Assembly (NCBI GenBank): GCA_015522475.1
Contig: WAMF01000001.1
Coordinates: 1-36,053, forward strand
DNA: 36,053 nucleotides
From: Microcaldota archaeon
Lineage (GTDB): Archaea > Micrarchaeota > Micrarchaeia > Anstonellales > J096
Reading direction: 5' to 3'
Shown here: positions 1-36,053 of the stretch, in pieces
Position numbering within the stretch: the first letter of the stretch is position 1
Layout: every line of letters begins with the position of its first letter
Translations under genes and position numbers: made by a program
Notes under the pieces: model-generated
What the model was told of the DNA's origin: nothing
Databases searched by the model: none
What the model saw: the letters and a program-made list of their open reading frames with translations, nothing else

Positions 1-1690
1 CTGATATTGAGGAGAAGTTTATGTGAGTAAAGAAGTTATGTGAGTTGGCTTCTCTGAGATATATTCCTCTATGTGCGTGAGATAGGCCAGCATTAGAGAT
101 TGTATTGTAGTTTGAATGCGTTAAGTAAATGATGTTATGATTAGGGGCTGAGAGATTGAGATTTTGGAGTGTGTTGTTGTTAGAGTAGCTCAACACAAAG
201 AAATCGTTGTTTGATTTGCCATAGATGTGATTAACGCTGACGTGATCAGCGTGGTCGAGCTTTATGCCATGATAGTTGTTCGTGAGATTTAAATCGTGAA
301 TCTGCACGTTGCTGGCTCCATGAACATATATAGCGGCTGCGCCGCTATTCGTCGAGCCGTTGATTGTGAAGTTGTTGCCTATAAATTCGACGTTATCATC
401 GTAGATATTTAAACATGTGCCACCAGAGGCAACAACATTCGTGGTAAGATTATAAACACCAGAAGAGGTTATATCTCCACAGGCAGTGTAGGAGATTGGC
501 GGCTCACTCTCCGCCACTTTAACGGATGAAACGACAGGTGTTTTGCTCGTATCCGGCGTAGAAAGATTAAGCTTGTATTGAAGGTATTTGGCAGACTGGT
601 TTATGCTTATATTACCTGCCGGCTGCCAGTCACTCCAAGAGCTAGATGAGAAGTTGGCATGATAATAATTCTCGCGGATTTCTTCTGCTGATAGCGTGCG
701 GTTATAAACGGCAAAGCTATCGATATAGCCCTTAAAGTAATAACCAAGAGATGTAGAAAGTGTGTTGCCATTATCAACAGTATCCTCAACCACAGCACCC
801 AGCGCATCATTGGCCGTATGTCCACCAGCCATGGATGCACCAATAGGACCCACAGCCTTTAGCTCACCATTCACATAAAGATAAAGTTTACCTGTATCTC
901 CGTAATCGAACACTTCAGTTACATAATACCATTTGTTAGCCTTAATAGGAGTGTTAATCCAGACGCCATCCCAGTTGTTAGAGGTAGACCAAGCACCTGC
1001 ATAGAGGTAGCCATTCTTAATGTAAATATTCATGCCATTGCCAGAACCACCTTCTTCATATATCATACGCGTCCCGGATGTATCTTCGGGATAAACCCAA
1101 ACACTAATTGTCCTCTTGTCAAACGCTGTATCAAAAATGTAACTAGAATCATTAGATGAGCAATCTCCGTTCTCATCCAGACAAATGTAACCATTAGAAC
1201 CATCAAAGTGATAAGCCCCACCAAAATACCCACTATCTGTGTAAGTAGCCCCATGTACAGTAATGCTGTAAGCGTTGCCTGAAGCGTCGGGCTCAGTTGT
1301 TGAATTGGCATTGAGTTTCCACCAACCCGATAGATTGGAAGTGTTCTGCAACTCAACGGTGTCATTCGAGACTCTGTAGCAGATATAAACCTCTCCCCCA
1401 TTAGCTGTGAAATTCACGGAGAGATTATCCCAAGGAATGACATTTACATGGTTAGCCGTACCACCTGAGAGGGCATGGAAAACGCGGCTAAGGTAAAGAC
1501 CTTCCGAATAATAAGCAGAGCTGGATTGATTAGCTAAGATAACACCATCCAACGAGACATTGGTGTGATATGATGAATTGACAGCTATGTAAAGACCTTG
1601 AGGGAATATGCTTGAATCGTCGGTGTAAGTGTAGGCGAAGACACTTGCTACAAGCAAAAGTACCAATACAAGCACTGCCCTATGCCGCAT
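1..1690 (-). CDS. Large secreted LamG/beta-helix surface protein, C-terminus beyond left edge
   Basis: This frame is open from an ATG at 1690 down to base 1 with no stop, giving at least 563 residues. The N-terminus is a signal peptide (MRHRAVLVLVLLLVASVFA, likely cleaved after residue 19). An N-terminal module of about 100 residues follows. Next is a concanavalin-A/LamG-like domain at about 117-340 (starts NLSGWWKLNAN, ends near AVYNRTLSAEEIRENYYHA). Then comes a FSSSSWSDW module and, from about residue 400, a NosD-like right-handed beta-helix with recurring asparagine-rich rungs. N-X-S/T sequons are frequent. The N-terminal module, LamG domain and FSSSSW module closely resemble those of the giant protein starting at 3994, so the two are paralogues. 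Likely an extracellular adhesin or sugar-binding surface protein; the function is inferred from domains only. A TATA-like box lies 25 nt upstream, implying a leaderless start. Confidence 0.85.
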   Translation of the reverse strand, partial: MRHRAVLVLVLLLVASVFAYTYTDDSSIFPQGLYIAVNSSYHTNVSLDGVILANQSSSAYYSEGLYLSRVFHALSGGTANHVNVIPWDNLSVNFTANGGEVYICYRVSNDTVELQNTSNLSGWWKLNANSTTEPDASGNAYSITVHGATYTDSGYFGGAYHFDGSNGYICLDENGDCSSNDSSYIFDTAFDKRTISVWVYPEDTSGTRMIYEEGGSGNGMNIYIKNGYLYAGAWSTSNNWDGVWINTPIKANKWYYVTEVFDYGDTGKLYLYVNGELKAVGPIGASMAGGHTANDALGAVVEDTVDNGNTLSTSLGYYFKGYIDSFAVYNRTLSAEEIRENYYHANFSSSSWSDWQPAGNISINQSAKYLQYKLNLSTPDTSKTPVVSSVKVAESEPPISYTACGDITSSGVYNLTTNVVASGGTCLNIYDDNVEFIGNNFTINGSTNSGAAAIYVHGASNVQIHDLNLTNNYHGIKLDHADHVSVNHIYGKSNNDFFVLSYSNNNTLQNLNLSAPNHNIIYLTHSNYNTISNAGLSHAHRGIYLREANSHNFFTHINFSSIS

Positions 1691-1710
1691 ACCAATTTTT
1701 CTCTAGGAGG

Positions 1711-1719
1711 CTTTAAAAG
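1711..1719 (-). promoter_or_regulatory. TATA-like box for the left-edge surface protein gene
   Basis: CTTTTAAAG read on the minus strand is centred about 25 nt before the ATG at 1690. That is the spacing expected if transcription starts at the start codon. The CCTCC-type sequence between box and ATG is antisense to a ribosome binding site and does not act as one. Confidence 0.55.
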
Positions 1720-1761
1720 CGTTTCGTTGTGGCGAGCTAAAGAATAGCCAAGGGAGAAGAG

Positions 1762-1769
1762 TTATAAAA
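1762..1769 (+). promoter_or_regulatory. TATA-like box for the lipoprotein gene at 1790
   Basis: TTATAAAA is centred 24-25 nt before the ATG at 1790. This argues for that ATG rather than the in-frame ATG at 1772, which lies almost against the box. Confidence 0.55.
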
Positions 1770-1789
1770 AGATGTACTCAAAATTCGCT

Positions 1790-3178
1790 ATGAAGAAGCT
1801 TATCTTGGTTGTATTGTTGGCTGTAGCGCTATTAGCAAGCGGATGTATACAAGTCAAAGACGAAGTAAAACAAACGTTCTTTGAGAATGGAAGCAGCTAC
1901 GTGAGTGCCAATATAGGCCTAAGCCTAAGCAAAGAAGCGCTTTCCATGATGAGTGGAGTAAGCAGCGGTGGATCAACAGATAGAAGTAGAAAGCAGGTAG
2001 AGATTATAGCCTATGCACTAAACAACGCGACGTACGAAGCCTTATGTAAGCTCGCTCCAAAAGATGTGGCATGCACACCAAAAGAAGGTTATGCAAAAAT
2101 AGCCTTCACTACATCAAACGGCTTTTCAACGTCCCAACAGGCAGATTGGATAAAAGGCAAAAAGACAATGACAATTAACGTAAGCTACGTACCCTCTCCC
2201 CTAACACATATAGATGAAAAAGCCTTAAAAGAAGAAGAAAAAAAGTTAGTTCTCGCGAAATACACGCCCACAGACTTCATAAGCTTAACAAGCGGCTACT
2301 CTTCAGAGGAGCCTTGTACAAACATACAATTGGCCGATGATGTGCTAAGTTGCCAACCATTACCACCACCTGGCAAGGAATATGTCGAATATGCTTGTGG
2401 AAACGAAAGTATATACATTTGGGACAATAACATGAGTTATGACAAGAGAGATGGTGAAAGCTTTGGTTACTGGAACTCGACAGAAGAGGCAAGCGCTGCT
2501 TTGGAGGAAGAGCTCACAACGACAATAGCATTAAAGCCCTTTAAAAATGATATAATTACATGCCCAAGCGACACAGACTATATCTTCTTAATAGGACGAG
2601 AGGTAAAGACTGCCTTAAGTAAGCCTCGAGTAATCCCAGGAAGCTATTATATTAAAGTTATAGAAGTAGACAATACACTTAATACACTGTTCTCAGAGAT
2701 GAACGAAACAGAAGGTAGTGAGCTTGGCTCTACTGGTGATTTGCTTGGCAGTAATGAAGAAAGTTCATCATCCCTAACCAACACCAAAACGCTTATAGAT
2801 TTTGAAAATGGGACAATTTTGGGGACAGATGCACAAAAATTCATAAGCAGCATTTCGACCCTGTCACAATATGGAGGATATATGAGCTTGATGTACACTA
2901 TAGAGTTGCCCAAAGGTTATGAAGTTAAAGACCTAGCTTATGGGAGTATGCCTATAATGTACAGACAGCAAGGCCAAGACGTAATAATAAACTTAAAGGG
3001 ACTTTTCTCAGAAGGATCTTCAGATATGCCGCTTGAAATAGAAGCAGAGAAGGAGATGTTCCCTCCATACACCCTAGTGGTTCTTGGACTCATTGTATTA
3101 GGTATTATAGCATACTTTGCTTTCTTTAAAGGAGGAAAACCAGAAGGTAATAGGGTGAATGGAATCCTAGAGCAATAA
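1790..3178 (+). CDS. Predicted lipoprotein with C-terminal membrane segment, function unknown
   Basis: 462 residues from ATG 1790. The start was chosen because MKKLILVVLLAVALLASGC is a textbook lipoprotein signal (lipobox LASG-C) and the TATA-like box sits 24-25 nt upstream. An ATG at 1772 would add six residues. The mature part is hydrophilic with several cysteines and N-X-S/T sequons, and a Ser/Glu-rich stretch around residues 305-325. A second hydrophobic segment near the C-terminus (about 426-446, TLVVLGLIVLGIIAYFAFF) is followed by a short basic tail. This gives lipid and transmembrane anchors at opposite ends, an arrangement seen in archaeal envelope proteins. I do not recognise the family. 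It lies between two paralogous giant surface proteins and may work with them; that is inference. Confidence 0.8.
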   Translation: MKKLILVVLLAVALLASGCIQVKDEVKQTFFENGSSYVSANIGLSLSKEALSMMSGVSSGGSTDRSRKQVEIIAYALNNATYEALCKLAPKDVACTPKEGYAKIAFTTSNGFSTSQQADWIKGKKTMTINVSYVPSPLTHIDEKALKEEEKKLVLAKYTPTDFISLTSGYSSEEPCTNIQLADDVLSCQPLPPPGKEYVEYACGNESIYIWDNNMSYDKRDGESFGYWNSTEEASAALEEELTTTIALKPFKNDIITCPSDTDYIFLIGREVKTALSKPRVIPGSYYIKVIEVDNTLNTLFSEMNETEGSELGSTGDLLGSNEESSSSLTNTKTLIDFENGTILGTDAQKFISSISTLSQYGGYMSLMYTIELPKGYEVKDLAYGSMPIMYRQQGQDVIINLKGLFSEGSSDMPLEIEAEKEMFPPYTLVVLGLIVLGIIAYFAFFKGGKPEGNRVNGILEQ

Positions 3179-3347
3179 GAGCAATGACAAGTAGCAAGTA
3201 GGGAGGAAGTGAAGGATATAAAAATAAGCATATAAGTGGGAAATGAAAATGAAGTAGAATAGATACGGAGACTGAAAAGGCCAAACATCAGAGGCAAATC
3301 CTTTTTATCTTTTTTAGTGTCTAGCCCTAGTTTGCCAGAAAGGAAGA

Positions 3348-3356
3348 TTTAAAATA
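3348..3356 (+). promoter_or_regulatory. TATA-like box for the membrane protein gene at 3378
   Basis: TTTAAAATA is centred 26 nt before the ATG at 3378, implying a leaderless transcript. A T-rich run at 3301-3317, just upstream, could terminate the preceding lipoprotein transcript. Confidence 0.55.
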
Positions 3357-3377
3357 CAATTCCCCAAGCTTATATCT

Positions 3378-3956
3378 ATGGGCCTTGATATTTTACAAAG
3401 TGAAACACGGAGGTATGCTCTCCAACGCTTTCTTATACTAATAGCCATCGTTATTCTATATGCTGCCTTTGTCATGTATAAGTATGGGGCAAAGGAAGGC
3501 CTTCTCATTACTGCACTGACGTGGGCTTTCTTTGTCTTCTGCACACCTATAGCCGACGCAGGTTTTTTATTGGCATTTCCTACACGCCTTCTCTTAGGCA
3601 TACGAATGATTTACACGCAGATAGCCGCTTATTTCATCGCTGGAGCCATAACAGAAGCAGCATTACTCTTTGCCCCGCAAGCGTTTAATAAAACAATATT
3701 GCTTTACCTATTCAAGACAATCTTATTAACGCCATGGCCGTATTGGATCCTCCTTGTCCTCTCTCTGATAGGCACATTCGCTTCTATTATATTTGGAGAT
3801 GAGCTCATAGATGTAGCAACGCACAAAGAGAGAACCCTCTATCATAAGCATTATAACAAGTACCGCCTGTTTATAATGGTCTTTATCTTTATAGGGGCTA
3901 TATTACTTTACGGTTTCCTTATTGAGGAGATTGGCATAAACATACCTCTCTTCTAA
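3378..3956 (+). CDS. Polytopic membrane protein, function unknown
   Basis: 192 residues. About five hydrophobic segments are visible: near 18-35, 40-62, 78-103, 108-133 and 163-183. The loops are short and basic, and there is no signal peptide or recognisable catalytic motif. The segment ELIDVATHKERTLYHKHYNKY between the last two helices is strongly charged. I do not recognise the family. Its own TATA-like box lies 26 nt upstream and the next gene also has its own, so it is probably transcribed alone although it sits inside the surface-protein cluster. Confidence 0.75.
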   Translation: MGLDILQSETRRYALQRFLILIAIVILYAAFVMYKYGAKEGLLITALTWAFFVFCTPIADAGFLLAFPTRLLLGIRMIYTQIAAYFIAGAITEAALLFAPQAFNKTILLYLFKTILLTPWPYWILLVLSLIGTFASIIFGDELIDVATHKERTLYHKHYNKYRLFIMVFIFIGAILLYGFLIEEIGINIPLF

Positions 3957-3962
3957 CCACAA

Positions 3963-3974
3963 GAATTAAAAACC
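3963..3974 (+). promoter_or_regulatory. TATA-like box for the giant surface protein gene
   Basis: GAATTAAAAACC is centred about 26 nt before the ATG at 3994. The spacing predicts a leaderless mRNA. Confidence 0.5.
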
Positions 3975-3993
3975 CCTTAATTCAAAAGGGCAC

Positions 3994-6900
3994 ATGCAGT
4001 TCGAGCTGTTTAAACACCGGGTTGGACTATTTATTTTGGTATGGAGTATATTTAGCGGAGCTACTTTAAGTTTAAGTTTTGCTACCACATACCAAGATAC
4101 GCCATACACACTCCCAAGGGGTATAGATTACATTGCAAATACAAGTTATCGAACCAATGCGACATATTCTGGAGTGACCCTTGCCAATGAAACACCATAC
4201 AAATATTTCACTAACGGCACTTATCTCAGCAGGACATTTTGGACTTCTACTATCCAATCCACGAATTGGATCACGCCAGAGCATTGGGATAACTTAACAT
4301 ATAATTTAACTAACTGTTCAGGAGAGGAAGTTCCTTTGTATGATAGCAATCTTGTTGCTTTTTGGCGTTTCAATGGCAATGTTGATGATGGGCTTGGAAA
4401 CTACAATGGAACATTGAACGGAGACGCTTCTTATACAAGTGGAAAATATAATGATGGCGTGGCTTTGGATGGTGATGGCGATTATATAACTTTACCGGCA
4501 ACACCTGAAACAACTAGCTACACCATCTCAATATGGTTCAAACCAGCAGTAGAAATAAACTCATCAACCACGAGTAATATAACGCTATTTCAATCTTCTG
4601 GGGAAAATCCAGATATATACATTATGTGGCGGCATGATTGGGCGCCAGGGAAGTTGATATTTAGGAGCTATGTTTCTTCTTCTAATTATGATAATCTAAT
4701 GACAGCTACTGATGATTGGAAAGCCAATATATGGTACAATGTAGTAATCACTTATGACGGTTCTACTAAAAAGATATATGTTAATGGCGTGTTAGAAAAT
4801 ACATCTACCACTTCGGATGCGAGAGATCCTGGTGGAACTGACGCTCATGTACTAGGCGCATATTATGACAGTGGTGAGTACAAAAGATTCTTCAACGGTT
4901 CAATAGACTATGTCGTTATGTATAAACGCACATTATCAGCCGAAGAGATACAAAAGCTTTACAATAGTGACACAGTCCACTGCAACATATCTTTCAGATA
5001 CAGAACCACCAACACAACCGACCATGATTTTGACACCACTAATCTTACAGGCTATTGGAAGTTAGATTGGAACTTAAAAGACAATGTAACAGGAGCAAGC
5101 GGAACAGCTTACAACGGTGCTTCACCTTACGACCATGGTTTGTTTGGCGGGGCATACTCTTTTGATGGTCAAGATGACTATATTGATATAGGAGAGGGTA
5201 GTCCCGCTGGTTCTTTGACTTATGCTGTATGGGTTAATCCTTCTTCGAAGACCACAAGTATGCAGTACTTCATGGCTGTCCAGAACAGTGGAAATCCAGG
5301 AAATAGATTGCTCCGCACAGTAGAAGATGGGCGTATTGAATGGGAAGTGGTAAATGATAATGGGACAATAACAGGTGTTTATGGCCCCCAATTAACTCCT
5401 GGATGGCACTATGTTGTTGGTGTCTTAGACACTGAGAATAGCGTTATAAAACTTTATTTAGATGGTGAACTTGTCGATTCTGCTGCCATTAGCGGATCTT
5501 TTAACACAGTCCTAAATGATCTCCAGATAGGAAAAAGGCCTGACAGGGATGATTATTATTTTAAAGGTCTAATCGATTCTTTAAGAGTATATAATAGAAC
5601 CCTCAGCTCACAGGAGATAAAAGAGCTGTATTATCACGCTGATTTTTCTTCTAGCTCATGGAGCAGCTGGCAGACAGGCGACACAATTATATTGAATACA
5701 ACCTCTGACTACCTTCAGTACGAGGCTAAACTTGAAACTGACAACCCACTTGCCTCTCCTAAATTGACCACAGTGAATATTTCAGCCACTGATGAGGATA
5801 TTGGCTATGTCAATTTCACAGATTCAAACACATGGCATGGCAGAGTAACACAAGACACTAGTGGTGACTATCATGTATGGGCCAATATAACCCTTTGCCC
5901 AACTCAACAGCTGGTAGAAGGGCATTACATTTATGTCGAAGCAAACAATATCATCTTTGATTTTAATGGCGGAGAATTAACAGGTACGAACACTGATACA
6001 TATCACTATGACGGCAACATAATAATCGTTCAAGATAAGCACAACCTTACCTTCTATAACTTTTCCTTGTATCACCTTGGTGGTTGGATAGGTGTTATGA
6101 CCAACAACAGTCAAAATGTAAAGTTCATTGGAAATGGCAACCTAGACACGTTCTATGCTCTATTCAAGAGTTACAATTCCACAAATATTACTTTTGCAAA
6201 CATGTCAACGGCAAACACCTTCTCGAGCTTCATGGATTTAGCCATATTGAATGATAATACGTCAAATGTTATAATTAATAACGTCTCAGTAGGGTATTGC
6301 AAATTCCAACTTGTTAGCGGCAACAAATTTTACAACCTTAACATAACAAACGTGGATATGCATGATGGCTCAATTCTTGCCGCTGCATGGGGAAACGTTG
6401 GCTACATACCTGCTGCAAACATCTTTATTGAAAATGTTAGTATGGAGCCAGGACATGCAACAAATGTAGTAAAGTTGGACAATGGAGGAGATTTCATTGA
6501 GAACGTAACCTTACGAAATATTTATTATCATGGTAAGGTCACAACCCACAGTAACAATGGCCTCTGGCTCCACAGAGTGAAAAATTTAATCATCAAGAAT
6601 GTTTCCTTAACCAAAAGCAATGGCATATCAACTCTCTTGTATTTAATTGGGGTGAAAAACGCCACTGTCAAAGATGTCTATTTAAACCAAACATCCGGAG
6701 TGGGGGCAAGCATTGTTGACCCAAATGGAAAAGTCATACTAGAGAATATTACCATTGAAAATGCCCGAATAGGACTTAGTGTAGGGGAACTAGCTCGCTA
6801 CACAGGTGAACCCATTACCTTATCAGATATTCACATAAACCATGTTTATATTGGCATTTCTACCTCTTTCTCGAACTATGATAGTAACAATCTACATACC

Positions 6901-9900
6901 TCTCAGATTTATGTCAACGATTCTTATATAGCCATACGTGCAGACTTGAGAGCAAAGAGCACGCCTCTCTCAGACATTCATGTCACAAATAGTAAAGCGT
7001 TTGTCGTAGCAGCTGACAGTGAAGCGCAAGACTTGAGCATTAACGGTCTTTGGGTGGAGAATGCAACAGAACCTCTTATCTATGCACATGAGGCCTCCAA
7101 CATACAAATCACAAATATGCACGTTAGTGATATTCAGTCCATGCCTTACTATTCCTTCAACAATGAGCTCCAAAGAACCGCAGTAGAAATAAGCGGTGCT
7201 TCGAAGGATTACATTCCTTTTGAGCTTTACTACAATGCTCCTCCAGGAACTCCTATTACTAATAAGTACTCCATCAGAGACTTGTTTGACCTATATGATA
7301 CTTTCAATGGTTCTGACGTCAACACATCCCTATGGAATGTATACAAATCAGCAAGCACTACTTATTCAGTGAGTAACGGATGTTTAAACAGTGACAATGG
7401 ATATTTTCAGCTTAAACAAAAAGCTTTACTGCCCAATTGGAGAACAAGAGGGCTTGAGAGTGTTTGGATATGGGGCGAGTTTAGTCCCACAGATGACAAT
7501 TTTGTTATGTATGGGTTTTCCTCTGGCTATTCTACTTACATTCACACGTACAATAACACTACAACAATGGCCTGTTATAATGTATGGCAAACGCTTCTTG
7601 ATGAGCCCTTCTTAAGAAATGAGAGCAAAAGCACATTGTATGGGTTAAATTACTTCGCTAAAAGGCCCGCAAATAATTCAGATTATAAGATATATGCCAA
7701 CTTTGTCTTATACAAAAACAACACATACCTAACATATAATTACACACGAGCAGGCTACAAGTGGTCAGCAGGTGCTGGCTACCTTCTCATTCAGCTCAAT
7801 CCAAACAATGGCGGGCCATATACACCCCAGAAACTTTGCGGCGTCCTCTATGGCCGTGGAGCAGACTATGGCTCATATTACATAACGCCAGAAACCTCTG
7901 GTAATTGGAGCATAGCAGGAGCCAGTTATAACAGAAAAAGGGAGCTCGCCATGAAGCTCATAGATTACTACTATGCCATTCACATGAGCCAAGGCCCCCT
8001 CTTTATACCCAATTCAGAGCTTGGCGGAAATTTGTATGTCGCTTCCAAATACAGCATGTATTTGTCCAACTCTTCTTTGTCCATCTCATCCAGCGACATT
8101 GAAATGAATACAGGCATATATGCAAATGACTCAAATGTTTCAATAAACAACTCAAGCATAAGCGGGCAGTTCATTGATGGGCATGCGGTCTTCACACTTG
8201 CTAACTCCAACGCAAGCTTCTCAAATGGTAACATAAACGCCACTACATATAGCAACGAAAAAGCGCCCTTGATGGACGACACATCCTTAAATGCGCTCCT
8301 CACACTAAGTAATTCTTCTCTATACAACAGCACCCTCCCAAGTAGAAGCCCATCGGCGACACTCGACATAACAAACATGGAGCTCATCAACTGCTCAGAT
8401 TATGAACTCCAATCAGGTGACATCTTTGCCAATATAACCCTCATCAATAGCACGCGTTTTGAAGTAAGAGGAGGTAATATTTCCAACATAACTATTCAAG
8501 GTGGAGAGAATGTTTTAACATTCTTAGGTATGGGTAGTGCAGCAAGCATAAGCAACGCCGGCAACACCCATGTAGAGGAAACAAGTGGCTTCGCGCTCCG
8601 AATCAAAGACATGCAAGGAGTCACGATTCCCGCAAACACGACGATAAGCGTGTCTAACTCCACATATGCCATTTACTTGCAAAATGTTACTGACGCGACA
8701 TTGCAAGATCTCAATTTGACGAACAACTCATATAACTTATTTATAGAGAACAGCTCTGGCCTTTCCATTGCGAACACTCAAATAATAGGCGGTGATTATG
8801 GCCTGTGGCTCATAAGCACTCAGAACCTCGAGGCAAAAAACACGACGCGTATAGATGGCGTAGCTATCGGCCTACACATAAAGGCTAGCTCACATGTAAA
8901 AGCGGATGCCCGTGGCTTATCTACGCAGACAACGCCGCCCTTGCCTTCAGTTCAAAACAAGACGCTCATAGCTATAGACAGCTCAGACATAACGTTAGCT
9001 AATGGCTCTATAGGCAACATAACGCTCGTTAACGCCTCGCTCTATTTAGAAAATGCAAACTTTACAGCCCTACTGAATGCTGAGCATGTGAACGGCACAG
9101 CTTTGTCCGGCAGAAACGTAACGGGTTGCATACAATTGAAGATCAACGATGTCAGAACAGCGCTAAACCTAACGGAGTCGGACATCTGCTTAGAAGGCGA
9201 AACTTCCTCGACAAACATGGCCTTGCTGCTAACAAATGGCTCCGCAAACATAAGCAATCTCAACAGCAGTGCTCCGCTCGTATTAATAAGCTCTAACCTT
9301 AGTCTCTCGAACAAGCCCGTGGTTATCAACGCCACAAACTCCACACTTCACTTATACAACATAACAGACAACTTAGCCTCAACGTTAGCCAATGCATCTT
9401 TCCTCCTCTTAACAAAAACAAACGCTACACTTGTCGACTCGGCACTCAGCAACGGCACGCTTCTAGCTGAGAACAGCACTGAGAGCCAGTTAACCATTGA
9501 AAACACGACGTTGAGCAACGTTTCTGTCTTCGGAGGCAACACAACCTTCAACATGACGAATACCACGCTGGAAGCAGTGACACAATTTTCAGCTAGAGCT
9601 GCGCACGTCGTTGGTTTAAGCCTAATCAACAGCAGCCACATTACGCTGCGTAACCTTAATGGCTCAAACATAAGCATAAATGGTGGAGAAGACGCGCTCG
9701 TATTGACGGACAGGTTAAATGCATCTATAATGAACGTTGAAAACGTCGCGGACTGCGGAATAACGCTAGAAGCGGCATACGGCAACATCTCGAACCTCTC
9801 TGCAACGGGCTTAGGCAACTACTCCGCTTTATGCATACATAACAGTTCCAACCTCTCCATAGAAGAAGTGTCCTTAACAAACTTCACATCAGCCATCAAG

Positions 9901-11571
9901 GCAGAGAACTCGCTTAACTTAACGTTAAGGCACATCAACGCCACAAACAACAGCTATGGCATACTCTTCATGAATACATCCAACAGCTTAATCGAAGACA
10001 ACTACCTATGCCTAAACGCTATCAAAGGCATATTTCTCGACAGCAACTCCCACAATAACCATGGTAGTTACAATACAGGCGAAGTGAATGGCAAAGGCAA
10101 CAACGCCGTCTCAGCAAATCCCTGCTACAGCATACCATCGAATACACTACCCTCCAAAGAACGCCCGCGAAAGATGGCTGTAGAAGCAAAAACAGACGGC
10201 AAAGGCGACATACTCATAACTGTCAAAGACAAAGTTAAAGGAAAACCGCTCGAAGATGCAAGAGTCCTTTTAAAGGAGATGTCGTCGGCAGTTAACAGCT
10301 ACATAAAAGTCTTGTACACAGATGACGAAGGGCAAGCATGGTTCAAAGTGCCACACTCCTCCAAATACCTCTTGCGCATAAGAAAAGATGGTTACTCAAC
10401 GTACGAAGAATACATTACAGTGGAGATCTCAACGCAGAACTCCATAAACATTCAATGGAAAGCTGACAGCAAGCAGTGCACGCTTAATATAAGCGCCACA
10501 GTATTAGAAAATGGTCAAACAACAGATGAAACGCCCAAAATTGAGGTGCTCAAAGACGGCGAGTTGATAAAAAGCAGAGTCACAAAACAGATGACGTTGG
10601 AAGGCGAAGGAACATACAGTGCGAAAGCAAGCTATGGAGACGCAAGCAAGAGCTTAACCCTCACATTAAGCTGCGAAAAGCCTCAGCCCACACTCACAGT
10701 AGAAGGCTCGGAGAAAGCAACAGTAGACGAGGCTGTAAAGCTAACTCTCTATTACACAAACAAGACACCTGCAGACCACATAAATGTCTATGTAGAAAAG
10801 GGTGAAGAAAGCTGGGCATACATAACAGACGAAAATGGGCAAGTTGTATTCACACCCTTCACGCCCGGAAACTACACCTACAAAGCAGAATATCCTATTG
10901 AAAACAAACTCGTAACTCGCGTGTATGCAAAAGCAACGGCCTTACAAAACGCCACCAATGCATCCAATGCCCCAACCAATGAAACGACTAATTCATCAAC
11001 AAACAAAAACATGTCTCTGAGCCCAGGTTCTGCGAAGGGCTCTGTGAATGCTAGCAAGGGAAGTGGAGAAGAAAATGAAACTGCTAATGCTGGTGGCAAG
11101 AATCAAACCAATGCTAGCGCAGCTCTCAAAGAAACGGAGCTCAGCAAAACGGGCTCAGAGCTTTTCACAAAAGCGCTAACAGTGGAGGTTGACGAGAACC
11201 ACTATATCGTAGTTAAGCCCAATATAAGCGCTCCGTACAAACTCCGCGTATATAGGGATGGTCAGGTTGTATATGAGACGACAGCTAACGGCACGGCAGT
11301 CATAAAAGGCTTAGATCCAGGCAAGTACAGAGTGGAAGTGCTCTCACAAAACAACTTAGAAGACATAAAAACGGAGCTCGTAAAGAAAAATGTTTGGGCA
11401 CGATATCTGCCCTTTATAATCGGCACGCTCGTGGGTATAGTAGCTATACTTCTTGCATTGGCGGCATGGAATAAGTTCTCCAAAGGAAAACGAGGCAAAG
11501 GATGGCAGAGCAGACATCATGAGAAAGGCGGGGCTTATAGCTTCACAAGCAAAGATTTGGAAAATCTCTAA
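3994..11571 (+). CDS. Giant (2525 aa) LamG / beta-helix / Ig-like surface protein with C-terminal anchor
   Basis: Probable extracellular adhesin or carbohydrate-binding surface protein. Domain order, approximate residues: signal peptide 1-31; N-terminal module to about 110, shared with the left-edge protein; LamG-like domain 119-326; second LamG-like domain 349-546; FSSSSWSSW module; NosD-like beta-helix 633-1046; a separate jelly-roll-like domain 1099-1326 (YDTFNGSDVNTSLWNVY); a second, longer beta-helix 1336-2033; three Ig-like or carboxypeptidase-regulatory-like domains about 2060-2306; a Ser/Thr/Asn-rich linker about 2309-2386; a last Ig-like domain; a transmembrane helix about 2469-2492; a basic tail. 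N-X-S/T sequons are very dense, suggesting heavy N-glycosylation. No catalytic motif was recognised. By eye the LamG portion favours T-ending codons and the second helix favours C- and A-ending codons, which may mean a mosaic origin. Extracellular orientation is inferred from the signal and anchor. Confidence 0.9.
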   Translation: MQFELFKHRVGLFILVWSIFSGATLSLSFATTYQDTPYTLPRGIDYIANTSYRTNATYSGVTLANETPYKYFTNGTYLSRTFWTSTIQSTNWITPEHWDNLTYNLTNCSGEEVPLYDSNLVAFWRFNGNVDDGLGNYNGTLNGDASYTSGKYNDGVALDGDGDYITLPATPETTSYTISIWFKPAVEINSSTTSNITLFQSSGENPDIYIMWRHDWAPGKLIFRSYVSSSNYDNLMTATDDWKANIWYNVVITYDGSTKKIYVNGVLENTSTTSDARDPGGTDAHVLGAYYDSGEYKRFFNGSIDYVVMYKRTLSAEEIQKLYNSDTVHCNISFRYRTTNTTDHDFDTTNLTGYWKLDWNLKDNVTGASGTAYNGASPYDHGLFGGAYSFDGQDDYIDIGEGSPAGSLTYAVWVNPSSKTTSMQYFMAVQNSGNPGNRLLRTVEDGRIEWEVVNDNGTITGVYGPQLTPGWHYVVGVLDTENSVIKLYLDGELVDSAAISGSFNTVLNDLQIGKRPDRDDYYFKGLIDSLRVYNRTLSSQEIKELYYHADFSSSSWSSWQTGDTIILNTTSDYLQYEAKLETDNPLASPKLTTVNISATDEDIGYVNFTDSNTWHGRVTQDTSGDYHVWANITLCPTQQLVEGHYIYVEANNIIFDFNGGELTGTNTDTYHYDGNIIIVQDKHNLTFYNFSLYHLGGWIGVMTNNSQNVKFIGNGNLDTFYALFKSYNSTNITFANMSTANTFSSFMDLAILNDNTSNVIINNVSVGYCKFQLVSGNKFYNLNITNVDMHDGSILAAAWGNVGYIPAANIFIENVSMEPGHATNVVKLDNGGDFIENVTLRNIYYHGKVTTHSNNGLWLHRVKNLIIKNVSLTKSNGISTLLYLIGVKNATVKDVYLNQTSGVGASIVDPNGKVILENITIENARIGLSVGELARYTGEPITLSDIHINHVYIGISTSFSNYDSNNLHTSQIYVNDSYIAIRADLRAKSTPLSDIHVTNSKAFVVAADSEAQDLSINGLWVENATEPLIYAHEASNIQITNMHVSDIQSMPYYSFNNELQRTAVEISGASKDYIPFELYYNAPPGTPITNKYSIRDLFDLYDTFNGSDVNTSLWNVYKSASTTYSVSNGCLNSDNGYFQLKQKALLPNWRTRGLESVWIWGEFSPTDDNFVMYGFSSGYSTYIHTYNNTTTMACYNVWQTLLDEPFLRNESKSTLYGLNYFAKRPANNSDYKIYANFVLYKNNTYLTYNYTRAGYKWSAGAGYLLIQLNPNNGGPYTPQKLCGVLYGRGADYGSYYITPETSGNWSIAGASYNRKRELAMKLIDYYYAIHMSQGPLFIPNSELGGNLYVASKYSMYLSNSSLSISSSDIEMNTGIYANDSNVSINNSSISGQFIDGHAVFTLANSNASFSNGNINATTYSNEKAPLMDDTSLNALLTLSNSSLYNSTLPSRSPSATLDITNMELINCSDYELQSGDIFANITLINSTRFEVRGGNISNITIQGGENVLTFLGMGSAASISNAGNTHVEETSGFALRIKDMQGVTIPANTTISVSNSTYAIYLQNVTDATLQDLNLTNNSYNLFIENSSGLSIANTQIIGGDYGLWLISTQNLEAKNTTRIDGVAIGLHIKASSHVKADARGLSTQTTPPLPSVQNKTLIAIDSSDITLANGSIGNITLVNASLYLENANFTALLNAEHVNGTALSGRNVTGCIQLKINDVRTALNLTESDICLEGETSSTNMALLLTNGSANISNLNSSAPLVLISSNLSLSNKPVVINATNSTLHLYNITDNLASTLANASFLLLTKTNATLVDSALSNGTLLAENSTESQLTIENTTLSNVSVFGGNTTFNMTNTTLEAVTQFSARAAHVVGLSLINSSHITLRNLNGSNISINGGEDALVLTDRLNASIMNVENVADCGITLEAAYGNISNLSATGLGNYSALCIHNSSNLSIEEVSLTNFTSAIKAENSLNLTLRHINATNNSYGILFMNTSNSLIEDNYLCLNAIKGIFLDSNSHNNHGSYNTGEVNGKGNNAVSANPCYSIPSNTLPSKERPRKMAVEAKTDGKGDILITVKDKVKGKPLEDARVLLKEMSSAVNSYIKVLYTDDEGQAWFKVPHSSKYLLRIRKDGYSTYEEYITVEISTQNSINIQWKADSKQCTLNISATVLENGQTTDETPKIEVLKDGELIKSRVTKQMTLEGEGTYSAKASYGDASKSLTLTLSCEKPQPTLTVEGSEKATVDEAVKLTLYYTNKTPADHINVYVEKGEESWAYITDENGQVVFTPFTPGNYTYKAEYPIENKLVTRVYAKATALQNATNASNAPTNETTNSSTNKNMSLSPGSAKGSVNASKGSGEENETANAGGKNQTNASAALKETELSKTGSELFTKALTVEVDENHYIVVKPNISAPYKLRVYRDGQVVYETTANGTAVIKGLDPGKYRVEVLSQNNLEDIKTELVKKNVWARYLPFIIGTLVGIVAILLALAAWNKFSKGKRGKGWQSRHHEKGGAYSFTSKDLENL

Positions 11572-11657
11572 AAAGTTTATGTGGTTGTAAAAGAAAGAAG
11601 AGAGGGTAAAAATTGTGAATGTGGGTAGAGGAAGTGAATTAGAATTGGATGCTGGCG

Positions 11658-11667
11658 AATTAAAAAG
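11658..11667 (+). promoter_or_regulatory. TATA-like box for the DUF523 gene
   Basis: AATTAAAAAG is centred about 22 nt before the ATG at 11684. It supports that internal ATG over the upstream in-frame start near 11615. Confidence 0.45.
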
Positions 11668-11683
11668 AAAAAGAGATGGTAAA

Positions 11684-12163
11684 ATGATAATAGTAAGTAT
11701 GTGTCTCGCAGGAATAAAATGCAATTACAAGGGCCAATCTAAGCCTAATAAAAAAGTTATAGAGCTCATAAAGAGAGGTAAAGCAATTCCTGTCTGTCCA
11801 GAGCAACTGGGTGGGTTGCCTACTCCAAGGAGTGGAGCTAGAATACTCTCTGGAAAGGGGGAGGATGTTTTAGATGGGAAAACAAAAGTAATTAGTGACG
11901 ATGAGAAGGATGTCACTGAGAATTATTTAAGAGGCGCAGAGTTAACACTAACGGTGTGCAAGGAGCATGAAGCCCATGTAGCCATTTTGAAACAGGGTAG
12001 TCCCTCCTGTGGTAAAGGAAATACTCAAGGGGGAGAAAAAGAGAGAAAATTGGTTAATGGGGATGGTGTAACAGTAGCACTTCTAAAGAGAAATGGTATA
12101 TTTATCTACAGTGAAGAGGACCTAGAAAATGATGAAATCTGGGAAAAACTCCAAGCCAAATAA
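11684..12163 (+). CDS. DUF523 family protein (TudS-like Fe-S desulfurase relative)
   Basis: 159 residues from ATG 11684. This start gives MIIVSMCLAGIKCNYKG, which matches the usual N-terminus of DUF523 proteins; an upstream start at 11615 would add 23 residues without family support. Conserved cysteines are Cys7, Cys13, Cys38 (VCPEQLGGLPTPR) and Cys109 (GSPSCG). In characterised DUF523 members such as thiouracil desulfurase TudS, three conserved cysteines hold a [4Fe-4S] cluster that removes sulfur from thiolated nucleobases. The same chemistry here is inference from the family. The gene stands alone, downstream of the giant surface protein and with its own TATA-like box. Confidence 0.85.
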   Translation: MIIVSMCLAGIKCNYKGQSKPNKKVIELIKRGKAIPVCPEQLGGLPTPRSGARILSGKGEDVLDGKTKVISDDEKDVTENYLRGAELTLTVCKEHEAHVAILKQGSPSCGKGNTQGGEKERKLVNGDGVTVALLKRNGIFIYSEEDLENDEIWEKLQAK

Positions 12164-12210
12164 CAAATAAGTGTACGAAGATTTGGTCTTAGCAATCAAG
12201 ACCCCTTTCC

Positions 12211-12218
12211 TTTTATTC
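12211..12218 (+). promoter_or_regulatory. TATA-like box for the methyltransferase gene
   Basis: TTTTATTC is centred about 26 nt before the ATG at 12240, where no ribosome binding site is visible, so a leaderless transcript is likely. Confidence 0.4.
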
Positions 12219-12239
12219 ATTTTGTAGCATGTAAAGGCC

Positions 12240-13106
12240 ATGCCTAAAAAAGTGGAAGGCCAAGAAGAGGAAAAGCTGAGCTTTCCCATCTATCTATACA
12301 AAGACCTCGTCGACCACATCCTGAGTGCAAAAGGCGAGGTTAAGCTCAGCTTGGATTTGGGCATTCATGTTAAAACCTACGAAGCACAGTCGTTGAAACG
12401 CGCTATTGGAGAGGAGATTCTAAAAAAGGTTAAGGACAACACTGTTCATGTGTACGACGGCAAAGAGCTCTTTAAACTAGCGACGTTCACAGACGGCTAC
12501 TATGCACTCAAAATGATAAAGGGCGAGCCCGTCTTGGAAATAAACGGCATACGAATGCACGTGTTCTCTGCCAGCGGTGTCTTCACATACGCCAAAAAGA
12601 TCGTGGAATGGTTAAAGGTAAAGAGAGGCGAACGCATCCTTGAAACATGCTTTGGCCAAGGCTATATAACAAGAGAGCTCGTGAAAAAAGGCGCGAATGT
12701 AGTGGGCTTTGAAATAAGCCCAGCTGTCTTGGACATAGCAGAGTGGAATCCATATAGCAAAGAGCTCTTCACAAATCCAAACGTCGTCATAAAAAACGAA
12801 GATGTGGTAGAAGGCATTAAAAAGCTAAAACGGCAAACCTTTGATAAAATTGTGCACGATCCACCTTCTATGCGAACAAGCCCCTATCTCTACTCAAGGC
12901 CTTTTTACAGGGAGCTCTACAGAGTAGCAAAGAAGCACACACTTCTCTACCATTATATAGGAAGCTTCGGTAAGAAAAAGGGTAAAAACATAAAAGAGGT
13001 TGTTGAACAAAGATTAGAGGAAGTGGGGTGGAAGGTCATAGCCTACAATGAAGCGTTGCAAGCCGTGTTGGCGAGGAAAAGTGAGATAGGTAAAAGAAAA
13101 AAATAA
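12240..13106 (+). CDS. Predicted archaeal SAM-dependent methyltransferase
   Basis: 288 residues. The first 120 or so residues form a separate N-terminal domain. A Rossmann-type methyltransferase follows, with motif I ERILETCFGQGYIT (about 131-144), motif II acidic residue in VVGFEIS (154-160), and a motif IV-like HDPPS at 206-210. The DPPS form of motif IV resembles enzymes that methylate nitrogen on nucleic acid bases or proteins. It appears to belong to the archaeal predicted-methyltransferase group COG2521; the substrate is unknown. The next gene, elp3, starts 33 nt downstream on the same strand, so a tRNA or translation-related substrate is plausible but not shown. Confidence 0.75.
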   Translation: MPKKVEGQEEEKLSFPIYLYKDLVDHILSAKGEVKLSLDLGIHVKTYEAQSLKRAIGEEILKKVKDNTVHVYDGKELFKLATFTDGYYALKMIKGEPVLEINGIRMHVFSASGVFTYAKKIVEWLKVKRGERILETCFGQGYITRELVKKGANVVGFEISPAVLDIAEWNPYSKELFTNPNVVIKNEDVVEGIKKLKRQTFDKIVHDPPSMRTSPYLYSRPFYRELYRVAKKHTLLYHYIGSFGKKKGKNIKEVVEQRLEEVGWKVIAYNEALQAVLARKSEIGKRKK

Positions 13107-13139
13107 AAAGGCAAAAAAAAATAACGGGTGAAGCAAAAA

Positions 13140-14567
13140 ATGAATAATGTAAAGGATGTCGATGAAAAAATAGTCGATGCCAGAAAGAAGAAGCTGGAAA
13201 GGAAAGAAAAGCGGGAGAAAGAACAGAAGAAGCAAGAGCTGCCCAAAAAAGCCATAAGCGGTGTCTTCCCCCTAAGTGTAGCTATTCCACCCTATCCTTG
13301 CCCATTCAATTGTGCATACTGTCCCACCTTCCCAGGTATTCCGAAAAGTTACGTTCCGGACAGCCCGGCAGTAAAACGGTATAAAGATAACAAATGGAAG
13401 ATAAAAGAGACGATACGCTCGCGTATAGAGCGCATGGAAAGATTAGGCACGCCGACAGACAAAGTCGAGCTCATATTAATAGGCGGAACGTTTTTAGCCC
13501 TGCCAAAAGCCATAAAGGAAGCATTCATAAAAGAGATATATGAAGCTCTTAATGAAAAGGCTAGCTCAACTTTAGACGAGGCTGTAAAGGCAAACGAAAA
13601 AGCAAAGCACAGAGCCGTAGCCTTATGCATAGAAACAAGGCCCGACGTCATAAACGTAGAGGAAATGCTCCGCTACGGCACCACCAGAGTGGAAATAGGT
13701 GTACAAGCCATAGACGACGCTATACTAAAACTTGTCAACAGAGGGCATGGTGTTGCCAAAGTAAAGGAAGCAACGGCCCTTCTGAAGGACGCGGGTTTCA
13801 AAGTTGGTTATCATATGATGCCCGCTTTGCCCGGAAGCACGCCGGAAAAGGATTTAGCTATGTATAGAGAGCTTTGGACCAACGAAGCCTTTAAGCCAGA
13901 TCAGATGAAGCTTTATCCTACGTTGGTTATAAAGAACGCTGAATTGGAGAAATGGTACAAAGAGGGAAGGTACAAGCCTTATCCAGAGGACGTGATAAAA
14001 AAGCTGCTTCATGACATGCTTCTCATGACACCGCGCTACGTGCGCGTTGTGCGTGTTATGCGCGATATACCCAAGCGCTGGATTGTAGCAGGGACAATAC
14101 ACACCCATCTCCGCATGGAGGCAGAGAGCAACAAAGCAAAGGAAATACGAAGCAGAGAAATTGGCTACAGAATGAAGAGGGGTTACACACCTAAGCCCTG
14201 GCACTTAAAGACATACGAATACACAGCTAGCAAAGGTAAGGAGTTTTTTATAGAAGCTGTGGACGAGAACGACGTGCTTTATGGCCTAATACGGCTCCGT
14301 TTCCCCCATAAAATAGTTATAGATGAATTGGAAAATCACGCGATTATAAGAGAACTTCATGTGTATGGGCCTGCAGCTCGTATAGGTAGCAAAAGCGAGA
14401 CACAACACAGAGGCATAGGCAAGGCCCTTCTAGCTAGAGCAGAAGAGATTGCTAAAGAAGCATACGACGACATAGCAGTTATAAGCGGCGTGGGTGTAAG
14501 AGAATATTATAGGAAAAGAGGTTATACTTTAGGCAAATACTACATGCACAAGCGGCTTAAAGGCTAA
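13140..14567 (+). CDS. elp3: Elp3: tRNA uridine-34 carboxymethyl-forming radical SAM/acetyltransferase
   Basis: 475 residues from ATG 13140. GGGTGA eight nt upstream serves as ribosome binding site, which favours this ATG over the GTG at 13128 that overlaps it. Radical SAM domain: the Fe-S cysteines are Cys54, Cys58 and Cys61 in PYPCPFNCAYCPTFPG, followed by family blocks LILIGGTFLALP, IETRPD, RVEIGVQAIDD, HMMPALPGST and LYPTLVI. C-terminal GNAT domain: RELHVYGPAA, HRGIGKALL, VISGVGVREYYRKRGY. Archaeal Elp3 acts alone to modify the wobble uridine of tRNAs using acetyl-CoA and SAM. The protein is a little shorter at the N-terminus than many archaeal Elp3s, and its cysteine spacing is CX3CX2C. 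It probably shares a transcript with the methyltransferase upstream. Confidence 0.95.
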   Translation: MNNVKDVDEKIVDARKKKLERKEKREKEQKKQELPKKAISGVFPLSVAIPPYPCPFNCAYCPTFPGIPKSYVPDSPAVKRYKDNKWKIKETIRSRIERMERLGTPTDKVELILIGGTFLALPKAIKEAFIKEIYEALNEKASSTLDEAVKANEKAKHRAVALCIETRPDVINVEEMLRYGTTRVEIGVQAIDDAILKLVNRGHGVAKVKEATALLKDAGFKVGYHMMPALPGSTPEKDLAMYRELWTNEAFKPDQMKLYPTLVIKNAELEKWYKEGRYKPYPEDVIKKLLHDMLLMTPRYVRVVRVMRDIPKRWIVAGTIHTHLRMEAESNKAKEIRSREIGYRMKRGYTPKPWHLKTYEYTASKGKEFFIEAVDENDVLYGLIRLRFPHKIVIDELENHAIIRELHVYGPAARIGSKSETQHRGIGKALLARAEEIAKEAYDDIAVISGVGVREYYRKRGYTLGKYYMHKRLKG

Positions 14568-14689
14568 AAATCGGGTATAGGCGACGAGATTAGATGGTAT
14601 AAAAAAAGGCAGTGGGAAAAAGAAAGAAGAAAAGAGTACCATTCTACCTATTTTTGTTGGAGTCTGCTACTTCTCTTCTTACGCCCCTT

Positions 14690-15490
14690 TTAACCCTTTT
14701 TGCGCTTTTCTGACTTTGTTGTTATAACCTTCGTCGCGTCACCTTTTGTAAAGGCCTTGAGGATTTCTAAAGGCAACGTAATAACGTACTTCGTGCTCTG
14801 ATCTGAGCTTATGTCGGAGAGCGTCTGAAGTGTCCTAAGATGGAGTGCACCTTCACTGCTTGAGAGAATTTCTGCTGCTTTTGCTAGGTTCTTCGCCGCT
14901 ATAACCTCTCCTTCACTTTTGATGATAGAGCCGCGTTTTTCTCTCTCAGCTTCTGCCTGTCTTGCCATAGCCCTTTTCATATTGGCTGGCAATTCTATGT
15001 CCTGTAGCTTTATGGCTGTGATGTCGACACCCCAAGCCTCTGTCTCTGCATCGACCATTTCTTTAATCTGCTTTGCAATACCTTCTCTATCTGTAAGCAC
15101 GTTGTCCAATTCACGCTCGCCGACAATATCTCTCAAAGCTGTCTGGCCGTATTGAGCCACAGCATATACATAGTCGCGTATCTTAAGCACAGCCTTCTCA
15201 GGATCATCTACACGCATATAGACAACGGCATTGATGTTAACGGGCACGTTGTCTTTTGTCATAACCTCTTGTTTTGGTATATCTACAGTCGTTATACGCG
15301 TGTCCACTATGCGCAAGGTCTGGAAAAAGGGCACTATAACATGCCAACCCGGCCCTAAAACTTTAGAAAAGCGCCCCATTGTAAAGAGTATGCCTCTTTG
15401 GTATTCCATAACCTGCCGTATGCACATGAACAAAAGAACCGCCGCTATACCTACAATGGTCCAAAAGCAAAAACTAAGAAAGCCTAGCAT
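14690..15490 (-). CDS. SPFH/band-7 family slipin-like membrane protein
   Basis: 266 residues. One N-terminal membrane helix (about 10-27) is followed by a stomatin/slipin core: EYQRGILFTMGRFSKVLGPGWHVIVPF, then VDTRITTVDIP and QTALRDIVGERELDNVL. A charged coiled segment rich in Ala/Glu (MKRAMARQAEAEREKRG) and a basic tail complete it. Slipins assemble on the inner membrane face into microdomain scaffolds, often with an NfeD-type protease partner; no nfeD is visible here. GGTGA lies 4 nt before the ATG as ribosome binding site. The protein converges with elp3 and lies downstream of secD with its own leader. The length is typical of prokaryotic slipins. Confidence 0.9.
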   Translation of the reverse strand: MLGFLSFCFWTIVGIAAVLLFMCIRQVMEYQRGILFTMGRFSKVLGPGWHVIVPFFQTLRIVDTRITTVDIPKQEVMTKDNVPVNINAVVYMRVDDPEKAVLKIRDYVYAVAQYGQTALRDIVGERELDNVLTDREGIAKQIKEMVDAETEAWGVDITAIKLQDIELPANMKRAMARQAEAEREKRGSIIKSEGEVIAAKNLAKAAEILSSSEGALHLRTLQTLSDISSDQSTKYVITLPLEILKAFTKGDATKVITTKSEKRKKG

Positions 15491-15581
15491 TATCTCACCA
15501 TAGAGGTATAGAGGCTAAGGTTTTTATGGGTTGGGGTGATGTTGCACTAGTTTCGTGTTAGTCGAGATCCACGTATCTTTC

Positions 15582-17303
15582 TCAATCCTCTTTACCAAAG
15601 AGTTTTTCGACAAGAGCGGCATAGGCTGGCCTACTGACAAGCGCACCAAGTATGTATGAGAGAATCGTCGTTATGGCGAAGCCTATAACCTCCACTATAT
15701 GCGTAAAGAAGAGAGGGAAGAAAACAAGTATGGCCAATACAACGTTGTTGTTTATGATTTCAAAGGCCTTCTTCAGCGCCTCCCTTCCAGAGAGACCCTT
15801 CAACAGCTCATCTGTTATAATAATTTGAGCGTCGATGCTGACACCAACTGCCGCTATAAGACCTGCCATGGCTGAGAGGTCTATCGTGAAAGCGCCGACT
15901 GTTGCAATCAAAACAATGAGCTCTGTGAGCGTTATGGCCAATATGGGCACAACAAGTTTCATAGAGCGATACCTGAGGGCTATGAATAGGGAGACAGCTA
16001 TTATAGCTGCTATAAGACCTTGAATAGAGTAGTTCAAAAACTTTTCGCCCAAAGGAGCGGGGATGACCTCCTTACTTCCGACATAGAGCTTAACAGGGAA
16101 TGCACCGCCCTTAAGGACAGAAATAAGAAGTTTCTCTGTGTCCTTTATGTAATTCACCTTGTCATTATAAGTTAAGTCTCTCGGAGCGCTACCCGTAATT
16201 TGGTAGAGGAGACTTATGCTTCCGTCTGTAACAGAAGGATTTAAGAGCGGAGCAGACATGAGACCCACGGCTTTCCACTTGTCAGGATAAGGCGTGCCAC
16301 TCCTAGAAACATAAACAGATGGTAGCAGATCTTTTTCAGAAACGCACTTGCAGCTTATGTTATAAGTAGAGAGATTCATCTTTTCTGCAATTTCCTTCGT
16401 CGCTATAACTTGTGTTGTCTTTAAGCTTGAAACAGGCGTCGTATCTAAAGCAAGATAGACAACACCTTTACTGTCGCGTAGGCTCTTTTGAAGAGCACTG
16501 TATAGGTCAATAGGATTCACGCTTATATTGAGAGGCGCATATTGAGCTGAGAGGTTTTTTGCCTCCTCTTCAAGCCACTTTGATGGGAGGATTACTGTTG
16601 TATTATACGGCTTGTCCAAAAACATGAATAGGGGCATGTTTGCCTTCCCTTTAACTTTCTCTGCAAAGTTCTCTGCTGCTGCCTTTGTTATGGAGAAGCT
16701 CACACCCCAGTCCGCTCCCTGGAGATAAGCAGCGGGCACAGCTGCAACAGTGCCTGGAATGATGTCTTTACCTTCAAGAACAACTTTACCATCAACAACC
16801 GCCCTAAACACACCCTGTGTAGATGTAACCTTCTCAACTCTGTTCACGAGTTGTTCATTGCCAGCAGGCACTTCTATAAAAATCCTATCATTACCTATGG
16901 CTTTAACAACAACCTGCTCCATACCTAGAGAGGATAGCCTCGCCTTAAGCTTACTCACAATCTCTTGCATAGTGTTTGAATCCACAGGATGAGAAAGTGT
17001 GATGGGCATGCGTATACCGCCTTTAAAGTCGATACCGAGGCGAATACCATTAGCCCCCACATTCACAAGAGCCAAGAACAAAAGAGAGACAAGCAAAAAG
17101 ATCTTCTCTTCATTGTTTTCTGCATAGTGCGAAAGTCCTCCGTAAACAAATATAGCTAAGATCAACGTAAGGCCAGAAACCTTTGGCCAAAGCAGAATCA
17201 TGACAGTGAATATGAGCGTTAGTAAAACAAGCAAGCTGTTGTACTTCTTAAAGCGCTCAACAACATTTACAAAACCACTTGTGAAGTCGCTTATGCCAGC
17301 CAT
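15582..17303 (-). CDS. secD: Protein-export membrane protein SecD
   Basis: 573 residues from ATG 17303. GGTGA six nt upstream decides for this ATG rather than the GTG at 17312 that overlaps the ribosome binding site. Hydrophobic helices lie at about 21-80, then the DFKGGI motif (about 92-97) that opens the large extracytoplasmic domain. Five C-terminal helices form the RND-type membrane bundle (for example GLIAAVGVSIDAQIIITDELLKGL). SecD works with SecF to help polypeptides leave the Sec translocon; archaea lack SecA, so the driving mechanism differs from bacteria. secF ends 29 nt upstream on the same strand, giving the usual archaeal secF-secD order. Confidence 0.95.
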   Translation of the reverse strand: MAGISDFTSGFVNVVERFKKYNSLLVLLTLIFTVMILLWPKVSGLTLILAIFVYGGLSHYAENNEEKIFLLVSLLFLALVNVGANGIRLGIDFKGGIRMPITLSHPVDSNTMQEIVSKLKARLSSLGMEQVVVKAIGNDRIFIEVPAGNEQLVNRVEKVTSTQGVFRAVVDGKVVLEGKDIIPGTVAAVPAAYLQGADWGVSFSITKAAAENFAEKVKGKANMPLFMFLDKPYNTTVILPSKWLEEEAKNLSAQYAPLNISVNPIDLYSALQKSLRDSKGVVYLALDTTPVSSLKTTQVIATKEIAEKMNLSTYNISCKCVSEKDLLPSVYVSRSGTPYPDKWKAVGLMSAPLLNPSVTDGSISLLYQITGSAPRDLTYNDKVNYIKDTEKLLISVLKGGAFPVKLYVGSKEVIPAPLGEKFLNYSIQGLIAAIIAVSLFIALRYRSMKLVVPILAITLTELIVLIATVGAFTIDLSAMAGLIAAVGVSIDAQIIITDELLKGLSGREALKKAFEIINNNVVLAILVFFPLFFTHIVEVIGFAITTILSYILGALVSRPAYAALVEKLFGKED

Positions 17304-17332
17304 ATAACTCACCTACAACAGCGAAAACAGCA

Positions 17333-18403
17333 TCACTTCTTTATCCTCTTCACGGTGTGAAGAAGAAGAACGGCATTTATGCCCCATGTAGCAAAGAGAT
17401 CGCCTACTAAGCCCGCTAAAGCAACTGCACCTATCTGATAATAGGTCGATATACGGAGGGCTAAAGACACAAGAAACAACACTGTGAATGAAAGAAGGCC
17501 TGTCAACGTCATAGTCGTACCCGTCTTTAATGCAGACCATGCCCTATCTCGTGCATCACCCTCTCTATGCTTAAGCACCCTCATGGTTAGAAGGACGTCT
17601 GTATCCAAAGAATAGCCTATAAGCATAAGAAGTGCAGCAAAGCTCGCCAACGTAAGAGGAATGCCAGCCCAACCCATGAAGCCCGCTGCTATAGTCATAT
17701 CAGAAGCTGCTCCTATAAGCACAGCAAGAGAAGGCGCTACTTCTCTAAAAATAAAGAAAACAAAGATGATTGCTAAAATAGCGGAGGCGATACCTGCTAG
17801 TTTCACCTTTTGAGAGAAGGATTGACTGAGCGTCGGCGTAACTGTTTCAAGCGAGAAGACCTTTCCGATGTGCTTCTCAAGGATGGAAGAAAGACGAGCC
17901 TCATGTGTCTTCCTTAGCACATTCACAGCATCTTCCGCTTCTTTCTCCACCTCAAGGGGCGTCGTGGCATTGTTAGAAATGTTTGCTAGAGAGCAAAGCT
18001 CTGTCAAAGTAGAATTAGCCTTAGCAAGCAACGTAGGATCTTCTTGCCTTCGCTCAACCGTCTTTGCATACTTGCTCAAATAGTTTTTCACCTCGTCTCT
18101 CAGCTGTTCGGCTTTTTGCAACTCTTCTGGCAGAGGGCTTTCTGCTTCTATCCTATAGCCATAAGCTGTTTTGTATTCTAAGACTTTGCTTCCTGTGTAG
18201 CCTGCTTTTTCCAAATCTACCTGTAAAAGAGAAGCATTTATACTGTGGTTTAAATCGGCGACAGCTAGTATACCACCAGTAAACTCCACACCCTTCTTTA
18301 TGTGTGGAATGCTGAAAATGGCCCCTATAAGCATGAGAAGGGCAATAGCCGTTACTACCCAATATGATTTGTTCTTGTAAATATTAAATTTATCTATATC
18401 CAT
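17333..18403 (-). CDS. secF: Protein-export membrane protein SecF
   Basis: 356 residues from ATG 18403 (MDIDKFNIYKNKSYW). The longer open frame reaches 18514, but its first residues are read through the tRNA-Glu gene and cannot be protein-coding. First membrane helix about 14-30, then VEFTGGI, the SecF counterpart of the SecD motif, an extracytoplasmic domain, and five C-terminal helices including SLDTDVLLTMRVLKHREG, the cytoplasmic-loop signature. It is the partner of SecD, encoded next in the same direction. A weak GGGGAT sits before the start. No clear TATA box is placed 25 nt upstream, so expression may depend on transcription through tRNA-Glu. Confidence 0.95.
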   Translation of the reverse strand: MDIDKFNIYKNKSYWVVTAIALLMLIGAIFSIPHIKKGVEFTGGILAVADLNHSINASLLQVDLEKAGYTGSKVLEYKTAYGYRIEAESPLPEELQKAEQLRDEVKNYLSKYAKTVERRQEDPTLLAKANSTLTELCSLANISNNATTPLEVEKEAEDAVNVLRKTHEARLSSILEKHIGKVFSLETVTPTLSQSFSQKVKLAGIASAILAIIFVFFIFREVAPSLAVLIGAASDMTIAAGFMGWAGIPLTLASFAALLMLIGYSLDTDVLLTMRVLKHREGDARDRAWSALKTGTTMTLTGLLSFTVLFLVSLALRISTYYQIGAVALAGLVGDLFATWGINAVLLLHTVKRIKK

Positions 18404-18430
18404 ATGATCCCCTATAGACAACCCATAGAC

Positions 18431-18449
18431 AGCTGAAGACGTTTCAGCT
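18431..18449 (-). other. Hairpin in the tRNA-Glu trailer / secF leader
   Basis: A perfect 7-bp inverted repeat (AGCTGAA, loop ACGTC, TTCAGCT on the minus strand) begins 6 nt after the tRNA-Glu discriminator base. No T-run of terminator length follows, so it is more likely a leader or processing structure than a stop signal. Confidence 0.5.
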
Positions 18450-18455
18450 TTTACA

Positions 18456-18528
18456 TGCTCCGGCCGGGATTTGAACCCGGGTCGCTGGCTCGAGAGGCCA
18501 GCATCCTTGGCCACTAGACGACCGGAGC
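18456..18528 (-). tRNA. tRNA-Glu(CTC)
   Basis: The minus strand folds as a full cloverleaf. The acceptor GCTCCGG pairs with CCGGAGC, the anticodon stem CTGGC/GCCAG holds loop CTCTCGA with anticodon CTC, and the T arm has GGTTCAAATCC. The discriminator is A at 18456 and CCA is not encoded. It lies between hisS and secF on the same strand. A TATA-like TTTTTTAAAG at 18582-18592 would give a leader of about 35 nt. No intron. Confidence 0.95.
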
Positions 18529-18636
18529 TGTTAAGGTTTAACGTCTAAGCTCAGCTGCTTACCTCTACACTCTCCTACAGAGGTTTTTTAAAGTTAACTA
18601 GATGACGCCCAAATCAGCACGCTATTCAACGTCGCT

Positions 18637-19869
18637 TCATTGAGTATACTCAAGCTCCTTTTTGAGCTCATCCACAGCCTCAGTCTGAGAGAGCAGCTTC
18701 TCTTCGCCCGTTTTCATATTACGCAGCTTAATCTTCCCCTCGCTAGCTTCTTTCTCACCAACGAAGACGACAAAAGGATAAGCTTTGGAATCGGCATATT
18801 CAAGCTGCTTCTTCAAGCTACGCTCGCCGTAGTCCATATCTACATCTAAGCCTGCTTTTCTAAGCTTCTCTGCTGTAGAGAAGGCTAGTTCCCATTTCCC
18901 TTTAAACGCCACGACGTAAACAGTGCTAGAGCGTCGTTGAAAAGCTTTTCCTTCTTCTAAAGCAAGTATTCTGTCAAAGCCTACACCCATACCTACTGCA
19001 TAGTCGCCTTTACCATAGAGTTCTAAGAAGTGATCGTAACGGCCTCCACCGATAACAGTAAGGCCTTCCTTGGTCTTGTGCTTAAACTCAAATATGGGCC
19101 CTGTATAGTAATCAAAACCTCGTATGAGGTATGGAGCAAAACGCACTTCTTTTACATAACTCTGTATAAACTCAAGGCCATCTCCAGCATCTGGATCGTA
19201 GTCTCTTATGAAATCGAGAGCAGCCTTCCCTTCGAGGGATATGAGCTCTTCTATGCGAGATAAAGCAGCCTCAGTCAATAGGTTGGCTAGCTGTTCTAAT
19301 ACGGCTTCCTTGCCTATCTTATCCAGCTTATCCATTATGCGGAAAACCTCTTGCCTTCTTTCTTCAAAGCCCTCTTTTTTTGCAAAGCTCTCCAAGAAGT
19401 GACGATCGTTGAGAAGCAAAACATATGGCATGCCCACATGCTCAAGTATTTTTTTGCCCATTGTTAAGAGCTCAACCTCTGCAGTCGGAGAGCCTACACC
19501 AATTATGTCGACATCGGCCTGTATAAACTCTCTGTAGCGCCCTCTCTGCGGCTCCTCATTCCGCCACACCCTATCTATAAGATAACGTTTGAAAGGCTTA
19601 TGGACGTCTAAGTTGGAGGCAAGGGCCCTCCCTAAGCCAACTGTAAGGTCAAAGCGCAAGCCGATTTCTTCCCCTTCAATTCGGAATATTTCGTCCTTTA
19701 TGGCCTCGCCGCTTTTTGCCGTCAAGACATGGAGAAACTCAACAGACGACTCCTCCATGGGCTGAAAACCATAGCTCTCGAACAAGCGCTCTAAGGAGAG
19801 CCTGAACTGCTTTCTCCTCTGGGCTTTGATGGGCCAATAGTCCCTAAAACCTGTCGGTGTTTCTGTCAT
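18637..19869 (-). CDS. hisS: Histidyl-tRNA synthetase
   Basis: 410 residues, a normal length for the family. Class II catalytic core: motif 2 region DRVWRNEEPQRGRYREF (99-115), the histidine-specific RGFDYYTG (250-257) and VIGGGRYDH (272-280). A C-terminal anticodon-binding domain begins near residue 300 (VYVVAFKGKWELAF). The enzyme charges tRNA-His in the cytoplasm. GGTGA five nt before the ATG is the ribosome binding site. TATA-like TTTTAAA near 19945-19952 predicts a leader of about 50 nt. tRNA-Glu and secF follow on the same strand. Confidence 0.97.
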   Translation of the reverse strand: MTETPTGFRDYWPIKAQRRKQFRLSLERLFESYGFQPMEESSVEFLHVLTAKSGEAIKDEIFRIEGEEIGLRFDLTVGLGRALASNLDVHKPFKRYLIDRVWRNEEPQRGRYREFIQADVDIIGVGSPTAEVELLTMGKKILEHVGMPYVLLLNDRHFLESFAKKEGFEERRQEVFRIMDKLDKIGKEAVLEQLANLLTEAALSRIEELISLEGKAALDFIRDYDPDAGDGLEFIQSYVKEVRFAPYLIRGFDYYTGPIFEFKHKTKEGLTVIGGGRYDHFLELYGKGDYAVGMGVGFDRILALEEGKAFQRRSSTVYVVAFKGKWELAFSTAEKLRKAGLDVDMDYGERSLKKQLEYADSKAYPFVVFVGEKEASEGKIKLRNMKTGEEKLLSQTEAVDELKKELEYTQ

Positions 19870-20093
19870 GTACTCACCTACGCCATTATCTTACTTCCCG
19901 AAACCTTTGCTGGCCTAAGTTATAGGGGGTTATTGTATAATAGGTTTAAAATACCTTCTGAAAACGGGAAAATAGACTTTAATTAGGCAAAGGAAAGCAA
20001 CAGCTCCAGAAGACACTTAGAAGGTGCCCAGAAGAGAAAAAGCCTAACACCACATATCCCTTTTTATAATTATCCCCCAATAAAAAGGCAAAA
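19870..20093 (+). promoter_or_regulatory. Divergent promoter region between hisS and tRNA-Ile
   Basis: No gene is visible here. On the minus strand TTTTAAA (about 19945-19952) and ATTATAC (about 19932-19938) are candidate boxes for hisS. On the plus strand TTTTTATAAT at 20071-20080 is a candidate box for tRNA-Ile, which starts at 20094. Confidence 0.4.
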
Positions 20094-20168
20094 GGGCCTG
20101 TAGCTCAGCCTGGCCAGAGCGCTCGCCTGATAAGCGAGAGGTCCTGGGTTCAAATCCCAGCAGGCCCA
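20094..20168 (+). tRNA. tRNA-Ile(GAT)
   Basis: Full cloverleaf: acceptor GGGCCTG/CAGGCCC, D arm GCTC...GAGC, anticodon stem CTCGC/GCGAG with loop CTGATAA and anticodon GAT, T arm CTGGGTTCAAATCCCAG. The discriminator is A at 20168; CCA is not encoded and there is no intron. Two nt after the discriminator begins the double-hairpin element described at 20171. Confidence 0.97.
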
Positions 20169-20170
20169 TA

Positions 20171-20254
20171 GAAACTTTCTTAGAAAGAAAGTTTCATCAA
20201 GGAAGGTTTAAGTGATATAAGTCCTTCTTGGTTGAACTTCTTCCTAAGAAGTTC
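20171..20254 (+). repeat. Double-hairpin tRNA-trailer element, copy A
   Basis: 84 nt directly after tRNA-Ile. Hairpin 1 (20171-20195) has perfect 11-bp arms, GAAACTTTCTT and its complement, with a 3-nt loop. A spacer of 38 nt contains TTTAAGTG and TTCTTGGT. Hairpin 2 (20234-20254) has perfect 9-bp arms GAACTTCTT/AAGAAGTTC around CCT. A second copy with the same order and conserved blocks lies after tRNA-Ala (25449-25531, minus strand). Each begins 2 nt beyond its tRNA. The role is unknown: terminator, trailer processing signal, small RNA or small mobile repeat are all possible. Confidence 0.75.
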
Positions 20255-20260
20255 ACAAAA

Positions 20261-20328
20261 AAGAAGTTTCATTGAGAAAATTCGGGGATATAAGACCCTT
20301 TAAATCAACCTTTCCTCAGGAGGTTTAG
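20261..20328 (+). repeat. Degenerate third unit related to the double-hairpin element
   Basis: After copy A the sequence repeats its middle pattern loosely: AAGTTTCAT, then GGATATAAGACC, then AACCTTTCCTCAGGAGGTT with imperfect hairpin potential. The similarity is weaker than between the two full copies. GATATAAG here could also serve as a TATA-like box for EF-2, although it is about 100 nt from the start codon. Confidence 0.35.
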
Positions 20329-20390
20329 AAGGAGTTTCTCTCCTGGAAAGTTCGAAAAACTCTGATGCTTGTACAAGATGGGTGAAATGT

Positions 20391-22592
20391 ATGGTAAGGA
20401 AGGAAGTTGTTGTAGACGAAGTGCAAAAGATTATGGATGACCTAATCCACGTAAGGAACATAGCGATTGTGGCACATGTAGACCACGGCAAGACGACGCT
20501 TTCAGACTCGCTGGTAGCTAGAGCTGGGCTTATAAGCAAAGAGCTGGCTGGCCAACAGCGCGTCTTGGACTACGACGAGCAGGAGCAAAAAAGAGGTATT
20601 ACTATCAAATCAGCCAACATCAGCCTAGGGTTCTCCTACGAAGGCCACGAGTATCTTATAAATCTTATAGATACACCCGGCCACGTCGACTTTGGAGGTC
20701 ATGTGACGCGAGCTATGAGGGCAGTAGACGGTGTAGTAGTAGTTATCGACGCTGTGGAAGGCGTCATGCCCCAAACAGAAACAGTCCTTAGACAAGCCTT
20801 AAATGAAAGGGCAAAACCCGTCGTCTTCATAAACAAAGTAGATAGGCTCATAAACGAACTTAAGCTGGACTCGGACGCCATGATAAAGAAGCTGGCAAGC
20901 ATCATTGCCACAGTTAATAAGATAATAAGTGCAAACGCTCCAGACCAATTCAGGAAGGACTGGCTCGTCAGCGTCGAAAATGGAAAGGTTGCTATAGGCT
21001 CAGCTTTCCAAAAATGGGCCATAAGCATAAGCAGCATGCAAAAATCGGGCACAAACTTCAAACAGATATATGAGCTTGTTAGAGAAAACAAACTGGACGA
21101 GCTCGTCAAAAAAGCCCCAGTAGATGAAGTTGTCCTCGAGATGGTTGTAAAGCACTTGCCCAATCCAAAGGAAGCCCAAGCGTACCGTGTGCCTAAGTTA
21201 TGGCATGGTGACCTCGAGAGCGAGGAAGGGAAGGCCATGCTTGCCTGCAATAAAGATGGGCCAACAGTCGGTGTCGTCTTTGGCATACACTACGACGAAC
21301 ATGCAGGAGAAGTCGGAGTTGTAAGACTGTTCTCCGGAAAAATAGAAAAAGGCAGCGAGCTTTACATTGCTTCGAAAATGAAGTATGGCAGAGTACAACA
21401 AGTTTCTGTTTACATGGGACCAGATAGAGTGCCTGTCGATAGAATAACAGCCGGAAACATCGGTGCTATAATTGGCCTTAAAGACATGTACGTCGGTGAA
21501 ACAATAAGCTCAAAGCCTGTGGAGCCTTTTGAGCAGATAAAGCACTACTCAGAGCCTGTTGTTACAAAAAGTATAGAAGCCAAAAATCCGAAGGATTTGG
21601 GCAAGCTCATAGAAGTGCTGAGAGCCATTTCAAAGGAAGATCCAACGTTGAAAGTAGAGCTCAATCCCGAAACGGGCGAGCACTTGATAAGCGGCATGGG
21701 TGAGCTCCACTTGGAGATCATCGAATACAAAATTCGCGTTGAGAAAGGCATTGACATAAAGACAAGTCCTCCGATCGTCGTTTACAGAGAGACTATAGAA
21801 AAACCAACGCCAACTATCGAAGGTAAGAGCCCCAACAAGCACAACAAGTTCTACCTGCACGTAGAGCCTTTGTCAGAGAAGCTTCAGAAACTCATAAAGG
21901 AAGGTAAGACTCCTGAAGGCAGAATAAAAGGCACAAAGCCCTCTCAAGCTGTAATAGATGCACTCATTGAAGGTGGAATGAGCAGAGATCAAGCGAAAGG
22001 TGTATGGGACATCTATGCTGGCAATATGTTTGTAGATGCTACAAAGGGTGTTCAATACCTCAACGAAGTTAAAGAGCTCGTCCTTCAATCATTCGAGGAC
22101 GGCATGCACAAAGGGCCACTAGCCCAAGAGAAAGTGGCCAACGTGATGGTTGTATTAGAAGATGCGACGCTCCACGAAGACAACGTCCACAGAGGTCCAG
22201 CACAAATTCTTCCAGCGATCAAGAAGGCTGTATACGCTGGCATGCTAAAAGTAGGCGTAGACCTCTTAGAGCCTAAGCAAAAGCTCCTTATACAAGTGCC
22301 ACACGAATACAGTGGAGCAGTCCTATCACTCGTAAACGGAAAGAGAGGCAAGCTCCTAAACATGGAGCAAGAGGGCGACCTAACGAAAATCGAAGTGATA
22401 ATCCCCGTAGCTGAGACCTTCGGCTTAAGCAATGAGTTAAGAAGCGCAAGTCAGGGAAGAGCTATTTGGTATTCACAATACTATGGATATGAACCTCTAC
22501 CAAAGGAACTGCAGGCCAAGATTGTAAGGCAGATAAGAGAAAGAAAAGGCCTACCCCCAGAGCCACCAAAACCAGAGGACTTCATGGAGTAA
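20391..22592 (+). CDS. fusA: Translation elongation factor EF-2
   Basis: 733 residues from ATG 20391. GGTGA five nt upstream fixes this start; an in-frame GTG at 20382 would include the binding site in the coding sequence. G domain motifs: AHVDHGKTT (28-36), RGITI, DTPGHVDFGGH and NKVD. Domain IV keeps the diphthamide region DATLHEDNVHRGPAQILPA, with the histidine before RG as the modification site. The C-terminus (RQIRERKGLPPEPPKPEDFME) matches archaeal EF-2. It catalyses ribosomal translocation. Length is normal. A stem-loop with T-run follows the stop. Confidence 0.98.
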   Translation: MVRKEVVVDEVQKIMDDLIHVRNIAIVAHVDHGKTTLSDSLVARAGLISKELAGQQRVLDYDEQEQKRGITIKSANISLGFSYEGHEYLINLIDTPGHVDFGGHVTRAMRAVDGVVVVIDAVEGVMPQTETVLRQALNERAKPVVFINKVDRLINELKLDSDAMIKKLASIIATVNKIISANAPDQFRKDWLVSVENGKVAIGSAFQKWAISISSMQKSGTNFKQIYELVRENKLDELVKKAPVDEVVLEMVVKHLPNPKEAQAYRVPKLWHGDLESEEGKAMLACNKDGPTVGVVFGIHYDEHAGEVGVVRLFSGKIEKGSELYIASKMKYGRVQQVSVYMGPDRVPVDRITAGNIGAIIGLKDMYVGETISSKPVEPFEQIKHYSEPVVTKSIEAKNPKDLGKLIEVLRAISKEDPTLKVELNPETGEHLISGMGELHLEIIEYKIRVEKGIDIKTSPPIVVYRETIEKPTPTIEGKSPNKHNKFYLHVEPLSEKLQKLIKEGKTPEGRIKGTKPSQAVIDALIEGGMSRDQAKGVWDIYAGNMFVDATKGVQYLNEVKELVLQSFEDGMHKGPLAQEKVANVMVVLEDATLHEDNVHRGPAQILPAIKKAVYAGMLKVGVDLLEPKQKLLIQVPHEYSGAVLSLVNGKRGKLLNMEQEGDLTKIEVIIPVAETFGLSNELRSASQGRAIWYSQYYGYEPLPKELQAKIVRQIRERKGLPPEPPKPEDFME

Positions 22593-22643
22593 GTGATAAG
22601 CGAAAAGGACAAGTAAAAGTAGCAGAAGTAGAATCGCAAAAGA

Positions 22644-22677
22644 AAGGGTTTCAAGTTTTAAACCCTTCTGCTTTTTT
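22644..22677 (+). terminator. Stem-loop and T-run after EF-2, overlapping the tRNA-Leu promoter
   Basis: AAGGGTTT (22644-22651) and AAACCCTT (22660-22667) form an 8-bp stem with an 8-nt loop, followed by six T at 22672-22677. The loop and 3' arm include TTTTAAA (22656-22662), which is 24-30 nt before tRNA-Leu and may be its TATA box. The same bases may therefore end one transcript and start the next. Confidence 0.5.
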
Positions 22678-22685
22678 ATACTACT

Positions 22686-22806
22686 GCAGGGGTCGCCAAG
22701 TCTGGTCAACGGCGCCGGACTCAAGATCAACGCCAGCTTAAAACAAAGCTGGAAATGGGAGATCCGGTCCCAAGTGGGTTCGTGGGTTCAAATCCCACCC
22801 CCTGCA
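22686..22806 (+). tRNA. tRNA-Leu(CAA) with 36-nt intron
   Basis: The gene is 121 nt; mature tRNA is 85 nt. Acceptor GCAGGGG/CCCCTGC, D arm GCC...GGC, anticodon stem CCGGA/TCCGG with loop CTCAAGA and anticodon CAA. The long variable arm (CCC AAGT GGG) is typical of leucine tRNA. T arm GTGGG/CCCAC. The discriminator is A and CCA is not encoded. The intron sits between positions 37 and 38 at 22726-22761. Positions 34 and 39 are the predicted targets of the sRNA at 25717. Confidence 0.95.
22726..22761 (+). other. tRNA-Leu intron with canonical bulge-helix-bulge
   Basis: A canonical 37/38 intron. CUCA (positions 32-35) pairs with UGGG (22756-22759), including one G:U, to make the 4-bp helix. It is flanked by identical 3-nt bulges AG|A at both splice sites (22724-22726 and 22760-22762). 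The interior has a 7-bp stem CCAGCTT/AAGCTGG. The intron begins ATC, the same three bases as the start of exon 2. Confidence 0.85.
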
Positions 22807-22852
22807 CTTTTCACGCCAGGTATTTCTCACGTCCCCTATTTCTATTCAATTG

Positions 22853-23884
22853 TTAGCTTGCATTAACTGCCCCAATATTTACAATATAATTTTTGCACAT
22901 GGGATCGTCACGTAAATAGGGGCTGAGAAAGAGTTTATAATAACCCAAAAGGGGAACACGGAAGATTACTCTGCCTATCACATCTGTCTTTGAGGGAGGC
23001 TCATTATATAAGCCAGACGCACTGAACTGTATATCGAAGACATTGTTGTTATCGCCCTTTGTAAGATAATATAGTTCGCCGTTCACGTCAATCTCGATTA
23101 TAGCCCTATGTATAATTTGACCAATCTGCCTAAACAACGTCCCCTTCCTTGGCTCGTATACAATGACGTCTGCCAAATTAGAGCTCTTTCTTTTAGGATA
23201 AAGAGGATATGTTTTGCCATTCCATTCGACAGCTGCAACACAAGCTTGCTTTTCTCCATTCTTCCTTATACAGGTTGTATAGTCAAAAAACAGAGGGCCT
23301 AAGCTTTCCTTAAATCTACTGGGCTCTTTATTAAATGCTGAACAGAGAGAAGTAAGTGACGACGTAGACGAAAGTTCTGATTGTTGAAGGCTAGATGGAG
23401 AACAGAGAACATAGAGCGATTGGCCCGAATGGAGAATTGGCCTTCCATCATAATAAACTGTATAATTGTGGCTTATTATCGGTATAAAATCTTTTGGCGA
23501 GATGTTAAAGGCATAGAGCGTGTGGGGCGGGCTCCTGTTGCTTATGATTATGAGATCGCCCCTCTGGATAGAGGGGGCCATAGAGCACGAAACCACCGAG
23601 CTTATAGGTGCGGACGTCGCCAGAATAAAGCCAAGGCCATAGTATATGACAAGCACGACTACAACAAGTATAAAGAGTTCCTTAAGCTCTTCCCTCCAAC
23701 CCACTTGAGAAGCAGATTCTGCAGTATCGACGATGAACGCCACTATAATATAAATACCAACAAGCAAACCCACATAGGGTCTAAAAGAATAAGGGAGTAC
23801 CAGATACAAAACAAGGCCTACTACAAGGACCGCTAACTGATATCTCCCATCGGTAAAAAAACGCTTTAGAGAGGGGTCCAACAT
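22853..23884 (-). CDS. Signal peptidase I, Sec11-like, with large insertion
   Basis: 343 residues. Three N-terminal hydrophobic segments (about 14-31, 35-52, 70-90) precede the catalytic serine, Ser101 in SCSMAPSIQRGD. The second motif is IIHR with His259 in place of the bacterial lysine, followed by LTKGDNNNVFD with Asp278 and Asp284, so this is a Ser-His-Asp Sec11-type enzyme. It cleaves signal peptides from exported proteins at the outer membrane face. Ser and His are about 158 residues apart, against roughly 40 in yeast Sec11. The extra material (about 118-235) contains four cysteines. It starts one nt after the rpoL stop codon, so the two are co-transcribed. tRNA-Leu converges on its 3' end. 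Confidence 0.9.
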   Translation of the reverse strand: MLDPSLKRFFTDGRYQLAVLVVGLVLYLVLPYSFRPYVGLLVGIYIIVAFIVDTAESASQVGWREELKELFILVVVVLVIYYGLGFILATSAPISSVVSCSMAPSIQRGDLIIISNRSPPHTLYAFNISPKDFIPIISHNYTVYYDGRPILHSGQSLYVLCSPSSLQQSELSSTSSLTSLCSAFNKEPSRFKESLGPLFFDYTTCIRKNGEKQACVAAVEWNGKTYPLYPKRKSSNLADVIVYEPRKGTLFRQIGQIIHRAIIEIDVNGELYYLTKGDNNNVFDIQFSASGLYNEPPSKTDVIGRVIFRVPLLGYYKLFLSPYLRDDPMCKNYIVNIGAVNAS

Positions 23885-23885
23885 A

Positions 23886-24170
23886 TTAAAGCTCAGATTC
23901 TTCGGCCTTATCCACGACCTTCTGGATAGCTTTGACTTCTTTCTCTATGTTGCTTATAGCCTCTTCCATTGCATCTACAGGCGAACCTTTTTTGACACGA
24001 ACAAAGAGCTTTGGCTTCGCCACAAGCGGATGCTCCCACTTAGCTGCAGCCATCTCAACGTCTTTCATGCTGTTAAGTTTTTCGGCTATAAGCTCAGTAA
24101 GCGTGGGGTCTAACTCGTCGAGTTCCACTTCAAGCTCTGTCTTTGTCATACGAAGTATAGAGAATTTCAT
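23886..24170 (-). CDS. rpoL: DNA-directed RNA polymerase subunit L (Rpo11)
   Basis: 94 residues from ATG 24170 (MKFSILRMTKTELEVELDE). An in-frame ATG at 24176 would add two residues; the TATA spacing favours 24170. It has the family pattern of a short beta start, HTLTEL-like helix (DPTLTELIAEKLN), the motif KWEHPLVAKPKLFVRVKKG and a C-terminal helix rich in Lys/Glu. RpoL pairs with RpoD to form the assembly platform of archaeal RNA polymerase, like Rpb11-Rpb3. The signal peptidase gene follows after 1 nt. Confidence 0.92.
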   Translation of the reverse strand: MKFSILRMTKTELEVELDELDPTLTELIAEKLNSMKDVEMAAAKWEHPLVAKPKLFVRVKKGSPVDAMEEAISNIEKEVKAIQKVVDKAEESEL

Positions 24171-24192
24171 GGCCATTATTGGAAAGGCAAAC

Positions 24193-24201
24193 TATTTAAA
24201 A
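24193..24201. promoter_or_regulatory. Shared bidirectional TATA box between rpoL and the DUF373 gene
   Basis: TATTTAAAA is nearly symmetric. Its centre at 24197 is 27 nt from the rpoL ATG (24170, minus) and 26 nt from the DUF373 GTG (24223, plus). It is the only TATA-like site in the 52-nt gap, so one box may serve both leaderless transcripts. Confidence 0.6.
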
Positions 24202-24222
24202 CATATTCTCTCAAGTTCTCCT

Positions 24223-25446
24223 GTGAAAAAACTTGTAATTGCAGTAGACATCGATGATGACCTCGGGAGAAAAGCAAAGACGAAGGGTCCGTTAATCGGC
24301 AGTAAGGACATTGTAGATGCCGCCACAAGGCTCGCATTAGCAGACCCTGAAGACCCGGATGCAAACGCCTTATTCAAAGCCGTAAAGTTGGCCAATGAGT
24401 TAAAGGGCAAAGGTGAAGACATGGAAGTTGTAGCACTCACAGGACATAAAAATCTTGGTGTAGAAGCCAGTTCAAGAGTAGCTGCGCAGCTCGACATGGT
24501 TCTACAAAAGGTTTCTGCAGATTCTGCTCTGCTTGTAACAGATGGGGCAGAAGATGAAACTGTTTTGCCTATATTAGAGAGCCGGCTGCGTTTAGATGGT
24601 GTGGACGTAGTCTATGTGAAGCAATCAAAGGAACTTGAGAAGACGTACTTCCTTATATTGGAAAAGCTGCGCGATCCCACGTATGCAAAAATTCTATTCG
24701 GCGTACCAGCAGTCCTTCTTATACTCATATCTCTCATGTACGTATTCAACATACCTTGGCCTTACGTCGGTATACTTATTGGTACGTATCTAATAATCAA
24801 GGGCTTTGGTATAGAGGAAAGGCTTTACAACTTCTTTTCCTTTTCGGCTGAGACAAACCCGCATGTTAAGATATTGCTCTCGCTCATATTGCTCCTCTTC
24901 ATTTTAGCAAGTATAGGTGTATCTTATCTTGGTTACATGGATAAAATAAATAGCGGGTACAGTTCATTCATGGCATACATCCATTCTTTAGATATATTGG
25001 TAAACTTTACAGCTATCCTCCTGCTCATTGTGCTGGGAATAAAGTTAATAGACAATTACACTAGAGGCAATCCATACAGGGTACTTACGACGACAAACTA
25101 TCTTATTACAACGTTAGCGTCGCTTGTTATTCTCAAAGTCACGTTTAAATGGATACTTAATGACACTCCACCTTACTTTTCATTCGCAGATACTGTTAAC
25201 ATAACTATTGTGACATTCATCATAAGTTACATACTATACAAGTATGTGAACAGCTTAAAGCGAAACCTGCTAGAATCCCTTAAGTTCAAAAACTACGAAG
25301 TGTATAATATTCACGGGGACTTTATAGGAGTAGTCAATAAAAGAGAAGGCAACACCCTATTCGTGAAAAATCAAATCGGAAAAACTGTCGAGCTACCTCT
25401 TGACAATATCATAGATGTAGAAAAAGAGAAGTTGGTCAGCTTATAG
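24223..25446 (+). CDS. DUF373 family membrane protein
   Basis: 407 residues from GTG 24223. Family members start close to a motif like MKKLVIAVDIDDDLGRKAKTKGP, and the TATA box is 26 nt upstream. Upstream in-frame ATGs (for example 24169) would run across rpoL. The N-terminal cytoplasmic domain (about 1-150) is acidic and contains DIDDDLGRK, DGAEDE and a predicted alternating alpha/beta pattern. From about 160 there are several membrane helices (six or so), then a C-terminal cytoplasmic domain (about 350-407) ending in a small beta-rich segment. DUF373 is widespread in archaea and has no established function that I can name. Divergent from rpoL. Confidence 0.88.
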   Translation: MKKLVIAVDIDDDLGRKAKTKGPLIGSKDIVDAATRLALADPEDPDANALFKAVKLANELKGKGEDMEVVALTGHKNLGVEASSRVAAQLDMVLQKVSADSALLVTDGAEDETVLPILESRLRLDGVDVVYVKQSKELEKTYFLILEKLRDPTYAKILFGVPAVLLILISLMYVFNIPWPYVGILIGTYLIIKGFGIEERLYNFFSFSAETNPHVKILLSLILLLFILASIGVSYLGYMDKINSGYSSFMAYIHSLDILVNFTAILLLIVLGIKLIDNYTRGNPYRVLTTTNYLITTLASLVILKVTFKWILNDTPPYFSFADTVNITIVTFIISYILYKYVNSLKRNLLESLKFKNYEVYNIHGDFIGVVNKREGNTLFVKNQIGKTVELPLDNIIDVEKEKLVSL

Positions 25447-25448
25447 AA

Positions 25449-25531
25449 GGACCTTCTTAGGAAGAAGCTCCACCAAGAAGAGCCTATAAACACTTAAAGT
25501 TTTTCGATGGAACCTTTTTAAAAAAGGTTCC
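25449..25531 (-). repeat. Double-hairpin tRNA-trailer element, copy C (after tRNA-Ala)
   Basis: 83 nt read on the minus strand, starting 2 nt after the tRNA-Ala discriminator. Hairpin 1 (25531-25509) has 11-bp arms starting GGAACCTTTTT with a 1-nt centre. The spacer includes TTTAAGTG and TTCTTGGT at the same places as copy A. Hairpin 2 (25471-25449) is GGAGCTTCTT...AAGAAGGTCC around CCT with one mismatched pair. CTTCTTCCTAAGAAG is identical in both copies. Differences in the arms are partly compensated (GAAAC/GTTTC against GGAACC/GGTTCC), which points to conserved RNA structure. The element ends two nt from the DUF373 stop codon. Confidence 0.75.
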
Positions 25532-25533
25532 AG

Positions 25534-25605
25534 TGGACCCTGGGGGATTTGAACCCCCGGCCTCCCGCGTGCGAGGCGGGCGCTCTACCACTGAGCTAAG
25601 GGCCC
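25534..25605 (-). tRNA. tRNA-Ala(CGC)
   Basis: Minus-strand cloverleaf. Acceptor GGGCCCT/AGGGTCC carries the G3:U70 wobble pair that identifies tRNA-Ala. D arm GCTC...GAGC, anticodon stem CCCGC/GCGGG with loop CTCGCAC and anticodon CGC, T arm GGGGGTTCAAATCCCCC. The discriminator is A at 25534. CCA is not encoded and there is no intron. CATTTAAATG upstream (25637-25646) is the likely TATA box. Confidence 0.97.
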
Positions 25606-25636
25606 AAACACTATAAAGACTGTTTGTGTTGGGAAA

Positions 25637-25646
25637 CATTTAAATG
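25637..25646 (-). promoter_or_regulatory. TATA-like box for tRNA-Ala
   Basis: The palindrome CATTTAAATG lies 32-41 nt before the tRNA 5' end, which would give a leader of about 10 nt. Confidence 0.45.
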
Positions 25647-25691
25647 ACTTCATATTACAGCGTAATTACTACTTCCGGTTTTCAACAGAGC

Positions 25692-25698
25692 TTTTAAA
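25692..25698 (+). promoter_or_regulatory. TATA-like box for the box C/D sRNA
   Basis: TTTTAAA is centred at 25695, about 24 nt before the predicted sRNA 5' end near 25718-25721. There is no ORF that it would otherwise serve. Confidence 0.55.
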
Positions 25699-25716
25699 CA
25701 TTTCTCTTCTGTCTTC

Positions 25717-25774
25717 TATACGTGATGATCACCGGATCTTCTGATAAGTGATGACGATCTTGAGTGCTGATATA
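25717..25774 (+). ncRNA. Box C/D sRNA, predicted to guide Cm34 and Um39 in tRNA-Leu(CAA)
   Basis: All four boxes match consensus: C GTGATGA (25722-25728), D' CTGA (25741-25744), C' GTGATGA (25748-25754), D CTGA (25767-25770). Each guide is 12 nt, the standard archaeal spacing, and D' to C' is 3 nt. The ends TATA and TATA can close a terminal stem. The D' guide (TCACCGGATCTT) pairs over 10 contiguous bases with AAGAUCCGGU of spliced tRNA-Leu(CAA), and the fifth base from D' faces U39. The D guide (CGATCTTGAGTG) pairs over 10 bases with ACUCAAGAUC, and the fifth base from D faces C34, the wobble base. In archaea L7Ae, Nop5 and fibrillarin load such RNAs for 2'-O-methylation. The targets are my prediction. 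Confidence 0.88.
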
Positions 25775-25777
25775 TAA
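25770..25777 (+). promoter_or_regulatory. TATA-like box for the MFS-like gene, overlapping the sRNA 3' end
   Basis: ATATATAA is centred near 25773, about 30 nt before the ATG at 25804. Its first bases include the last base of the sRNA D box and the terminal-stem TATA. The G-rich run just before the ATG may act as a ribosome binding site. Confidence 0.45.
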
Positions 25778-25803
25778 GAGAAGAGAGGAAGGGGGGCAAG
25801 GGC

Positions 25804-26973
25804 ATGAAACGCATACTCAACAAGATTATGTTTCTTCTTCACACAGATGCAGCTGAATACCAAGAGATCATTTTTCTTAGAACGCTCGCTCTTTCTTTAG
25901 TTGGTGTCTTTATTCCTCTGTACATATACTCTCATGGTGGCGGCCTCTTACTTATTGCACTCTTCACTTTAACATACGGTTTAACATCTATCCTAGCAGC
26001 ATATATCATTCCACCTATCTTAAAAGAGGATGGGACTGCCAGTGCCATGCTTGCATCGGTTATTCTATTTGTTATGGGACTTATGGTGTTAAATGAGTAC
26101 TCTATGGTAAACGTCCTAATCGCCGCTATATTTCTTAGAACCTCTGAGATGTTCTTCTGGGTGCCTATGCATGCACTATATCCTCATATGGTAAGGAAAG
26201 GTGGAAGTAAAAAATATTACAGTCTAGAGATGGCTGTTATACTTCTTACACCATTTTTGGGCCCATTGATAGGGGCGCTCATTATAGACATCTTCGGATA
26301 CTTTTCCCTCTTCCTCTTATCTGCGTTCGTATACTTATTGGCGATCTTTCCTTTGAAGGACATCTCAACACATCACCTCATAGAAGTGCACTATCCTCAT
26401 TCTCTTAAAACACCCTACTATCTAGAAGGATTCAGAGCCGCAGGACTTGCAGTATATTGGCCTCTTTTCTTATTTGCTTTTGTGCTCTTCCGTATAGATG
26501 AAGTCGCAGCAGTCAATTCTTTCATAGCTATAACAGGAGGGATAACTTCTCTATTAATAGCGCTGAAACTCAAAGACGGTCTAAGAAATCTAGCAGGAAA
26601 AATCGGTGCTTACCTCCATGCACTTTCAGTTATGCTTCGAAGTTTCTCCTTTCCTTTTAGCATCACTTCAATAATTTCTGGCTTAGCTGCTATATTTTAT
26701 GCATTCATGCAGCCTGTATATATGTCCATTTATTACGGCCACGTTGCAAAGGACAAAGAAGAAGTTTTAAGAAGAGAGGTAAGTATAGGCCTTGGATATG
26801 CCTCGACCGGCCTCATAGTGTTCCTTATGTGGGCCGCTGGGTTTATTAAGCCATCTGTAGCTACAGTCATATTCTTAAGCAGTTTCGCTTCTCTCTATGT
26901 AGCGGGTATGATAAAGGACAAAGAAGGGCAGAAAAGGAAAAAGGGAAGAGATAGGAAGAAAAGTGTGAAATAG
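25804..26973 (+). CDS. MFS-like multi-pass transporter
   Basis: 389 residues with roughly ten to eleven hydrophobic helices. The first half begins after a charged N-terminus (FLRTLALSLVGVFIPLYIYSHGG) and has a basic loop between helices 4 and 5 (YPHMVRKGGSKKYYS). A central cytoplasmic segment (about 190-215) separates the two halves, and the C-terminal tail is strongly basic (KDKEGQKRKKGRDRKKSVK). The pattern resembles the major facilitator superfamily but I see no substrate-specific motif. It could also be another polytopic family. It is monocistronic, between the sRNA and a convergent coiled-coil gene. Confidence 0.65.
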   Translation: MKRILNKIMFLLHTDAAEYQEIIFLRTLALSLVGVFIPLYIYSHGGGLLLIALFTLTYGLTSILAAYIIPPILKEDGTASAMLASVILFVMGLMVLNEYSMVNVLIAAIFLRTSEMFFWVPMHALYPHMVRKGGSKKYYSLEMAVILLTPFLGPLIGALIIDIFGYFSLFLLSAFVYLLAIFPLKDISTHHLIEVHYPHSLKTPYYLEGFRAAGLAVYWPLFLFAFVLFRIDEVAAVNSFIAITGGITSLLIALKLKDGLRNLAGKIGAYLHALSVMLRSFSFPFSITSIISGLAAIFYAFMQPVYMSIYYGHVAKDKEEVLRREVSIGLGYASTGLIVFLMWAAGFIKPSVATVIFLSSFASLYVAGMIKDKEGQKRKKGRDRKKSVK

Positions 26974-27039
26974 CTAACTGTGGAGAGATTGAGATGTTCA
27001 AGTTTAAGAGGTGTATATATAAAAGATAAAGAGAACGCC

Positions 27040-27237
27040 TCAGTCAACAGTCAAGCAGTTAATACTATGCTTGTTTTTTATTCCATTTCTGTCTGTTCTC
27101 TTCCTGTTCGTTCCCTGCTCCAGTTTGTTCCCTGTCCGCCACACCTTATCTGTCTCATACCCTCCTCCCTTATTTTTCTTTCTTGTCTTTCTCTTTCTTA
27201 CCTTGCTCTTTCCCACTCTCATCATTACTTCCTTCAT
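27040..27237 (-). CDS. Possible small basic protein, translationally coupled
   Basis: 65 residues (MKEVMMRVGKSKVRKRK...). The ATG overlaps the stop codon of the coiled-coil gene by one base (TAATG), an arrangement that allows translational coupling. The protein would be very Lys/Arg-rich, with no recognisable domain. The region is purine-rich on this strand, which tends to produce long open frames of Lys, Arg, Glu and Gly by chance, so this may not be a gene. Confidence 0.25.
   Translation of the reverse strand: MKEVMMRVGKSKVRKRKTRKKNKGGGYETDKVWRTGNKLEQGTNRKRTDRNGIKNKHSINCLTVD
27053..27079 (+). terminator. Small stem-loop with T-run downstream of the MFS-like gene
   Basis: AAGCA (27053-27057) and TGCTT (27068-27072) form a 5-bp stem with a 10-nt loop, followed by six T (27074-27079). 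It could end the transporter transcript. It also follows a strong TATA-like TATATATAAAAG (27013-27024) that has no convincing ORF behind it. From here to 27236 the plus strand is an unusually pure pyrimidine tract. Confidence 0.35.
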
Positions 27238-28952
27238 TACTTCTTCTTTCTTCGAACCTGAAGTAGCTGCTTGCTCTTTTTAAGCAATTCTTTAACCTTT
27301 TTCTTCCTTGCTGAGATCTCCTCTTCAATCTGTTCCTCTCTGCTTTCTAGTGATTCAAGCTCTTCATTCGTTTCTGCAGCCACCTCGTCCAAAGTAAGTA
27401 GATACTCATTCAATGCCTTCTCTTCTGCTTCTCTCAAAGCCTCAGAAACAGCCTTCCTGTAGCTTTCTATATCTTTAGTAGCAGAAGCAATAAGTTCTTT
27501 ATACTTCGAGAGGTTTGTCTCAATTTTTTCCTCCATATCTTTTAAGAGCTGGAGTTCATTTTTCTGTCTATTGAATAGCTCTTCTTTACTTTTGATGTAT
27601 TCGTGCATCACTTCTATTCTGTCTTCTATATTAGACTTCTCCTGCTGCAGCTTTTCCAAATGCTCTGTCTGCTTAGCCAGTGTATTAACCAACATCTCCA
27701 CTTTGTTGGAAACCTCGTCCATCTGCTTCTCAAGTAAGCTTTGTTCTTTAGATAAGCTGTGTAACATCTTTTCAGTATTCGTAATCTGACCTTCATATTT
27801 CTTTATGAGAGTGGCAGTCTCGTCGATGTCTTTCTTAAGGACAGCTTCTTTACGTCTTATTTGCTCTTTGGCAGCTTTTACTGCTTTTTCAGCTCTCTCC
27901 TGCACTTTCTGGGCCTCATTCAAAAGAGCAGAAAGTCTATCTTCCAGCTCTTTTACTGCAGAATAGGCTTTTCCTACATGTGGACCAAATTTCTTTAAGC
28001 TAAGTATGCGCTCCTCCACATCAAGAATGCCATCTATAATAGACGTAAGCTTAGCCTTGCTTTCAGCTAACACTTTATTCATTTTAACCTCTACAAGCAT
28101 CTTCTTCTCTTTTTCCAGCTCAGCTAACTCTTCTTGCAACGCTTCAATTTCTTGACTTGTCTTTCTAAGCTTTTCAAGTTGCTCTCTGCCTTCAGCTTCG
28201 AGCGCAGAGAGCTCTGCTTTAGAATGCCCTTCAGGACTCTTTAAGTTCTTTATTGGACTTGTATTTGAAGTCCTTACTCTGGCTGTCTGCTTCGCAAGAG
28301 GATTGGCTGATTTACCTTGCTTACTTGACCTTCTTACATTGGTTTTTACTTCAACTTCAGCTACTTTCTTCCTGCTAACCTTTTCTCCACTAGGCCCTTC
28401 ACCAAGCTCTTCACCAAGCTTCTTCTTCAACTTAGAAAGCTTTGACGAGAGTGTTGTTTCTTTTGATGATTCTTTAAGCTTCTTCTTGAGAGAACTCTCT
28501 TTCACGGGTTTTCTCTCTTCCAATTCGTGCTCAAGCACCTCTTCAGCGCTTTCTATGAGCTGCTCTTCAGTAGCTTTTGCAATAGCAGGTTCGAGTTTTT
28601 CTTCTTCCTTCTTATTAGCTTTCTCAACCTTGGCAAGTTCGACATTACTAGAAGAAGGTTTAGAAGACTTAGCCTCTGACGGCTGTATCTCTTTAGCTTC
28701 TTCTTTTGCCCCCTCTTTTACCTCTTCGGGTAGCTCACCTTCACCCAAAAGCCAAATAACGTACGTCTTCGTAAGCTTATATTCTAGTTTAACGTAGCCC
28801 TCTTGTTCAAGGACAGAAAGCCAGCTTTTCACAGCTATGGGGCTCAAATTAAGCTCCCTGCTCAGCTCTTCAACAGTCGTCTTGCCTTTAGAAGAGATTG
28901 CCCTTACTAAACGGTCTACATCTGTGCTTATTGCGACATCTTCTACTTTCAT
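27237..28952 (-). CDS. Winged-helix plus long coiled-coil protein, function unknown
   Basis: 571 residues. The N-terminal 70 or so residues form a winged helix (LVRAISSKGKTTVEELSRELNLSPIAVKSWLSVLEQEGYVKLEYKLTKTYVIWLL). A Lys/Glu/Ser-rich, probably disordered linker follows to about 240. Then long heptad-patterned coiled coil extends to about 560 (for example EIEALQEELAELEKEKKMLVEV and later EQIEEEISARKKKVKELLKK), ending in a basic tail. The winged helix suggests DNA or protein binding and the coiled coil dimerisation. I do not recognise a named family. It starts 2 nt after the stop of L10e, and its ribosome binding site (GAGGGG) lies within the last L10e codons, so it is co-expressed with a ribosomal protein. 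Confidence 0.85.
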   Translation of the reverse strand: MKVEDVAISTDVDRLVRAISSKGKTTVEELSRELNLSPIAVKSWLSVLEQEGYVKLEYKLTKTYVIWLLGEGELPEEVKEGAKEEAKEIQPSEAKSSKPSSSNVELAKVEKANKKEEEKLEPAIAKATEEQLIESAEEVLEHELEERKPVKESSLKKKLKESSKETTLSSKLSKLKKKLGEELGEGPSGEKVSRKKVAEVEVKTNVRRSSKQGKSANPLAKQTARVRTSNTSPIKNLKSPEGHSKAELSALEAEGREQLEKLRKTSQEIEALQEELAELEKEKKMLVEVKMNKVLAESKAKLTSIIDGILDVEERILSLKKFGPHVGKAYSAVKELEDRLSALLNEAQKVQERAEKAVKAAKEQIRRKEAVLKKDIDETATLIKKYEGQITNTEKMLHSLSKEQSLLEKQMDEVSNKVEMLVNTLAKQTEHLEKLQQEKSNIEDRIEVMHEYIKSKEELFNRQKNELQLLKDMEEKIETNLSKYKELIASATKDIESYRKAVSEALREAEEKALNEYLLTLDEVAAETNEELESLESREEQIEEEISARKKKVKELLKKSKQLLQVRRKKK

Positions 28953-28954
28953 AT

Positions 28955-29497
28955 CTAAGCCCCCTCTTCAGAGAACGAAATGGGAGCTTTAACAATCTTC
29001 CAACTCCCACTCAATTTCCTACTTGCCTTCCTCAAGGCAACTTCTACGTGCTGCCCAAATTGAGCATATGTCCTTACGGTGAAAATGGGCCTGCCTGCTT
29101 CGACAAGGGCAGCTCTGCCTGTAGGCTTACCAAAGGCTCTTCTCATACCTTTTTGTATACGGTCAGCTCCTGCGCCACTCACCATCTTATTCTCGCGTAT
29201 AATGTGATGAGGATAGGCGCGTATAAGCAAGAAGTATTTGCCAGACGTCGCTTTTTCCAGAACACGTGTGATGGCTATACGGGCGCTCTCTAAAGCGTTG
29301 TCCCTATGATAGAATGTGTTCTTGGCGACAAGGTGATATTCCACGTCGTAATCTGGAAGAGCCTTTCCACTTTGAAGGTGGTGAAGGTTCTTGTGGGGAT
29401 CTACCTTTATGTAGTTCTTCGTCATGTTTCGCCTACTCTTTCGAGTGTACGCAACCTTATCAGGATCTCTCATAGTTCTTGCGGGTCTCAAAGCCAT
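28955..29497 (-). CDS. rpl10e: Large-subunit ribosomal protein L10e (uL16)
   Basis: 180 residues, close to the usual archaeal length of about 170-175. Starts MALRPARTMRD and contains the family blocks YHLVAKNTFYHRDNALESARIAITRVLEK, YFLLIRAYPHHIIRENKMVSGAGADRIQKGMRRAFGKPTGRAA and ARRPIF-like EAGRPIFTVRTY. It sits near the central protuberance and the tRNA acceptor ends in the 50S subunit. GGTGA five nt before the ATG is the ribosome binding site, and CTATAAG near 29532-29538 is a candidate TATA box. It is the first gene of a two-gene operon with the winged-helix/coiled-coil protein. Confidence 0.97.
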   Translation of the reverse strand: MALRPARTMRDPDKVAYTRKSRRNMTKNYIKVDPHKNLHHLQSGKALPDYDVEYHLVAKNTFYHRDNALESARIAITRVLEKATSGKYFLLIRAYPHHIIRENKMVSGAGADRIQKGMRRAFGKPTGRAALVEAGRPIFTVRTYAQFGQHVEVALRKASRKLSGSWKIVKAPISFSEEGA

Positions 29498-29831
29498 AGT
29501 TTCACCTTTTTATTGGGTCTTTGATGTCCTCTTATAGGCAGGCAAAACGTTTTTAATATAATCCGCTGCCTTACGCTACTGTCTTATGTTATATCCACTT
29601 TATATACAAGCATTTTGGAAGCAAATGTTTTAAAAGGCTTGCTTTTTTATCCGCTTTTGGTCAGATAAGGACACAAAGTTGAGAATATAAACATAAGTTT
29701 AATGTGGGACAAGCGAGATAGATTTGATGGTCATAGTCATACATAGTCATAAAGTCTAGGCGATTACAATAAAGATTGTAAAGATTAAGGGGGCCAAAAG
29801 GTTGGACAGGATGTTGGACAGACAAGCGATG
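29498..29831. other. 334-nt intergenic region with short tandem repeats
   Basis: No convincing gene. The left end holds the L10e promoter and binding site. A hairpin AAGCAA/TTGCTT with T6 lies at about 29610-29647. AATATAAAC at 29684-29692 is a plus-strand TATA-like box with no ORF after it. Short direct repeats follow: CATAGTCATA twice in tandem (29732-29751), AAAGATT twice near 29771-29787, and GTTGGACAG twice (29801-29809 and 29813-29821). Confidence 0.5.
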
Positions 29832-30452
29832 TTAAGGATTACTGCCGCCTCCTGCAGCTCCGCCTCCACCCCCACTTCCGGCGCCTCCACCTGAACTTCC
29901 TCCACTGCCCGAGCCGCCGCTTCCGCTACTTCCTGTTCCTCCCAAAGAACTCGCAGCTATCTGGGCTACATCCGGCGGCCCTCTGATAACGACTTCCCAA
30001 AACTTGCCTTCTAGAGCCCACCGCATCTGCTCATTGTTCACATCCATTGTGCATTCTTCTTCGGCACTCTTACTGAACATGTCTGTTATAAGACTCCACC
30101 ATCCAACAAAAGAAATGGAATTGCTGCATATAGCAGTGTCGTTGAATATGAGGGCCACTTGCTTAACACAGTCGTTGTAATAAATTATATCAGCTCCAGC
30201 AAAGAGTTTCTGGGTGGCGCTGCCATACCAACCAGTAGGAAGCATGGCCTTACACTCGTTCATGGCAAGCGTCTTATTGTTGTTGAGAGCATAGTAGACT
30301 GCTTTGTCATAGTGGCACTTTCTTTGCAAGTCGCCACTGTATGCAGAGCAATTTTGAGAAAGCACACTGTTCGACGTGCGTATACACCCGGAGGCTAAAA
30401 GCTCGAGCACGAAGAAAAATGCCAAGATAAAAAAGGTAAGAAGGCGTTTCAT
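29832..30452 (-). CDS. Small cysteine-containing lipoprotein with Gly/Ser-rich tail
   Basis: 206 residues. A lipoprotein signal with lipobox LASG-C lies at about residues 19-23. The mature part to about 165 is a compact region with about eight cysteines (CSAYSGDLQRKCHYDKAVYYAL, NECKAML, NDCVKQVALIFNDTAICS, EECTMD), suggesting disulphides and a helical repeat pattern of alternating Cys and Ala/Leu. The last 40 or so residues are almost only Gly and Ser. No family recognised. ATATAAAG is centred 27 nt before the ATG, implying a leaderless mRNA. It is encoded near a second lipoprotein and ftsZ. Confidence 0.8.
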   Translation of the reverse strand: MKRLLTFFILAFFFVLELLASGCIRTSNSVLSQNCSAYSGDLQRKCHYDKAVYYALNNNKTLAMNECKAMLPTGWYGSATQKLFAGADIIYYNDCVKQVALIFNDTAICSNSISFVGWWSLITDMFSKSAEEECTMDVNNEQMRWALEGKFWEVVIRGPPDVAQIAASSLGGTGSSGSGGSGSGGSSGGGAGSGGGGGAAGGGSNP

Positions 30453-30474
30453 TTCCCTTTAACCCCTTATTCTG

Positions 30475-30482
30475 CTTTATAT
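30475..30482 (-). promoter_or_regulatory. TATA-like box for the Gly/Ser-tailed lipoprotein gene
   Basis: ATATAAAG on the minus strand is centred 27 nt before the ATG at 30452. Confidence 0.55.
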
Positions 30483-30593
30483 CCACGCAGATTTTACTTG
30501 CCCATGCTTACTCAAGCCCCGTTTGCTCCTCTAGTTTGCTGCCTGCTGACTTGCCACTTCAAACTGAGCAAACTGAGCTACGCCCATCTAAGC

Positions 30594-31355
30594 TCATCCT
30601 GACGGATACATAAGAACTTGGTAGAGGACTTTGCCACTGGTGTCTTCTATCATAATGTTCTTTGGCTTGTTGTAGAAGTCTATATAAAGTGTCTTCCTCT
30701 CAAGAGGATTGAGTTGGACTCTTCCGACGAGGGGCACATCCACATAAACGGTGTTCTTTGTGTGAGACTGGAATGTAACAGCCGCTACCTTTCTTGTTTT
30801 CACTCTAATCTCCGTCGGCGATACGCTGTGGTCATATATGTCCACTGTAAAGTAGCTTATGTTCGTCTCTATATTCATTTGGGAAGCCCTTTTGTTTTCG
30901 TTCACGACGATTGCTCTCTCATTGGACCAATAAACTTTGCCATTTATAAGGGCATAGGCTCTCACATAGTATGTGCCTGTCTTGTTGAACGAAACGTATT
31001 GGGAAACATACATTGGGGCAACCTCTTCTTCTTCAGCGAATGAATATGTGTAATCAGATGGTGTCTCTGGGTAGGCTATGCTCTTTGTGTCGTAGACCAA
31101 GCCTGTTGTCACATTTGTGTTTACTGTGCTGTAGACCTGCCACACAATTTTGAACTTCTGGCCTTTGTAGACGTCTGTTGGCAGTGTCGAGAAGGATACG
31201 GAATAATACTCTTTAACGTTGTTTGAACTGCTAAAATTGGAGTAGTTGTGCGTTACGTTCACAACGTTGTTTTTGTTGCCATTGCCGCTTATGCAACCCA
31301 CTATTAAGAGAACACTAACTAAACCCAAAATAAACAATCCATGAAACCTCTGCAT
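30594..31355 (-). CDS. Lipoprotein with beta-sandwich domains, function unknown
   Basis: 253 residues from ATG 31355. This start gives MQRFHGLFILGLVSVLLIVGC with lipobox LIVG-C, and a TATA-like box lies 26 nt upstream; the longer frame from 31427 adds residues ahead of the signal. An Asn/Ser-rich stretch (24-46) leads to an Ig-like domain (about 48-155, including KTGTYYVRAYALINGKVYWSN). A second beta-rich domain (about 165-253) resembles the cupredoxin pattern (FTVDIYDHSVSPTEIRVKTRKVAAVTFQSHT) but without a clear copper-ligand set. Extracytoplasmic and lipid anchored. No enzymatic motif. Confidence 0.8.
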   Translation of the reverse strand: MQRFHGLFILGLVSVLLIVGCISGNGNKNNVVNVTHNYSNFSSSNNVKEYYSVSFSTLPTDVYKGQKFKIVWQVYSTVNTNVTTGLVYDTKSIAYPETPSDYTYSFAEEEEVAPMYVSQYVSFNKTGTYYVRAYALINGKVYWSNERAIVVNENKRASQMNIETNISYFTVDIYDHSVSPTEIRVKTRKVAAVTFQSHTKNTVYVDVPLVGRVQLNPLERKTLYIDFYNKPKNIMIEDTSGKVLYQVLMYPSG

Positions 31356-31377
31356 GCTTTTTTTGTGGGTAGATATG

Positions 31378-31383
31378 TTTAAA
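31378..31383 (-). promoter_or_regulatory. TATA-like box for the lipoprotein gene at 31355
   Basis: TTTAAA within TTTTTAAACATAT on the minus strand is centred about 26 nt before the ATG at 31355. This decides the start. Confidence 0.55.
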
Positions 31384-31620
31384 AACCCAACTATAGCTGA
31401 GAATGGCCAGATGGTCAGAAGAGCCAAGAGCCCATTCTATTTCTCTATGCTCGTTTTGAATATCTCTATAAGAACTTAGGAGTCCAAAAGAGAGTAAGAG
31501 AGTAATAGAAGAAAGTAATAGACCTGAATCCAAAATAAAAAAGAAAGGGGAGCTAGGCCAAGAGTCCTGAAGTTGTGATGCTCATTTGCAAGCGCAAGCC
31601 GTCCAAAACCAGCAGCCAAT

Positions 31621-32703
31621 TCAAAGTGTGTCAATGCCTGTTGGGCCCTGTTGATAGAGAGGAATTTCTTCTTCCTCGTCTATAGATTGGCCTGCTATGC
31701 TCGCTCCTTTGACGCCACTAACTATGGCAACGATTTCAAGCTTGCCTTCGTAGTTGTCCATTATGCGGGCGCCCCACTTCACGTTGGCCTCTGGATCCAT
31801 CTTATCCGTTATGAGTTCGCCCGCCTGTATAGCATCGCCCAATGTAAGGTCTGTGCCGCCAGTTATATGAATAAGAGCCCCTTTGGCCCCCTCGAAGTCC
31901 ACATCTAAGAGACGGTTCTTTATGACACCTTCTGCTGCCTGTCTCACCTTCTCGTTGCTTCTACCTTCGCCTACAGCTATAAAGCCAACGCCTCCGCCTT
32001 GCATGATGCTTCTCACGTCAGCAAAGTCGATGTTTATAAGACTAGGTTGTGTAATTGTCCACACAAGACCGCCTATGGCTCTAGCCAAAATTTCATCTGC
32101 AACGGCGAACGCCTCTGTTATGCGAAGGTTGGGGAAGAGCTCTACCAGACGGTTGTTATCGAGGATAACGACGCTGTCAGCGTACTTGCGGAGCTTCTTT
32201 ATGCTCTCATCTGCCTTCTTGCGGCGAGCCTTCTCGAGCTTGAAGGGATATGTAACCATCGCTATGGTTATAGCACCCATCTCCTTAGCTACTTGGGCAA
32301 CAACAGGAGCGGCTCCTCCTCCAGTGCCTCCACCCATACCAGCGCATATGAAGACGAGCTGAGCTCCATCCAACACCTCGCGGAGAAGAGGCTTATCTAC
32401 TTCGGCAGCTTTCTCACCCACGTCGGGGAAGCCACCGGCTCCAAGGCCCTTTGTTATACTCTTCCCTATAAGTATCTTTTTGGCTTTGTCGTTTATAATG
32501 TTCAAGTGCTCTTGGTCTGTGTTCACGGCTACGAGTTCTGTGCCCTTCACGCCAAACTTTATCAAGCGGTTGATGGTGTTGTTACCTCCACCGCCAACAC
32601 CGACAGTCACTATTTTTATCTGGTCGTTGCTCATGACCCCATCGTCTCTCTGGTTTGACTCACTACCTGTTTCGCCCAATACGTTTTTTATTAAATCTTC
32701 CAT
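31621..32703 (-). CDS. ftsZ: Cell-division GTPase FtsZ
   Basis: 360 residues from ATG 32703. GGAGGT six nt upstream is one of the best ribosome binding sites in the window and excludes the longer frame to 32820. Tubulin-fold features: GVGGGGNNTINRL (35-47), NTDQEHL (61-67), the GTP-binding glycine loop GMGGGTGGGAAP (122-133), and LDNNRL followed by the T7-like region ADVRSIMQGGG. The C-terminus ends SIDEEEEIPLYQQGPTGIDTL, a short acidic tail like FtsZ1 partner-binding tails. It polymerises into the division ring. The glycine loop reads GGGTGGG where GGGTGTG or GGGTGSG is usual. CTTTAAATA upstream gives a leader of about 27 nt. Confidence 0.97.
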   Translation of the reverse strand: MEDLIKNVLGETGSESNQRDDGVMSNDQIKIVTVGVGGGGNNTINRLIKFGVKGTELVAVNTDQEHLNIINDKAKKILIGKSITKGLGAGGFPDVGEKAAEVDKPLLREVLDGAQLVFICAGMGGGTGGGAAPVVAQVAKEMGAITIAMVTYPFKLEKARRKKADESIKKLRKYADSVVILDNNRLVELFPNLRITEAFAVADEILARAIGGLVWTITQPSLINIDFADVRSIMQGGGVGFIAVGEGRSNEKVRQAAEGVIKNRLLDVDFEGAKGALIHITGGTDLTLGDAIQAGELITDKMDPEANVKWGARIMDNYEGKLEIVAIVSGVKGASIAGQSIDEEEEIPLYQQGPTGIDTL

Positions 32704-32749
32704 ACACTTACCTCCGGGCAGGACTGGCCCGACGGTAAATCTGAAGGTG

Positions 32750-32760
32750 TCCTTTAAATA
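32750..32760 (-). promoter_or_regulatory. TATA-like box for ftsZ
   Basis: TATTTAAAGG on the minus strand is centred near 32755. Transcription about 26 nt downstream would leave a leader of about 27 nt that carries the GGAGGT binding site. Confidence 0.5.
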
Positions 32761-33047
32761 GGTTGACTTTGCAGAGAGAAGGCGAAAAACACAAAATTGA
32801 AGCCAACCCAACATTTCCACTATTATGCTGGAAAATTATGGAGACCAAAATTTAGTGTTTGTTAAATGCATTTAATAAATCCATTTAAAATTAGTGTGGT
32901 GTTTTAAACACCCCAAAGGCCACCAAAAAAGAAAAGAATGAAATAGGGGGATAAATAAAATAGAGAAAATAGAAGGAAATAATGATAGAAGGCGCCGTAA
33001 GCAAAAAAGACTGATTGAGAGTGATTCCTCAACCTTACCTTATTATC
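32761..33047. other. AT-rich intergenic region with palindromes between ftsZ and gatA
   Basis: No gene seen. It contains a perfect 14-bp palindrome TTAAATGCATTTAA (32862-32875) and a second inverted repeat GGTGTTT-T-AAACACC (32898-32912). Two near copies of AATTAGTG flank the first palindrome (about 32848-32858 and 32887-32896). These could be operators, back-to-back TATA boxes or a structural element. No orc1/cdc6 gene is present to suggest an origin. Confidence 0.45.
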
Positions 33048-34442
33048 TTATATTGTTTTAGCTTTATCCACAGATTCTATTTGTTCCATAACTGAAAGCA
33101 CATGCATATCTCTAGCATAGGGGCCAATAACCTGCACACCTATTTTGAATCCTCGAATAGGTTTGCCAGCTGGCACCGTGCCTGCAGGGAGAGCTGTAAG
33201 GTTGGCCAAAGCCGTAGATGCATCTGCCATATAGATTTGCAAAGGCTCTGTTTTCTCGCCTTTCTTCCAGGGCAACGTAGGCATTGTAGGCATGAGAAGG
33301 GTATTGTACATTTGGAAAAGCTTGTCCATCTCGTCTATAAAGTGCTGCCTTGCCTCTAAGGCTTTCAAATACCAAGCATCCTTAAATTCCTTCATTGTGA
33401 TGTATGTACCCAAAAGAATCCTACGCTTAACCTCGCTGCCGAATAGAGCGCCTCTAACTTTCTTGGCTACTTCGTTGAATGTCTCGCCTTCTAAGAGGGT
33501 GGGATCAACAGCCCCATAACGAACGCCGTCGTATTTTTGCATGGCTGAGCTGAACTCGGCAAACATGTTTAAGTAATACGTTGCCACAATGTCCTTAGCA
33601 AAGGGTAGTGATATAAACTCTGTCTTGAATGGCAAGCGCTTCAACGTCGAGAGGAATGCTTCCTTAACTTCGTCTGAGCTTGCTTCGACGATCTCCTTTA
33701 CAACTGCAGCCCTCGGCTCTTCTATGTCGTCGTTGGGTGCAAAGTGCGTTGTTGTGGAGTCGCGATGATCTATGCCTCGCATAACTTTATAGAGTTCTCT
33801 CGTCTCCTTTACAGTTCTAGCGATAGGGCCAATTTGATCGAGGCTCATGGCCATATCTGCCAAGCCATACCTGCTTACGCTGCCGTAGCTGGGCTTAAAG
33901 CCTACGACGTTGTTAAAAGCTGCTGGGCAACGTATGCTTCCACCCGTGTCGCTAGCTATAGACGCATCTGCAAACTCTGCTCTGACAGAAACAGCGCTGC
34001 CCCCACTGCTGCCACCAGCTACGTACTCTGGATTTATAGCATTGCTTACGACTCCGAAGGCGCTCGTCGAGCTTTCGCTGCCTGCAGCAAACTCGTCCAT
34101 GTTAGCGGTGCCTATAATAATGGCGTCTTCTGCCAGCAAGCGCTCAACAACCGTAGCTGAATAAGGCGCGATGTAGTTGCGGAGCATATTGCTAGCTGAA
34201 GTTAGGGGCTTGCCCTTTATGGCTATGTTGTTCTTAATTGTAAGGACGTAGCCTGCGAGCTTTCCGGCTTTGCCTTCTGCAATCTTTGCCTCAATAACTT
34301 CAGCTTGTTCAATGGCTTCGTCACCAAATACATCCAGGAGGGCATTGAGCTCTTCGTTTTTCTGCTCTATGCGAGCGAGGTATTTCTGAACCTTTGTTTT
34401 AAGATTGAGTTTTTCGGCATCTATGGCTTTTTCAGCTGTCAC
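33048..34442 (-). CDS. gatA: Asp/Glu-tRNA amidotransferase subunit A
   Basis: 464 residues. Amidase-signature enzyme with the full catalytic triad: Lys70 in LTIKNNIAIKG, cis-Ser145 in GGSSGGSAV and nucleophile Ser169 in SDTGGSIRCPA. The 75- and 24-residue spacings equal those of bacterial GatA. It releases ammonia from glutamine for GatB to amidate Asp-tRNA-Asn and/or Glu-tRNA-Gln. It starts with GTG overlapping the gatC stop by 4 nt (GTGA), so the two are coupled. gatB is not in the window. Confidence 0.97.
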   Translation of the reverse strand: MTAEKAIDAEKLNLKTKVQKYLARIEQKNEELNALLDVFGDEAIEQAEVIEAKIAEGKAGKLAGYVLTIKNNIAIKGKPLTSASNMLRNYIAPYSATVVERLLAEDAIIIGTANMDEFAAGSESSTSAFGVVSNAINPEYVAGGSSGGSAVSVRAEFADASIASDTGGSIRCPAAFNNVVGFKPSYGSVSRYGLADMAMSLDQIGPIARTVKETRELYKVMRGIDHRDSTTTHFAPNDDIEEPRAAVVKEIVEASSDEVKEAFLSTLKRLPFKTEFISLPFAKDIVATYYLNMFAEFSSAMQKYDGVRYGAVDPTLLEGETFNEVAKKVRGALFGSEVKRRILLGTYITMKEFKDAWYLKALEARQHFIDEMDKLFQMYNTLLMPTMPTLPWKKGEKTEPLQIYMADASTALANLTALPAGTVPAGKPIRGFKIGVQVIGPYARDMHVLSVMEQIESVDKAKTI

Positions 34443-34783
34443 TTCTTCAACCCCCTTACAACTTTGGCAAACCTGCCGCTTCTCTTGCTGAAGTTTTGAA
34501 CAATGAGCTCCGCTATATCTGAAGGAGACGGCGTGTCTTCTCTAAAGGGCTCTTCACCTTTGAGCAAGTGTGTGAAGCTCTTCTCGCTTTTCCCGCTTCC
34601 TTCGCCCGTGTCATACTTTTGAATAGTTGAAAAGTATTCAAGCACAGCTTCCAATTGAGAAGAAAAAGCATTGAGTTCCTCTTCGCTGAGCTCCAGCCTA
34701 GCTATGTCTGCTATATGCTTTAACTCTTCCTTAGAAAGCGCTTTTCTTGCGTCATGTCTAGCATGTTCATCTTTGCTTTTCAT
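34439..34783 (-). CDS. gatC: Asp/Glu-tRNA amidotransferase subunit C
   Basis: 114 residues, slightly long for GatC because of a charged N-terminal extension of about 15 residues. The core LSKEELKHIADIARLELSEEELNAFSSQLEAVLEYFSTIQKYDT is the family signature, followed by LKGEEPFREDTPSPSDIAELIVQNF and a C-terminal strand GRFAKVVRG. GatC wraps around and stabilises GatA. GGGGG is 3-8 nt before the ATG as ribosome binding site. Four-nt overlap with gatA. Confidence 0.95.
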   Translation of the reverse strand: MKSKDEHARHDARKALSKEELKHIADIARLELSEEELNAFSSQLEAVLEYFSTIQKYDTGEGSGKSEKSFTHLLKGEEPFREDTPSPSDIAELIVQNFSKRSGRFAKVVRGLKK

Positions 34784-34913
34784 ATTCCCCCTTCGTTTTA
34801 TTCATTCTTCTTCCTTCATTACATACTTCTTTTGGTTGCTAACCAGCTCAACTACTAGCGCCTAAATTACAGGCAGCTGCTTGCCCATCAATCTCTATCA
34901 ATCAATTCATCAA

Positions 34914-36053
34914 TCAGCCCAACATAAGAGGCTTAAGCACTTTAAGTAGAGAAGGCCTCCCTTTCAAGACCTTTGCTATGGGACCAGCGAGTTTGCCTTC
35001 CATCACCGCCAACACATCATCGCCCGAAAGTGTGTCAAATATATGGTTAAGATCATCGTCGCTTAAGGACTCTAAAGCCTTTCTAAGTTTGAGCCTCGTT
35101 TCTATCTCCTTGCCTCTAGTTGAGCGCCATACAGCTTCGTAGTTATTGTAGAGGAAATCCTTGGACATGTCACTCTTTTCAAAGGCTTTTGCAGCAGCCT
35201 CTGCAGCCATAACGCCCGCTTCCATGGCAAGCTCTATACCACCGCCGTGGATAGGATCTACTTGCTTAGCTGCGGTGCCTATAACCATAACCCTATCGTC
35301 TACGAATTTGTTTATGGGCTCGCCTACACTTATAACGCCGCCGAAGTTCAGAAGGGAGCTAGCCTCCTTTAGTTGGACGTCGTTAACAATGAACTTGTCT
35401 AAGAAAACCTTGGGCGTCGCTCCCGGCAAGCCACCCCTTTTGTTTCCTGTGGCGAGGTGCGCTCCAATACCAATGCCGACGTTTGCCCTTTTGTGAGCCT
35501 TTGGAAAAATCCATACGTAACCTCTGGGCGCAATTTCGTTGCCGAAGTAAAGCTCTATGAGATTCTCGTGATCATAAGGCTCCATCTCGTATTGATAGCA
35601 TGTGTCGACGTCGTAGAGCCTGTGTACTGTGGGAAAGCCTAGCTTTCTGGCTATGAGCGCCTCCATACCCTCTGCTGAGATGAGCATCTTTGCCCTTATT
35701 TCTTTAACCTTCTCGTCGCCGTCTGCCACGTAAAGCGTTATGCCATCTGCGTCGCGCTTGACGTCGAAAGCTCTATGGTAAGCATAAACTTTGGCCCCCT
35801 TACCTATGGCAAGCTCCGCTAACCATTTATCAAAATATTTTCTCTCGAGGACCCAACCTCTTGTGTTCTCGTTTCTCAATATAATCTCTTGCCCTTTGGG
35901 CCCAACAACTTTGGCTCCATAAATCTCTATAGAATAAGTGTATCTTGGCAGGTCTAGCCCTTCCTTCATAACCTCGGCTACGCCTAGCCCTTCGCCACAT
36001 CTGACGGGATTGCCAATCTCCTTCCTCTTATCAAATACGACGACGTCCAAGCC
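34914..36053 (-). CDS. Geranylgeranyl reductase family flavoprotein, N-terminus beyond right edge
   Basis: The frame is open to the right edge, so the N-terminal GXGXXG nucleotide-binding motif lies outside; 379 codons are visible. Recognisable blocks: end of the first FAD strand GLDVVVFDKRKEIGNPVRCGEG, the active-site region ERKYFDKWLAELA, RGYVWIFPKAHKRANVGIGIG (the YxWxFPK-type motif of archaeal GGR) and MVIGTAAKQVDPIHGGGIELAMEAG. It reduces double bonds of digeranylgeranylglycerol lipids to make saturated archaeal membrane lipids. The motif usually written GDAA reads GTAA here, a substitution at a residue normally conserved for FAD binding. It is upstream of gatC on the same strand, 130 nt away. 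Confidence 0.92.
   Translation of the reverse strand, partial: GLDVVVFDKRKEIGNPVRCGEGLGVAEVMKEGLDLPRYTYSIEIYGAKVVGPKGQEIILRNENTRGWVLERKYFDKWLAELAIGKGAKVYAYHRAFDVKRDADGITLYVADGDEKVKEIRAKMLISAEGMEALIARKLGFPTVHRLYDVDTCYQYEMEPYDHENLIELYFGNEIAPRGYVWIFPKAHKRANVGIGIGAHLATGNKRGGLPGATPKVFLDKFIVNDVQLKEASSLLNFGGVISVGEPINKFVDDRVMVIGTAAKQVDPIHGGGIELAMEAGVMAAEAAAKAFEKSDMSKDFLYNNYEAVWRSTRGKEIETRLKLRKALESLSDDDLNHIFDTLSGDDVLAVMEGKLAGPIAKVLKGRPSLLKVLKPLMLG

Follow-up and report, generated by a model that had tools for sequence, protein, structure and literature searches.

The trailer sequences found behind tRNA-Ile and tRNA-Ala in the window (the whole stretch of 36,053 nucleotides analysed here) belong to a multi-copy, mosaic and widespread family of tRNA-linked palindromes whose presence is polymorphic within the genus, and which is probably a non-autonomous, REP/BIME-like family of elements inserting at tRNA 3' ends. 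The original prediction had described two copies of a double hairpin and had offered three options for them: a structured trailer RNA acting in processing or termination, a tRNA-linked small RNA, and a small element targeting tRNA 3' ends for insertion. The last of these is the best supported, owing to the mosaic arrays in tRNA trailers, the filled and empty states of the site behind tRNA-Ile, and the CCA-adjacent hairpins of Thermococcus; a role as structured trailer or as terminator is possible and less well supported. No published description of the element family was found in the open-access literature.

Architecture of the Units in the Window

Copy A lies on the plus strand behind tRNA-Ile(GAT) (20094-20168, identified by ARAGORN and by Rfam RF00005 with 73.5 bits), the gene of which ends in GGCCCA. 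The dinucleotide TA separates the tRNA end at 20168 from the first element of the unit, H1 (20171-20195), which is by sequence and fold a perfect 11-bp hairpin with a 3-nt loop. It is followed by M (20196-20232), placed by fold and alignment and closed by the pair ATCAAGGAAGG and CCTTCTTGGT, and by H2 (20233-20255), placed by fold; the covariance-model match covers 20196-20255. Copy C is located on the minus strand behind tRNA-Ala(CGC) (25534-25605, ARAGORN and Rfam), ending in GGTCCA, with CT between the tRNA end at 25534 and the start of H1 at 25531. Its H1, GGAACCTTTTTTAAAAAGGTTCC (25509-25531, sequence and fold), precedes M (25472-25508) and H2 (25449-25471), the latter two comprising the model match at 25449-25508, and H2 adjoins the stop codon of a convergent open reading frame that ends at 25446. 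The tRNA calls and coordinates thus bear out the predicted start of both copies 2 nt past the tRNA, in its orientation.

The two units, each of ~84 nt, show the common block order that had been proposed for them and are 76% identical on alignment. The similarity greatly exceeds chance: in a genome search, unit A recovers unit C with E=1.8e-9, and its closest match among the remaining copies of that genome reaches 8e-30. For either unit, no more than one of 200 dinucleotide shuffles folds as well (z of -4.4 and -4.2). The architecture of a unit is H1–ATCAA–M–TTGAT–H2 and comprises three consecutive hairpins, not the two originally described: H1 has a stem of ~11 bp and a 3-nt loop, H2 has a 10-bp stem, and M, which had been taken for a spacer, forms a hairpin of its own, with ATCRA...TTGRT as the closing pair and a core that is TATA-like (for example, GTTTATAAGC). 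Since the units are palindromes, T-rich hairpin arms are present on both strands.

The predicted 84-nt extent of copy A holds for the unit, but not for a stand-alone element, as a decayed second unit continues on the plus strand from 20256 to approximately 20376. According to the array map, it consists of a 3' half of H1 (20256-20270), an M-like segment with GATATAAG at 20287-20294, and degenerate hairpins; a weak model match reaches 20319. Comparison with a congener (G001, locus L341) delimits the whole insert-like array to ~211 nt (20169-20379, plus strand), from tRNA-Ile to the flank GGGTGAAA shared by both genomes. The EF-2 gene (20391-22592, plus strand) lies downstream, with its ATG 222 nt past tRNA-Ile.

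Copy Number and Linkage to tRNA Genes

The window's own assembly (G000; 910 kb, 23 contigs, 88% complete), with which two congeners (G001 and G002) were compared, was searched with a covariance model built on M+H2, with matches counted at E<=0.1. It probably represents a small archaeon of DPANN type, as among the contigs compared the best named match to the window lies at the FtsZ-like gene of the latter, with 80% amino-acid identity to a contig labelled Candidatus Micrarchaeota. Such a genome-wide search for the units had been suggested with the original prediction, and it yielded 40 matches in G000, all of them within ten tRNA trailers, instead of only the two copies first noted; the strong BLAST matches of unit A in this genome are likewise tRNA trailers. 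The arrays follow the genes for tRNA-Ala (CGC, GGC, TGC), tRNA-Val (GAC, TAC, CAC), tRNA-Pro (TGG, CGG) and tRNA-Ile (GAT), and the tenth belongs to a second tRNA-Ala(GGC) locus, located terminally on contig C16. This locus (L006) corresponds to the one on contig C22 (L002), to which it is 81% identical, and the two arrays are built differently, so that the assembly is probably a mix of two related species, contig C16 being, as judged from its sequence, most likely a co-binned relative.

Only 11 of the 44 tRNA genes in G000 end in CCA, which is made up by the CC at the end of the acceptor stem and a discriminator A, and nine of these 11 are followed by H1 at a distance of 0-2 nt, compared with none of the 33 genes with other ends. 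A hairpin is also present behind tRNA-Glu(CTC), its sequence being unrelated to H1. In G001, arrays are found at 5 of the 11 CCA-ending genes and at none of the 32 others. Pooling of both genomes gives 14 of 22 versus 0 of 65 (Fisher p=6e-11, on the assumption of independent tRNA genes, which does not hold for isoacceptors). A dispersed repeat independent of tRNAs was considered and found no support in G000, since all 40 model matches lie in tRNA trailers. Scattered copies unrelated to tRNAs, named at the outset as the outcome that would speak against the prediction, were therefore not observed in this genome; however, both G001 and G002 carry an array behind a gene for an S-layer-type protein as well, and the target in the genus is thus not strictly a tRNA.

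Arrays and Pairing of the Arms

The arrays range from one unit, as in Ala-CGC, to several, as in Val-GAC, Ala-TGC and Ala-GGC. The later units often open with a 3' half of H1 only (such as CAAAAAAGGTTCC or TAAGAAAAGCTC) before continuing into M and H2, and the types of H1 and H2 are combined differently at each tRNA, making the arrays mosaic. The M cores of G000 are all oriented with the tRNA, an arrangement more readily explained by oriented targeting or selection than by random insertion.

The observation in the original prediction that stem bases differ between copies and still pair extends to the types of H1, in whose arms 150 of 151 positions are standard pairs despite the sequence differences; counting was done by a script that started at the base of the stem, because MAFFT misregistered H1 arms of unequal length. 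In the alignment of M+H2, 86% of the cells pair, compared with 39-59% when the partner is slid, and 18 double changes are present versus 8.5 in shuffles. The units are palindromes at the level of DNA, so that covariation may come either from selection on an RNA or from arm-to-arm correction in replication, and the pairing data do not separate the two. The Rfam gathering score is reached by tRNAs only and by no copy of the element.

These features could also be those of a functional structured trailer, in which the T-rich 5' arm of H1 would terminate the tRNA transcript or set its 3' processing, H2 would serve the opposite or next gene, and selection would keep the copies. The nearly perfect pairing of stems that have changed in sequence, the orientation fixed relative to the tRNA, the T-rich arms on both strands with H2 of copy C adjoining the stop codon of its convergent gene, and the arrays behind the S-layer-type gene in both congeners all agree with such a role. 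Nevertheless, the remaining 35 tRNAs of G000 do without the element and have ordinary T-rich trailers, the presence of the arrays is polymorphic within the genus, and arm pairing can also be produced by correction of palindromes in DNA. The shuffling of modules, the copies located in introns and sRNA genes (see below), and the absence from other tRNAs would all be left without explanation, and we regard a functional trailer as an unlikely account of the family as a whole. A terminator role for some copies is nonetheless plausible from the sequence, as H2 of unit C adjoins a convergent stop codon and the arms are T-rich on both strands.

Filled and Empty Sites in Congeners

The site between tRNA-Ile and EF-2 is free of an array in G001, where it reads CCCA-TCACTCCTTGGGTGAAAAT-ATG, so that the start codon of EF-2 is found 19 nt past the tRNA compared with 222 nt in the window, and 9 nt occupy the place of the ~211-nt array. 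The synteny of tRNA-Ile and EF-2 was found in G000 and G001 only and in none of the outgroups examined, so gain is not polarised against loss at this site, and G001 could have lost the array here. For other pairs of filled and empty tRNAs in the two genomes synteny is mostly not preserved. The three tRNA-Val genes of G001 are array-free, and the tRNA-Ala and tRNA-Pro genes carry arrays in both genomes with different H1 sequences. Within G001, near-identical H1s are present at four tRNAs (Ala-CGC, Ala-GGC, Pro-CGG and Pro-TGG). Such a pattern is that of sequences spreading or being homogenised inside a genome, and not that of orthologous RNA parts.

Under the preferred reading of an inserting element, for which we infer insertion, the direction of change and any advantage, a unit would enter 0-3 nt 3' of a tRNA that stays intact. 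Multiplication and reshuffling would follow, either through further insertions or through template switching or recombination between near-identical palindromes, the latter also keeping the arms complementary. We can speculate that some copies, having T-rich arms on both strands, would then have been adopted as bidirectional terminators.

Copies inside RNA Genes of Order Relatives

In other members of the order (families f6 and f8), 20 exact copies were read individually, and 18 of them lie in RNA genes. Twelve are located in tRNA genes, most of them where the 5' splice site of an intron is predicted. Five occupy the interval from D' to C' box of C/D-type sRNAs, with both orientations represented, one is in 23S rRNA, and the remaining two are intergenic. 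Assignment to introns, C/D-type sRNAs and rRNA was by reading of the sequences, partly supported by ARAGORN with introns allowed. Loci L105-L124 and L063-L086 include the tagged hairpin in tRNA introns of the D-loop and the anticodon loop, in C/D-type sRNAs and in a 23S rRNA gene, and in one D-loop case (L109) excision would restore, by sequence reading, a normal D-arm. In one C/D-type sRNA the tagged hairpin is inverted from one genome to another (L107 and L108). In the window itself, tRNA-Leu(CAA) (22686-22806), missed by ARAGORN with default settings, contains an intron-like insert with a small hairpin (CCAGCTTAAAACAAAGCTGG).

The position of the tagged hairpin at the start of predicted tRNA introns, the 18 of 20 exact copies within RNA genes, and the transposition of tRNA introns known in Thermoproteales (PMC4090602) would fit a mobile archaeal intron bounded by a bulge-helix-bulge (BHB), passed between tRNA, rRNA and sRNA genes by an RNA route (splicing endonuclease and ligase), with the trailer copies as off-target landings. 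Against this, no reverse transcriptase was found in ten genomes, inserts in both orientations in C/D-type sRNAs are unexpected from an RNA route, and the trailer copies have neither a second exon nor an evident BHB; such an origin thus appears improbable. The inserts in both orientations were instead counted in favour of a mobile element. The Thermoproteales introns resemble the element as near-identical short insertions across different tRNA genes, and relatives of the element in the order form tRNA introns as well (PMC4090602). Whereas BHB introns lie within a gene and are bounded by the bulge-helix-bulge, the window copies are arrayed 3' of intact tRNA genes with no second exon, and intron-like copies are confined to relatives. 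For these intron-like relatives, the closest parallel, drawn by analogy, is tRNA intron transposition in Thermoproteales (PMC4090602).

Comparison with Known Mobile Systems

REP and BIME sequences are palindromes tagged by GTAG or CGTC that have been proposed to be miniature transposons (PMC3733652). The element shares with them short hairpins that carry a conserved tag at one side and occur as inverted pairs and in mosaic clusters, and it is extragenic and multi-copy (40 model matches). It differs in its tag, which is ATCAA/TTGAT beside the hairpins in all units, in the concentration of its copies at tRNA 3' ends and RNA genes, and in their small number per genome. Having no GTAG or CGTC tag, the element falls outside the definition of a REP given in the literature (PMC3733652). 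A further difference concerns the Y1 (RAYT) gene of the GTAG class: no Y1_Tnp domain (PF01797) was found in G000, which is 88% complete, in G001 or in G002.

Outside this order, Y1_Tnp was found in none of eight of the ten element-bearing genomes (incomplete assemblies), and in order relatives that possess it no TTGRY-tagged hairpin was found near the gene. The reverse transcriptase domain RVT_1 was not detected in ten genomes, also incomplete assemblies. These searches identified no mobilising enzyme, which is a point against the inserting element. Incompleteness, which affects G000 as well, makes these absences only suggestive; a resident Y1 (RAYT-type) transposase or reverse transcriptase is an unlikely mover. 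The one-sided fixed tag on a palindrome and the mosaics containing inverted pairs, both known from REP and BIME (PMC3733652), do agree with a REP/BIME moved in trans by a Y1 transposase of RAYT or IS200/IS605 type. With Y1 genes either absent or present without tagged hairpins nearby, such a RAYT- or IS200-driven REP was rejected, and we consider it very improbable. The target of ISDra2 is TTGAT, which is the one further point of agreement with this route.

Repetitive hairpin-forming and double-hairpin elements of fungal and sponge mitochondria (PMC2800124) resemble the element in several respects: their units have at least one hairpin, they are patchily distributed, they insert into rRNA genes and close to tRNAs, no enzyme is known for them, and close relatives differ in their presence. 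The element is different from them in sequence and domain of life, in its strict position 0-3 nt behind CCA-ending tRNAs, in its inverted tag pair, and in the intron-like copies of its relatives. Beside the two hairpins per mobile unit and the polymorphic insertion of the double-hairpin elements, it shows three hairpins per unit and a filled and an empty site at tRNA-Ile that is not polarised in direction. Archaeal integrative elements that target tRNA genes (PMC8371274) also use the 3' ends of these genes. The element differs from them in its unit of ~84 nt, with no integrase gene and no repeat of a tRNA fragment seen at its far end.

Look-alikes in Thermococcus and Other Archaea

The matches listed for a scan with the tagged-hairpin pattern GAAACTT(N6-14)AAGTTTCATCAA include Thermococcus, Micrarchaeota, Aenigmatarchaeota, Diapherotrites, Woesearchaeota and Altiarchaeota. 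Five of the six Thermococcus-labelled genomes searched contain 8-20 exact copies of H1, and the reversed pattern has zero copies in the genomes searched. The Thermococcus unit is ~300 bp long and is arranged as H1–ATCAAAGTTTGTGATTC...(imperfect palindrome)...GAATCACGAACCTTGAT–H2, with an M of ~240 bp; one full-length unit folds as H1, a long rod and H2 (z of -3.7 versus shuffles). At 20 loci of two genomes, H1 or H2 lies 0-6 nt past the encoded CCA of 13 of 16 tRNAs, a proportion that is not a genome-wide rate, as the loci were picked for holding a copy. H1 is beside the tRNA in five of these 13 cases and H2 in eight, so that either orientation occurs; other copies in the fetched loci have no nearby tRNA. 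The Thermococcus H1 is devoid of a long T-run, a further point against a functional trailer. Single matches in Aenigmatarchaeota (L196) and Altiarchaeota (L176) are also positioned just past apparent tRNA CCA ends. Homology between the window family and that of Thermococcus would rest on short hairpins, tag and layout, and convergence is possible.

As a tentative extension, which we think has a rather low probability, palindromes tagged by ATCAA/TTGAT might target RNA genes throughout the archaea, above all just past the tRNA CCA, and move with no known transposase or reverse transcriptase, possibly by means of the enzymes of tRNA processing or splicing, becoming a tRNA trailer, an intron or an sRNA insert depending on the lineage. 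If this were true, archaea from DPANN to Thermococcus would have in common tiny hairpin elements with a preferred home at or inside RNA genes, and the spread of archaeal tRNA introns, the movement of palindromes without a transposase, and the attraction of mobile DNA to tRNA 3' ends would be tied together. Genetics exist for some Thermococcus species, making both mobility and trailer function directly testable.

Other repeats were seen beside these hairpins. In Thermococcus MAGs (L275-L294; for example, L290:475-810), the ~300-bp palindromes are often followed by another repeat (AGCGCTGGCGGAAG...). In Woesearchaeota (L147, L150, L180, L187 and L203), a recurring block, AACAACCCTTCCGCGAGTTGACGGCGG, is placed directly upstream of the tagged hairpin and resembles another repeat family. 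Bacterial MAGs of Defluviitaleaceae (L125, L129, L135, L143, L146, L151 and others) contain many copies of GAAACTTTTGAAAAAGTTTCATCAAAACTTT, in which the same hairpin and ATCAA tag are found 3' of a GC-rich palindrome, by either convergence or transfer.

Follow-up and report, generated by a model that had tools for sequence, protein, structure and literature searches.

The window, that is, the whole 36,053-nt stretch of DNA that was analysed (contig WAMF01000001.1 of a Microcaldota archaeon), carries an intron-containing gene for tRNA-Leu(CAA) and, separately, a sequence with the boxes and guides of an archaeal box C/D sRNA. This locus raises two questions: whether the RNA would guide the methylation of C34 and U39 of that tRNA, and whether its substrate would be the spliced tRNA or the unspliced precursor.

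A putative dual-guide sRNA and its tRNA

A sequence-only reading had described four consensus boxes and two 12-nt guides at this locus, and our inspection of positions 25722-25770 confirmed this arrangement (Table 1). The boxes follow the archaeal form (RUGAUGA for C and C', CUGA for D and D') in the order C-D'-C'-D and are conserved across relatives. The guides are of the usual length (approximately 12 nt), place a target base at N+5 within duplexes of 10 bp each, inside the range of 8-10 bp, and covary with their targets among relatives. This was the sole four-box match of its kind in the window when both strands were searched. A short terminal stem is possible between UAUA at 25717-25720 and UAUA at 25771-25774, and the TATA-like element listed in Table 1 is a possible candidate for the sRNA's own promoter; a TTTATA/TTTAAA-like element also lies 26-34 nt upstream in many of the homologs. 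Rfam models described the site as archaeal C/D-like, with sR3 (RF01133) as the best match (31.4 bits, E 3e-6, against a gathering score of 41), and no C/D family reached its gathering threshold. A fibrillarin gene is present in the window's genome.

Table 1. Features of the sRNA locus and of tRNA-Leu(CAA), in window positions
Feature	Position	Strand	Basis or remark
Possible TATA-like element TTTTAAAC	25692..25699	+	~29 nt upstream of box C
Whole sRNA	25717..25774	+	Sequence; ends of the mature RNA putative
Box C, GUGAUGA	25722..25728	+	Sequence; kept in homologs
D' guide UCACCGGAUCUU, 12 nt	25729..25740	+	Fifth base from D' faces U39 of tRNA-Leu(CAA)
Box D', CUGA	25741..25744	+	Sequence
UAA spacer between box D' and box C'			Sequence
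Box C', GUGAUGA	25748..25754	+	Sequence
D guide CGAUCUUGAGUG, 12 nt	25755..25766	+	Fifth base from D faces C34 of tRNA-Leu(CAA)
Box D, CUGA	25767..25770	+	Sequence
tRNA-Leu(CAA) 5' exon	22686..22725	+	Rfam tRNA match; boundary from BHB motif; C34 = 22722, G37 = 22725
tRNA-Leu(CAA) intron 37/38, 36 nt, starts AUC, ends GAG	22726..22761	+	BHB helix
tRNA-Leu(CAA) 3' exon	22762..22806	+	A38 = 22762, U39 = 22763
Pre-tRNA site paired by D guide	22719..22728	+	A31 to third intron base
Pre-tRNA site paired by D' guide	22759..22768	+	Last three intron bases to U44

The tRNA-Leu(CAA) gene at 22686-22806 is genuine (Rfam tRNA match, 42.8 bits), and ARAGORN misses it because of its intron. A bulge-helix-bulge (BHB) motif sets the splice sites: CUCA at positions 32-35 pairs with UGGG near the end of the intron, and the bulges are cut at AG^A and AG^A. 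On the mature tRNA, the D guide makes 10 contiguous base pairs from A31 to position 40, and the D' guide makes 10 from A35 to U44. These pairings agree with the earlier claims that both guides match the anticodon arm of this intron-containing tRNA and that C34 and U39 stand opposite the fifth bases from D and D', respectively, within ten pairs. That reading missed the repetition of AGAUC at both splice junctions of the pre-tRNA, by virtue of which both guides also make 10 bp with the unspliced precursor. Since the guides fit the spliced and unspliced forms equally (10 bp each), the window alone cannot show which is the target, and the case for precursor targeting rests on relatives.

Distribution of the sRNA in the Micrarchaeota

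The C34 half of the sRNA (UGAUGA, a guide with UCUUGA, and CUGA) was present in 122 of the 301 genomes of the phylum Micrarchaeota, and a reversed-pattern control gave no match in the same 301 genomes. With a relaxed C34-guide pattern, 45 of the 84 genomes of the order were positive and the reversed-pattern controls were again zero. In each of the three species of the window's genus, the same MFS gene is found downstream of the sRNA. A collection scan with a TCTTCTGA-type pattern returned 14 archaeal MAGs, 12 of them titled Micrarchaeota; the other named records were one labelled Micrarchaeaceae and one Marsarchaeota. The TCTTCTGA-type sRNAs are C34 guides only, since their D' guide misfits U39 wherever the tRNA was matched.

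Searches for the dual guide as such recovered the window only, both with a strict pattern that kept the window's exact stem bases (among 99 genomes) and with a looser pattern (among 84 genomes); such strict patterns miss relatives because the guides of each sRNA follow their own tRNA. The pattern CTTGAGN{1,3}CTGA was too noisy across the whole order, and its four-genome version gave the homologs in G001, G002, and G003. Our first pattern for tRNA-Leu(CAA) missed most genomes because the D arm differs. Matches running from TCAAG to the T arm in families f13 and f17 were considered as tRNA-Leu and rejected; they are introns of tRNA-Ser(UGA).

Several neighboring features were recorded during these searches. 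In at least 27 genomes, mostly of family f17 with a few of f13 (L151-L182, L004, L010, L015), 1-14 nt separate the end of the C34-guide sRNA from the start codon of a small gene of the archaeal-histone/TAF-like type, so that the sRNA would serve as its leader. Just downstream of the sRNA in L248, L251, L253, L258, L259, L261, and L268, the 3' half of the C34 guide (AUCUUGAGUNCUGA) recurs as one or two additional near-copies, and in G002 (L282) the homolog is immediately followed by another box C/D-like sequence, GUGAUGA-CUGGCGAGAACG-CUGA. The tRNA-Ser(UGA) introns of f13 and f17 (L082, L083, L084, L289-L302, L305-L308) contain UCAAGAG-CUGA as an invariant element and, 2-10 nt beyond it, UGAUG, which is a D'/C' layout; U34 of the same tRNA falls at N+5, and guide position 8 often tracks base 37 (C with G37, U with A37). 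This layout points to a possible guide for Um34 of tRNA-Ser that is encoded in the intron.

Covariation of the guides with the exon-intron junctions

Among 28 intron-bearing genomes, the ten-pair C34 duplex can be formed with the pre-tRNA in 25, versus 15 with the mature tRNA. Positions 9-11 of the D guide track the first intron bases over five states (AUC, AUA, AUU, GUU, and GCA), and of the 19 sites that are informative, the guide pairs with the intron base at 15 and with the exon base at 6. A permutation test gave p ~5e-5, and p ~3e-4 after thinning to approximately one genome per genus (the window's genus kept three genomes and g8 two); both values are approximate because the relatives share ancestry and are not independent. 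The third intron base varies (C, A, or U) and the mature C40 is invariant; guide position 11 tracks the former, being G for C, U for A (genus g11), and A for U (genus g17). An intron starting with GUU in G002 is accompanied by the D guide AACCUUGAGU, and one starting with GCA in G003 by UGCCUUGAGU. For G003, the precursor was predicted from the sRNA before the tRNA was read, as ACUCAAG^GCAU and ..AU^AUC (^ marks the junction). The tRNA that was then found reads ACUCAAG^GCAG and GGGAU^AUCUGGU, in agreement with the prediction at both junctions: intron bases one to three are as expected at the 5' junction (the fourth differs), and so are the final two at the 3' junction.

The same sRNA could instead act on the mature, spliced tRNA-Leu(CAA), in which case its pairing with the intron would be incidental. 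The 10 bp that each window guide makes with the mature form are compatible with this explanation, as is the C34 guide of intronless lineages, which would act on an uninterrupted anticodon arm, and the D guides of G015, G024, G032, and G078 pair equally well or better with the mature form. G032, G078, and G024 are the three genomes in which the ten-pair duplex with the precursor does not form. The D guides of G032 and G078 fit the exon and not the intron start as assigned, in introns that are unusually long (81 and 110 nt) and may be compound or misassigned; in G024, one outer pair is missing with either form. The 81-nt intron of G032 (L220) resembles an extra insertion before a normal f5-type intron, and if this insertion were a second intron, the D guide would fit once it had been removed. 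Action on the mature tRNA is nevertheless unlikely, since the D guide mismatches the mature tRNA and fits the intron in G002, G003, and the g11 and g17 genomes, and since the junction bases of the D' guide behave in the same way.

A D' guide of the U39 type, pairing with positions 38-42 of the 3' exon, was found in 13 genomes of five families, which were picked on exon positions only, with the intron left unused. In these genomes, all 26 possible pairs between guide positions 2-3 and the last two bases of the intron are formed, versus 11 of 26 with A36-G37 of the mature tRNA; shuffling gave an expectation of 11.5 pairs, and none of 20000 shuffles reached 26. The last two intron bases lie in the splice bulge, outside the adjacent helix, and vary (AG, AU, AA, UC, CC, and CU). 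The guide also covaries with the 3' exon, as with U9 opposite A43 in G010. The boundaries of the D' guides were read by eye in the 26 order genomes scored, and the tRNA of G010 was entered by hand. The target of preference for both guides is therefore most likely the unspliced precursor, because the guide positions that lie over the junctions follow the intron.

The two halves differ in distribution. The D' guide is aimed elsewhere in half of the intron-bearing relatives examined, and none of the 38 genomes without a 37/38 intron in tRNA-Leu(CAA) has a U39 guide, which indicates that the U39 half goes with the intron; the idea that this guide is universal was dropped on the same count. On the sequences at hand, only lineages that have the 37/38 intron carry the U39 half, and elsewhere the sRNA is predicted to be a C34-only guide. 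The sequence-only reading had expected the guides to follow the tRNA in relatives: this holds for the C34 guide in nearly all relatives with the intron and for the U39 guide in 13 of 26. One might thus suppose that the C34 guide alone is functional and that the match to U39 is a relic, given that the C34 guide is far more widespread and that the D' guides misfit U39 in f5, in most of f8, and in all parsed f13 and f17 genomes. We consider this quite unlikely, since a relic would not keep the covariation with the 3' exon and with the end of the intron that is seen across the 13 genomes. As separate observations, the D' guides of f5 (CGAGGUAUUG; L242-L247) and of genus g19 in f8 (GCAAUACCU; L251-L257) are mutual reverse complements over 9 bases, and the tRNA-Leu(CAA) genes of f13 and f17 (L090-L135), which have no 37/38 intron, mostly carry a short T-loop insertion resembling a T-loop intron.

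Both duplexes span the bulges that are cut by the endonuclease, which could mean that the sRNA controls the splicing of tRNA-Leu(CAA) by antisense pairing at the two splice sites and that methylation is secondary. The exact N+5 placement at known methylation positions and the retention of the C34 guide in genomes that lack the intron make this very unlikely and argue that methylation is the selected function. A fortuitous match to the tRNA, or a C/D-like sequence without function, in whose favor the Rfam score below the gathering threshold might be cited, is hardly credible and is already contradicted by the phylum-wide recurrence with zero reversed-pattern controls, the synteny, the guide-target covariation, and the successful prediction in G003, so that the original judgement that chance matching was very unlikely stands.

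Predicted action and known guide systems

We propose that the free-standing sRNA at 25717-25774 would be expressed, assemble into an RNP, and pair with both exon-intron junctions of pre-tRNA-Leu(CAA). Its D guide, lying over the 5' exon and the intron start, would direct fibrillarin to 2'-O-methylate C34, and its D' guide, lying over the intron end and the 3' exon, would direct it to 2'-O-methylate U39. Duplexes of 8-10 bp are described as best for methylation in the part of PMC7089733 that cites Yang 2016, and the 10-bp duplexes of the window agree with that optimum. Methylation would most likely precede splicing, because each duplex of ~10 bp opens the anticodon stem and the BHB motif. Taken together, these data suggest that the sRNA very probably methylates C34 and U39 of the unspliced tRNA-Leu(CAA) as a dual guide, most likely before splicing. 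The comparative evidence thus supports the earlier proposal, in which a free-standing gene supplies in trans a dual guide for C34 and U39 of tRNA-Leu(CAA), and refines it in that the precursor is the likely target and that the U39 half appears only in lineages with the 37/38 intron. More tentatively, and as somewhat less likely than not, we suggest that binding of the sRNA might block splicing until both C34 and U39 are methylated, a methylate-then-splice checkpoint that would be kept by guide-intron co-evolution.

In many archaea, among them Haloferax volcanii and other Euryarchaeota, the tRNA-Trp intron is itself a box C/D guide for C34 and U39 of the tRNA that contains it (Clouet d'Orval 2001, Singh 2004, as described in PMC7994747 and PMC2584109). 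Because the guides for pre-tRNA-Trp and pre-tRNA-Met base-pair with a portion of the intron, methylation must take place before splicing (PMC2584109). As described in these papers, the tRNA-Trp guide resembles the window sRNA in being a dual C34/U39 guide for one tRNA, in its N+5 geometry, and in its pairing with the precursor, for which the timing in the window is a prediction; it differs in sitting in the intron of its own target, whereas the window sRNA (25722-25770) is a separate gene ~2.9 kb from tRNA-Leu(CAA) (22686-22806). A Pyrococcus C/D sRNA predicted for C34 of tRNA-Leu(CAA) (PMC7994747, PMC7668247) is, compared by description, likewise free-standing and aimed at the wobble base of the same tRNA; the portions of these reports that describe it name C34 only and mention neither a U39 guide nor intron pairing. 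The sR49-type sRNA of haloarchaea and Pyrococcus, which targets C34 of pre-tRNA-Met, also lies outside the intron, pairs with part of it, and acts before splicing (PMC2584109), but addresses one tRNA position, in tRNA-Met instead of tRNA-Leu(CAA). The tRNA-targeting C/D sRNAs of Pyrobaculum are archaeal guides directed at tRNAs as well and differ in having, according to the summary of Lui 2018 in PMC7994747, one guide for a tRNA and another without a target. A non-exhaustive search of the literature gave no report of a free-standing dual C34/U39 guide for tRNA-Leu(CAA) or of a free-standing dual guide that reads both splice junctions. C34 guides for tRNA-Leu(CAA) and guides that pair with the introns of pre-tRNA-Trp and pre-tRNA-Met are known; what appears to be new is their combination.

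In tRNA-Trp the intron itself guides the pair of C34/U39 methylations; in a largely uncultured phylum of archaea, a separate gene apparently directs this pair to another tRNA as well. The covariation of guide and intron provides evidence, from sequence alone, that the guide would see the unspliced precursor, and such pairing could help to explain a constraint on the bases at the junctions of a tRNA intron. The sRNA and pre-tRNA-Leu(CAA) form a clear system for studying the order of modification and splicing.
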